Positions 1 to 64,000 of a DNA stretch of 64,000 bases are shown here, piece after piece; the stretch's first letter is position 1, and each line of letters opens with the position of its first letter. The position numbers were made by a program, and so were the translations under genes. Under the pieces are notes generated by a model. That model made no database searches and had not been told where the DNA came from. It saw only the letters and a list, made by a program, of their open reading frames with translations. This DNA is from Bolinopsis microptera (Eukaryota > Ctenophora > Tentaculata > Lobata > Bolinopsidae): contig NC_087074.1 in the NCBI RefSeq assembly GCF_026151205.1, forward strand, positions 13,311,182 to 13,375,181, given 5' to 3'.

Positions 1-1714
1 CACACTTAGCCACAGTTTCTCATCCACATAAAGGTTTGTAGTACGGATGTGGTCATGAGTCAGACCGTGGCTATGCAACCACCTGGAATAGTAAACAAGT
101 AAAGAAACGTTTTAAATCTACAACAAACGTTTTAATTTTCATCGAATAATAATGATAGTTGAAAAATGTACATGAGTGATGTGTCTATAATTTTCTTTAT
201 TCCAAAAACTGTATTAAGATCAGGGTTCCACTGTATTTGGTTAACAATATTGGATATTTTCTCCAAACCTAAGATATTGAAGTAGTTGGTAGACAATAAA
301 GAGAGGCCTGTGAGAACCAATGAGTAGGGTCGGGGAGTAGCAGATAACATCTTTAAGTCTGGAAAGTGGTTGATTGAGTAAGAAATTAAAGAACAATTTA
401 ATTTGGTTATATATAAATTGATCGACAAATTATCAGTTTGTCTCAAGAATAAATTCAGGGTAAGAATTGTTAAAGTTACCTACAGTAATCGCGATTCGAA
501 GTGGATTCATGTTGTAATAGAATAATGTTGATTGTTGGCTCTGAGTACCTGAAGGAATGGTGTCTGAAGCAGAGATAAAAGGCAGTCTCCGAGATGGAAT
601 GTCCGACCAGAAACTGAGACCCGGGGTGGTCGTTGGACGATAAGACAGTTGTGATATCTTCAAACACCTCCTGGAAAATAATAGTAGCCAATTTTAATTC
701 AAACGATCAGTCTTCTAGTTGGAAATTGGAATGTATTAGAAATTAGCCTCAAATAGTTATTGATAACAGGATTGATTAACCTCTGAGAATGTGTTAGACT
801 GTATAGGTTGAACAGTTATTGAATTTCCCTTTTTCTTCTCCTGTTGGATCAACTCGTAGTCCACCAGGCACATCAGCTGACCAAGACTATTGTCCGTGTA
901 CAGATTGTCCGTCTTCTGTATTTTACTGTATCGTACTCGGCTGGGAAGTTACAAGGTTGATAAGTTATCACAGGTCGCAATACTAATAGTAATAATAACC
1001 TTTTTACTTAGTTTAAAAGGTCTAAAATCGGTATGAACTACAGATGAGTAAAAGATGAGTAAAAGCAGGAGGGGTTAAACTGGGAAGATTTCTATAACTG
1101 ACTACATCATCACAGTCTAAACTAGTGTAATACCATTGTAAAACATACCCCTGTCGTGGAATGAGGTAGACATGTACAATGTGCAGTCCTGCAGGACTAG
1201 GGTCGGTATTGGAGGGCTCCAGCAACAGCTTACACTCAATCGGACCTAGGGAGAAAGCAAATTTCACCCAAATTTCTCCGTCAAAATACCGTCAGCTGCT
1301 GAATTGCACGAAATGCATACGGCTTGCTGGGCAAAATAACATTCCCTTAATTCTTGAATTGCTGTGGGAAATCAAAAATGCGGAAAGTATTGTTACAAAA
1401 TAACACGTACGCAGTACTTTCGTGCTAGAATGTCCTATTATTCTATAATAGTTAACGTTATTTTATCAAACATTACCTATTTATTTTAAAGATTATTGTA
1501 ATTGGCACATACTTGGTAAGTTGGAGTGGTACAAGTTTCCGTCTTGTAGCTGAATCTGTTTATTCTTCACCGCCTCCAACCACTCGTCATTGCAGAGAAT
1601 CTTGTAACTCCCATCAGTTTGCTTGTTTACTTGGTACCAACAAACATGTAGATCCTCCAATAACGTTGCCATGACATTCAGATAGCTTCCCCGAGATACC
1701 GGGACTTTACATTC
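1..1714 (-). CDS. Unrecognised multi-exon gene, 3' portion, runs off the window
   Basis: Five exons can be joined on the minus strand with GT..AG borders and consistent phase: 1714-1513, 1245-1149, 940-781, 670-480 and 82-1 (truncated by the window edge). Together they give about 244 residues with no stop. The first exon includes ATLLEDLHVCWYQV and CNDEWLEAV; later exons include HIVHVYLIPRQG, LMCLVDYELIQQEKKKG, VFEDITTVLSSNDHPGS and HDHIRTTNLYVDEKLW. No signal peptide, membrane segment or catalytic motif is visible, so it looks like a soluble protein. I do not recognise the family. The start lies upstream of 1714 and was not found. A decayed copy of the first listed exon lies at 7856-7985. 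The splice chain is convincing because every junction keeps frame; the function is unknown. Confidence 0.65.
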
Positions 1715-2639
1715 CTAGGAGAGAATCTAGTTATGTGCAATGATGTGAAATTTGAAAAATAGCAGAGTAATTTTAGTTTCCCATCAGGGATCTGGGTAAT
1801 CCCAATCGCCTGGGTAATACCAATCGCATAGTTACTACTTCCGCATTTCTGCATATTCTTATAATTTATAATTCATTTGTGATAACTAAATATTACGTTA
1901 CGAGCTATGTTGTTTTAATAAGACATAAAATACAGAAAGCTAGATAAGTAGATATGCGCAAGAAGATTAAAACATGCTAAAAACATGAATGTTAATTGAC
2001 AAATTAATAAATTGAAAATAATTTAAGCATTACATCTTTCATCAATAATGTTATACAATAATTTTATAGCTAAATGTAAACTCGTTTAAAACAGTTTATC
2101 ATAAGCTTTATAAATAAAGTCAAAACTATTAATTGAATTAATAAGAAAATATAAAATAGTCACCATATTCTCAATCTCAACAAAATTCAGTTTAAGGCAT
2201 TATGTGACAAAATTCGAATGTTCATGCTGTATCACCAACCAGAGTCCCACCCCCAAATTATAAATCAATATCCCAATATATATCATTATACAATAATTTA
2301 AAATTGAATGTTTTCCTCTTTCCTCAGTTGTCAGATTTATGATCTGCAATGAGGTTTAGGAACAATCTTCATTTCTAAAGGGCGTTGAAAGAATCTTCCT
2401 CTAAAGCTCTAAGCTCGGTTTTTTGAGGAACTTTCCACATTTTTTAGACATCCTTCTGTTATAGAGAAGACCATAGGTGTGAAGTGACTTTTTCCCAAAA
2501 TACGAACCGTGTAAACCTATGGCGACCTTGAAGTAATTGGATGGAATCTTTTGTATGTTTTCTCTTCTTTTTTTCTTTAACTACTACCAACATTAGTTGG
2601 TAGTAGTTGAACTCAAAGGTCCACAACATGTTGTCTTTC

Positions 2640-2812
2640 TGTAATAAAGTAGTGTACTACCATTTACCAGGCTGGTAGTAGTCAGACTGGTCACCCTTAC
2701 TATTACCATAATTGGTCTAAGGTTAATGGCATCACATCAATCACCGGGCCTGTTTACCCCAGACCAATTCATTACCGGATCAGCTACTTAAGCTACGCCA
2801 TTTGTTTGTTTT
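2640..2812. repeat. Diverged dispersed repeat, inverted relative at 25620-25830
   Basis: The stretch from the 'ctaccatttaccaggctgg' region to 'agctacgccatttg' matches the reverse complement of about 25620-25830. Shared blocks include TTGGTCTAA, TCAATCA, AGACCAATT and ACCGGAT, in the same order with substitutions and small indels. The second copy lies inside the transposon at 24.5-29.0 kb, so this is probably an old mobile fragment. Confidence 0.6.
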
Positions 2813-3814
2813 TAGTTATGCTTATATAATATATTAAGAATGTTTTTCATTGGACTAAATCATTTTCTAAGTGTACTTTTAAAAGGTTTAAACTGGTCCC
2901 GAGACAAAATTTTCGCTCTGTATCATACAAAATTAGGCCTCTTTGCCAAATTATGTAGGGGAGCCGGTTTGTATAATGTCTAAACAATAGCTAGAAAGTT
3001 TAATACCTTATAGTAGTACCTATAACTACTGTTATAGTAGTAGTTGGTCAGAGCTGGCTCCCCGGTTCTATTGAGCTTTCTGACCAAGCGATCGATATCT
3101 CATCCCCTGTGAGACTCTCACTGTTGATAGTAACTCTCACAGTGCTCTTTATGGGGGCAACTCCGCTCGAAAGTGTAATAATATTAATATCTACTAAAAA
3201 TCGGGAATTCCAGCTCCGTTTTGGGAAAATTCAAGTCGCAAATTTCTTGGTTACATGCAATGTAACCGACAGTTTCGCCAAAATATAACCTCTCTCCTTA
3301 CTAACAGATACCAAGGTACCCTCTTTAACACTTGACTAGATGTCAACGCTTTAGTTACTGGCTACTTCCTCTAGATAGGAGAGCGGCCCTGTAATCTGTG
3401 ATTATATTATAATTTATACCTTCTCACTATCTTTTTGTACATGCGAGATATAAATACCTTGTTTTATTTCATTTTATTCCAAATCCACTATTTAATTTTT
3501 CGCCACGTTCGTAACTATCTAGCAAGTTCAAATGATGTCACAAGACTCACTATATTATTGACTGCCGTCTCCTCCGCTTTCTTTACATGTAATACACGGT
3601 GGTTTTATAAATTCCCGGAACAATGAGGAGCCATGACGTAGAAACCAGAAAGAAAGGCAGTAATTTTTTATTGTTTAAATAATTTACTATCGAGAGTTTT
3701 GTTAAAAGACTGGCTGAAATCATCCGACTGAGCACCAGTTAACGCGAATACTTGTGAAATAAAGCGTCGTTCTGTTCTAGCAAATTGCGATGGACTCAAT
3801 CTTAAGTACTTTTT

Positions 3815-3895
3815 TATCTAGAACATCTTTATTTAAAACATCTTAATTTAAAACATCTTTATTTAAAACATCTTTATTTAAAACATCTTTATTTC
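3815..3895. repeat. Short tandem repeat, unit about 17 bp
   Basis: The phrase 'aaaacatctttattt' recurs about five times in a row with small changes. It is a simple AT-rich minisatellite with no coding content. Confidence 0.7.
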
Positions 3896-4566
3896 ATCTT
3901 TAAAAAGTATCAAACTTTTTTTCTTCAACACGTCTTGTTCCTTCGTTTATTTCTTATCGAGCTTGGTTCTTTCAGTTTTATAATTACCGTTTGGGCTTAA
4001 ATTAAGATTTATTCTATTATCTTAATAGATTAGCTTTATAAATAAATGAACGTAATAAATTAAGTTTGATCCTATTGAGTTAATTCAATAGGATTAAAGA
4101 CAGAACATTAGTGTTGTCGTTTAATTAGGGATTATTTACAAACTCATTCGCATGTCAATAGAAATAACGATTGTCAGGAGTAGCTATAGTGCTGCTTTGA
4201 TATTGAAGTTATGTTTCTTGTTATAGCAATAATTTACTTCCATCTTCAATTTTATAAGTCTAAAATATCAGTCCCTGCTAAAATCCTAACCTTTCTTGTT
4301 AAATGTTTCCTGTTGTAATAATTTATTACTCTTTGCATTGGATCCATAGTTAATTCGGTTGAGTGATCTCGCTGATTGAAACTTTTGCTTGTACAACAAG
4401 GATTCTTTTTATGGATATATTTATTTTTTTATTTTTTTTATTTCCACCATTCCCATTTTCCGAGTTAACTGTTTTAGAGAGCAACTAACTTATCTACATT
4501 CCATTACAATAACCCTCATATATTGTCCTATGATCTAAAGGAATGTAACTAACGAGTGGACATAGG

Positions 4567-6267
4567 ATGGTCGTTCTACAGGTGGAACCTTGGAATGGAG
4601 CCACGCCAAGTGCACCAGACGATCATGACAAAACTCATGAGATGTTTGGGTTCCAGGATTTGGCGAGTGACTACTACCAAGTCATTAGACAGAAGGCAAG
4701 ACCTAGTTGGTGTCGTTTTGTCTGGGGCATTGTCATCCTCATCCTTATGATTTTCACAGGATTCATGGTCTACCAACTTTTAGCAGACTATTTCCAGTAC
4801 AAATCTTTCGTAGAGTCCCACATTTCATGGGAGAAAAATTTAACATTACCAGCCATAACAATCTGCAACACCAACCCGCTAAACTACACAAGACTTAAAG
4901 AGGGATTGACGAATGGGAATGATACCAGACTGCTGCGGGAATTTGAAAATTTGATGGACGAATATGTGAAAAGTAGCTCAAAACCGGACGGAAACTTGAA
5001 CATAAGTTTTGAAGATTTTGCTGATTTCAACAGCTGGGAGCACGAAGAAGGGTCTCTTGTTTTGAAGTTCAGACCAAGTTTATATCACATGCTGTTTGGT
5101 GAGTACGACTATGTTTTTAGAGGGATTGGAAACTTCGTTGATCACACGGATTGGAGCAAGTTCTCCCAAATGACAGAACTTGGAGTTTGTTTTGAACTGA
5201 ATGATGATGGTTCGTTAAAACAGAGTTCTGGAGGAATGAAGGGTGGATTGGCGGTAGATTTGGATGCAAACGTTGATCACTACCTATTTACCACAAAAAG
5301 CAAAGGATTCGTTATCTTCATCAGGGATCAAGATGAGACTATCATGCTAAACAGAGGGGGCTATATGGTTTCACCCGGCTCAGAAACATTCCTAAAACTT
5401 ACCCAAAACACACATACAAGACTGGGTAAACCCCATGGTACGTGTGAAAATATTCCCAGCCAGTTTTCTAAATACAATCATCATTACGAGACTGTCAGGG
5501 AATGTACACAAAGGCAAAGAATGGAAGCTATGCTAGATATGTGCCACTGCATTCCTTGGTACCTGGCGGAGAGACTATTTACCTTGAATAAAACAGATGT
5601 TTTAGATGCGTACAGTGAGCGATTGCAGCAGGACAAGCGCGACGGAGGACGAGAAAGACGTCAAACACGGGATAGCCCAGATATCCCACCAACTGATGAA
5701 GTGGTACAGTCTACGAGTACGTCAGCTTGGGCAACTTCTGAACCAATATTCAAGACGCACTACTCACAATTAACATGTGGGTTCGTGGAAATGTACATTT
5801 GCGATAAGAAGTTGGACACAGCTGTCATGAATGGGGACATTACATTTGAACCTTGCCATGAACCTTGTGAATATCATGAGTGGAACGTAGAGATTGCCTC
5901 AACATTGTTTCCACCATCAGAGGAATATTTTGAGAGATTCCTGAAAGATCAGGTTTACACGATTGAAACTCCGACGTACGAGTTTATACGAGATAACATG
6001 GCTCGAGTTCACATATACTATGACGAGTTGAAAGTTATGAACAAGGTGCAAACGAAAGCATACGAACCTCAAAACTTTATTGCAGAGTTTGGAGGGACCG
6101 TGGATTTGTTTATTGGATTTTCTTTCTTCACAGTATTCCAGTTGATCGAAATTTCGTTTGCTTGGTGTTTGGCCAAACTGTGGCAACGAAGGAAGAATCT
6201 TAATCAGATCGAAGACAATTCGAATAATACAAAATCTGCAAATTCAGCGAATCGTAGTGTAGTGTGA
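4567..6267 (+). CDS. DEG/ENaC/ASIC-family sodium channel subunit, intronless
   Basis: 566 residues, a normal length for the family, in one exon. An in-frame TAA 21 nt upstream supports this ATG. TM1 is about residues 52-73. The post-TM1 signature LPAITICNTNPLN is at 94-106. The long extracellular loop carries many cysteines, including the CHCIPWYL block at 326-333. TM2 is about 511-535 and contains DLFIGFSFF, so the G-x-S selectivity filter reads GFS (517-519) where mammalian channels have GAS or G/SxS. Family members are trimeric cation channels gated by peptides, protons, force or ligand; the gate here cannot be predicted. The N-terminal His-Gly gating motif is not evident; the equivalent stretch reads DLASDYYQVI. 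A polybasic RERR (362-365) in a linker after the CHCIPWYL block could be a furin-type site. The C tail is short and Asn/Ser-rich. Poly(A) signals follow at 6396 and 6452. Confidence 0.95.
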   Translation: MVVLQVEPWNGATPSAPDDHDKTHEMFGFQDLASDYYQVIRQKARPSWCRFVWGIVILILMIFTGFMVYQLLADYFQYKSFVESHISWEKNLTLPAITICNTNPLNYTRLKEGLTNGNDTRLLREFENLMDEYVKSSSKPDGNLNISFEDFADFNSWEHEEGSLVLKFRPSLYHMLFGEYDYVFRGIGNFVDHTDWSKFSQMTELGVCFELNDDGSLKQSSGGMKGGLAVDLDANVDHYLFTTKSKGFVIFIRDQDETIMLNRGGYMVSPGSETFLKLTQNTHTRLGKPHGTCENIPSQFSKYNHHYETVRECTQRQRMEAMLDMCHCIPWYLAERLFTLNKTDVLDAYSERLQQDKRDGGRERRQTRDSPDIPPTDEVVQSTSTSAWATSEPIFKTHYSQLTCGFVEMYICDKKLDTAVMNGDITFEPCHEPCEYHEWNVEIASTLFPPSEEYFERFLKDQVYTIETPTYEFIRDNMARVHIYYDELKVMNKVQTKAYEPQNFIAEFGGTVDLFIGFSFFTVFQLIEISFAWCLAKLWQRRKNLNQIEDNSNNTKSANSANRSVV

Positions 6268-7855
6268 TCGATATCATACCTCATGATGAACATAATATGT
6301 TTATTTAGATTTTTAAGGAAGTTAGTATAATTAATTACAAGTGCAGGCATTATAAGAGTCAAGAGACAAGAGACCGAGCAAAAGTTTCACAAAACAATAA
6401 ACATTGCTTTAGAAATCGGAAATTAATATTTAACAATTTTATCAGATTGAGAATAAATGTAACATTTAATCAGAATTCACAGATTTCCAGTTGCTTGATA
6501 TTTTAAATTGTTTTACGTTTTGTTTTCATTCAGAGATTAAAATTAAGTGGCCTGAAAGTAATGTATGGCTGAAAACGCGATAAACAATTTCTAAAGATTT
6601 GCTGTTTAAAAAAAAGGTTTGTAGACCTTTTAAAAAACATCTAGGGAGCGGCACCTGTCAAATAGAAATGGGAGAAACCTGCAGAATAATCACGTGGAAA
6701 ATGTGCAAATAAATGCGCGCGCATGCAGTTGTGCTGCGCGCTATGGCGCTTTGATGTCAATAATTTGGCTTACGCGTATTCCTGAACATTGTTTGTGTAG
6801 ACCCTTCTGAAATTTGCATCAGAGGGTGTTTTCTCAGATTTTGTGGCGGATATGAATCTTGCCCCCCATCATGTATTTTGCTTATTATTGAGTTATTATT
6901 CTACCTTATTCAAACTTAAGATGGTTTATTTCACCACCTTATATTTTTGGTTGATCTTAGGAGCAACTACTGTGAACATACCATACCAAAAATACACAGA
7001 ACCACTCTAAACCGGAAAAATAGGATGGGGGCAAAACCCGCCACAAATGGGGGCAAGAATATGGGGGCCGCCACAAATGCGCCACAAATTTTGAGAAAAC
7101 ATCGCCTCATTTGCATTAATGATTCTGGTCATTTGATTTGAAATTACTCATTTGATCATTTTACACAAGCTCCAATTTCAATTCACCGAGGATCAACTCA
7201 CTGCTTTGTGATGAGATCAATCCAATCGTTTAGTCTATAATGCAGTCTCCATCTTACGCGTTCCTGTCGAAGAAAATGTATCTATATTGTTAATAAACAA
7301 ATACTGTTAATCATTTGTACACTTATTTGAGCCCACTTTAATACACGATTCTGTAGCGATTCGCACCTTAGGAAACGCCAAATGTTCATGTGTTCTAAAT
7401 TTAAGCAAGGTAATATAAATAACACAATTACTGGTAGGAAGCACATTCGCTAAATGAACATCTGTCTACGTCATATGAAAACTTGGCAATAAGCCTATTG
7501 TGTGAGAGTAACTTTTGGTAGATTTGAACAACCGGAAGCGAATAGCAGTGTAAAAATCATGGACACCCCAGACTTTCTTGAAGCTTCGAATTGGGGTGGC
7601 TGCACCAGAGAGAGTTTTTCAGCCAGTTTTTCAATTTGACTGATCCATAAGTTGACTGTTGTTCAATAACGGTAAGCACTACTTACCGTAAGTACTACTT
7701 ACCGTAAATAACCCAAGCTATTTCAGACCTGGAGCAGTGTTAGAACAGCTAAATCGTAACGAAATGCAAGTGTAGATAAGCGAATAATATACGGCGAGGT
7801 AGATAAGAGAAAAACGGTATTTTATTATTTTACAACATATTATTTTTAGTCCACA
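6268..7855. other. Non-coding stretch between DEG/ENaC and the pseudo-exon
   Basis: After the channel 3' UTR I see no coherent exon. A G-rich patch with repeated 'gccacaaat' words lies at about 7025-7090. Around 7676-7710 the words 'actacttaccgta' and 'gtaagtacta' repeat in both orientations, forming a small palindromic cluster. Confidence 0.4.
6396..6457 (+). promoter_or_regulatory. Candidate poly(A) signals for the DEG/ENaC gene
   Basis: AATAAA occurs at 6396-6401 and again at 6452-6457, about 130 and 185 nt after the channel stop codon. This is a plausible 3' UTR length, but no transcript end can be seen from DNA. Confidence 0.5.
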
Positions 7856-7985
7856 TACTTGGTAAGTTAGAGTGGCACAAGTCTTGTTGTTGGATCTGTT
7901 TATTCTTCACCGCCTCCAGCAACTCTTCGATGCAGGGAATCGAATCCTATTCCATCACTTTTTTTGTTAACTTGATTGCCATGAT
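7856..7985 (-). pseudogene. Decayed copy of one exon of the gene at 1-1714
   Basis: The reverse complement matches exon 1714-1513. Shared are the run ggcggtgaagaataaacag, the 'cactc(t/c)aacttaccaa' end and the donor gtatgt. Elsewhere there are deletions and an in-frame stop, and the 5' part is scrambled. It is 6 kb upstream of the intact exon on the same strand, which suggests an old tandem duplication followed by decay. Confidence 0.75.
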
Positions 7986-8706
7986 AGTACACCTATTTAG
8001 AATTGACCGTTGGGATCGAATGATTTCGCTGAAGGAACTAGGAAACAATCAAAAGAACGAGCAAATAGTGTTAAGGATCGTTTACATATTTCTGTGATTT
8101 CAACCGTCTGTCTAAATCGGTGCACTATACAGTATACATGTATAGAGGCACTTTAGATAAAGATACAGCCCGGGAATACCCGAGTTTTTATTTTATTCGG
8201 TTATACGTTTCATTGAAAACTATTAAGGATTCTCTACGGATATTCTATAGTGGGGACAATAATGAAAACAAGGAATTTCTAATAATTGAAGTTCAATATT
8301 TCTGAAAAATCATTATGATATTTAATATGTATTTTAGGCGAGACTCAAGGTATTATACATAATCTAATATATTATTATAAATTGAATCGTAACGCAATTT
8401 TAAGATGCGTATTAATATTATGCAAATTTGACATAATTTGATATGTATCATCGATAATATTGTATATCATAATATTTAAATGCTAAAACTGAAAAGTATG
8501 TCTGATGGTGGAAGAACTATTTCTACTTTTTTCTGATTTTATCATGCACATCAAATTCAATCATAGTTCTATAATATCAAAATTTAAAAAAAGCTAAAAT
8601 ACAATAATGACATCGTTTCGTTTAAATAAGAAAAACTATCGTCTAAAAACAATCATCATTATCGGTGATAAGTTCAACAAGTTCAACAAGTTTCTCTTCT
8701 CTCCTC
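7986..8706. other. Non-coding, very AT-rich stretch downstream of GCLM
   Basis: No exon or repeat of note is seen. It would contain the GCLM 3' UTR. The 61-residue open frame at 8120-8305 has no supporting feature. Confidence 0.4.
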
Positions 8707-11700
8707 CTATTCGGTGATCGTGTTATCTGAACAACAGTGGTTTCCCAAATTCTCCATCTCCACCAGATACCCTTTCTTCAGAATAACTTTCCGTTTTGCG
8801 TCGAACATGGAATACTTTGCCAACCACGACTGTCGGGGTTAAACTTTCATCAGATTTCATCTAACCAATATTATCTTGCAATAATTTGGACTTGATTTAA
8901 ATTTAAACGACAGCATTTAATGTATACAACTTAACATCGTGCTACCATGTTTTTAACCACTAGCAACATGTAAATTGTGAATTACAAAAGAAAACACAAC
9001 ATTTTTATAACATAGTTAACAGAGCCTCCGCCCACCTCCGAAATAGAAACTCCGAGCGAAGACTTCAAGTTGGCCTTTAAATCAGTCATGTTTGTAAGGT
9101 CATCACGGTGGATTGTAGCTCGGATCTTGTAGTAATTAGCCAGTTTTAGTAGGTCAATACACGTGTCACTCAGGTTCTCACATTTGAACAGCAGCTGAGG
9201 GAGTTATCGGAGTGAGAGGCTTTTAAGGGGGCCGGGGGGGGGGGTCTTCATCAAAATTCTCTCGAAATTGACTTTATAGTTGTTTCTGGTAGAAGGGCGT
9301 GATATCTACCAGCTGCTTTTGGTCCCACGGAAAAATATTGTTCCTAGCCGAAATTATCGCCGGTCTAAGGTCAGCGCTTATGTGTAATTGTATTGCGCGA
9401 GCGATTTTCAATCGCAAATTCTGAAAATCGAGTCTAAAAATCTATCTTCTCCTACATTTTTTGAGCAATCACCCTGAAACTTTCAGGATATGTTCTAGGG
9501 ACCATTTAGAAGAGATCGTTCAAGCCAAAATTTTGAGATAGGCCTTTAAAAATTTTTTATTAAATTTTGAAAATCTTGGACCTCGTTTTTTTACGATTTT
9601 TTCAGGTCCAAGATTTTCAAAATTTAATAAAAATTTTTTAAAGGCCTATCTCAAAATTTTGGCTTGAACGATCTCTTCTAAATGGTCCCTAGAACATATC
9701 CTAAAAGTTTCAGGGTGATTGCTCAAAAAATGTAGGAGAAGATAGATTTTTAGACTCGATTTTCAGAATTTGCGATTGAAAATGGCTCGTGCAATACAAT
9801 TACACATAAGCGCTAACCTTAGACCGGCGATAATTTCGGCTAGGAACAATATTTTTCCATGGGACCAAAAGCAGCTGGTAGATATCACTCCCTTCTACCA
9901 GAAACAACTATAAAGTCAATTTCGAGAGAATTTTGATGAAGACCCCCCCCCCCCCCCCCCCCCCGGCCCCCTTAAAAGGAGACATTTAGAGTGATGGATT
10001 ATTTTTAAATCGTTAATCTCAGTAAAGATGGATTTTGATATCCTTGCCCGCAATTCAAAGTCAGGGTATTAGTATTTAGTACGCCCCAGGCCCCGGCCCC
10101 CAACAACACACCATTAATTGGGTTATCACATCCTGCTCATTACAAAAGAAATGATTATAATAAGTCAAATGCAGTTAATTGTTGGGGCCTTTTTTCAAAT
10201 TTCAAGTCAAACGGTGCCACCTCAGGCCCCGAGAAAGGTCATCTCCATTTTATCAAGTAATTTGATGCCAACTCAATTACACGGTTGAAAACAAATATCA
10301 GCCAAACACGCGAATCCACACATTCAGATGGTATTACCAGTCAGAATTGTTCGCTGAAAATGTTATAAGACTCAATTTTAACGTGATATTTACCTGGATG
10401 CTCTTGGGCCAAATCTTGCAGCTCTCGATGAGAGGCTGGATCGTTTGGCATCTTGGATCGGACAAGCCTAAATGTTTTACTTTTCCGGCCTTTGCTAGAT
10501 CCTGAAAGTTTAAACAGGTTAGATAATTATGCGCCAGTATTGAGTATCTTTAACAAAGGTCTGTATGAAACTGCAAACATGTCGACTTTTGACTAAGGTA
10601 TGCACTATACAGTTTAAAAACTGCCAAAACAATTGTTACGAAGCCAAGTGTTTCTCAATTCTAAATATACCTCAAGCCAAGGCCAGCACTTTAATAGGAG
10701 GTCCTTGTTGGTTTTATCAGCGGTGGAAATGAAGAGCTGATCAACCTGATCCAGCTCACTGAATTCCTGTAACACTGAGTCAACTGCTTTCACTATGTTC
10801 TCTTTTGTCGTCTTCTCTGATATGAACAACTGCAGAACAATCAGAAGTTAAGAAATTTGACGAATGTTTAGGGTGAGAATCCTTGTCACGTTTTTTGGTC
10901 AGTTTCGCCGGGGCTCATGTCTCTCCTTGAGGGAGCATTAGTGTCTACAGAAAAACTGACAAATCCTAGCGAAGTCCAATCCGAACCACATCTTCCATCA
11001 GAGGTGGTGCTGGGTCAGCTGGTTACTGAACGGATTGGCCTGGAGAATGGCATAGTCCTATTATTCTCAAGTTAACCACAGAGGGGGTCAGGCGCTGTTC
11101 GCTCACGGCTGGTTCTTGGAGCCAACACCCTCAGCCCCACAGAAGTGGGAGCACTGTCGGTGGTGGATCACCCAGAAAACGGACAGTGTCTCTCCTTCTT
11201 TCTTCTTGGACTTGCATTGCTGCTGGCGAGTCAGCCAGCAGCAATGAAAAATGACATTATTGAACCAGCCGCAAAACCATATAAACCACGGAATATCACT
11301 AAAACTCCAAAGTGAGTGCTCTACAACAGGAAAAGTCTGGAAAGCGCCAAGGCAAACTAGCATAGAAATACCGCGCACGAACATATTTTCACGAGCAACT
11401 ATAGACTACTTCACAAACGGCATCACATGACGTCAAAAGATAAATTCGTGAAACCAAAGATAAACCAAAGGAACATCACACCAGGGTTCGAGTTTAATAT
11501 CATCTCAACTCGATCCTCCTAAATACTAAAAGCACGACACAACCTCGAGGATCACCAGGGCAGGCCCGCTAGCATAATGCGGTGGTAGTTCCTCGAAGTA
11601 ACGCACTACCTTTTCCGGGAGGGTGTTTCGACACCTGACTCCAGACGGGTTCTATGGAGTCTCTCGATGACGGATCATTATGGCAGATAACCTTAGGGTC

Positions 11701-12143
11701 ATCGCCGATCCACCGGGTCATAACTATGTTATGTCTTTTGGACGTACCGGGCTCTGCGAACCCCATGCCAAGCAGAGCAAAAGGTACAAAGCCTGCAGTC
11801 CAAAGGAGCTCCATCAGACGTTAGCCACAAGGCGGACGTAGCCTCCTTGCTAATCCGGGGAGGTAGAGTGAGCGCCCTCGACCATTAAAAAAAAAAAAAT
11901 TAATTATAGGATAGGACTTACGTAAAGCTAAATGTACAACAATTCACAAAGAGGAAAACAATCCTAAAAATGAAGCTGAAAGATTCTGCATAAAGGACCG
12001 TAAGATCACCTTGACTTGAAGGTTGATGTTCTCTTTGGGTATTCCGACAGGAAGTCCAGTGTGTTCAGTGTTCGTACCAAGCACGCAGACACAGGAACCC
12101 CCACAATTCTCCTGGCAAGTCTTCTTAGTGGACAGTCTCAGTG
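8707..12143 (-). CDS. GCLM: Glutamate-cysteine ligase regulatory (modifier) subunit, 5' end not found
   Basis: Five exons join in frame: 12143-12010, 10829-10671, 10501-10394, 9194-9036 and 8829-8707 (stop TAG at 8709-8707). They give about 227 residues. Family resemblance is clear through the chain: LFISEKTTKENIV and QVDQLFIS (first beta strands), then KVKHLGLSDPRC where the vertebrate protein has an isoleucine-glycine-threonine-serine-aspartate segment, then LANYYKIRATIHRDD, then WLAKYSMFDAKRKVILKKGY near the C-terminus. The modifier subunit has an aldo/keto-reductase-like fold but no own catalysis; it binds the catalytic subunit in the cytosol and raises its activity in the first step of glutathione synthesis. 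The exon encoding the first 40-60 residues should lie above 12143 and was not identified. A foldback element sits in the 9194-10394 intron and a retroposon in the 10829-12010 intron. Confidence 0.88.
9220..9978. mobile_element. 759-bp foldback element in a GCLM intron
   Basis: Two arms of about 375 bp are near-perfect inverted copies meeting at about 9599, with almost no spacer. The ends read CTTTTAAGGGGGCCGG. The left arm has a run of about 11 G and the right arm a run of about 22 C, so only the homopolymer differs much in length. No coding capacity. A fragment related to its subterminal part (gttgtttct..tagaaggg) occurs at about 49225-49265. Confidence 0.85.
10880..11898 (+). mobile_element. 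Poly(A)-ending retroposon in a GCLM intron
   Basis: A block of clearly higher GC than its surroundings ends in a run of 13 A at about 11886-11898. The 3' part has the look of a non-LTR retrotransposon 3' region. I find no reverse transcriptase frame, so it is either a 5'-truncated LINE or a SINE-like element. The upstream border is approximate. The minus-strand open frames inside are treated as chance. Confidence 0.6.
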
Positions 12144-12757
12144 CTGTGGGAAGGGGGAGGGGTTAAAGAGAATTATGTGGTAATGAAGAGGAGATTATGC
12201 GAACTAATTATTCATGTGGAGCAATATATTCATTAGATTATAGCTGTAAATATTTCACTTCCGTATGTTCTATTGAAAGTTGAAAATTCTTTGAATCGAG
12301 CTTTATTTACAAAATAAATTCTGTTCTGACTATACTTAGGTTTAATAACGAACTGTTTAAAAAATGTTTTTGTAAATCGTGTCAGAAACCTCCTGAGCAT
12401 TGTTCGCAAAAATTATCATTTCGTAGAAACAGTGTCTGAGCCATCTGCCGCCTCTTTCTCAGAAACTAAAACGTGGACCAGTGAGTGAGTGACATCTACT
12501 CGAAATAACAAACGAAACTTACAAATTAAATATGGAGTAAATATAGCTAAATTTAAATAGATGGCAATGTTAGATAATAAAATAATAAACGATAAAAAGG
12601 GGTCCCGATATATGTACAATTGTAAATACAATATAAAAATAAAATTTCCCGCAATCATCAGATGAATATCTGATCAACAAAAGTGGGAGAATAAACAAAA
12701 CAAACAGCAATACATCTTACTATATATGCGATACATTTGCACAATAGTGGTGGAGCG

Positions 12758-12815
12758 TACAATGTAATTGTGTATAACAGGCCATTTATGGCCTGTTATA
12801 CACAATTACATTGTA
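12758..12815. repeat. Perfect inverted repeat, 28-bp arms, 2-bp loop
   Basis: Arms at 12758-12785 and 12788-12815 are exact reverse complements (TACAATGTAATTGTG..CAT and its mirror). It abuts the larger palindrome that follows. Confidence 0.95.
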
Positions 12816-12917
12816 TTTTAAAGATCTTTAGCTTCCGGCCTATTATCGCATTACTTTCTTACTTATAAGTAAGAAAGTAATGCGATAATAGGCCGGAAGC
12901 TAAAGATCTTTAAAATA
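12814..12917. repeat. Perfect 104-bp palindrome with no spacer
   Basis: The centre of symmetry is between 12865 and 12866 (ACTTA|TAAGT). Each 52-base arm is the exact reverse complement of the other, with AAAGATCTTTAGCTTCCGG near the outer end. It shares its left edge with the preceding hairpin. It could be a MITE of two inverted halves, or a fresh palindromic duplication. Confidence 0.95.
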
Positions 12918-12943
12918 GATCTACAGATCACATACCATCCAAA

Positions 12944-13040
12944 TAGGTTACCTATAGGTTACCTATAGGTTACCAAATAGGTTACCTATAGGTTACATAG
13001 CTATAGGTTACCTATATGTTACCAAATAGGTTACCTATGA
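12944..13040. repeat. Tandem array of about 10-bp units
   Basis: The word ATAGGTTACCT recurs about nine times, with occasional spacers such as CAAAT. It starts 27 bp after the large palindrome. Confidence 0.85.
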
Positions 13041-14280
13041 TACTTGATATTCCTCTCCGTGGATGGCAGTACGTGGTTACTAATAACGGTATCTACTTAG
13101 TCCTATTACAACACGTACTTTAATAAAGATAATATCTACATCTTTATAATATGTTGTGAGACGATTCAAAACAAAAAGTAGGCGTAAGCTAAAAATTTTT
13201 ACATTAACTAGAAAAAAGTAAAAAACATGCAACGCACAACATTGCATTAATGGAGTAGGAAAAGAGCATTAATAAATACGAACATTTATATCGTAAGTAC
13301 TAATGATCAACTAATGATCAGCTGTACGACTTGCTTATAATTAAATACGAATTACGACAGGTAACGAGACAGACGCAAACTAATCAACTGAGGAAATTAC
13401 AAAACTTGTCCCGCCGCAAAATCAACAACCATGCAACTTAGCAACTACTATGAACAACGATGCAAAGATAAATAAAAGCATTTAACATACAAACAGCTTA
13501 ACAAGATGACGTACAATAATGATATCTGTTAAGGTAAGATATATTTAGCTCTTCGGTAATTTTACATGTATTGTAGTTCGACACGTACTGTAGTTCGTCA
13601 CGTACTGTAGTCCGACAAACACTAAAGTTCGACTCTGTCGAACTAGAGTGCGCTACCTGGACTCTAGTTTGATATTTTCGATAGTAACAACAAAATAATA
13701 TTGGAAAACGTCGCACGTAAAACGTAACGGGTACCTAAACCATAGACACTGTCTATTAGACTGAGTGGTCAGATAACGACAGCAACAAATACAAACTATG
13801 GAGAGGCAAAACAAGACGGTATCCTCGGTATATTCGGAGATATATAATGTATAAAATAAGAGGCTTATATGCGAGTCATCTGAATGATCTCTGTAACTGC
13901 CTTCTTTATTTTTACTGACCACGCACCCGTCGAAGATTCGTCGAATTTTATAATTTTCATAAGATTCTACGAATTCTATACTAGCCAGAATTCTCATAAA
14001 GACAGATAAACTATATTTTCATTGTACATAAATGCGTAGTGTAATTTTATGAAAGCGGATATCAAATGTATGTTGTATGGTTAGTGAGTCACTAATAGTG
14101 ACCGTCTCGGCGTCTAGTCTACTAATATTATATTATAAGTTAGTTACTTCTGGGCCACTCTGTATTATAACAGGGAGAACTTGTCTAACCGGTTTACTAA
14201 GTAAAATTATAAGCTAGCTTAGCGAGATCATATTGTGAATATATATATTATATATACTCCTTAGCCCCAATTCTTAGTAT

Positions 14281-14345
14281 ATTACGGCGTTTCTTTGACG
14301 AGAAGATGTCTTAAAATACGGTTCGTTTAGCCTTCGATCAGCGAT
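14281..14345 (+). repeat. Dispersed repeat shared with 16634-16698
   Basis: Both copies contain 'attacggcgtttctttga' followed by 'gagaagatg' and 'caatacggtt..ttgccttc' type words with about 80 percent identity by eye. Nothing coding is apparent. Confidence 0.6.
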
Positions 14346-15442
14346 AAGCTAGATCAGTTACAATCGGCTATTTGTAAAGATCAAATGTTTTGAATGTCAC
14401 AAATGTAAGCAAAAGCATACAAGAACTAAATTCGATTTTCTCAGACTTTGAGCAACCATTATCCGTCTCATCGTGCCCCTTATAGTGATTAACAATAACA
14501 ACACCCAGATTGAAATTTGTAAAATAATGTTCAGTGTCAGTTCGTCAATAGACCTTAGATGCAGAGCAGTATGTGCCAACGGAAATACAACGTCCACTTT
14601 AAGTTATGTATCTCGATTTCTTGGCAAGCTATACAGGGATAATTTTGTCTTTACCATGCGAGCTCATCGAATCAAAGAACCGTTTAGCTTATCTTATGGA
14701 AATTAGGTAAGTTTGAACAGACTTCCAGATGTTTATTGTGCATATAATATGTGCATACTAGCATTACTGAAAAGCCCATATCCTTTAGGGCTACCCTCTA
14801 TCAACATTTTAGAGATGTGCCTTCCAGCGGAGATTGTGCACACGACATTTTCTGTCCCATCATTGCATGACATTTACGGCACTTTGGTTATTGTTATTAT
14901 TATTAAACACATATATCTAGGTCAATATACGATTTCACGGTCACACGAGCTTTTATTGGGTTGAATTTGAGCGCTCACTGTAATTAATTGATTTGATACC
15001 TCATTCCGTAATCTGTTAGTTTTTAGTCATGTTGACACGTTCCCTCTATATTGTACAATCTAGAATTATATTGCCTCAACAACAAACAGATACAGACAGA
15101 TACAATTATAATTACCACCATTACAATAGCCAGCACCATGCATTAAGTGCAGCTGTAACTGTTTACTCCCATGAACAATCAGTGAAACGTTGCCAACTAC
15201 TGACAATCGGCTCTACTGACAGATCACAGATGTCACACTAAATATAATTGTAGTGATTGTAAGTTAGTGGAATTGTATGTGAAGCTCTTACTAACACGCA
15301 GTAAAGATATTCTGTCTGTGATAAAGGTTAGTTGTCTCGTGTCAGATCTTTTAAACGCTCTGTCAGCACTCCATTTCAAGCTCCAGTACCTATCATACTC
15401 GCTTCTAGCTCCAGTACGTGTCACACTCAGCAGTACTTCACA

Positions 15443-15823
15443 ATGCTCCTACTCCTCCTCCTACTGAGTCTACTCACCCTCACCAGCGGGGCAGGTCTCT
15501 CTATCGTGAAGATGTCGGACGGTAAGTCCTACCCGGAACCCTGTGCTACAATGTGTTCAGGAGTACATGACAACTGGAGAACCTCTAACAACTACCCGGG
15601 TAAGTTGTACACTAAAGTGGACATCTCCGCCTGCAAGTTTGTGTCTTCTCCGATAGTGACTGCTACACTGAATGTACCACTCTACGCCAGTCTGACATCA
15701 GGCGGAGTGGCTATCAGACAGAGATACGGGAGCTCTTTCTATGCTTATGTGGAGGGGGATATCAGCCAGGCTGATATGGGTTGGGAGCTTATGTGGTCAG
15801 CTAGTGGGTTCAACTGTCAGTGA
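15443..15823 (+). CDS. Small secreted protein, single Cys-bearing domain
   Basis: 126 residues. The ATG at 15443 was chosen because a hydrophobic signal peptide (MLLLLLLLSLLTLTSGAG) starts there; the frame stays open upstream but is low-complexity. The mature part has four cysteines (34, 38, 64, 125), so two disulphides are likely. The pattern W..Y..KLYTKVDISACKF, then a beta-rich middle (TSGGVAIRQRYGSSFYAYVE), then LMWSASGFNC resembles a secreted beta-sandwich domain I associate with many-copy families in marine invertebrates. I cannot name the family. No intron is evident. Function is unknown; an extracellular recognition or mucus role is only a guess. Confidence 0.75.
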   Translation: MLLLLLLLSLLTLTSGAGLSIVKMSDGKSYPEPCATMCSGVHDNWRTSNNYPGKLYTKVDISACKFVSSPIVTATLNVPLYASLTSGGVAIRQRYGSSFYAYVEGDISQADMGWELMWSASGFNCQ

Positions 15824-17028
15824 AACCCTATCTTTTGTCTTCTCTTTATTTTCTCAGATTGTTTCCTATTTTAGATTTATTTAAACTTTATTCTGCGTAT
15901 AATTTTATGGCAATTGGATTTTTATTCAATGTGAGAATTCAATACAAAATTCAGCTGCACTAAGTTCAGAGCTACGAAAATGAAAACCGTTCATAGAGAT
16001 AATCACAGTTGAGCTGGTTCAGTAAAGACACACTTAACTTAACTGAACAAAACAATCACTTAATATTATCTTAAACAAGTTAAAATAAGTTAAGTTATTA
16101 TCTTAAAAGTTAAACATTTGGAATAAAAACTAAGCAGTTGGTGTCCACTACGTACCCAGAGATGAAGCTATTTCCTCGGTCGTTGTTCTCTTGAGATCCG
16201 GATAAAGCTGACAGTTAGGTTGAACATCCCCCGTATGTATCAACATTTTTGAAACCTATAAAAGTGTCAGAAAGGTAAGATAAACAAGCAGCATAGAGAT
16301 GAATAATGATAATTGTCCACTAGACGATAAATAGTTGGTGGAATTTAACACAAGTCGCTATTTTAAGTCGCGCTTACATAGCGTCTGTAAAATAATGCAG
16401 TTAAAGTTTTAACATTAGTTCAACGTAAACATATTTTGAGGAGTACAAAAGGACGATTATAAAATTCAGACTTCTGCTACTTAAAAAGTTAAAATTATTT
16501 AACACTCTGAAACTCAAATCAAACATTGATCCGAAACTGAGCAAATTAAACAATATCGCGTGGATTGAAGAAGAATGTTTCTTCCACTCTTCTAAGTTAT
16601 AGTGATATTCATTATCATTCTTGGTAAAATCAAATTACGGCGTTTCTTTGAAGAGAAGATGCCTTCAATACGGTTCCTGTTGCCTTCAATCAGTGCAATA
16701 CCGGAGTAAAATCATCACCCTTAGATTGTGATGTTGTGTAAGTAGTTTCACAATGAAGAGGCTTCCTCGATTACATATTTTGATTAATGACGTGTTATCT
16801 GGAGGAAGCAAAACGAGAGTATTTGAAAGGTTTCTCACGAGTATATATAATAGGTTAATTAGGTAATAAGTTAATTAGGCAATCTACAACAACAGCGGTA
16901 TAAACATGTTTTGGAGCATAGATTCCTCAAGTGAATTCCTTGAAGCTATCAAAAATAGCGATGTTTATAATATACTAGACTAGATTAGGTAATAAGTTAA
17001 TTAGGTAATAGGTTAATTAGGTAATAGG
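15824..17028. other. Non-coding 3' flank of the first ankyrin/zinc-finger gene
   Basis: From about 16385 to 16620 the sequence is a copy of about 22083-22300 (shared start gcagttaaagttttaacatt), marking the left edge of the tandem duplication. Words of the type ggttaattaggtaat recur between 16850 and 17032, directly after the stop codon. Confidence 0.6.
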
Positions 17029-20000
17029 TTAAATTGCGTTCCTTAGAACGTATGGGTCTCTGACAACATATTGATTCCCTAGACATTTATATGGCTTTTC
17101 TTCAGACTGTGTATTACGTCGAACCCGTTTTTCTGAAGGACTATCCACAGTGGATTGCTGATGAGTTTGTCCCGGGCTCTCTTTGTTAGAGGTAGCATAA
17201 TCTTTCAACATTACCTGACGCTTTCTGAGCCAATCAAACGGTTCGCTAGTAGAGTCTGCATTCATCTCCGGATGTTTGTTTTGCTGATGTCTTGCACAAT
17301 CGTATCTACGTACGTATTTATTACCACATACTGAACATTTGAATGGTTTCTCGTTCTTATGCTTCCAAGCATGTTCTTTGATTTTATATGCGCTAGAAGC
17401 AGTATATGAACACTCATTACAGCTGAATGGCTTCTTGTTCGGTTGCTCCAGGTGACCTAACAAATTCATTTTTCCGGAGGACGCATCACCTTCCAACGTT
17501 ATCAGACGATCACAACGTTCGATGGTAGAGTCTGTATTCATCTCCGGATGTTTGTTTCGCTGATGTCTTGCACAATCACGTCTACGTACGTATTTATTAC
17601 CACATACTGAACATTTGAATGGTTTCTCGTTCTTATGCTTCCAAGCATGTTCTTTGAGGTGATCTGCTCTAGAAGCAGTATATGAACACTCATTACAGCT
17701 GAATGACTTCTTGTTCGGTTGCTCCAAGTGACCTAACAAATTCATTTTTCCGGAGGAGGCATCATCTTCCAACGTTATCAGACGATCACAACATTCGCTG
17801 GTAGAGTCTGAATTAATCTCCGGGTGCTTTTGTCGCTGATGTTTTACTAAATCACGTCTACGTACGTATTTATTACCACATTCAGAACATATGAATGGTT
17901 TCTCGTTCCTATGCTTCAGAGCATGCTCTTTAAGGTGATCTGCTCTAGAAGCAGTATATGAACACTCATTACAGCTGAATGGTTTATTTCCAGTATGTAT
18001 CCGTTCATGCCTCGTAGTATTTATTTTCCAGAAGCAAGCAAAGGGACATTGCGAACACTTATAAGGTTTTAGACCAGCATGCACTATTATGTTATGCCTG
18101 TTCAAATCATATTTATTGTTGGTATGATAAGAACATCTTGTGCACCCGTATGTTTTGATTCTTGGACATCTGAATTTCTTTCTGGGTTTCTCCACTGTTT
18201 GAATATTATGATCACCTGAATGGTGCTCTTTGATGTGCTCTAAAAAGTAGCTCTCATAAAGGAAGTGCGCAGAACATACAGCACAGATAAAACCATGGGA
18301 TGTTTCAAGCGAATCTTCTTGTTCTACTTTGCAAATATCCTCCCTTATTTCTGTTTTTATCTCTGTTTTTATCTCTGTACTTATCTTCGTACTCATCTCC
18401 GTATTTATCTCCGTATTTATCTCCGTATTCATATCAGTATTCATCTCCGTATTCATCTCCGTATACATCTTCGTATACATCTCCGTATTCATCTCCGTAT
18501 TCATCTCCGTATTCATCTTCGTATACATCTCCGTATACATCTCCGTATTCATCTCCGTATTCATCTTCGTATACATCTTCGTATACATCTCCGTATTCAT
18601 CTCCGTATTCATCTCCGTATTCATCTTCGTATACATCTCCGTATTCATCTCCGTATTCATCTCCGTATTCATCTCCGTATTCATCTCCGTATTCATCTCC
18701 GTATTCATCTCCGTATTCATCTCCGTATTCATATCTTCCTCTGTTAATACTATACCACTCTGTTCGATGTTATCTGCACCTGACCCTGCAAAATAAATAT
18801 ACGTCGATCATATTACAGTACACAAGCCGAATTCCGGACACATTTAGTTAAAATACTGCCCTGTGTGTGGTAAAGGTGATAGGGAACAGCATAGGTTCAA
18901 TGCGCACATAAAGGAAGTTCACCAAAATAACTTTGTTGAGTGCAACCTATGCAATAAGAAATACAAACAGCGTCGTAACTTGTGGCATCACATGAAAACT
19001 GCCCACAAAGAGTAGATCAATGTTACAAATATTAATAACCCAGTGATGAATGTGACGCAAAATGACCATTAGCTGTAACAGCGTTTTTAATGAGAACTGT
19101 CATTATCTGAGGGTGACCAACGTGTAATATAGTATACGGTTATTGTGTACTAAACGGGGTAAATAGGTTTCAAATAGCATTCAATCGCTATATAACATAC
19201 ATTGAACTGTAACGCTCAGCTGTCTTCTTATTGTAGGTGTTAATATAGATTAAGGAAAGTTACCTTCTCGACTTAGTTTATCAGCTACTGTAGACAAATC
19301 CTCAGTACATATATTTATAAGCTCCTGAGATAGTTGTGCTGGCATAGGACTCTGTAACCGATTTAGTAACAACATGCAACACTCTGTGTTCCCTGTAAAA
19401 AAAGATTGATTTTATGTCATAATATGTTCATGATTATAACTTGGCTTATCATACTGGTCATGGTGGTAGTTGATTACCCAATAACCCTAGATCAATTAAC
19501 CTGTCGTCTATCTATTTCGGCTATCTTATATTGTGAAAAGGTCTCAGTTAACAAAAATGAATTTATCCGAAGCTATACCATTTTTAATTGCATCGTGTAA
19601 AGCAGTTTCGCCGCATAAATCTTTACGCAAGATGTTTTCGTCAGTCAAATGCTCATCTATAAATGTTTTGACTTGTTCATCATTTCCATCACAGCAAGCT
19701 CGCTGAAGTGCAGTGATACTGTGTGCGTGGTTAACAATTTTCATCGCCTCGTGTCTCTGAAAATAAAGGTGCTAGTTATTTCTTTTTATAAACTCCTTGG
19801 CCTTTAATAATTAATTCGCAACCTGTATACCTGTCCTTTTAAAAATTAAGATCGCTTTAAAATATGTTATAATTATTCATGGCTTACTTTCTTGATATTT
19901 GGAGTTGATCGTAAATACTTCTTTGCCAGACGTGCTTTTGACAAACCACTTAAACTTGCCCGCTTCCTCTTCCGGCGTGGTTTTGGCTTTGTGCTTCCAT

Positions 20001-21915
20001 CTGCGGCAAAAGAGTTAGGGTTAATTGTGTGCTTGAACTCGGATTATATTTATTTGCTAGCAGACTGACTGAACATTTTTGTTTCATCTTTCACAGGAAT
20101 TGCAAAGGAAGTTGAAGTTGAAACAAGTCTTCCTGTGGTGGGCAAAAAAACAGTGTGTCCGGTGTGTGAGAAAAGGTACTCCTCTCCTGCTAATTTAAGG
20201 AAGCACGCATGTACGAAAGGTACACAAGCCGAATTACGGACACATTCAGTTAAAATACTGCCCTGTGTGTGGTAAAGGTGATAGAGAACAGCATAGGTTC
20301 AATGCGCACATAAAGGAAGTTCACCAAAATAACTTTGTTGAGTGCAACCTATGCAATAAGAAATACAAACAGCGTCGTAACTTGTGGCATCACATGAAAA
20401 CTGCCCACAAAGAGTAGATCAATGTTACACATATTAATAACCCAGTGATGAATGTGACGCAAAATGACCATTAGCTGTAACAGCCTTTTTAATGAGAACT
20501 GTCATTATCTGAGGGTGACCAACGTGTAATATAGTATACGGTTATTGTGTACTAAACGGGGTAATTAGGTTTCAAATAGCATTCAATCGCTATATAACAT
20601 ACATTGAACTGTATAACATACATTGAACTGTATATAATATGTCAAAAAATTGATTCAAAAATTGATTCAAAAATGTATGTATTCAATATACGTGAAATTT
20701 CTGTGCGCAGAAATAACGATAGTGAGTTATTGCACCGATTATCCTTCGACCTATCCGACCAGCATGGCATTTGTACAATAATAATTGCAAAGTACTAACC
20801 TTCTAGCTCCAACTCCTCAGGGTTTCGCAGTGCAGCCAGTTTATCTGCTCCACAAGACACATAAAGCTCTCTGCTGAGTTCGTTACTCACCTCCAGTGCA
20901 GGATTATTTAGTATCAACAAGGCACAGCCCACGTGACCTGTGTGAGTACGTGTCATGAGATCAGCTGCAAACGAAAAAGCGGCTAAATGTTTTTTTACAA
21001 AAACGTTCTTGAATGATCACATGGGATATTGATTATTATATGAGAACACTCATATTATGTCTTCTTACACTACCTATACAGCTATACTAACAGGAAACTA
21101 TTTTGCAGGTTCTTACCATGATTAATGGCAATATGAAGAGCAGTTTCACCAGATGCATCTCGTTTCAGAAGCTGGGACGAGGTCAAATTTTTAATAAGAT
21201 TCCTCGTCTCTTTATCATCTCCCCTCTCACAAGCTCGGTGAAGCATATTGGTGTTCGTCAAACGATTCACTGTTGTAAGTGCATTCGGAATGAGCAACTG
21301 TTATGGGGGAAGATTATTAATGGTATAAACTAATGTTTAAGTTCTTTTATTAATAAGTGACACTTCAAGGATCAGTTATGTTTTCTGATATTCAGTGAAT
21401 GACAGTATGAGTAAGCTCAATTGTTGAGGTTACATATACTATATACTATATAATATATATCTTATCCTTTACACTTTCTGCTTTCTCACTTTTTGTAGTT
21501 TACGTTTTTCTATTTGTCGCCTAGATCGGTTGGTAAGGTTTCTTCTGCGATATCTTTTCTTTTTTCCTGAGTGAGGAAATCTTGAAATCAAAATTAAACA
21601 ATACCCCAATAAAACTGCCAAGTTACTAGCATTTGCTGTATAGTAGTGCCGACAATTATAAGCTCACTTTATTTCTCTATTTGCTTATATAGTTATATAA
21701 CTTACTTATTCACGTTGTAAAATAATTTGAGTACTTTTCTCAGACTTTAAGACTTCACACAAGATTATATATACAATATATATTATATATATAATATTGT
21801 ATATATATAATGTATATAATATACATTATGTATAGGAAGTAAAGTTAAAGGATACCCTACCTGATAAGACAACTGTTTCCTCAGTCTCACTGGTATTACT
21901 AGCGTCAAAATTCAT
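17029..21915 (-). CDS. Ankyrin-C2H2 zinc-finger protein with Met-Asn-Thr-Glu repeat, locus 1
   Basis: Exon 1 21915-21861 (MNFDASNTSETEETVVLS), exon 2 21566-21490 (basic, KKKRYRRR, nuclear-localisation type), exon 3 21297-21117 and exon 4 20964-20800 (ankyrin: GETALHIAINH, TGHVGCALLILN), exon 5 18785-17029. This chain gives 744 residues. Exon 5 starts SGADNIEQSG, has about 32 four-residue MNTE-type repeats, then nine C2H2 fingers of C-x2-C-x12-H-x3/4-H form (for example CSECGNKYVRRRDLVKHQ), with a two-finger module plus linker repeated three times, and a last finger that has lost ligands. A nuclear DNA-binding factor with a protein-interaction module is the natural reading. A second ankyrin cassette lies inside the exon 4-exon 5 intron. 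The splice phases all match. I do not know a named family with this order. Confidence 0.8.
18337..18735 (-). repeat. Coding minisatellite, 12-bp unit encoding MNTE
   Basis: On the minus strand the unit ATGAATACGGAG is repeated about 32 times, with variants giving MYTK, MYTE, INTE and IKTE. The end nearest the start of exon 5 is the most uniform. Locus 2 has only about three MNTE and three IKTE units at the same place, so this array has expanded or shrunk after duplication. Confidence 0.95.
18819..19015 (+). pseudogene. Duplicated C2H2 zinc-finger fragment
   Basis: The plus strand reads YCPVCGKGDREQHRFNAHI, then CNLCNKKYKQRRNLWHHMK and a TAG stop at 19013-19015. It lies in the intron of the opposite-strand ankyrin/zinc-finger gene. 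It is the front of a block of about 390 bp (18819-19210) that is nearly identical to 20221-20612. It lacks the first finger present in the other copy. Confidence 0.75.
19264..20000 (-). CDS. Alternative or additional ankyrin cassette of locus 1
   Basis: Three exons: 20000-19888 (basic, KPKPRRKRKR), 19756-19579 (ankyrin, ALQRACCDGND and GETALHDAIKN) and 19392-19264 (NTECCMLLLNRL then an acidic tail). They mirror exons 2-4 at 21566-20800 in order, content and phase, but are strongly diverged. The cassette starts and ends in phase 1, so it can replace the other cassette (743 residues total) or be spliced in series with it without a frame break. It joins exon 5 as REGSGADNIEQ. Whether both are used needs transcripts. 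Confidence 0.75.
20097..20417 (+). pseudogene. Terminal exon of a C2H2 zinc-finger gene with a frame break
   Basis: It begins after a good acceptor (tctttcacag). It reads IAKEVEVETSLPVVGKK, then a finger CPVCEKRYSSPANLRKHAC, then TQAELRTHSVK. The next fingers (YCPVCGKG..., CNLCNKKYKQRRNLWHHMK, stop at 20417) are in another frame, one base off at gttaaaata. The same break exists in the copy at 18819, so it predates that duplication. A 30-bp intron does not restore frame. It looks like a retired gene end inserted antisense in locus 1. Confidence 0.65.
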
Positions 21916-22339
21916 ATTGTACCTATCCTGAAGTTTTTCATATTATTCTAAAATGAAACGGCACTATTATTCTCTACTTTAATACCTGAATGAATAATTT
22001 GCCACTGATAGATGCGATGAGCTTATGTCAAATTGATGATTTAATAAATTAGCAGTAGCATTTTATGTTCAGCAAAACCATTGGCAGTTAAAGTTTTAAC
22101 ATTAGTTCAACGTAAACATATTTTGAGGAGTACCAAAGGACGATTTAATGATTTGCTTGAATATATACAATTCAGACTTCTGCTACTTAAAAAGTTAAAA
22201 TTATTTAACACTCTGAAACTAATTGAACATTAATCCGAAAATGAGCAAATTAAACAATATTGCGTGGATTGAAGAAGAATGTTTAAATATGGTATTCTTC
22301 TACTCAGATGAAAAATCATATAATCACGTACATTAATCA

Positions 22340-22476
22340 TTATACAGGTTAATTAGGTAATAGGTTAATTATGTAATAGGTTAATTAGGTAATATGTTAA
22401 TTAGGTAAAAGGTTAATTAGGTAATAGGTTAATTAGGTAATAGGTTAATTAGGTAATAAGTTAATTAGGTAATAGA
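22340..22476 (-). repeat. 15-bp tandem array directly after the locus 2 stop codon
   Basis: The unit GGTTAATTAGGTAAT is repeated about nine times, ending at the stop codon of the locus 2 gene (22479-22477). Locus 1 has a shorter version at 16850-17032. It would lie in the 3' UTR. Confidence 0.85.
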
Positions 22477-25400
22477 TTACATGGCGTTTCTTAGAACGTA
22501 TGGGTCTCTGACGACATATCGATTCCCTGGACATTTATATGGCTTTTCTTCAGACTGTTTATTACGTCGAACCCGTTTTTCTGAAGGACTATCCGCAGTG
22601 GATTGCTGATGAGTTTGTTCCGGGCTCTCTTTGTTAGAGGTAGCATCATCTTTCAACGTTACCTGACGCTTTATAAGCCAATCAAACGGTTCGCTAGTAG
22701 AGTATGCATCCATCTCCGGATGTTTGTTTTGCTGATGTCTTGCACAATCGTATCTACGTACGTATTTATTACCACATACTGAACATTTGAATGGTTTTTC
22801 GTTCTTATGCTTCCAAGCATGTTCTTTGAGGTGATATGCTCTAGAAGCAGTATATGAACACTCATTACAGCGGAATGGCTTCTTGTTCGGTTGCTCCAGG
22901 TCACCCAATAAATTCTTTTTTTCGGAGGGGGCATCATTTTTCAATGTTATCTGACGATTCTTAAGAGGATCACAACGTTCGATGGTAGAGTCTGTATTCA
23001 TCTCCTGGTGCTTTTGTCGCTGATGTTTTGCTAAATCACGTCTACGTACGTATTTATTACCACATTCAGAGCATTTGAAAGGTTTCTCGTTCCTATGCTT
23101 CAGAGCATGCTCTTTGAGTTGATCTGTTCTAGAAGAAGTATATGAACACTCATTACAGCTGAATGGTTTATTTCCAGTATGTATCCGTTCATGCCTGGTA
23201 ATATTTATTTTCCAGAAGCAAGCAAAGGGACATTGCGAACACTTATAAGGCTTTAGACCAGCATGCACTATTATGTTATGTTTGTTCAAATCATATTTAT
23301 TGTTGGTATGATAAGAACATCTTGTGCACCCGTATGTGTTGATTCTTGGACATCTCAATTTCTTTCCGGGTTTCTCCACTGTTTGAATATTATGATCACC
23401 TGAATGGTGCTCTTTGATGTGTTCTAAAAAGTAGCTCTCATAAAGGATGTGCGCAGAACATACAGCACAGATAAAACCATGTGATCTTTCAAGCGAATCC
23501 TCCTGTTCTACTTTGCAGATATCCTCCCTTATTTCTGTTTTTATCTCTGTTTTTATCTCTGTTTTTATCTCCGTATTCATCTCCGTATTCATCTCCGTAT
23601 TCATCTCTTCCTCTGTTAATACTATACCACTCTGTTCGATGTTATCTGCACCTGACTCTGCAAAATAAATATACATCGATCATCTTACAGTATCTTTCCA
23701 AAAATTTATTCAACAAATTTATTCAACCAATTTATGTATTCAATATACATGAAATTTTTGTGCACAGAAATAACGATAAGACGATAGTGAACTATTGCAC
23801 CGATTATCATTCGACCTATCCGACCAGCATTTTGTACAATAATAATTGCAAAGAACTAACCTTCTAGCTCCAACTCCTCAGGGTTTCGCAGTGCAGCCAG
23901 GTTATCTGCTCCACAAGACACATAAAGCTCTCTGCTGAGTTCGTTACTCACCTCCAGTGCAGGATTATTTAGTATCAACAAGGCACATCCCACGTGACCT
24001 GTGTGAGCACGTGTCATGTGATCAGCTGCAAACAAAAAAGCGGCTAAATTTTTTTTACAAAAACGTTCTTGAATGATCACATGGGATATTGATTATTAGA
24101 ACACTCATATTATGTCTTCTTACACTACCTATACAGCTATACTAACAGGAAACTATTTTGCAGGTTTTTACCATGATTAATGGCAATATGAAGAGCAGTT
24201 TCACCAGATGTATCTCGTTTCAGAAGCTGGGACGAGGTCAAATTTTTAATAAGATTCCTCGTCTTTTCCTCATCCCCCTGCTCACAAGCTCGGTGAAGCA
24301 TGTTGGTTTTCGTCAAACTATTCACTGTTGTAAGTGCATTTGGAATGAGGAACTGTGGGAACTGGGAAGATTATCAATGGTAAAAACTAATGTTTAAGTT
24401 CTTTTACTAATAAGTGACACTTCAAGGATCAGTTATGTTTTCTGATAATCAGTGAATGTCAGTATGAGTAAGCACAATTGTTGAGGTTACATATAATACT
24501 ATTATATACTATAATATAATATATATTATCACACTTTCGAGCCAAATTTGGCAGGAAAGCAGAATTGATATTACATGCCCCGATGGGGAGCACTGGCTCT
24601 CACCCGGGGGCATGAAATATCAATCAGTTGCTCAGAGAGAGTCCGATATTCCCTTAGGAACAAGGAGCCCACTCTCAACAACTGTTCTACTACTGTGAGG
24701 TGCTGATTTAAGTAAAAATTTAAATCAACAACCTGAAGTAGTCTATGACCGTAAATGCAATGATCAGATAAACTTTCCAGATTCAGGAAAAATATATATT
24801 TATACCTTGTTTTAAAAACATTTCCTTGCGTTTGAGATGTGTTAAGCAAAATACATTTTTTTGTAGTAAAACTTTTTCAAGCTGTTGCTTTTTTACTGCA
24901 CTTCATAGTTCAAAACCTAATTAGGCTTCGGATGATGAAACAAAGTAAAAACTCCCTGGTTTGTACGAGTTTCAAGCGACTTAAGGTTACTGAAAACGAG
25001 ATCAAAGTTTACAAGCAGACTTGAAAGTTGCACAAAGTTTTGGTACTTGTCAGCGATACAATCAATCAGGCTAACTAATTTCCTTAATCGCTTACTTGAA
25101 ATTAAAAAGGAAGTGTCAGAACAAACTACAGTCGCCCTCACAAAAAAATAGTAAACACTAAACGATGTTTGATTAATTCGAACGAATAAAACACACAAAA
25201 CAAGAATCTTGGTGTCAAGTAGTTATATTTGAAAGAAAATTATTGTCAAGAATTGATAAAGGGCTGGTCAGCAAATCATAACGTAATAAATTGTGATACA
25301 TTACGATGTGGGATCATTCGCATATCAATTTAGCCACATTTCAGCCATTTCAGACCTCACTTTTAACCCCCTCTGATCCCTTCTGTGAGCCATATTCCAT

Positions 25401-28400
25401 ATAGAAATTGTGCAGAAATTATACTAGGCTTTTCCAAACCGGCTTCCCCTAGAATGGCTTGCGAAATTCGTGGCTGATATATAAAGAGACTTATAAATTC
25501 TGTACAATAAAGAGCGAAAATTCTATCCCTGCACCAGTTTTAACTGAAGTTTAGTTAGTGCAATAAAAACATTCTATAAAATATATTATGTATATAAAGA
25601 TATCAATAGGGACGAATGGCGTAACTTAATCCGCTAATCCGGTTATAAATTGGTCTGGTCGCTGGGGCAAATTTAGGTCCGATGATTGATATGCTGCCAT
25701 TCTTTAGACCAATTCAATATTGCTAACAGTACGGGTGAACTGCCTGGTAATGACCAGGGTGGTTATAAAAGGCTGGTGAAGTGCGTTCTACAATGGTATT
25801 ACCAGGCCGATTATCGGGCTATTAAGTCAAGAGTTACTTTCATAAACAATACTAAAGAGTACGGATCATGTCTGCTCTTGATATTAAAACAATCTAGAGT
25901 TGAATTGAATAGATACATTATATTACGGCTGTTCTGATAATTTCTAGTGAAGCAAATAATGGCAAGATGAATATAAGCAGACTATTATAATACTCGATAA
26001 AATTCAATAAAAGTCAATGATTACAAGTTCCAGTGATAAATCATTCTGAAATAACAGACAATCAAGACGGGCGATAATATTGTTGATATATGAATTAGGG
26101 CGTGTAGTACAAGTACAACATGAACAGTTGAAAATTTGGACTTATGAATAGGCAATCATGGGCCATGGCGCCACAGCCCAATTCAAATATAACAACCAGG
26201 AAATACTATCACCTTATCGCAGATTAGTATTACATGATAAGGACTAGGATGTAATCAGCACTAAAACAGATGTTCTATACATTATACATCTTCAGTTTTA
26301 ATGACTCAAAATATATCTAATAGAAATAAAGTATAAGAATCACCTCACATCGATTGATATGCAGGAAATAATTTATGATTAAAATACGCGCTCGTGGTGG
26401 AATATTCTAGAATGCAATAAGTACAAGACCCATAGGCGTGAATATATTGATATTCGATGCACTACGTATCAATAGAAAGCAAATTGGGCGCGGCATACAG
26501 CATTCACTGTGTCATAAATGTGATGAGCACGTGAGATCTTAATTGTACGTATTGTATCTTCGATATCTGAAATACTAACTTATCGAGAGCTATATATAGC
26601 TTGGACATTATAAACATAAATAAGTTCGACATGTCTAGTTTTGCTTTGGTGAGATTTATAACTAACGTTTGATCAAATTCTGCTTTCCCGGCCAAATTTG
26701 GCTCCAAATAATGGCAAATTATGGCAAGGAAGATGAATACTGACTAAGAACTATAAAGCAGACTGCAGACTATATACTCAATAAAATTCTAAGTCAACGA
26801 TTACAAGTTGCATTGATTAAATCATTCTGAAATAACAGACAGTCAAGAATCAAGACGGACGATAACATTTTTGATGTGAATTAGGGCGTGTGGTGTATAA
26901 TGTGGACTGATAGATTATAGACACTAATTATAGCTCCACACCTCTATTTAAATACAAGAACTAGGAAATACTTTCACCTTATCGCAGATACACATTTATG
27001 ATAAGGACTCTGATGTATTTAATCAACACTTGAACGGATGTTCTATACATTGTATATTTTCGGTAGTAATGATCTTAAGTATAAAATTACCTCACACCGA
27101 TTATAATATGCAGGATATAATTTGTGATTAATAAGACGCGGTGATCGTGGCGGAATATTCTAGACGCCAATAAGTACAAGTCCCATGGTCGATAAATATA
27201 ATAATATTCAATGCACTACGTATCACATATGAGTATAAAGCAAATTGGGCGCGGCATACAGCATTCACTGTGTCATAAATGTGATGAGCACGTGAGATCT
27301 TAATTGTACGTATTGTATCTTCGATATCTGAAATACTAACTTATCGAGAGCTATATATAGCTTGGACATTATAAACATAAATAAGTTCGACATGTCTAGT
27401 TTTGCTTTGGTGAGATTTATAACTAACGTTTGATCAAATTCTGCTTTCCCGGCCAAATTTGGCTCCAAATAATGGCAAATTATGGCAAGGAAGATGAATA
27501 CTGACTAAGAACTATAAAGCAGACTGCAGACTATATACTCAATAAAATTCTAAGTCAACGATTACAAGTTGCATTGATTAAATCATTCTGAAATAACAGA
27601 CAGTCAAGAATCAAGACGGACGATAACATTTTTGATGTGAATTAGGGCGTGTGGTGTATAATGTGGACTGATAGATTATAGACACTAATTATAGCTCCAC
27701 ACCTCTATTTAAATACAAGAACTAGGAAATACTTTCACCTTATCGCAGATACACATTTATGATAAGGACTCTGATGTATTTAATCAACACTTGAACGGAT
27801 GTTCTATACATTGTATATTTTCGGTAGTAATGATCTTAAGTATAAAATTACCTCACACCGATTATAATATGCAGGATATAATTTGTGATTAATAAGACGC
27901 GGTGATCGTGGCGGAATATTCTAGACGCCAATAAGTACAAGTCCCATGGTCGATAAATATAATAATATTCAATGCACTACGTATCACATATGAGTATAAA
28001 GCAAATTGGGCGCGGCATACAGCATTCACTGTGTCATAAATGTGATGAGCACGTGAGATCTTAATTGTACGTATTGTATCTTCGATATCTGAAATACTAA
28101 CTTATCGAGAGCTATATATAGCTTGGACATTATAAACATAAATAAGTTCGACATGTCTAGTTTTGCTTTGGTGAGATTTATAACTAACGTTTGATCAAAT
28201 TCTGCTTTCCCGGCCAAATTTGGCTCCAAATAATGGCAAATTATGGCAAGGAAGATGAATACTGACTAAGAACTATAAAGCAGACTGCAGACTATATACT
28301 CAATAAAATTCTAAGTCAACGATTACAAGTTGCATTGATTAAATCATTCTGAAATAACAGACAGTCAAGAATCAAGACGGACGATAACATTTTTGATGTG

Positions 28401-30430
28401 AATTAGGGCGTGTGGTGTATAATGTGGACTGATAGATTATAGACACTAATTATAGCTCCACACCTCTATTTAAATACAAGAACTAGGAAATACTTTCACC
28501 TTATCGCAGATACACATTTATGATAAGGACTCTGATGTATTTAATCAACACTTGAACGGATGTTCTATACATTGTATATTTTCGGTAGTAATGATCTTAA
28601 GTATAAAATTACCTCACACCGATTATAATATGCAGGATATAATTTGTGATTAATAAGACGCGGTGATCGTGGCGGAATATTCTAGACGCCAATAAGTACA
28701 AGTCCCATGGTCGATAAATATAATAATATTCAATGCACTACGTATCACATATGAGTATAAAGCAAATTGGGCGCGGCATACAGCATTCACTGTGTCATAA
28801 ATGTGATGAGCACGTGAGATCTTAATTGTACGTATTGTATCTTCGATATCTGAAATACTAACTCATCGAGAGCTATATATAGCTTGAATATTATAAACAT
28901 AAATAAGTTCGACATGTCTAGTTTGCTTTGGTGACATTTATAACTAACGTTTGATCAAATTCTGCTTTCCCGGCCAAATTTGGCTCCAAAGAAAGTGTGA
29001 TAAAACATTAATCACATGCCTTCTCATGCGATATCAACATTTTCAAAACTCGGCAAGCCTCGTGATTGAAAATGTCGATATAACCCTCGGCAAGCCTCGG
29101 GAAATATCGAAACTTTCGCTAACTCGGCAAGCCTCGTGGGCGAAAGTTTTGATATCGCATGAGAAGGCATGTGATAAATGTATAATATCTTATCCTTTAC
29201 ACTTTTTGCTTTCTCACTTTTTGTAGTTTACGTTTTTCTATTTTTCGCCTAGATCGGTTGGTAAGGTTTCTTCTGCGATGTCTCTTCTTTTTTCCTGAGT
29301 GAAACTTTGGAAATCACGTTCTTATGTAGTTGGAGGAGAACTTGAAATCAAAATTAAACAATACCCCAATAAAACTGCCAAGTTACTAGCATTTGCTGTA
29401 TAGTAGTGCCGACAATTATAAGCTTACTTTATTTCTCTATTTGCTTATATAGTACGTATTCACGTTGCAAAATAATTTGAGTACTTTTCTCAGACTTTAA
29501 GACTTCACAGAAGATTATATATACAATATACAGGGTGGGCCAAAAGTCAGTGTGCAAACGTTGGCCTTAATAGCTCAGTCACTGAGTGCCCAATTGAAAT
29601 ACTTCCTTCTGGTATGACTTAGTACCACCACTGGTTCGAGGAATTTGTCAACTCGAAAAATATTCGCGTTCATTTTTTTCAAATGGAGGTTCATTTTCAC
29701 ATTTTTTTGATAGTTTGGATAATCGGATCAAGCTAAATGTTATTGAATTGTGTTTGGCCATTCGAATTACGTTTGCCCTGAAAGAATGAGAGTTCTAGCT
29801 TCTCAGATGACCGAGATATGAAGCATAACAAGCTTGTTCATTACGTGTGATCAGGTGATTGGTTTACCTAATCACGTGATAAGGTGACCCCGTTAACTAC
29901 CCCGTTAAACATTATGGGAATTGTTAAGGGTGCCCAATTAAGGTGTCGTGTCACGGTGTCACATAATCACCCAGTCAATTTGTTAACGAGATACACAAAA
30001 TGCTTGTTAACTTCGTCATTTCTAATCCGTTTTGCCTCATTTTTTCAGATCATATGCAACATTTGATAATCTACCGTCTCTAAAAAAATTAGGCGTTCAG
30101 GATTTTCAGAGAAAACAATATAGGTGTTTTAATATTGAATGGGCGTGGTCTAAAATATTCGAATTTTCAAATTTTGACGACGGAATCCTCGAACCAGTAA
30201 GTACAGTATGCCATCTGCAAAGCAACAGCTCTCAAATATAAAACTCAGCGGAGGTATAAGACCCAACGTTTGCACACTGAATTTTGGCCCACCCTGTATA
30301 TATATATAATATTGTATATATATAATGTATATAATATACATTATGTATAGGAAGTAAAGTTAAAGGACACCCTACCTGATAAGACAACTGTTTCCTCAGT
30401 CTCACTGGTATTACTAGTGTCACAATTCAT
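22477..30430 (-). CDS. Ankyrin-C2H2 zinc-finger protein, locus 2
   Basis: Exon 1 30430-30376 (MNCDTSNTSETEETVVLS), exon 2 29294-29218 (KKRRHRRRNLTNRSRR), exon 3 24352-24172, exon 4 24025-23861, exon 5 23657-22477; 552 residues. All junctions keep phase and match locus 1. It has one ankyrin cassette, about six four-residue repeats and seven C2H2 fingers, one two-finger module fewer than locus 1. Intron 2 is swollen by a 4.5-kb transposon and intron 1 by a 766-bp MITE. The frame is intact, so the gene may be live despite the insertions. It is a head-to-tail tandem copy of 16.4-21.9 kb. Confidence 0.8.
24527..29003. mobile_element. 4.5-kb transposon with 45-bp inverted ends
   Basis: The left end TATCACACTTTCGAGCC continues AAATTTGGC.GGAAAGCAG. 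It is matched, inverted, by the right end, which finishes at about 29003 (GGCTCC, then AAAGTGTGATA). The homologous site in locus 1 (about 21450-21480) lacks it. No transposase frame is seen, so it is non-autonomous. The right half is a four-copy tandem array. A dispersed repeat lies at 25620-25830. Confidence 0.75.
25950..28990. repeat. 761-bp tandem repeat, four copies
   Basis: Units are about 25950-26703 (diverged), 26704-27464, 27465-28225 and 28226-28985. The middle two appear identical, and the last differs at only a few bases. Each unit ends with TTCTGCTTTCCCGGCCAAAT, the inner part of the host transposon's right terminal repeat. Three identical 67-codon open frames on the minus strand are a by-product. 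Confidence 0.95.
29013..29176. repeat. Hairpin element with internal CTCGGCAAGCCTCG repeats
   Basis: The ends ATCACATGCCTTCTCATGCG and its mirror form a 25-bp stem including GATATC. Inside, CTCGGCAAGCCTCG occurs three times at about 30-50-bp spacing, alternating with words such as GAAAATGTCGATAT and GAAACTTTCGC. It sits directly beside the right end of the 4.5-kb transposon. Confidence 0.8.
29531..30296. mobile_element. 766-bp mariner-type MITE
   Basis: It is flanked by TA on both sides and ends in CAGGGTGGGCCAAAA inverted repeats, as in Tc1/mariner elements. Its two ends match the two ends of the 3.6-kb element at 57082-60713. It is an internally deleted form: about 320 bp from one end joined to about 450 bp from the other. 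It sits in intron 1 of the locus 2 gene; locus 1 lacks it. Confidence 0.9.
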
Positions 30431-30968
30431 ATTGTACCTATCCTGAAGTTTTTCATATTATTCTAAAATAAAACGGCACTATTATTCTCTACACTAATAC
30501 CTGAATGAATAATTTTCCACTGCAACTGATGCGATGAGCTTATGTCAAATTGATGATTTAATAAATTCGCAGCAGCATTTTATGTTCAGCAAAACCATTG
30601 GCTTTCAAAAATTATATGAAACATTATACATATTACAGCGACATATATAATCTATATTTAATTGCATATCATGCATGTTCGAGGAAGTCAAAATTGACAG
30701 CACAGCCCCATTCAAAAAATTAATTTAATAAAATCAGTCAAATCACTCAGAAAAAAAACATCACAAAAATTAACTATATTTGGTTTCATAAAATACCTGA
30801 CCATATAAAAAGTATAAAAATTTCAAATCAAACTGAGCAAAACATTGCAATCTAAAGCTGCAGCACAATACATTTATTATTCATTTCAAAAACCATTTTT
30901 CATGCTGATAACCACTCTAAAATATGTTGTTAAAATTTTTTTTCCATGGAAACATAAATAACTCTGCC
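30431..30968. other. Intergenic AT-rich stretch
   Basis: The first part continues the duplicated block of locus 1 (about 21916-22080). The remainder is the galactokinase 3' flank. No gene is seen. Confidence 0.5.
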
Positions 30969-32174
30969 TCACTCAGGTAAGTCCCAAGAGTACGCCCCTC
31001 GCCCTGCAGTAGTACTAAAAGACGAGCTATAAGGACAAAACTCCCTCAACCTATCAAGCAAAGCCTGTTCAGCATGTCGGTAAACCAGCGTGATAGCACA
31101 ACCTCCGAACCCTCCCCCCGTCATCCTGCTCCCCACCACTCCCTCCGTCTCCCAGGCAACCTGCACCACCTCGTCCAGCTCTTTACACGTGACTTGGTAA
31201 TCATCAGCCAGGGACTTGTGTGACTCATTCATCAGCTGACCAAATAGTCTAACATCCCCTGCTACCAAACACTCTTTCCCTTTCTTAGCTCGATCTATTT
31301 CTGTGACAACATGACGAGACCGGGGGTATGCTTTGTCAGGGAGGTGGCTCAAATCCCTCCCTGGCGTACAGAAATGCTTGACTAGCTGATCTATACTAAC
31401 CTCCCCAAGAGATGGCACACCTAGAGACTTAGCAACTGCCTCACAAGTTGCCCTACGGTTCGCGTACTCTCCCCCGGCCAACTCATGTTTCTTATGGGTG
31501 TCTGTCACAACCAGCAACAAACTCTCATCACCAAATGGTACTTTCTCATAATCATCTGTCTCACAGTTAATAAACAGCGCATGGTCCACATCCCCCAGAG
31601 TAGCTATAAACTGATCCATGATCCCACACGGCACATTTGCGTACTTGTGCTCTGCTTTTTGGCATGCTTTGATCTTATCAATCTTGGCGATGTTAGTAAC
31701 ATCGTACAAGCTTTCCAGCAGAGAGAAAACAGCAACTTCCAGGGAAGCTGAGCTGCTGAGTCCAGCTCCCATTGGTAGGTTGGAGGATATAGCCAGGTCA
31801 ACACTGACCTTCCTATTAGCCAGATCCTCAAAACACTTCACCACCCCGACCACATACCTGGCCCACTGAGGAATGTCTCCTAGCTCAGTAGTGACTGATT
31901 TGTATTGGAAGGAATTAGGGCTAACATCTGCACTGGATACGATGTTAATCTCACCTTTCTTGGTCATTCTGCCCACAGCGATGGTGCCAATGTTAGCCAG
32001 TGCCATGGGAAAGACGTACCCATTATTATAGTCCGTGTGTTCTCCAATTAAATTAACCCGACCAGGAGCATAACCAGCCTTCAGACCCGGACCTGCTCCA
32101 AACTTAGAGTTGAACAGATCAGAAGTTTTGCTTTGTAGCGACGAGAGGGCTGTCATTTCTACCTGGAGATACAT
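30969..32174 (-). CDS. GALK1: Galactokinase, intronless
   Basis: 401 residues, close to the usual 390-400. It phosphorylates galactose to galactose-1-phosphate with ATP in the cytosol, the first committed Leloir step. The GHMP-family motifs are all present: galactose-binding signature GRVNLIGEHTDYN (38-50), ATP-binding LPMGAGLSSSAS (133-144), the catalytic Asp in CGIMDQF (D187) and the C-terminal GSRMTGGGFGGC loop. The first ATG is used; a second Met at residue 7 is possible. It is a single exon, unlike its spliced neighbours, so it may derive from a retrocopy or from intron loss. All key residues are intact. Confidence 0.96.
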   Translation of the reverse strand: MYLQVEMTALSSLQSKTSDLFNSKFGAGPGLKAGYAPGRVNLIGEHTDYNNGYVFPMALANIGTIAVGRMTKKGEINIVSSADVSPNSFQYKSVTTELGDIPQWARYVVGVVKCFEDLANRKVSVDLAISSNLPMGAGLSSSASLEVAVFSLLESLYDVTNIAKIDKIKACQKAEHKYANVPCGIMDQFIATLGDVDHALFINCETDDYEKVPFGDESLLLVVTDTHKKHELAGGEYANRRATCEAVAKSLGVPSLGEVSIDQLVKHFCTPGRDLSHLPDKAYPRSRHVVTEIDRAKKGKECLVAGDVRLFGQLMNESHKSLADDYQVTCKELDEVVQVAWETEGVVGSRMTGGGFGGCAITLVYRHAEQALLDRLREFCPYSSSFSTTAGRGAYSWDLPE

Positions 32175-32837
32175 GGTGAGTTGATTGTTTGGGTTTATAA
32201 ATTGCCATACTTCAGATATTTTAGAATTTGGTATTTTTTATTTTTTATTTTTTAATATTTCGAAGATTATTTCTTCCTCAAAAAATGATCATTTAAAATG
32301 ACAAATCATTAATTTGATGTCTGGCGCATAATTAAGTGTTTCCGCAGTATTCGTAAATCAAAAGCTGCCCAGGGATTTAAGTCAATCTATCAGAAATTGT
32401 TAATAGCTTCAGCTAGCTGCTTAATATTATCGAATATAATATGTTAAAGCGGTTTTCAATATGACAGAATATCCGTATTTAAACGGTTTTAAAGCTAAAT
32501 TGATGAAATATCTTTCATAACCATATGTTATGCAACATCTCCGACAGACATATTTAACGCAATATTATCCCAACAGGCAACAAGTCACTCAACCAACTGT
32601 ATCATACCGCAAATCTCACAATTTAAATTTGCAATTTTCAGTAGACTATGTATTCTCAACTTGTCACCTCTCTCATACTCGCAATAATGAAGCTATATTG
32701 CACTGGCTCACTTTACACATACTCCTCAAAGGGAGCTTCCTTTCTTCGTTTTCTTGTAGAACTTTACATGTTTTATCCAGGAAGTGGATTGCAGTCGGCA
32801 GGATTGCGATCAGTTATTACGGGTACGGTCACATGAC

Positions 32838-35800
32838 ATGACGAACATGATTGTCTTCAACAAGGTGGATGTGATATTCCTTCCCAACTTCCTCGAGATC
32901 CGGTCTAAACAATGTTTACACGATGGTTTAGCTAGCTCCGAACCTAAAAGCTTGGACTTACCGTCTAATGTTATTGAAAACTTGGCTGCTCAAGGTAAGG
33001 GTTGTTCTAGTAGTAGAAATCATCATTACAATTGGGAACTGAAGGCAATCCGTTATCCGGTATTTTTTTAGATTCGGAGACTTGGAGAGCACCTGTAAAT
33101 GGAATTGTAACAAAAAGTCAATCAGTCATTCAGGGTGTAAAAATGAATCCAAATCCCCTTACTCGATCCTCGGCTGTGTGTTTCATGTAAAAAGTGACAA
33201 CAAGCTATGTACTCTAGGTCTAGCAATGCTGCAGCATGCGCGGTGCCCATTCTTGAACCTTGCTCAGGGCGTAGTGACGTACTTGCATACTTTGCGAATT
33301 TGTTTATCGAAAGAAATACGTGCGTATTCGGACGAAATTTAACATAAAAAAGGTATTTTTGATGCCGCAAAATGTTGCTGTACTTCACGTATTTCTTAGA
33401 ATTTTGAAATACAGCGTATTCTCGACCCGTTCTTTGACGTACTTTACAACGATGTAAATTGGAAGCTTAATTTTGATTGAATTAGAATGATGAAGTTTAT
33501 ATTATACAATAAGTCAACAATTATGATACCTTCTAGGTCCTGAATACAATCATTTGGTTATATGCTTCGTGATGCCAGATGGTGCCTGGTAATCGAATTT
33601 TCCTTGACAAGTACAGAACTGGCCAACAACTTCAACTTAACTATGTACTTGGCAGTTATGATTCAGAGGAGCCTAAATTGGGTTATATTCTTAATTAAAG
33701 CTGTTGTTCTCAGAAGTAACACTTTTCAAATTTTAAGATGTTCATTGTTGCACGGACAAAGCATTGCAGATTATAATTTATGATTGATAATTAGGTCCTT
33801 TTTCTGTTTATTGTACCGGTTGAGTTGGTTTAAGTTCTGTGAAAATAGCACCAGAAATTATGAACGGGTGCGTAACAGTAAACCCAAACATAGATGGTAC
33901 GTGATGTGACTTTATAATGTTAAAAATATGAGTTATCAACTATACATACTTTCAATGCTAGTATTTGACGAATAATTTATTGATTTAACGCTCCGAAGAT
34001 ATAAATCCAACGAAGATTTTAAGGCTTATTCGTGTTTTTTTCCCTCTGTGCCCAAACAAAACAGCTCATTCAAGAATCCTAGATGACGATGTTGCATCAT
34101 ATTTTACTGAAATAACACCATCTCGACAAAGTATCACCTCTTCTCGGAACCATATCGCACCAGTTTCTAAACAAAAGATTTACCTTATTCAAATCCACTA
34201 AAGCGTATCCCAACCATAGCATTTACCGGGATCAATAGACCAAACAAAACTTTGCAAACCTCTCCAGTTTACTATAGTTTTAAGATGATAGGTTTCTAGC
34301 ATAATGATTTGAAAACTTGACTATCCACATTGCGAAATAACACAGCACACCCGCTTGTATGTAATTGTATCCATTTCAATTTTTTTCGTTTGTTCTTTTA
34401 ATTAAGTATATTGTTACTAATATCTACTGTCTCTTAATCTTTCGGTTTTTTCATAATACGTGGTTACGTCAACGGATAGTTTTATTTTCTGAGCTTGCTA
34501 AGAGGTAAGATTATAACAACTTATTTCATAATCGATAGTTTCTTCAACATCAATGTGCTTCAGAGGCCTCCCTACAAGAGGACGAGAAGGATACAAAGAC
34601 CGAACAGGCATATCTCAAACAGAATAATAACAGCACACTAGAAGCAAACAAAATGGATGTAATGTCTGGTAATGATAAGGGAGCTGCTCAGCCAAAAGAT
34701 AGATACAACTTTTATTTCATCTCCTTTATGGTTCTTGGTGCAGGTTTGTAGCATCCAAAAACAAGACAATTCGTGAAAAAATAAAATAAGCAATCTTTCA
34801 TTAATGACCTCAATCTAAACTAAAATAATCGTATACCCATATATATATTACTTCCGTGTTTTCCCCCTAATATTATGATGATTGCACTAATTTGTTTTGC
34901 TAGGGTTCCACTTGCCATACAACAGTTTTGTAGCAGCGGTGGATTACTTTGAAGAAGCTTACAAACGGAAGGATATGGGATTTCTGGTTTCCTCAACAAA
35001 TTCCTATATGGTGTGTGCGTCTGTAATTCTCAACGTAGTACTCGTTAACAAGATTAAGATGCACGCGTAAGTGCTTTTGTGTCTTCTGAATGCGAAATAT
35101 ACATTTCGGGGTAGCTTTCTGTATACACATTTCGAGATGGAATAACATGCTTCCAAAATGACAATTTACGTCAATTCCCACTTATAGTCAATCCCACTTT
35201 GCAAAGCATATCCAAGATATTAGATACCCGCGGTTTTGTATATTTAATAAACTCATGTCAACTTTTAGGCGGATCACATTCGGTTACGTGGCTTTCATGA
35301 TATCTCTAGGAGGTATGGCTGTGCTGGTTGCTCTTACTAAGTTTGGAGTGGTTGGTCACGATTTTGGGCTCTATTTTACGATTGTTGCAACTATTTTTAC
35401 TGGCATAGGATGTGGAGGTGAGTTTGAACAAAAATCAGTCTCACTGCCAACTAAAGTGCTGAGAGGACACATCCTATAGTGTTGATTACAAGGATATATG
35501 TAACAATGAAAGTGTTAATCATTTTGAAAACTGAAAACCATTTTAGCAGGAGATGCAACTTTCGAGAATCGTCAGTTATTGATAACAGTAAATTAATCAT
35601 AATTTTAACAAACATTTGTAACTGCAGTTCAGGAGGCGAGTTACTACGGTTACTCCGGAATGTTACCGAGCAAGTATACCCGAGCAGTGATGTTGGGTGA
35701 AGCCTTCTCGGGTCTTCTAGTGTCCATAAACAGGATTATCACCAAGCTTACCATTGAAAACAACCTTACTAATACTATCATCTTCTTTTCTTTATCGATC

Positions 35801-37098
35801 ATAGGTGAAGTGGTAAGTTTACATAGTATCATGATATTGTAGAGCTGGTTTTATCAGTTCTGATATTTAAATCAAATTCTTGAATATTCATTGCTTGGAC
35901 TCATGTAACATAGCAAATTGATAACAAAGCAAATTGGTCAGGCCTGCATATTCCTACACCGATACATCAAGGAAAGCACCTTTGTTCGTTTTTACGAAGC
36001 CCAGGAGCAGGCAGTTAACTTGCAGTCAGTCACAGCCACCTCTTTCACACCACTCATCGTGAAAGATGACCAATCCGCTTGGTCTTCATTCAAAGGTTAG
36101 TCCAGTCTATCTAGTAATTGGTTCTAAGAAATCAGTATCTAAATATACACTTGTATATTATGTAATATGCAAGTTCCCGAATTTTAATCCCTGAAAATGC
36201 CCGACTACAGAGGGAATGAGGCTGAGGATGACAGTGAGCAGGAAGATCTGGAAGCTAATGATAGGAATACTGAACGTCTACCTGGTCACTAATCTCCTGT
36301 ACCCGGGTGTAGCTAGTATTATCAAGACTTCCTGGCCTAACGGATGGTTATCTGTCGCACTTGTCTTCGCTTTCAATGCCTGGGACTTCGGGGGCACGGT
36401 GAGAGAATCTTATTTAATTGTGCTTATTGAACTTACATTTTAGTGTTATAAATCAGTGAACGTGCCTCATAAAACATAGTTGTTGGCATGTCAACCACTT
36501 ATCATAACATCCCAATATCCCCCAGATAGCAACAGGTTTATCCTACAAGATGCCGGACAATATCCTCCTCCTGACAGGAGCTCTGAGATGGCTCCTGGTT
36601 CCTGTCCTGCTCATGTGCGTCCTCCCTGCAAACCCCATAATCCCCGGGGAGGGGGTCCCTATAATAGTCATGTCCGTTCTGGGGTTTACTACGGGTTACA
36701 TGGGATCCACTCCCATGTGTGCGGCTAGCAGCCAGGTGGACCTTGAGGAGCGGGAAATGGCAGGTGGGTCGTGTGGTGATTATACTGTAATAATAAAATA
36801 TAATGATATCATTATTATAATTATTAAAATTATTATAGTGTCTGAGTTACTGTCTGAGTTTATGTCGTTCATAGATAAACACAGTAACAGGAGATATATT
36901 CGTGATGCAGAAATTGTGTTTAGAATAATATCTAAAACTTAAAGTGGAAACTGGTAGATATCTACACGACTAATATTTAACTAACACGTGACACTTCTTG
37001 CAGGGAATCTGATGACAATGTGCATGTTATTGGGACTGACTCTTGGCTCCACATCTGCCATGGTGCTGAACACAATTCTTGGAATCGATAATGTGTAA
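32838..37098 (+). CDS. Equilibrative nucleoside transporter, SLC29 family
   Basis: Core exons: 34564-34743, 34904-35066, 35269-35417, 35628-35812, 35942-36095, 36211-36398, 36526-36763 and 37004-37098 (stop TAA). Each border is GT..AG and keeps phase. A 5' exon 32838-32994 (MTNMIVFNKVDVIF...) has a good donor and fitting phase, and would give 502 residues; without it a Met in the next exon gives about 420. Family marks are PKDRYNFYF before TM1, SYYGYSGMLPSKYTRAVM..GEAFSG in the TM4-5 region, SINRIITK, and the late FTTGYMGSTPMCAA. Members move nucleosides down their gradient across plasma or organelle membranes through about 11 helices. The large loop (QEQAVNLQS...KDDQSAW) sits between TM6 and TM7 as expected. 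The 5' exon is the least certain part. Confidence 0.88.
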
Positions 37099-37725
37099 CT
37101 GACTGATCAAGCCCATCAAGGGGGGTGACCCCCCCCCCCCCCATCAAGACACAAAACTCATTTTGAAATATTCTCCCGGGCACTTGGATTAAAATTCCGA
37201 TTCATGAACTAGATTATATTGTGTGAATTATTGGGTGTTTCTATAATATTACAATCCTACGACTTATTAAGCTGATTTTCATTTATACTGATACGAGATT
37301 AATCCCACACGTAACACGTATAAATAAGGAGCATGTCACATTTAATCGTAATTCAAATTATTAAGGATAACTAGACATACACATTAAATGAGGTGGTAAC
37401 TACGGAGTAAGTAAGATATCCTAAACTATCCTATACTACGCCAATCGATTAAGATCTTTGATATATTACGTAATTGTAAGCAAGGTCCTTAAACGCAATT
37501 GTATCATTGTGAACGATCCCTTATATTCCCTATTATGATACTCCCATCTCAATACATTAATTACCATTACAGACCCCACCTCAATACATTAATTATCATG
37601 ATTTTCCACTTAATTATCTCCAAAAGGTAGTACGCCATCAAATTCATATAATGGACCATAAAATGAAAATAAAATACAGTGGTGAAATAGTTGCAAAAAT
37701 CAAAAGTACTGCCTATTGGCTTAAA
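37099..37725. other. 3' flank of SLC29 with a G/C homopolymer pair
   Basis: About 20 bases after the stop codon there is GGGGGGTGA followed by 14 C (37129-37142). The rest is AT-rich with no gene. Confidence 0.5.
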
Positions 37726-38365
37726 TTGGCCCCACAAGTAGGAAGTAAAATAAGGACCTCTGTTCAAACCAAAATAGATTCAAAATAGTCAGACAACTCA
37801 AAATAATAACAAAATCTGATTGGCAGTCACGCTGCACGTGACTGCCCGCACGTGACTGTGCGCGTCCAATGGACGTAATGAAGGAAATTTGTTATGGTTA
37901 TCGCAGGAGAGATCACGTTTAGAGTGCGTCTCTCTGATTAGCCCACGTCACTGCACACGTGACTGTGCAGAGCCAATAGGGTGCTATGTAACTTGTGTAA
38001 GGTGTGTACGCTAGGTGCGTGTAAGGGACATCTAATTTACTATTAAACACAGCTGGCCGGCAGAGAATTGAAAATATAAGGATTTTTTATGGATGAAAAT
38101 CGAAGCGAAAACCTTGTAACCCTATGTTTTCGAGTACGCTGAACAAGATTAATCAGGTTATAATTATCATACTCAAGGGCAAATTGCTTTAAAATGTACT
38201 TGAATGTCATAGATGCTATTATACGCTTTAACCGGCTTATCGAGTGGCACCAGTCTCTCTCGCCACTATAGTTCTCAGCTTAATTATTATCGGGCTCGTG
38301 AAGGAAAGATCTCGAGCTCAGAAGACGAATACCCTTTTCCCAAATATTTGCTAACATTAACGAAT

Positions 38366-40011
38366 ATTTGGGATTAAGGAACTGTCTCACTAGACTTGAG
38401 ATTTTAAACTGTCTCAAAATATTGAAGAACCACAAAAGTGCTGGGATTGACGAAATCTCTAATGAGCAGTTAAAGTATGGGGCAAGTGGTCTTGTGGATA
38501 GGATGGAGAAATTGTTCTCAAAAGTTTGGAATTCAGAAGCAGTGCCTGACGACTGGTTGAAAGGCATCGTGATAATTGTACCAAAGAAGGGTGATACCTC
38601 TCATTGCTCCTATAATAGGGGGATCACTCTAAGATCTACAGCATCTAAACTGTATCAAATCATTATATTACAATTTACAACGCATGAGTGACGGTTTAGA
38701 AAGTTTGCTACGAGACAATCAGTGTGGGTTTAGAAAGAAAATATCATGCATTGATCAGATTTATTCACTCCGCACTATTATACATAACTGCATTGAATAT
38801 AATCTCCCCTTGTATGTAAATTTTGTGGACTTCAAGGCAGCTTTTGATTCTATCGACAGGAATTATATTTGGAAAGCTTTCATTTTGGCCTGCCATGTAA
38901 ATACATTCGAATAATACAGGCATTCTTTAATGGAACTGTCAGTGCTGTTAGACACAATGGTGAACTATGAGAATGGTTTGAAGTAAGTTTAGGCAGTGGC
39001 CAAGGAGACATTCAGGGTCCCCCACTTTTTAATGTCTGCCTCAATGTGGCTGCTGAGAGAACAGAAAGCAACAAAGTGGTGTCCCACGGAGCGGTTCTTC
39101 AAAGATCTATCAGTCCGCTTGTTGATGATATCACTGTGTTAGATACAGACTATGCAGATGACATGGCTGCACTGGATAACAGCGAGGAAGGTCTTCAAGA
39201 AACAACTGACCTTTTGTATATGTATGGTGCCCAGGGAGGTATCAGATTCAATGGTAAAAAAGACTGAGGCTATGGTCATTGGTAAAGCAACCTCTCAACG
39301 GCCATACACGAAAGAAGCCACAGTGAACATCACTGTTGAAGACACGCCAGTGCAGCAAGTTAGTGATTTTACGTACTTAGGTACAATTATCTCCAGCGAC
39401 GGTACTATCGACCATGAGCTGTCAGCTAGGATTCAGAAAGCTTCCGGAGCCTTCAATCAACTGAGTAATATATGGAAAAACCGCACCATCCAGTCTTATA
39501 CAAAGATCAGGATTTATAAGGCAGCGGTTTTGACAATATTGTTATATGGTAGTGAGGTTTGGAACACAACCAAAAAGCAGCTACATCGCTTTGAGGTGTT
39601 CCATCAGCGTTGCTTGAGGAGAATACTTAGGATAAGATGGCTCGATCGGGTTAGAAACACTGAAGTGCTGGAGCGTGCAAAGATAAATCCAGTAGAGACG
39701 TTCATAGGAGCAAACCGCCTGCGGTGGTTTGGCCATGTCACCAGAATGCCAGACACTAGGCTTCCTAAGTACCTGCTTAACTGGACCCCTGCGCATGGGA
39801 GAAGATCTAGGGGCCGTCCAAGAAAGAACTGGAGGAAATGTTTGCTGGAAGATGCTGCAGCGTTTACAGGAAACACAGACATAGACCTAAAAGGAGCGAG
39901 CGAGATGGCTAGTGACCGAAAACTTTGGAGGGAGATGATACGTCACAAACGGGAGTTCATTGGTGCAGGCCACTCGAATGATTGAGGAGACCTAATCAAG
40001 TACAAGTAAGT
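38366..40011 (+). mobile_element. 5'-truncated non-LTR retrotransposon, broken reverse transcriptase
   Basis: Reading across several frames shows reverse-transcriptase blocks in order: KSAGIDEISNEQLKYG, VPDDWLKGIVIIVPKKGDTS, NQCGFRK, FVDFKAAFDSIDRNYIW (catalytic Asp motif A), DTDYADDMAALD (motif C, YADD intact), FTYLGTIISSDGT and a C-terminal RWFGHVTRMPD..RGRPRKNW tail. Frame changes near 38690, 38914-39046 and 39255 make it non-functional. The 10-bp direct repeat ATTAACGAAT at 38356-38365 and 40012-40021 is its target-site duplication. Confidence 0.9.
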
Positions 40012-40157
40012 ATTAACGAATACGTATATTAACCAACCTGGATCGGAGGGGGATATTTAAAACATATAAGTGATACGAAAGATTGTATTAGCAGGAGTTT
40101 TCAAAATACTTGTATAAATCGTTTTCAACTGGGGATGATGTTGTGAAGGGTGATTAT

Positions 40158-40971
40158 CAGTGGTCGACCGGGATCGAAATTTAGTCCCGGCCGGGATGAC
40201 CTTCATCCCGGCCGGGACCGGGATTTTTCCAATATTTCTCAATCTCAGTTAAAATGAAACAGTGTTATATGTTAAATAAAATCTTCCAGAACAAACTGAG
40301 GTATGTCAAGTTAAAATTGACAGTAAGTAGTAGTAACTACTCTATCTCTCTCTAATCTCTATCTCTCTCTATCTTTCTCTATCTCTCTATCTATCTCTCT
40401 CTATCTCTCTCTATCTCTATCTCTCTCTCTATCTCTCTCTTTATCTCTGAGATAGAGAGCGCGAAATCAATGTGGACATAGTTATTTCATCAGATGAAAA
40501 AGCTGATGAGGGCGAGGCCCCTGACTCTTGAGTATTTCTAAGTTTGTTCGGACTTCAGCTTTCTTTTAACATTTTGTAATTTGTTACTCATGAAGTGAAC
40601 AGTTGAACATATAATTAATTTTGAACATTAGTAAATTTTGTTTGACTTGAAATTTGCCAACTACCATTGATCAAAATTCATAGAATTTTGATCATGTAAC
40701 ATGAACATTTCACATAAGACTTGAAAGTTGAATTTTCAATAAACTTTTGGCAACGAGAAAGTGAAATGATCTAACTATTAAGAAGCACTGTAGAGCACTG
40801 TTGTAGTTAAACTTTTCGGAAAATGTTCACAGGTTCGTGAAATTCGGGCTCAAATATACGCTCAAAAACCGACTTTATTTTGGAAAAATCCCGGCTAAAA
40901 TCCCGGCTAAAAACAAAATCCCGGCCGGGACCGGGACCGGGACAAAATCGCCAAATCCCGGTCGAGCTCTG
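40158..40971. mobile_element. 814-bp non-autonomous hAT element
   Basis: It is flanked by the 8-bp duplication GTGATTAT (40150-40157 and 40972-40979). The inverted ends CAGTGGTCGACCGGGAT and CAGAGCTCGACCGGGAT have the CAG start typical of hAT. CCCGGCCGGGACCGGGA words fill both subterminal regions. A TCTCTATC microsatellite lies at about 40340-40450. Confidence 0.9.
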
Positions 40972-41241
40972 GTGATTATATATGATGTAGTGGTGTCAAT
41001 GATGAGTGGTGTGTGACGTGAAAGGGTGGAGTGGTGAGGGTGGAAAAAGTGTTCAGATTACATTACAATAACATTAAAAAACTAGGCTTGTGAGATAGAT
41101 GAAAAGGAAATGCCAGATGGCCTGGTCTTGAGGGATGAAGCGATCTTGGGAAGGATGGGGTCCCATAGTGAGCTACATTTAGGGGCACGATCAGTACGGT
41201 TCATGGAGGGTTGTCTTATCTGCAGATAGCAGCATGTTCTG

Positions 41242-42740
41242 TCAGGTCAAGTTGAGATCGTGCATGGTGAGTGATTTAAGGACTTCTATGTTGTTCCAGG
41301 AGATGGAATGTCCAGTGGTTAGGGCATGATGGGCGGGGGCGGATTTGATCCTGTCTGTGGTTTCGTCGAAGGCATTGTTGAGTCTGTAGCATCTTTCGTG
41401 TTCTTTCATTCGTTGGATGAGGGGTCTGTAGGTCTGTCCAGTGTACTTGGAGGGACATTGTGAGCAGGATATCTCGTAGATGGTGTTGGGGGTGAGTTGA
41501 GTGGGGGGTGTGGTCTTCGTCTTGGTGAGAAGGTTGCGGAGAGTAGTGGCTGATGAGTGGGTCACTTTGATGTCGTGTTGTCCGAGTATCTTGGAGATGG
41601 GTTTGGAGAGTGAGGGATGGAAAGGAAGGGAAACGCTGATTGCGTGATCTCTGGTCTGTCGGTAGAATGAGGCTAGGGATTGATGTCGGGGAGGGTTGGT
41701 GAACTTGCGGTGAACTTCGTCCTTGATGGTGGTGATGCAGAGGGGTGGGAAGCCGTTCTGAAGGCAAACGTGTCTGACAGTCTTTAGTTCGTCTTCGAGG
41801 TGTCGAGGTGAACAGATGTTGTAAGCTCTTCTGGTGAGGGATCGGATGACGGCGTTCTTCGAGGAGTTTGTGGTGCAGGATGAATACTTGGTGTAGAGGT
41901 TGGTGTGGGTGGGTTTTCTGTAGACTGAGGTGGAATTGTCAGGGTGAATGAGGACGTCGAGGAAAGGTATGGTTCCATCAGATGAAGGGTGTTCTTGAGT
42001 GAATTTGAGGTCTTCGGTGAGCGAGTTGAGGAAAGTGAGGAAGGATTCTGCGTGCTGTTTGTCTCTGAAGGATCCGTGGCCATCGTCAACGAAGTGGGCG
42101 TAGGTATGAGGAGGGTCGGGACATGAGGAGAGGGCTAAGGATTCTATTTCTGCGAGACGTATTTCAGCTAGTTCTACGATGAGGGGGGAGCCCATGGTGC
42201 CACCTTCGTCTTAGGAGTAAAAGGAGCCGTTGAATTCTAGGTAGGAGTTGTCGAGGCAAAAGTTGATGAGCGATTCTATGGTGGTGGTGGTGAGGTTGGA
42301 GGGGAGGAGAGTGGGTTTTTGTTCGTAGGATGTGATGACTGTTTTAAGGGCCAGGCGCATGTAACAGGAGGTGTAGAGGCTCTTAACGTCTAGAGAGGAG
42401 TGATAGGAGTATGAGGGGTTGAGGGAGGAGTCGAATCGGTGCTTGAAGTCTGAGGAGTCTTTAAGGCGTTCTGAGCTAGGGGTTTGAGGACTGTGGCAAG
42501 GACTTTGTGGAGCGCTTGAAGGGGAGTGTTGTAAAAACTAACTACGGGACGGATGGGTGCGCCAGGTTTATGGATCTTGGGTTGTCCGTAGAGTTGAGGC
42601 CATCTAGGGTGAAGGTTCTGCATCTTGTTGAGTTGGTCTGTGGTGATTTTTTTTGTGACGGATTGTGTGGGGTCTTTGTTCAAAAGGGTGTAGCTACCTG
42701 CCCCTATCAAGATTCTAAAAAAAGTGCGATGAGATTGAAT
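41242..42740 (-). mobile_element. Penelope-like retroelement fragment with GIY-YIG endonuclease
   Basis: The upstream part shows YGQPKIHKPGAPIRPVVSF, a reverse-transcriptase block. After a frame change comes LEFNGSFYS, a stop, then DEGGTMGSPL, HFVDDGHGSF (catalytic VDD) and VYRKPTHTNLYTKYSS. The C-terminal part has TIYEISCSQCPSKYTGQTYR..RMKEH, the GIY-YIG nuclease signature of Penelope elements. One in-frame stop and at least one frameshift make it inactive. A 22-base C run lies just beyond its upstream end (42803-42824). Confidence 0.9.
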
Positions 42741-43305
42741 TTTGAGACTAAAAGTGCGATTTTCACGTGTCACGTGCAGTGGCGAAATGTACTCCCCACC
42801 AACCCCCCCCCCCCCCCCCCCCCCAGCCTGCAAGATTTCTTGCCCCACAAATTATTTTCTATTTAAAAAGATTTCGCGAGTCCCTCTGTAAGCGAAATTG
42901 TAAGTAAGTTGCTTTATGTCGCTCGATGTTTATTTCTCAGAATTGTAAGTATGTCGCTGTTATTGGATCCATAAATAACGAAAAATTTACGTGCGTATTT
43001 TTATGAATTATATTATGTTACATATTGTAAACGTGGTAAGCCTCTCGTAGCACGATGGTTCCCAGTGACATAAATTTAAAAAGGGACTAGGAATCCAGTC
43101 TGGAAAGAAAAAACGGCTACCATATATTTTTAAAACGACTACCATAAATTTTTCGGCCGCTCCGCGGCCGGATAACAATTTCATTTCACTTTGCTAATTA
43201 TATGCTAATTATATTACAGAGGTTTAGTTATTCATTAGTATAGTTATTAGTTCATTAGTATAGTTATTCATAATTGCCAAAAGAGTGGAAAAAATTATCC
43301 TTTCC

Positions 43306-43361
43306 GGGACTCAAACTCGCAATCTGCTAATCTAGAAACGATGGATTAACCAACTAGGCCA
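43306..43361 (-). mobile_element. tRNA-derived SINE fragment
   Basis: On the minus strand a box A (TGGCCTAGTTGG, 43361-43350) is followed at tRNA-like distance by a box B-like GAGTTTGAGTCCC (43318-43306). The presumed acceptor stem does not pair, so it is not a working tRNA. The outer borders are unknown. Confidence 0.6.
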
Positions 43362-44593
43362 CGATTCCATATGTACCGATGTAATATTTACATATATATC
43401 TTCGCGCGTTCCTGCAACTTCAGGTAGTACTATACTAGAATTTAGAATGGAATCATGTGATAAGGATCCAGAGTTAATTACCTGCTAGGATTAATAAGTC
43501 AGTTCTCCAGTTGAAGAGACCCTTTCTCAAACTTTTAATGAAGAAATATTCACTATGCCTATGGCAGTATCAAGTATATTCTGAGAAAGATGGAGTAGGC
43601 TGTAGCCAGGAATAGTACCTCCTTTAATGGTAACCATGGTAACTATAGTAACCACCGTGAATCTTGATCTTATAACAACTAGTATCCTTTAAGACTTAAA
43701 CAGTACAGTGAATAAACACGCTGAAAAGCGATGAAAATGCAAGCGCGCGACCAAATATGTAGTGCTGAAAGAGAGTGCCGAAATCTCCCGGAGAATCTCA
43801 CGATATCGTGAGCCTAGCTATGAGATTTAAACGAAACTCGCAAAAATCTGGCAAAAATCTCGCGCGCGTTACGTCGAAGTTTTCACGCTATAAACAAGTG
43901 ATAAAATACACGTTAACTTTAAGAGTATAAAATACATGTTAAGTTCCTAATTCCCTCAACTTTTAAGTTAAACTTTTTCTGTTTCCTCATTTATTTACAA
44001 ATTTTGTGCGATGAGTCTGGCTCGCAATCTCGCATAAATCTTGACCTGGGGCTACCTGAGGTCAAGTGTTCATTAACTTTATTTATGTATTGTTCGTGGG
44101 TTAACACCACAGTGGCGTTGCCCTTATCGGCTGGGAGAAATTTTAATTCAGATTCCTTAGATTTTTATGATTTTATGTTTTGCTACTGACTTCCAGCATT
44201 AGATGCAAACGAAGACCGGTATTCAATTATCAAAAATGTATCCACTTATATCCAAGGAAACATATACATCATACATGAACGCCTAAATTATAAAAAACTT
44301 AACTTAAAGGTTTTTGTCAAACTGCTATATGATTAGATTGTTACAAACGAACAGGAATTTCTCTTGTATAAACGGCAAACCCACCTATTACTCTCATAGT
44401 TTCCATTCTGTAATGAAAGTGTGGTCCCTATGGAGTTGGTATGATGCAGGATAGACGCTCCTTACACACACGGCACTGCATTGGCTTTGCACAGTCACGT
44501 TTGCAGTGATGTGCGCTAACAGGAGCGTCAACCAATCTGTAAGTAGCCCTAACACAGTCATATGATAATAATTAGTTCATCATAAAACCTCTA

Positions 44594-45853
44594 CGGGTAA
44601 ATGCCTCACAGAATGGCTAGCCTCACAGAATGGCCAAATTTGTAAATGTTTTTGTAACTAATTTTTTATATAAGACTGGTCGGTTTTGTGGATACCATAT
44701 GAAACAAAAGTCTTCTGGCAACACTTCCTGTGGTGAAATCATTAACTAGGACCACATTTTCTGGCATAAATATGACTGTTTATGTAGAAATTTTGAGCAC
44801 TGAAAATTTGTTTTCAAATTTTTGAACTAAGTTTACATTTTGGTGAGAACTTCTGGCACCAGTATGACAGAAGATGTTTAAAGAATAGTATTCATCAAAC
44901 AAAACGAACATTGTTCAATATAGGAAGAAAAAAATGCTAAAATGGCTACACGCCTCACAAAATGGCCAAAATATGCCTCACAAAATTTGTTTTCAAATTT
45001 TTGAACTAATTTTGCATTTTGGTGAGAACTTCTGGCACCAGTATGACAGAAGATGTTTAAAGAATAGTATTCATCAAACAAAACGAACATTGTTCAATAT
45101 AGGAAGAAAAAAATGCTAAAATGGCTAAACGCCTCACAAAATGGCCAAAATATGCCTCACAAAATGGCCAAAATTTAAAACTCCTTTTATTCAATGAAAC
45201 AATAAGTCTAAAGTATTCACAAGCTATTTATCATACAATAACACCCCAGATGGAGTGTTTTTACAGCCGAATGAAGGTTATAAATCATGAAATCAGGGAA
45301 TATGAACAACACCACACAAAATGGCCATTTTTGGTGTAGGAAATTATGCCCTTTTTATTCAGTTCTAAGAAATTTCACCTATGTGGGGGTGTTAACAAGG
45401 CATATTAATACCAGCAGCATGCCTGAAACAAGCGCCAAAGGTTTTAGAAAAAAAGATTTTCTCGTTTTCATTTTTTTTTGGCCATTTTGTGAGGCATTTT
45501 TTCTTTTTTGTGAAATAATTTTTCACAGCTCAGTTTTTTCGTGAGTTTTAGGTTATTACCCCATTCCTTAATAGGTTTTCTAACAACGTGTGGTGATAGA
45601 AATTTAAAAAGTATCTCCATCAAAAAATTATAGAAATTCAGATTTGGCCATTCTGTGAGGCATGTTTTTTTGGAGGAAGATTTTCCGGCCAATTTTTCTC
45701 AAAGAAAAAATGGTTATGAGATTAAATCAACCCCCGGGAAGAAAAATATGAGTGTCAACTTAGCTTCTTATGAGATAAAAACTGGAATAAAGTGTGTTTT
45801 GTGATTTTGAGAGACCTTCCTTTTTATTGGCCATTCTGTGAGGCATATACCCG
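44594..45853. mobile_element. 1.26-kb TA-flanked element with CCTCACAAAATGGCC repeats
   Basis: It is bordered by TA on each side. The inverted ends read CGGGTAAATGCCTCACAGAA and its mirror, with one or two changes. The word CCTCACA(A/G)AATGGCC recurs through the interior in both orientations, and a unit of about 180 bp (44810 onward) is duplicated at 44990. No transposase is seen. Confidence 0.8.
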
Positions 45854-46192
45854 TATGAATAAAACTGCGGACTAGAAATACCGCTTATACTGCTTATACT
45901 ATAGAAGTCCCGATACAATCTTTGGTAGTCCTTTTTGATATTGGTTAATATACGTATTCGTTAATGTTAGCAAATAATTGGGAAAAGGATTTTCGTCCTC
46001 TGAACTCGAGATCTTTCCTTCACGAGCCCGATAATAATTAAGCTGAGAACTATATTGGCGAGAGAGACTGGTGCCACTCGATAAGCCGGTTAAAGCGTAT
46101 AATAGCATCTATGACATTCAAGTACATTTTAAAGCAATTTGCCCTTGAGTATGATAATTATAACCAGTTTAATCTTGTTGGGGGGTTGCAAC

Positions 46193-46250
46193 GACCATTA
46201 ATGACCATTAATGACCATTAATGACCATTAATGACCATTAATGACAATGT
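46193..46250. repeat. 10-bp tandem repeat
   Basis: GACCATTAAT is repeated about five times, and the mirrored ATTAATGGTCAT occurs at about 46275. It lies directly outside the inner element's right end. Confidence 0.85.
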
Positions 46251-47259
46251 CAGTTTTGTCAAAATTTCATCTACTGACATTAATGGTCATGTTTTTTTCG
46301 GCACTTCTTAGAGCGAAAAGGACGGACGCCTGCATCACTTAGACCCTACCTTGGCCTTAAGTTAACTAACTACAAGTATATCTTATTATTTTACATTTAC
46401 AATTAGAGATTCGAGAGAGAAAACTTAGAATAGAATCTTCCGTGGTTAGGCAGACCTTCCAGAATATCACTTGAGTGGATTCCAGAGTGAGTTAGGGATT
46501 ACATTTATTAAGTTCGAATGTAAAGAAGAACAAATTTTGCGGCCACAGGATTTAAACCAGATAACAGTTGGTGACTTATAGTTATCAATCTTACTATATA
46601 TAAAGCGAGACGATATATATGGATATATGGATCCGTGCCATTTTACTGACACCACGGCATCAACTTTAACCTTTTAACGCGACTTTCCGCAAAAACCGTA
46701 AAAGATATACAACTGAAACTTTTTTGACTGGGTCAAATGCTTTAATGGCCTTCAAATCAGCATGAAAAAATGAAAAATTGGCCAAGGAATAAGAATTTTA
46801 GTGCCCAAAATTTGGACTCCCAAGTGGTGTCAAAAACGCGAATTAAATAGGTAATAATTATTTTAGTCTCTCGAATCTTGACACCACTTTAGGGTTAGAC
46901 GGGTTCCTGCTAGTAATAATAATTCAAAGGGCAATTTAGGAGTATCAGATCGTATCAATAGTAAAATAACAATCAATAATAAAATAATAATAACACGGGT
47001 ATTAAAATTAAATACTTCGTTCCCGTTCTTATATCATATTATCAAGATTTATATTTTAGCCAAATCATTATGCTAGTCGATTATATAGTAATTACACAGT
47101 AGATGAACTTATTCAACTTTAGCACTTCATGAAATACATCGTCATCAGTCTGAATCGGACAACAAAAAAGCTGATCTCTTCCTAGGATTAGATAGAACAA
47201 TTCGTTTACAGTTCAATACTCTGCCTTCGGCAGTTTTGGGCAGTCTCCAAGAAGCTCGA

Positions 47260-47341
47260 CTGGTCCATGGACCAGTGGTCCATGGACCACTATAGGTGGT
47301 CCATGGACCACTTCACCAAGGTACAGTGGTCCATGGACCAC
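47260..47341. repeat. Four copies of a 16-bp palindrome
   Basis: GTGGTCCATGGACCAC is found at 47275-47290, 47296-47311 and 47326-47341. A variant, CTGGTCCATGGACCAG, is at 47260-47275. Each is self-complementary. Confidence 0.95.
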
Positions 47342-47367
47342 CATAAGTCAACTCATGAAGATTATAT

Positions 47368-47742
47368 CTAATTTTTGTTAGTATGAACGCCAGTTGCCGG
47401 GTCCACGAACTGGATCGAGTGGTTGACGGTGTGATGAGTGTAGCCAGCGGTAGTTAGGCTGTTATAGGCTCCCCACTCGTCAGTATAGACAACAGAACCA
47501 GGGAGGATCCAGCGTCTAATCAGAGGGAGTAGTGTGGATGCACCTCTGCTGTTGTTCGGACAGGGTAGTAGGAAACAGTTACCGTTGCTCCGATCTACAG
47601 CTCCAAGCACCTACTGCCCTTCTCTGTAAGCTCCTTTATTGTACTTGCGTTTTCCGAACTTGGCCTCATCCATCTCCACGACAACACCAGGTCCACCGAG
47701 AGGAGAGGGATTGGATACCCTTCGATTTCGATTTTCATCCAT
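47368..47742 (-). pseudogene. Merlin / IS1595-type DDE transposase remnant
   Basis: The minus strand reads VVVEMDEAKFGKRKYNKG, then YREGQ and a TAG stop (a Trp codon is expected there), then VLGAVDRSNGNCFLLP, GSVVYTDEWGAYNSL and THHTVNHSIQFVDP. These are the DDE blocks of Merlin and ISXO2-like transposases. The C-terminal end is cut after GVHTNKN. The start ATG lies inside the right inverted repeat. With an internal stop and a truncated end it is inactive. Confidence 0.88.
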
Positions 47743-48259
47743 AAAAAATCCTTATATTTTCAATTCTCTGCCGGCCAGCTGTGTTTAATAGTAAATTAGA
47801 TGTCCCTTACACGCACCTAGCGTACACACCTTACACAAGTTACATAGCACCCTATTGGCTCTGCACAGTCACGTGTGCAGTGACGTGGGCTAATCAGAGA
47901 GACGCACTCTAAACGTGATCTCTCCTGCGATAACCATAACAAATTTCCTTCATTACGTCCATTGGACGCGCACAGTCACGTGCGGGCAGTCACGTGCAGC
48001 GTGACTGCCAATCAGATTTTGTTATTATTTTGAGTTGTCTGACTATTTTGAATCTATTTTGATTTGAACAGAGGTCCTTATTTTACTTCCTACTTGTGGG
48101 GCCAAATTGTGACTCATCGGAGTTGAGACATTCGATACTTTAACTTGAACCTAGAAGCTGCTAGTGAGTAGTCCTCCAATACGAAGGGGTTCTTTCCCTT
48201 TCCTATGAATTTTGTATTCGTCATCCTGGTCTGTGTTTCATTTCGTTTGGTCTTCCTTC

Positions 48260-48768
48260 ATGATTGGCATTGTTTCCTTGTACATTGTTTCCTTGCTACA
48301 AATAGCAGATTCCACTGACACAGAATCCAAAGCCTTGGCCGAAAACGTAGAAGCAAACAGCGACAAATGTGTGATCCTGATTTTAGGGGGAGTGGGTCTA
48401 GTAGCCGGTCTTATGATGGTATCAATGAGTTTTTATGGCAGAAGAAGAACTAGAGAAGAAGAAGAGAGGAGACGGAGGACAAAGAGGAGTTGCTGGGGAA
48501 ATGTGACATGTAAGGTTGCGTCTCATTTGTTAATGAAAAGCACTAATACGAATTAATGTGGCAACGTAAGAAATTAAATGCTATTGCAGGATATATTTTA
48601 AATGAATGTTTTAAATAAGCATCTCATTAATTTCTCCTCTTAGGTTGGGAATGCGCTGAAATATGCACTGAATTATGTAAAGGAAATGAAGATCGACCAC
48701 AGACAAATGATACTAGTGAAGGCGGTGGTTGTTTTGATGGGATTTTTGACGGAAATTTTGACGATTAG
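48260..48768 (+). CDS. Small single-pass membrane protein with Cys-rich tail, paralogue 1
   Basis: Two exons, 48260-48509 and 48644-48768, joined in phase through gtaagg..tcttag, give 124 residues. The start ATG at 48260 opens a signal peptide (MIGIVSLYIVSLLQIAD). A short acidic ectodomain follows, then a Gly-rich membrane helix (about 37-59, VILILGGVGLVAGLMMV), a strongly charged RRRTREEEERRRR stretch and a tail with Cys at 78, 84, 87, 91 and 95. Many cysteines next to a membrane helix suggest palmitoylation or metal binding; that is inference. The next gene is a diverged paralogue. I do not recognise the family. Confidence 0.65.
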
Positions 48769-49703
48769 TTTGATGTTATAAATGTATATTACAGTGGAAA
48801 AACCAACAATTTACCTTTATTTTAGTTTTGTATAAAATATAGAAATAACGTTTACTTTCATTGTTTATGACGACTTTTACCTTTTTGTTCTTCACCCATG
48901 GAGCAAGTTCATACCACAGTTTTATGATACATATCAATGTGACTGCACAATAGTAATGTGACTATCTATTTGTCTTTCTCTCTCTCTGAATATGAAATGT
49001 AAAATTTTGAACAGCCTTATTAATAGAAACGGTCGTTTATTATAGATGTTCCTAAGTGGTGTCCTCAGGGGTCAGTTCTGGAACCTTTATTGTTCCTGAG
49101 TTCCTGTTGATAACACAAAGATTTCCAAATCTCTCGAAAGTGAAAGAGATGTAGCTCTCCTCCGAGGAAAGGTTTATACGTCACCACCTTCTCACCTCGT
49201 GTAGGGGAGTCTTCCTCAAACTTTTCCCAAAATCGACATATTAGTTGTTTCTAATAGAAGGGAATGACATCTATCAGAATATCAAAATATGGACTGATGG
49301 GAGACATCACGATATTTTATCAGACATCACTTCAAAGAAAGCGGGAGAGGAAATAACATTCTACTTGTCTGGCCGTATTGGAATGAGGTCTCTATTATCT
49401 AGTCGGGCGGTCTACTTGAAGTACGAGGAGACTGACTCTTCTGGCTAAACCCCATCAAAGTATAAAAATAAGTAAGTTATACTCCACCACTGATCAACAT
49501 TATAGAGTAAGTAGAAATAGTGGGAACTGTTGTGATTGTAATTCATCAGAGCTGCAATAAGTGCAATTAGATCACGACATATGATACTTTAATTCCAAAC
49601 TCAATATATATAAACCTGCTACCGTGCTTAGCGTTCTGCCGTGTTGTTTTCCTTTGCCGTGCTTTCTAAAACGTTCTAGTTGATAAACCTATATATCTCC
49701 GAT
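48769..49703. other. Spacer between the two small membrane-protein genes
   Basis: It contains a fragment related to the foldback element of 9220-9978 at about 49225-49265. An open frame following it (to 49448) has no recognisable motif. A TC-rich microsatellite is near 48975. Confidence 0.4.
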
Positions 49704-50045
49704 ATGAAGTTTCGGTCTTTCTACGTGATCGGCACGGTGTTTTTGGTACAAATTGCAACATTCGCTGACAAAGAATTGTCAGGTAACGGTGACAGAGAGA
49801 AAAGGAGAGCTGTCGCTAATGTAAACACTGAGAATGCAGGACTAGGTAAAAATATGTGGATAATCCTGACTTTGGGGGGAGTAATTCTTGCAGTTGGTCT
49901 TCTAATCCTGGCGAAGGAAATGACTAATTTGAATGATTGCGAGTCTGAAGAAGGAGATATTCCAAGGAGGAGGGAGAAGGACAATTCAAAATGTTTCGAG
50001 GCAGTTTGTGAAACATTTTGCTGCTGTTGCGAGATGTTGGCTTAG
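49704..50045 (+). CDS. Small single-pass membrane protein with CCCC tail, paralogue 2
   Basis: 113 residues in one exon from ATG 49704. The signal peptide is MKFRSFYVIGTVFLVQIATF. The ectodomain is about 30 residues with a basic REKRR site. The membrane helix is about 51-70 (MWIILTLGGVILAVGLLILA), and the tail ends CFEAVCETFCCCCEMLA. Layout, the ILxLGGV helix start and the Cys tail match the gene at 48260, so the pair arose by tandem duplication. Here the tail is uninterrupted, whereas paralogue 1 has an intron within its Cys cluster. A 29-base C run follows 15 bases after the stop. Confidence 0.65.
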   Translation: MKFRSFYVIGTVFLVQIATFADKELSGNGDREKRRAVANVNTENAGLGKNMWIILTLGGVILAVGLLILAKEMTNLNDCESEEGDIPRRREKDNSKCFEAVCETFCCCCEMLA

Positions 50046-50058
50046 TATTCATTGCATT

Positions 50059-50094
<36 letters not shown>

Positions 50095-50356
50095 GTTGCA
50101 CCTATTCTTTACGTGTATAGTTAAGTGTTGAACGTACTTCAGATATTAGAGCTGTTAGTGATGCTTGCAGCTATGTTATGATCGGAGAAGCACAGAATAT
50201 AATATAAAGGGAGAGAAAGACTATCAACGAATACACTTGAGATGTGGTGATAATAATAGTTGTCTAGTTATTGCTGTTGCAATATTATGCATTATTACGG
50301 AGGAGGCTTTATATAAGTATAGATGTGTTAGTAGCAGTGTCGTTATTTTCATTAAT

Positions 50357-50661
50357 GGGGTCGTTCACATATTACGTAATCAGCCGAGGGGGAGTTTTCA
50401 AATGCTTACGGTTGATTACGGGGGGGGGGGGGGTTTTGGTCGTTGATTACGTAATCAAAATTTTAATTTTTTACCGATTTTCGAAATACCAATTGGACAA
50501 TTTTCGTTAATTATGTAATCAAAATTTTCGTTTTTTAAACCAATTTTCGTTTAGTAAGTGCTTTGCGATTATTTCATTCATTAATCCGTTGTGATAGCTT
50601 TTAATAAAGGAGGGGGGTAAAAATTACCAAAATATTTATTACGTAATATGTGAACGACCCC
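50357..50661. mobile_element. 305-bp MITE
   Basis: The inverted ends GGGGTCGTTCACATATTACG are about 25 bp. TAAT lies directly outside both ends as a likely target duplication. A run of 14 G sits inside at 50420-50433. No coding capacity. Confidence 0.85.
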
Positions 50662-50737
50662 TAATCACACTGTGTGGTTTCTAATCTGATGTTCTGCAGA
50701 TTTATAGTAGAATTATGTCAAAATAATCAAATTCAAA

Positions 50738-50872
50738 CGAACGAGTTTGATCATTGAGCGAGTTTGACTATTGAGCGAGTTTGATTATTGAGCGAGTTTG
50801 ATTATTGAGCGAGTTTGATTATTGAGCGAGTTTGATTATTGAGCGAGTTTGATTATTGAGCTAATATGATCA
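50738..50872. repeat. 17-bp tandem repeat
   Basis: GAGCGAGTTTGATTATT is repeated about seven times with slight changes at the edges. Confidence 0.9.
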
Positions 50873-51477
50873 TAGTCACCGAATCACTCTACGAGACCAT
50901 GATATCATTACATGGCATGACTATGAATTATGTTATTTTAATTATTTAAGGTTATATTTTTCTATATTTCAGTTGAAAATCAAGGCTCTGTAGAATGTTA
51001 TTTTATCGAACTTTTTAAATTTGTAAATATTTGATTTTTAATGCTAAAACTTGAACGTTTAGTGAATCAATCATGATGATATTAAACTGTATTTTTCAAT
51101 GAAATGCATAATTTGAATGCTTAATTTGAAATAAAAGTATAAATATTTGTAACGATAACAGTATGAAGGTCACACAATATCAATATAAAACAATGGGAAA
51201 ACAATACACATTATTCTGAAATTTCATCCCAAAAAGAATATAACATGCAAAATACAATTGTATTTTTGTTATCTACGAATAAATATAAAGAACGGTAATC
51301 TAAATACTGATGGTCTGAATTTTTAGCTACACTAAAAAGGTCAAGTATCTAGAAATAAATATTGATAGTAAGTTTAAAACTAAAAGCCTTTTCAACGTCT
51401 TTTGTCTGAATAAAGCTTATCGATAAAATAATATGGTTCACCACATTTAAATACATAATAATGTAAATCTGAGATAA

Positions 51478-51483
51478 TTTATT
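51478..51483 (-). promoter_or_regulatory. Candidate MAN2C1 poly(A) signal
   Basis: AATAAA on the minus strand about 60 nt after the MAN2C1 stop codon. Confidence 0.45.
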
Positions 51484-51543
51484 GGAATATCTGAATATTA
51501 TATAGGAAAAAAGTGGCAAACCTATAGATTAGGAAAAATTGAC

Positions 51544-54500
51544 TCACTCATCAAGTTTAGCTCTCTTAGAAGAAGAACCATTTGTAAAATCTACAGTCGC
51601 ATCCAGCTCTAAATAAATCGTCTTTATTTCAAATGGTCTGAATATAAGCGGTCCGACTTTATTTTCGCTTGTAGACAAAGGAGCTTTAGATGACTCCCTT
51701 TCAACAGCATTTATGCTGAAATAATAGCAGTTATTTAAAAATACAGGTATTTAAAGTTTTAAATCTGTAACACCAAGGTTATATTAGAAACTATTTGTTT
51801 AATTCTCATAAACATTAATTTCGATCAAATGATGAATTAAAAATAAGGATATCTCACCTGAAAGCTTGACTGAGTAGATCATGAGAAATAAAGACGTTGG
51901 AGACAGTATTCGCATAGGGCTCGTACAGCCGAACTACCAGGCCACTGCCATGTTCCCCCTGGAGAAAGTGTTAAATTTACTTGTTATCATCTTATTGGAG
52001 TAGTCTGAAATTTGCGGTGAATGGGAATTTACATTTTAGGTGACCTTTACATTCTACAAGGTACATTCCAGTTCACCGTCATTCATATCAATATTCATAT
52101 TAAATAACTTTTTCAGATGAAACTTAATACCAGCGCAATTTGAGCAGCGTTACAACTTCTGGTTAAGTTCTGTTGTGAAGTCTCTAGGTAACGGGAGAGT
52201 CATGTTTCATAAGATTAGCGTATGTGTTCAGCAGTGTATTCACTATTCGGGACCGAATCTGTTAGGCAGTGGCTCTGCTGCTGTCAGTTTTAAGCTTCAA
52301 TGCAGTTTTGAACGGAATCGTTTTGATGTTGAACATTGTTACTTGAACGTTTTGAGCAATATTTTCTTCTTATGCCTAATACTTATATAACTTACAATTA
52401 TTCTAAATGCTTTTCGCTTAAGATAGTTTTAACTTACCGATAGTGGCACTAAAACCTACAAGTGCACTAATTTCAGAGGGCGATGATGTATAGCTTTACC
52501 GAGAATAAGACAGAGATACTAGAGAACTACAAGGGGGCACTTGGATATGAGCTCAGTTCAACAAACCTCCTCCTATCTTTTACAATACTTCTACAAAACA
52601 GTCTTATCATCAAATGTTACATGGATCAAAGAGCCAGATTTTCAGCTGCCATGTACATCGCCATTGCAATAGCAGACATCGCAGTAGCTCAAGGCAGCAT
52701 CATCGTGTCTGTAGCCGGGATTTTGGTTGTCGCCGACATGTGGGATGTTCAGATGTTGTACTACTGCATCTACTATAACATAGCTACTGCTGGACTTGCT
52801 CAGAGCTGCTCTAAAATTTACAATGCTGTGTTGATTATTGTCATGACGGTTCAGTTTAAGGATCCATTCAGGAGACTTGATTACAGGAAAATACGACTGT
52901 GGGTTGCTTCCTTAACTGTAGCACTCGGTGTTCTGTACCTCTGTGATAGCCTTACATTTCTTTACCTTGAAATATCCAAGAACTACCAGAAATACTATGA
53001 ATTTCACCTTATAATCCCGACTTTTATTTATTTTCCAGGAGTTGCTAGTTTAGTAGGTCTGGTCTGCGAAGGTTTTGACTCTGATCTGTGCGATAATCCT
53101 GATATGACAAGGCCATATGCAAATACTCTACTTGGTCTGATATTTCTTGTAGACGATATCCTCCCTCCTTTAGTCTACCTCGTATCTACCATCATTTTAG
53201 TGATATTTCTGAACATATCCACTAGAGAACACGACATGACTTGCCTGATGACTTCAGATGTGAGACATGTCTCAATTACAGTTGTACTCGTTGCAACTTT
53301 ATCATTTTTCTGTTACTTCACTGTTGCAATGATCATTATTCTCTATGCTGTGAAGTACGGTTTCGCAGGGAAATCTATGCCTTATTCCATGGTAAAAAGG
53401 GGTCGCGTTGCAGGAGTCTCAGAATTCACACTGCCTCTGCTTAACGCTGTCCTTTTTCCCATGATTCTGGTAAAAAGGAATCCGACCTTGAGGAAGAAAT
53501 TCATCGCAAGTTCATTAGCAGTGTTTGTGGACATTCCACGATACTGCTGGACAAGATTCAGAAATATTATCAATCGTTATGATGATGATATATCTTACGA
53601 TTTTTTGTAGCAAAGCTGTGATGATATTCTGAACTCGGCTACGGACAAACATACGAAATTCACCAGACAATCATGTGTTATAAAATAATATTGGCATTAA
53701 TTGTGAAAGTAGTGCAACATAGTAACTATAAATCTATAATTACGACTAATTATTATAGATGTGGATACTGATTACTGGCGGGGAGGTGATACATGTTTGT
53801 TTAATAGTAAGCCCCACATCTATACATACAACATATAATACAACTAAATAAAGTTACTTGTAAAACAGTTTATTCGTGAATGACTGAACCATTTCCTACA
53901 TCTCTAAAAAGAGCCACACTAACCTATATAAAAATATAATACCTAAATTTAAAACAAACCTTCTTGATAGCCTGTACAATGACCTCCTCACTAGACACTC
54001 TCAAGCTTGTTTTATTAACAAGACGGGCCGGGTTCAGGGTTGGTTTGTAGCGAGGTATGGTATTGTCGTGCAGTGTTGAGTGCAGGAGGAGGGGGTGGTT
54101 AAAATTTATAGCATGCTGTACAATTCTGGAGGTGTAGAGAGGTCCAGCGTGTGGGTAGATGGCATATTCAATAACATGGTCATCTGAAAAACATCGTAAT
54201 GTTATTATAGAGAAAAAGGTATTTTCTAGATGAATTTATTCTAGATGCAATTATTTAACAATTAATGATAGATTTTGTTTTTATGTGTTAATACCAGTGA
54301 TAATCAGTTTCAACATACCCATGTCGGCATTTGCATCAGGTGCTTTGGTACTTCTGAGCAGTGAGAGGGTCAAACAGTTGTGGTTGGCACTGTAACCGTA
54401 CTTTGATTTGCTTAACAATCCGACCCCAAAGTTGGGCTCTCCTAGGTGGGCCCATTTGTGCCCCGATACCTAAATAAGAGGAATAGAAATAGTGCATACT

Positions 54501-57500
54501 ATTGATTAATGTTAATAAAGTAATAAAACCAAGAAAATTGTAAAACATTACATCGGAAATAACTACAAAATGCGAGAGATATCTGAGTTTTCCAGACGAC
54601 CTATATTACCGACCTCGAACTTAGCAGAGTCCCAGGAAGTGTTGGCGTGAGTAGGCCGGCTGACAAACCCACTCTGTATCTCGTACTGAGCTTCAGTAGA
54701 GCTCACTGATAAAGGAAACTCTACTTTTAAAAACTTGTGAGCTGCCCGCCATGACACCTTGGAATATTTTAGTTGGTTAAGACGATTGAGAAGTTCCACG
54801 TTGAGTTGGGTATCTGTTTTCTATTTTTAAAGTAGCAGAACAAAAAGGAAGTTTTTGAAGAAAAACACATTGAAATTTAGCAAATTTTCTTACATCTGCC
54901 TTGAATGAGAGATATGGTGTCTCCGCAAGAACAGTTGCTATGAAGGTCAAGTCACCGTGTGCACCAAGGGGAACTGTTATCTTAACACTGGCTCGAAGTG
55001 GACCTGATTCTACCACCTGTAAAGTATTACACTTATTGGTACCTATAAACAGTATGAATGCGTGAAATTTAAGTATTAAGAAGCTATCTTGATTATATTA
55101 CAACCTAAACGTTTTCACTGATCTAAAAAATGAACATTTTGATGATAATCCCATGGATTAATAAGCTCGAAAAGCGTTTTGAAATCTGAATTCTATGTGC
55201 CATTTTTGATACCAAAACACGACAAAATGGCACATTTTTTTTTCAACATAATTATGAAAACTACAAACCTGAATTGATGTAGGATGAAACTCCTGTCTGG
55301 TCTCAACATGGTACTCCATAACATCCCAAGCATCCCAGAACAGAGGCACGTCATCAAATATCACATATCGGTTACCCATACCTCCAGCCTCCAAACACTC
55401 CCGCTGTGTTGGTTTGTGTACCAAAGACTTTAGTAGTCCTTCCAGTGAAAATACCACTTTTATCAAACTGTTACACAGACAAATTCCATCCTCCAGAACA
55501 AATGCCCCAGCTTTGTCTGTTGGTGTAACGAGGGATATAGAGCCTATGTAAGTGCTAGGAACCTCAACCAAAGCTTCTTCGACCTCGTTTATTGTGAGAA
55601 CTTGTCTTCTGGCCCAGTTGTACGGATTAACAACAAAACTCTTGGAATCTGGCATGACAACATCTCTGATTGTTTCCCACTCTTCGTTGTACAGTATCAG
55701 TAAATTTGTGTAGTCCTCCATGGCATCGATGAACACTTGCTCAATTGCACTGCCAGGCAAGATATCGTGAAATTGGTTGAAAAGGACGGTTTTCCACATT
55801 TCTTCAATTTTTGAACAAGAGACCAAACCTTTGACATCCAACGAAGATAAAAACTCAATATCAGTCATCCAAAATTCAGCTACTCTATTTGATTCCTTCA
55901 ACTTAGCATGTGTAGTGTAGGTTCCACGGTGCAGTTCGAAATACAACTCTCCCCACCATTCACACAGCATGTTTGAGGACTTCTCAACTGCTGTAAAGAA
56001 CTTTTGAGGAGTTGACCGAACAATTTGAGGCATTCCAGTTATTGAAGAGATTCTCTCAAGCCTATCAATCATTTCAGGAGTAGGCCCACCACCTCCATCT
56101 CCGTGACCAAACAGCAACATCTGGTCATGAGTTCTGCCTTTATCTTTGTTGTTTGAAACTGTTTTGAGTACATCTTTGATCTTTAAATCTGATTCATATG
56201 TGTCTCCAGGAGGAAAATGAGCCAAGACCTTGCTTTGATCAATTCCTTTCCAAATGAAAGTGTGGTGAGGAAAAGTGTTAGTTAAATTCCAGCTCAATTT
56301 TTGACTCAAAAAGTATTTTATATCACAGAGCTGCATTATTTGTGGAAGTTGTCCGCTGTACCCAAATGTATCAGGCAACCAAAGAATGTCACTATGGGTG
56401 CCAAATTCTTCTCTATAAAACTTTTGACCATAGAGAAACTGTCTGACCATAGATTCAGCGTTTGGTATATTTGTGTCCATTTCAACCCACGAACCACCAA
56501 CTGGTGAAAAATGTCCTTTCACAACTTGTGCCTTTAAAGCTGAAAAAAGCTTTGGGTAGAACTTCTTAAGCCAACTGAACTGAACAACCTGTGATCCCGC
56601 AAAATTAAATTCCATTCCAGCTTCAAACATAGATATTGTTGTAGACCAACTTCGGGCCACTTTTCTTATCGTCTCCCTGTAGGGCCATAACCAAGCAGTG
56701 TCAATATGACAATTTCCAATGGCATGAATGGTGTCCCTACTACTTGTACCATTGACTATTCCACTATTAAAAAGTTTCTTTCCAATTTGTATAGCTTGTT
56801 GGTATGATTCGGGTGAGTGATCATTCAAAGTTATGACATTGATGATTTCATTGCCAGTGTATAAAGCATCATAACATAATGAAGTGTTGTCATCTGATTC
56901 TTTAGCAATATCATACAACACAGACAGATCCATGAACACTGCATACTTTGCTTGATCTCGTACAAATATGTGAGCCTTTGTAAGGTTGTATGTTTTATTA
57001 GGATCTGGAGCGTTGATCATTCCGTTGAGACCAGCTCCAAATAGACCTAAAGGGTTAGAATGATTACTTTAAATGTATATACAGGGGGGGGGGGCCGGGG
57101 GGGGGGGGCCAAAAGTCAGTGTTCAAACGTTGGGTCTTATACCTCCACCGTGTTTTATATTTGAGAGTTGTTGCTTTGCAGATGGTATACTGTATCTACT
57201 TGTTCGAGGATTCTGTCGCCAAAATTTGAAAATTCGAATATTTTAGACCACGCCCATTCAATATTAAACACCTATATTGTTATCTCTGAACATGCTGGAC
57301 GCCCAATTTTTCCAGAGACGGTAGATTATTAAATGTTGCATCTGATCTGAAAAAATGAGGCAAAACGGATTAGAAATGACGAAGTTATCATGCATTTTGT
57401 GTATATGGACACGTTCATTGAAGTTTGAGGATATTGGTAAATATAAGTGACCCTACTGAATGGCACGATGATGTAAAATGTGTCACACTATGAAACTATA

Positions 57501-60500
57501 TAAACCCTCTAACCCTAAGATAATCGTTTCATCCTCTAGATAAACTTTGTCGCATAACGATATCTTTATCAGACGATAAGATATCGCTAAAATGCGGCCG
57601 GCAGTGAGTTGTAAACTTTGTCACACTATAAAAACGTGACGGAGTTTATATGGACCCCTTGTTGCCGTGTTTGACCAAATTTTCGAATTTCCAATTCATA
57701 GAATGGCTGTATATGACTATTATCTACATATTTAGCGACTTTTTTCCTTAAATGGTAGCACCATGTAAACTCCGTCACACATTTAAGAAATTTATATAAG
57801 GGATGTTTATGACATTCTGACAAGAAATGCCGAATAGTCTAGCATTATTTTGTGAGCTGAATGTGTTTGGAATTGTTCACATATTTCATTGTTATAGGCA
57901 AATACAAATACAGAAGGCAGAAATAGGTAAATTTAGTCACATAAATTTGTATGATATCTCAACATGTGTGAAATTGAGTAAATATTAGTATACCAATTTA
58001 AACACCCTATATTACGTACTATGGATCAATGAAAGATATTTCAACCATACGCCGGTCATATAAATTATTATATGGCAGTGATATGTTAACATTGGATAAA
58101 TTTCAACACCTGAACAGGGTAAAAATTTGTAAATTTCGTCACAGAAAAAATATTATAACTTTATTTGCTCCGTGTTGGCAAAATAACTAATTTATCGACA
58201 TATTGATGGTGATAAAGTAACATTATATACTAATTGAGGTATGATTCTTCAAAATAGGGGCAAGAAATGTAAATTTCGTCACATCAGCCATTGCATTAGT
58301 TAGATATATTTTCTTTCATATCAACTGCCCTTATTATAGTTGGAATGGATTTATACAGGAAATATAGAAACCCATGCCCATTTTTCATCACATTGAAATT
58401 ATACTGTTGGGGCAGGAAAAGTGAATTTCGTCACATTTCGGTAAATTAGTGATATCAAACTCAGCATTGTTAAACTTGGGTTCTGATTAGCTGAAAAATA
58501 ACTTACCAATAATTCCTGGAAGAATATTGAATTCTAATCGGGGTATGGTTCTTCAAAATAGGGTCAAGAAATGTAAATTTCGTCACATACGTCATTGTAA
58601 AATGTAGATACATTTTCTTTCACATCAACAGTCCTAATTATAGTTTGAAATGATTAATTCAGAGATAAAGGAAATATAGAAACCCATGCCCATTTTTCAT
58701 CACATTGAAATTATACTTTTGGGGCAGGAAAAGTGAATTTCGTCACATTTCGGTAACTTAGTATATATAAACTCAGAATTGTCAAACTTGAGTTCTGATG
58801 ATCTGCTGAATAATAACCTACTAATAATTCCTGGAAGAATATTGAATTCTAATCGAGGCATGTTTCTTCAAAATAGGGTCAAGAAATGTCAATTTCGTCA
58901 CATCAGCCATTGCATTAGTTAGATAGATTTTCTTTCATATCAACTGCCCTTATTATTATTGTGACAATTTTTACATCAATTGCCCTTAACTTGAATCAGC
59001 TCTATCCGTGCATCGTCCTTATATACAGTTTTCCCGCCTTCCAAACCAAAATCGGATATAAATGATTTCGGCAATTCACCCAACATTTTAAATTCCATAT
59101 AATGTGACAGAATTTACATCATTTCCCAATAAGTGCATGTATTTGTTAACTTTTCAAAACAACATATTTTAGGGCTATGATTGGTAAAAGAACCATCAAA
59201 TAATGAGTTGAAAGGGTTTTGAGGACACCTCACAGTAGAAAAGAGGTATCGTATTCTGAGTGTGACAAAGTTTACGAAATATTGCCTTAAAACCGTTCGA
59301 TCCCTGCCCTTTAGCCAAATGTTGTATCATTATTGTTAGAATGACCTAATCTACTATATTTTAAACCAAAAAATGCTAATTGGGCAGATATGGTTAAAAC
59401 AGTCACAAAAATGTGACATTTTTTACATTATAGTGCCTAAAAACAATAAATTGTATTTCTGAGCCGTGTATATGGAAGTATGGGTCACGTGGCTAATGTC
59501 CAGAACTTCTGAACACGCTATTTTTTTTGGTTTACCAATATCCTTAAACTTCAACATGAACGTGTCCATTTACGATTTCGTATCATTTTGTGACGATGTT
59601 TACATCAACTGCCCTATACTTCAATCAACTGTATCCGTGTATCGTCCTCATATATAGTTTTCCCGCCTTCCAAACAAAAATCAGGTATAAATGATTTCGG
59701 AAATTCACCCAGAATTTCAAATTTCATATAATGTGACAGAATTTACATCATTTCCCAATAGCCAAGTGCATGTATTTGTTAACTTTTCAAAACAACATAT
59801 TTTAGTGCTATGATTGGCAGAAGAACTATCAAATAATGAGTTGAAAGGGTTTTGAGGACACCTCACAGTAGAAAAGAGGTCTCGTATTCTGAGTGTGACA
59901 AAGTTTACGAAATGTTGCCTTAAAGCCATTCGATCACTGCCCTTTAGGCCTACATTGTATCAAAATTGTTAGATTGACCTAATCTACTATATTTTAGACC
60001 AAAAAATGCTAATTGGGCAGCTATGGTAAACAATGTCACAAAAATGTGACATTTTTTACATAATAGTGCCTAAAAGCAATACATTTTATTTTTGAGCAGT
60101 GCATATGGGAGTATGGGTCACGTGGCTAATGTTCAGAACTTATGAACACGCTAGATTAATATATGTTAAAATTAAACCACTATCGTCAAAAACGCTGTTT
60201 TAGAAATTTACCAATTTCCTCAAACTTCAATGAACGTGTCCATATCGTTAACAAAATTGACTGGGTGATTATGTGACACCGTGACACGACACCTTAATTG
60301 GGCACCCTTAACACTTCCCATATGTGATATGTTTAACGGGGTGGTTAACGGGGTCACCTAATCACGTGATTAGGTAAACCAATCACCTGATCACACGTAA
60401 TGAATAAACTCGTTATGCTTCATATCTCGGTCATCTGAGAAGCTACAACTCTAATTTTTTCAAGACAAATGTAATTCGAATGGCCAAACACAATTAAATA

Positions 60501-61582
60501 AAATGTAGCTCGATCCGACTATCCAAACTATCAAATAAATGTGAAAATGAACCTTCATTTGAAAAAAATGAACACGAATATTTTTCGATTTGACAAATTC
60601 CTTGAACCAGTGATGGTAGTAAGTCATACCAGAAAGAATTATTTCAATTGGGCACCCAGTGACTGAGCTATTAAGGCTAACATTGGCACACTGAATTTCC
60701 CCCCCCCCCCCTGTACAATAAAATCTTCGCAAGTGATAAATATTTTTCATATGAAAACTTACATCAAATAAAATTATATCTCACCTGTACAGGAGATTTG
60801 AATAAAGAAAACAGCATCTTCATCATGTGATTTGACAACTATTTTCATTTCTTTCCTCTTGTGGGACATTCCCTGAATTAGGTTGCCATCTTTATCACAT
60901 ACAAGTGACTCAGCTCCACTAACGTCCCAATGGAGGTAGAGATTTTCCATGTTACACACATTGGCAGGAATGATCACTTTTACCCAGTGTTGAGACCATC
61001 TAAAATCAATTGATTAATATTACATAATGAAGGGTAACGACCCATAAACCCGCAGATGATTATCTATCTAAAATAAAATGTTGTCTTAATTTTAAAATGC
61101 TGTCTTGTGAGCTTACTGAACAAAAGAAAACCATCATGAAAATGTATACAGAATAGAATTATGACACAAGAAATGTGATACATTTTTCCAATCATCATAC
61201 GTACTTACAATGGTTTAAACTCTTCCCCTTCAGTTATAAGTTGGAATACTCCATTTTTCACACTTTCAAAAGCCTGGTAAGTTTGTTTTCTTGCTAGGGA
61301 ACGATACAGCTTACAATGTGGGATTTTGGAATCCACTCTGAAATATTCAATAGATTCACAATTATCATAGTATGATAGTCGATAATATGGTCTGAGAATA
61401 ACATATTTTTAAGCAATTTTTGCATCTTACAAGATGACAAATTCGAATGAAAACCTATGTTAAAAGGTGTTTTTTATCACTCACCTTCCAAATAAATTGA
61501 CATCTGTAAAGTAGATCTCAGAAATGTATTTTTCTAATCGTTCCAATGTTGCACGTTTGTGTTTTAATACAGTTGAGCTCAT
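51544..61582 (-). CDS. MAN2C1: Cytosolic alpha-mannosidase, glycoside hydrolase family 38
   Basis: Ten exons, all GT..AG and in phase: 61582-61485, 61337-61209, 60999-60785, 57046-55269, 55016-54894, 54757-54614, 54469-54319, 54183-53960, 51958-51858 and 51715-51544. They give 1044 residues, matching the family's roughly 1040. The start [19 protein letters not shown] fits the known N-terminus. The large exon holds the catalytic domain: [12 protein letters not shown] (His261, Asp263, zinc ligands), [10 protein letters not shown] (Asp373, nucleophile and ligand), [11 protein letters not shown] and [11 protein letters not shown] (zinc His). The C-terminal beta domains end with [12 protein letters not shown]. 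The enzyme trims mannose from free oligosaccharides in the cytosol. The exon 3-4 intron holds a 3.6-kb transposon, and the exon 8-9 intron holds a GPCR gene on the other strand. No defect is seen. Confidence 0.96.
52483..53610 (+). CDS. Orphan seven-helix receptor nested in a MAN2C1 intron
   Basis: 375 residues, one exon, opposite strand to its host gene. Seven hydrophobic spans can be placed: about 24-44, 55-84, 94-123, 137-160, 180-197, 218-243 and 264-291, with a seventh at 315-332 if the 180-197 span is a loop or re-entrant piece. Rhodopsin-family traces are an Asp in helix 2 (AIADIAV), Cys95 at the top of helix 3, and [10 protein letters not shown] then RNPTLRKKF at the helix 7 end in place of NPxxY and helix 8. 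The DRY motif is absent; the equivalent region reads QFKDPFR. One N-glycosylation site (NKT) lies near the start. It is most likely a lineage-specific receptor; the ligand is unknown. AATAAA follows at 53847. Confidence 0.75.
   Translation: MMYSFTENKTEILENYKGALGYELSSTNLLLSFTILLQNSLIIKCYMDQRARFSAAMYIAIAIADIAVAQGSIIVSVAGILVVADMWDVQMLYYCIYYNIATAGLAQSCSKIYNAVLIIVMTVQFKDPFRRLDYRKIRLWVASLTVALGVLYLCDSLTFLYLEISKNYQKYYEFHLIIPTFIYFPGVASLVGLVCEGFDSDLCDNPDMTRPYANTLLGLIFLVDDILPPLVYLVSTIILVIFLNISTREHDMTCLMTSDVRHVSITVVLVATLSFFCYFTVAMIIILYAVKYGFAGKSMPYSMVKRGRVAGVSEFTLPLLNAVLFPMILVKRNPTLRKKFIASSLAVFVDIPRYCWTRFRNIINRYDDDISYDFL
53847..53852 (+). promoter_or_regulatory. Candidate poly(A) signal of the nested receptor
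   Basis: AATAAA about 240 nt after the receptor stop codon and 108 nt before MAN2C1 exon 8 on the other strand. Confidence 0.5.
57082..60713. mobile_element. 3.6-kb mariner-type element with a symmetric 14-bp motif array
   Basis: It is flanked by TA and has inverted ends of the CAGGG..GGCCAAAA type, swollen by G or C runs. It shares both ends with the MITE at 29531-30296. No transposase frame is present. The interior carries GTAAATTTCGTCAC-type motifs about every 150 bp: ten forward ones between 57473 and 58901, and eight reversed ones (GTGACAAAGTTTAC type) between 58961 and 60059. The switch falls at the element's centre (58898). It lies in intron 3 of MAN2C1. Confidence 0.88.
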
Positions 61583-61823
61583 ATTTACCATTCAATCTAC
61601 TAGGTATTCAGAGTGATGGTTTTAGTATACAGCTTACAGGGGAAACGATAGAATGTTGCTGGTGAATATAATCGCGTGATTTCTTAACAAATTATCATTA
61701 AATCAATTCAATATCTCTGTAGAATCCAGTAGATTTCCATCCCTTGTAGGAGAGCCTTGCTGTGCCGATAAGTGAAAAACTCTTACACTTGAACAGCTTT
61801 ATATATTTTTGCTGCGTGCTGAC

Positions 61824-62084
61824 CAGTGGCGTAACGTTGCCTGTTGGCGCCCCCTGTTGGCACCTCTCCCCTTTTGGCGCCCCTCCCTGAAATTGAACAA
61901 ATTAGGTGATTTTAGAGCAGTAAAATCTCAAAAAAGTGTGTTTCTAGAGCAAAATGCGCAGTTTTGCTAGTACCTCAGTTAAGTTTTTCAAAATTGTCCC
62001 ACATTCAAATGACAATTTGGCGACCCCCCCCCCCCCCCCCCCCCTGGCACAGCGGGGTCAGCGGCCCCCTTCGTTACGCCACTG
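61824..62084. mobile_element. 261-bp MITE
   Basis: Inverted ends CAGTGGCGTAACG and CGTTACGCCACTG. It contains GGCGCCCC words and a C run at 62024-62044. The end sequence is of the hAT type, but no exact 8-bp duplication is visible. Confidence 0.8.
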
Positions 62085-62377
62085 GTTGACCAGCTCCACG
62101 TAATAGTTGAATTATTGTCGGGCTGGCTGGTTTAGTTATGCTCCTTCTTTTGCTCTGTCGAGATAACTGTTGGGACAGTCTAGTCGGCAGCTGAATCATA
62201 CACCAGTGATGGCTTATTCAATGCACCCAACAAAATTGATAATTCCTTGACGAATCAGTATAATTTAATTCTAGTTATATCGGTAAAAAAACAAATTATT
62301 ATTAAGTAATTTAGTTTGTAGATATGAATAGGTGTGTTTACATAATATAACACTGCATATACAATGTGTACTGAAGT

Positions 62378-62900
62378 GTGCCCTTACAAATTTCAAAATC
62401 TCTAATGCAGATCCTAAATACTTCCAAATACAATATAGGTAATGAATCTACCAACATCCGCAACAAATGCGAAGAGGAAATATATTCTACAGAACACTTC
62501 CTATCCAGATGCCAAGCCTTCGAACTAGTAAGGAAAAACGTGTCCGAAAATTTCATTATTAAAATAGAGGTTTATTCCACACCCTTACATTTACGTATCG
62601 ATAAACTTATACTTTAATTTACTGTTACTGCCAAGTTTCTAGACTGCTTTTAACCTCCTTAGCTGATATAATAAGCGGTTCCAGGCATACCTTTTCTCTG
62701 CTGGACGCCAGCACGGTGCTTAGCAACCAGTACCATAGAGTGATGCTGACTCCAACATCTGCAACAAATGTGAAGAGGAAATAGACACTACAGAACACTT
62801 CTTAACCAGATGCCCAGCCTACGCACTAACAAGGAAACAAGTGTTCGGTAACTTTATCATCAAAAAAGGTATATCCACACCGCAGTTTAGACCCTAATCC
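62378..62900 (+). mobile_element. Two LINE 3'-end fragments
   Basis: At about 62455-62560 the reading NKCEEEIYSTEHFLSRCQAF occurs. A second, similar copy, NKCEEEIDTTEHFLTRCPAY, occurs at about 62762-62830. The C-x2-C-x8-H-x4-C pattern is the C-terminal zinc-knuckle-like motif of some non-LTR elements. Both are short, degenerate remnants. Confidence 0.6.
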
Positions 62901-64000
62901 AAAAATCACCCTATATAAAATGGAACTCTTCAAAAATGTATCATATTCCCCAACTAAAATATTGGCAGAAACAATTCATCCTTAGCCTTGTGGCTCCAAG
63001 TTCAAATCTAAATTTTCTAAATCCACAAAGTCTTTTTTCGCCCCTCTGTCTCCCCGGAAAGAAATCACTGCTGTTCTAAGGAAAATTTTATCAATTTTTA
63101 TTTGAAAACATAAATATGGCAAGTACAAGTGACCAACTTATTGGGCGGCGCTCAACAGCTGTTATTCCGCCAAATCTCTATTTTATATGTTTATGAATAT
63201 ATTAGCCTAGGGTGCCCAGTACCGGTAAGTGACAGACTAGGGCTTTTTAATAAAATCGATTGCGTCCGATTTATTGTTTATGTTTATATTTATATTTATT
63301 TTGCATCACGTGCACATGACAGTCCCGCACTAAAATGCAAATGTTACATTTTATTAATCATTGCTTGATTCACGATGTCAATCCTTCGCATTTCGCCGAT
63401 CTGCATTTGTGGTTAAGCGAGAAGCATTATTTGATACGCGCGCGACCCAGTAGTGCATCGCGCTACAAAATCATTGCATGATTTATGTTGCCAAATCTAA
63501 TTTTTAAAAATATTTTATATTTATATATGATATAATAAATACGCTATTAAAAAACATAGTGCCAAGTGTAGTGCGCGTCTTTTTTGTTAAGATTTATAAA
63601 AATGTTTAACTTTATTATATGTTTAACCTTAAGTTTTTTAAATAATTTATTAAATTATATGTAATGTAATGATAATGTGCACCATAATTAAGTTTACAAG
63701 CAGTATTTGTAAAATTCATTTAGAAAACTTTAAAATGGGAATCAATATTCATTAATTTATGACTCACTTTCAGCTACACAATCACGCCGCGCGTGATCCT
63801 TTACTTATTTTTACTTGCAATTTTGCGCAATATAAATGTATGCGGAGTAGAAAATTTCTATAGCAACATTTAGGGAACCCGGCAAGAACAGGAACCCTTA
63901 TCACTGTTTTATGTTCATTCAAGGTGCAGACCCGTCCATCTTGATCATTTGCTGATGAATCCCATCCACGTTTGCTGCTCCTAATGTTGCCAGCTTTCAA

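Follow-up and report, generated by a model that had tools for sequence, protein, structure and literature searches.

Oriented motif arrays in non-autonomous transposons of Bolinopsis microptera as candidate composite binding sites for a putative transposase

In the window, a stretch of 64,000 nucleotides of Bolinopsis microptera DNA, the interval 57407-60241 is a DNA transposon of family B, with terminal inverted repeats but no autonomy, that is nested in another repeat. Nearly the whole body of this element is made up of ~21 composite sites of the form GGYA-N6/7-T-GTAAA-N4-GTCAC-A, directed inward from both ends. Judging from sequence comparisons, we consider it moderately probable that these arrays consist of composite sites for a putative transposase, the specificity of which changed between families. 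The transposase, supplied in trans, would bind the sites, and many low-specificity contacts per end may raise end recognition and pairing; between family B and the related family C, the specificity of the protein for one half-site would have changed, the array followed, and GTCAC stayed. With lower confidence, the transposase may carry a THAP domain and be Kolobok-like; a THAP-bearing enzyme is suggested because of a GGCA block upstream of the sites. The preliminary description had raised the possibility of a transposon consisting of oriented protein-binding motifs; this idea is supported, and is strengthened by the half-site change between families, whereas the bounds and midpoint symmetry given there are not supported. 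The features of the region are listed in Table 1.

Table 1. Features of the array-carrying element and of the repeat that surrounds it (window coordinates).
Feature	Position	Strand	Remarks
TA flanking outer repeat	57080-57081, 60714-60715		
Outer repeat	57082..60713	.	CAGGG..CCCTG ends; roughly 0.75-0.8 kb minus insertion (estimate)
Target site duplication, left	57403..57406	+	ATAT
Inner non-autonomous element	57407..60241	+	family B, 2835 bp, array carrier
Left terminal inverted repeat	57407..57442	+	GGACACGTTCATTG..GGTAAAT
Left arm, ten inward sites	57473..58901	+	
Left-arm site starts	57473, 57611, 57765, 57927, 58129, 58269, 58421, 58573, 58733, 58888	+	
First left-arm site	57473..57486	+	GGCA upstream; 66 bp from end
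Inverted site pair	57611..57649	.	57611 +, 57636 -
Partly tandem stretch, left arm	58230-58956		315 bp
Right arm, eight inward sites	58961..60059	-	
Right-arm site starts	58961, 59104, 59262, 59413, 59590, 59733, 59895, 60046	-	
Inverted site pair	59393..59426	.	59393 +, 59413 -
Inverted site pair	60026..60059	.	60026 +, 60046 -
Right terminal inverted repeat	60206..60241	-	
Target site duplication, right	60242..60245	+	ATAT

Regarding the region 57082-60713, which had been described as one transposon, it comprises two nested elements, an outer repeat and an inner element with the ends GGACACGTTCA..TGAACGTGTCC, and the motif array belongs to the inner element, not to the outer repeat. The match of the left outer piece ends at the inner boundary in 38 of 40 scored places, and the right outer piece recurs in the same manner, likewise stopping at the inner boundary. 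Elsewhere, such as on C46 and C25, copies of 57102-57404 and 60250-60698 are separated by 6 bp, and the locus L006 shows an empty site. The window copy of the outer repeat shows G/C runs at both ends.

All 18 motif starts reported earlier, as well as the odd ones at 57636 and 60026, were present in the orientation claimed. At no more than 2 mismatches, GTAAANNTNGTCAC gave 42 matches in 64 kb (24.1 expected), 23 of which fall within 57407-60241; sites beyond those already reported were found at 59393 (+), which is paired, and, more weakly, at 57540. Most other copies have a pair similar to 60026/60046 near the right end, and the right arm contains a stretch of ~630 bp twice. When the arms were compared with each other, terminal repeats excluded, each local match with E <0.5 included the motif, and only the ~37-40 bp termini plus the motifs are common to both arms. 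The reported absence of a coding frame was borne out, with zero stop-to-stop ORFs of at least 120 aa overlapping the element. The switch in orientation had been placed at the geometric centre, 58898; that position marks the middle of the outer repeat rather than of the inner element, the midpoint of which is 58824, and the switch lies within 58902-58960.

Family B is multi-copy in the 264.7-Mb genome: its end pattern gave 468 and 479 matches (control, 0), and matches at 12 further places cover 2841 or more of the 2851 query bases at 96-98% identity. The array, the presence of which in other copies had been proposed as a check, was carried by 37 of the 37 B elements read, with 11-42 sites each, and no autonomous copy was apparent among them; cut-short B-family pieces in L052, L053, L054, L066, and L067 were excluded from the counts. 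All but one of the 41 B and C elements had just 1-2 misplaced sites among their 11-42, the exception being L028, a rearranged element with a repeated switch block and 6 of 32 sites misplaced, and L039 has an expanded array with 34 consecutive forward sites. Midpoint symmetry did not emerge as a rule since the switch was not generally central across these 41 elements, occurring at 0.08-0.88 of element length, with copies that contain other insertions at the extremes. The corresponding range was 0.31-0.71 in a set of 30 elements, which lacked most of the long copies and for which sites were defined more strictly (giving 17 in the window element); the 41-element set, scored with a looser pattern, is preferred and revealed L028, and the C element of L035+L002 is outside both sets.

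Judged by its left 713 bp, for which 40 of 40 scored matches were at 98-100% identity, family C is young. It aligns with B, and GTCAC is retained at 16 of 16 comparable sites, with spacers at 75-77%; agreement in GTCAC was 80/80 in three C copies and 69/70 in a fourth, and 0-2 of 2744 rotations were as good. The other half-site was altered array-wide, with A replaced by T at position 3 in 12/12 cases versus 53/644 in spacers (Fisher p 3e-13), and C sites have T at this position in 16/16. The view that the motif is better kept than its surroundings applies to the GTCAC half between families, but not to the whole 14-mer, which stood at 78.6% versus 75.6% for spacers, with 399 of 2000 shifts as good. 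Four of the five C copies read were used in this comparison, L063 being excluded because its right end is outside its stretch; five of the 21 B sites (59590, 59733, 59895, 60046, and 60026) have no C counterpart, and L062 has two more without one. At 13 sites with unrelated spacers, GTCAC was found in 13/13, and the flanks at +5..+45 matched at 0.276 versus 0.279 expected.

The pattern TATGGACACGTTCAV (31 matches; control, 2) led to family D, which has the terminal GGACACGTTCA in common with B and an array motif of its own, TGATTCNNNNATCACA, with 11 sites at no more than 1 mismatch versus 0.08 expected (L065, interrupted by another insertion, was excluded from D counts). The D motif differs from those of B and C, yet shares TCAC, and the orientation of D sites is mixed. 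Each array motif is nearly private to its own family (B, C, D); the half-sites are GTAAA in B, GTTWA in C, and TGATTC in D, GTCAC/ATCAC is constant, and the terminal 11 bp are identical across the three multi-copy families. A fourth family with GGACACGTTCANNNNBNNNVH ends was not apparent because this pattern gave 22 matches versus 40 for the control and no facing pair, and the pattern GGACACGTTCATTKRAGTTTGAGG was absent from the viral contigs searched. A GGYA block, which was spotted first and counted afterwards, lies 10-11 bp upstream of 16/21 B sites and 11/18 C sites (background 0.047-0.048) and of 0/19 D sites; many of these blocks only partly fit TxxxGGCA, the THAP1 site being given as 5'-TxxxGGCA-3' in the accessible part of PMC4177242. 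More tentatively, and with a probability somewhat below even, the whole-body arrays may be regarded as family-specific dialects of one composite site, in which altered transposase specificity led to the replacement of one half-site throughout the independent positions of an array, leaving in the non-autonomous elements a record of a protein-DNA arms race, with array length as a trait of competition.

Considering the number of sites, which is far above the three THAP sites of a Galileo TIR, the arrays may instead be bound by a host protein, such as a transcription or replication/chromatin factor, and exploited for expression, replication, or silencing; GTAAAC and TCACAC, which we take to resemble a forkhead core and a T-box half-site, respectively, would fit this. 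We regard such a role as unlikely: a host factor in one genome is not expected to differ among three families with related ends and three half-sites, and sites that face inward from either end, as in B and C, suit end recognition. A phased chromatin or packaging signal, suggested earlier and in keeping with the roughly 140-200 bp spacing, which resembles that of nucleosomes, appears highly improbable, since the common spacings, mostly 111, 138, 143, 152, 154, 162, and 202 bp in 17 copies, do not point to phasing, coherence with 10.5 bp was 0.11 over 36 distinct spacings, and some D sites overlap or sit ~50 bp apart.

Array units have been lost and gained through tandem duplication, and the blocks of 304-315 bp and ~630 bp, the forward run in L039, and the repeated switch block in L028 are consistent with passive, satellite-like growth, in which units duplicated in tandem, spacers diverged later, and no function is involved. 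This reading also gains from the comparison within B, in which, for nine copies besides the window element (~97-98% identical), sites showed no significant excess conservation over spacers (164-1478 of 2744 rotations did equally well). An origin of the motifs solely by simple tandem duplication, with spacers equally conserved, had been named as grounds for rejecting a motif array, and part of the array did arise by tandem duplication, but sites with unrelated spacers still share the motif. The 80/80 retention of GTCAC between B and C, the concerted alteration of the second half-site where spacers are unrelated, and the same polarity in arms sharing nothing else argue against passive growth, which is disfavoured by the present data and to which we assign little probability.

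A transposase-bearing relative with the same ends was looked for, as previously proposed, and none was found inside an element with these ends among the places read, namely, 7 of 13 DDE_3 matches (L040-L043, L071-L073) and 10 of 123 DDE_1 matches (including the stretches L055-L060 and L079), where the reads extended just ~1-1.5 kb past most ORFs; the 114 DDE_Tnp_4 matches were outside this set. DDE_1 fragments adjoining a B end in L052-L054 are located outside the element, and the ends of the intact DDE_3 elements are different (CAGGGTGTTTCGAGACTCG..), with the GGACACG within these elements running the opposite way. Several long copies were rejected as autonomous elements: L011, L013, L014, L036, and L037 have ORFs that are retrotransposon-like by eye, L012 and L038 contain insertions that lack any long ORF, the 250-aa ORF of L026 has no assigned identity, and L039 carries the expanded array instead. 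The pattern TATATGGACACGVVDB gave 0 matches (control, 3), and no element emerged from L070, where six ends on one strand are clustered within 20 kb.

The nearest known case appears to be Galileo, with its multiple THAP sites. According to the accessible part of PMC3688188, this member of the P superfamily has several sites for the transposase domain per end and long, internally repeated TIRs, and it resembles the present element in a conserved terminus of ~40 bp and in the distance of 63-80 bp between the end and the first site (66 bp at the left end here). In Galileo-G, the inverted repeats are 1.2 kb long and three sites are described (PMC3688188), whereas the arms here are not inverted repeats, the element is filled by ~21 sites, its target duplication measures 4 bp, and the transposase is predicted only. 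Tetris and other foldback elements are similarly non-autonomous, with units repeated in tandem on either arm, growing arrays, and no autonomous copy found, but, in the text available, the TIRs of Tetris reach 1,735 bp, its repeats are 220 bp long, and its duplications measure 8-10 bp (PMC4079207), in contrast to a TIR of ~37 bp and conservation of the motif rather than the unit here. Kolobok is described as having 5'-RR and YY-3' ends, a 4-bp TTAA duplication, and a THAP domain; the likeness extends to the GG..CC ends and 4-bp AT-rich duplication here (3-5 bp in KolobokP), and one T2-MITE member is tied to amplified internal repeats, Xstir (PMC9587614, PMC6004289). The present element is not TTAA-specific, however, and the available parts of these sources describe no array for Kolobok, KolobokP, or T2-MITE. 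The P element also has transposase sites internal to its terminal repeats, THAP recognition, and differing spacing from end to end, but with 10-bp transposase sites and 11-bp internal repeats, no array, and an 8-bp duplication in the text accessible (PMC7776569). A literature search found no description of this array, which does not prove its absence, and none of the matches listed for the string GGACACGTTC looks transposon-related. These arrays bear on how transposases locate their own two ends in a large genome and on the reasons for the presence of long non-coding repeats in some elements. The one B-C family pair that is alignable site by site represents a natural experiment on protein-DNA co-evolution, with ~sixteen sites together, and the idea of Marzo et al. 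that multiple sites confer transposase specificity (PMC3688188, as far as accessible) is testable through arrays of differing length.

The target duplication is 4 bp, identical at 4/4 positions in 16 of 18 rows not selected by the end pattern. An early Tc1/mariner reading with a TA duplication was based on copies chosen by an ATAT-containing pattern, and was dropped because copies fetched by similarity gave the 4-bp duplication. The duplication of Galileo is ~8 bp, unlike the 4 bp here, which also departs from the 8 bp of P elements, and CACTA/EnSpm elements have CACTA-type termini, while the ends here are GGACACG. The long terminal inverted repeats of foldback elements are lacking, as the arms share ~37-40 bp plus motifs. 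PIF/Harbinger and ISL2EU duplicate TWA or AT (accessible part of PMC4482050), not 4 bp. Members of the Kolobok superfamily are expected to encode a DDE transposase in which THAP and H2CH domains are present; the 5'-RR..YY-3' termini of the superfamily are found in B, C, and D (GG..CC), whereas the TTAA-specific duplication is not, as TTAA occurred in L045 alone among the 16, the others being ATAT, TTAT, ATAA, AAAT, TAAT, and ACTT/AAGT. The duplications are mostly WTAW; individual ones were AAAT in L049, TAAT in L074, ACTT in L077, and ATAC in L035+L002. L069 scored 2/4 from a short internal repeat at the right end and reads ATAT/ATAT by eye, and L077 and L078 share flanks and, therefore, represent one insertion event.

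The stretch 57082-60713, which the preliminary description had taken as one transposon, consists of two nested elements, and the motif array assigned to it is present but is carried by the inner one, a member of family B. In a search of the source genome (264,652,675 bases, 232 contigs) with 57082-57480, in which the best 40 of 2643 first-look candidates were scored, 38 of the 40 matches ended at query position 323 or 325, corresponding to 57404-57406, and the remaining two were the window itself and a locus (L002) that holds an element of family C. The right outer piece (60250-60698) recurs likewise, with the left and right pieces 6 bp apart, e.g., on contigs C46 and C25, and at least 12 further places match the inner stretch over 2841 or more of its 2851 bases at 96-98%. 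The locus L006 represents the empty site, reading TTTTGTGTATCTCGTTAAC against TTTTGTGTATAT-element-ATATCGTTAAC in the window, and the two differ at 1 base after the removal of one ATAT. L002/L035 carry a C element that entered a different outer-repeat copy at a position 2 bp away, with the duplication ATAC. Among copies chosen without the end pattern, the 4-bp flanks were identical in 16 of 18 rows, with one row matching at 3 of 4 bases and L069 being misparsed; the duplications were ATAT, TTAA, TTAT, ATAA, AAAT, TAAT, and ACTT/AAGT, which disagrees with a TA duplication. The termini of the inner element are GG..CC.

Coordinates of features in the window and of single loci elsewhere in the genome
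Feature	Location	Remark
Inner element, family B	57407-60241	
Long G and C runs at outer-copy ends	57084-57110; 60700-60711	CAGGGTGGGCC in L006
Nested elements in an apparent intron of a minus-strand glycosyl hydrolase 38 alpha-mannosidase gene	55158-61000	
Glyco_hydro_38N (Pfam)	55158-57065	E 5.5e-87
Exon-like open stretch	~60,790-61,000	upstream of the Glyco_hydro_38N stretch
Two similar ORFs	17029-18807; 22477-23679	zinc-finger-like by eye
ORF, actinoporin-like by eye	15332-15823	no match in Pfam
L028, B copy	C7:1916550-1921604	
L039, B copy	C5:16861130-16870707	
L070, in a 20-kb cluster of ends	C6:1638500-1642420	

The nested elements appear to lie within an intron of the alpha-mannosidase gene. 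The outer repeat end resembles the CAGGGTG, TA-flanked end of a mariner-like element (398 aa, intact) in the same genome (loci concerned, L006, L040, L041, and L043). Three copies of the mariner-like element, on contigs C3, C9, and C13, are 98.7-99.5% identical, and this element looks recently active. The G and C runs at the outer-copy ends are either expanded homopolymers or assembly noise.

Every motif position listed previously was recovered by a motif search of the window, in which GTAAANNTNGTCAC with up to 2 mismatches gave 42 matches against 24.1 expected, 23 of the 42 lying inside the inner element as counted from the match list. The absence of a coding frame was likewise confirmed by an ORF scan, no stop-to-stop ORF of at least 120 aa overlapping the element. 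The array is partly tandem in the left arm, where 149-158 bp stretches recur at 304-315 bp, and a stretch of ~630 bp is present twice in the right arm; the alternative that the motifs arose from simple tandem duplication holds for this part of the array, but between families GTCAC outlasts the spacers. At the 13 sites of the window element left after the removal of tandem duplicates, GTCAC was identical in 13 of 13 at each base, as were positions 2, 4, and 5, and A followed GTCAC in 12 of 13. Matching in the flanks is at 0.276 from +5 to +45, where 0.279 is the random level, and at 0.309, a little over random, from -45 to -4, a value that conceals a third block, GGYA, located 5-13 bp upstream of 16 of 21 B sites, 11 of 18 C sites, and 0 of 19 D sites (background, 4.7-4.8% of the 9-mers of the element); since this block was spotted by eye and counted afterwards, its significance is overstated.

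The proposal that the motif is better kept than its surroundings was borne out for the GTCAC half between B and C, but neither for the 14-mer as a whole nor among B copies. An alignment of C to B extends over the length of C, with spacers at 75-77%. At 16 counterpart sites, GTCAC was identical at 80 of 80 bases in three C copies and at 69 of 70 in L062 (0-2 of 2744 rotations as good), whereas the GTAAA half was identical at 50 of 80, under the spacer level, and as a result, conservation of the whole 14-mer does not exceed that of the spacers. This half-site change is directed: A in B has turned to T in C at position 3 in 12 of 12 instances, compared with 53 of 644 A's in the spacers (Fisher p 3e-13), and 16 of 16 C sites have T there. 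Two of the 12 (58269 and 58573) are tandem duplicates, which leaves 11 independent sites. GTAAA within the terminal repeat is unchanged, and thus no general mutation bias underlies the change. Among B copies (~97-98% identical), the conservation of sites did not significantly exceed that of spacers (164-1478 of 2744 rotations did as well); judging from these alignments, B copies look neutral after insertion, with selection visible only between families. A 713-bp C query matched 40 of 40 scored places (the best 40 of 1111 first-look candidates) at 98-100% identity, and the spread of this part of C is therefore recent; between C copies, the arrays vary more.

The end pattern with 3 mismatches gave 468 forward and 479 reverse matches against 0 in the reversed control. 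Besides the window element, 28 copies among the 100 matches listed (L011-L034, L036-L039) and a further 8 retrieved by similarity (L044-L051) were examined, and the array was present in all 37 B elements, with 11-42 sites each under one pattern; copy numbers are lower bounds because, for repeats, only the top candidates of a genome search are scored. Measured as the number of misplaced sites with the best single switch point, orientation was broken by 1-2 sites in 36 of 37 B elements as well as in each of the 4 C elements measured, and many misplaced sites are partners of inverted pairs. In L028, a repeated switch block makes the array flip orientation several times and puts 6 of 32 sites out of place. 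The switch, described previously as coinciding with the element midpoint, lies at 0.08-0.88 of the length in 41 B and C elements (looser pattern; the extremes are copies with other insertions) and at 0.31-0.71 in 30 elements (stricter pattern), and the midpoint is therefore no rule. L039 carries 34 forward sites in a row and, on its sequence, is an array growing toward a satellite within a transposon.

Oriented arrays in B and C, a conserved half-site, a coordinated change, and array growth were observed, and we infer that the array would bind a protein supplied in trans. A transposase is the best-fitting candidate, as the sites are oriented relative to the ends, the families differ in dialect, and copies spread while coding for nothing. 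The THAP1 site is TxxxGGCA (PMC4177242), with which the GGCA block here agrees in part. In Galileo (PMC3688188), the THAP domain has a binding position 63-80 bp from the end and further ones in internal repeats, and the first B site is located 66 bp from the left end. THAP domains are usual in Kolobok transposases, with ends of RR..YY (PMC6004289, PMC9587614); however, the element is not filed as Kolobok because its insertions lack the TTAA specificity of that group and no transposase with these ends was found among the 7 of 13 DDE_3 and 10 of 123 DDE_1 matches examined in the source genome.

Family D was examined in six copies that include both ends (L069, L074-L078) and in part of L065. The sequence GGACACGTTCA at its ends is common to B, C, and D, and blastn gave no further similarity of note to B and C (best E 0.007). 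The D motif, TGATTCNNNNATCACA, occurs at 11 sites with at most 1 mismatch in L069 versus 0.08 in shuffles, and the motifs of B, C, and D are each nearly absent from the elements of the other families. Polarity in D is mixed, L069 having 5 inward and 3 outward sites in its left half and 2 inward and 1 outward in its right half. At L070, six same-strand ends, TATGGACACGTTCAG, occur in a 20-kb cluster, and in L070 itself the sequence following the end differs from B, C, and D; an old insertion within a duplicated gene region may account for the cluster.

Elsewhere in the window, the two zinc-finger-like ORFs share a repeated unit of 276-288 bp and, close to the start, a 12-bp repeat that encodes MNTE/MYTK. 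The genes, among them an amiloride-sensitive sodium channel family member, point to an animal source. A 501-aa DDE_1 ORF is found in two places of the genome (L055 and L079) that share 99.9% identity across 2460 bp or more, and this pair is a very recent transposon or duplication.
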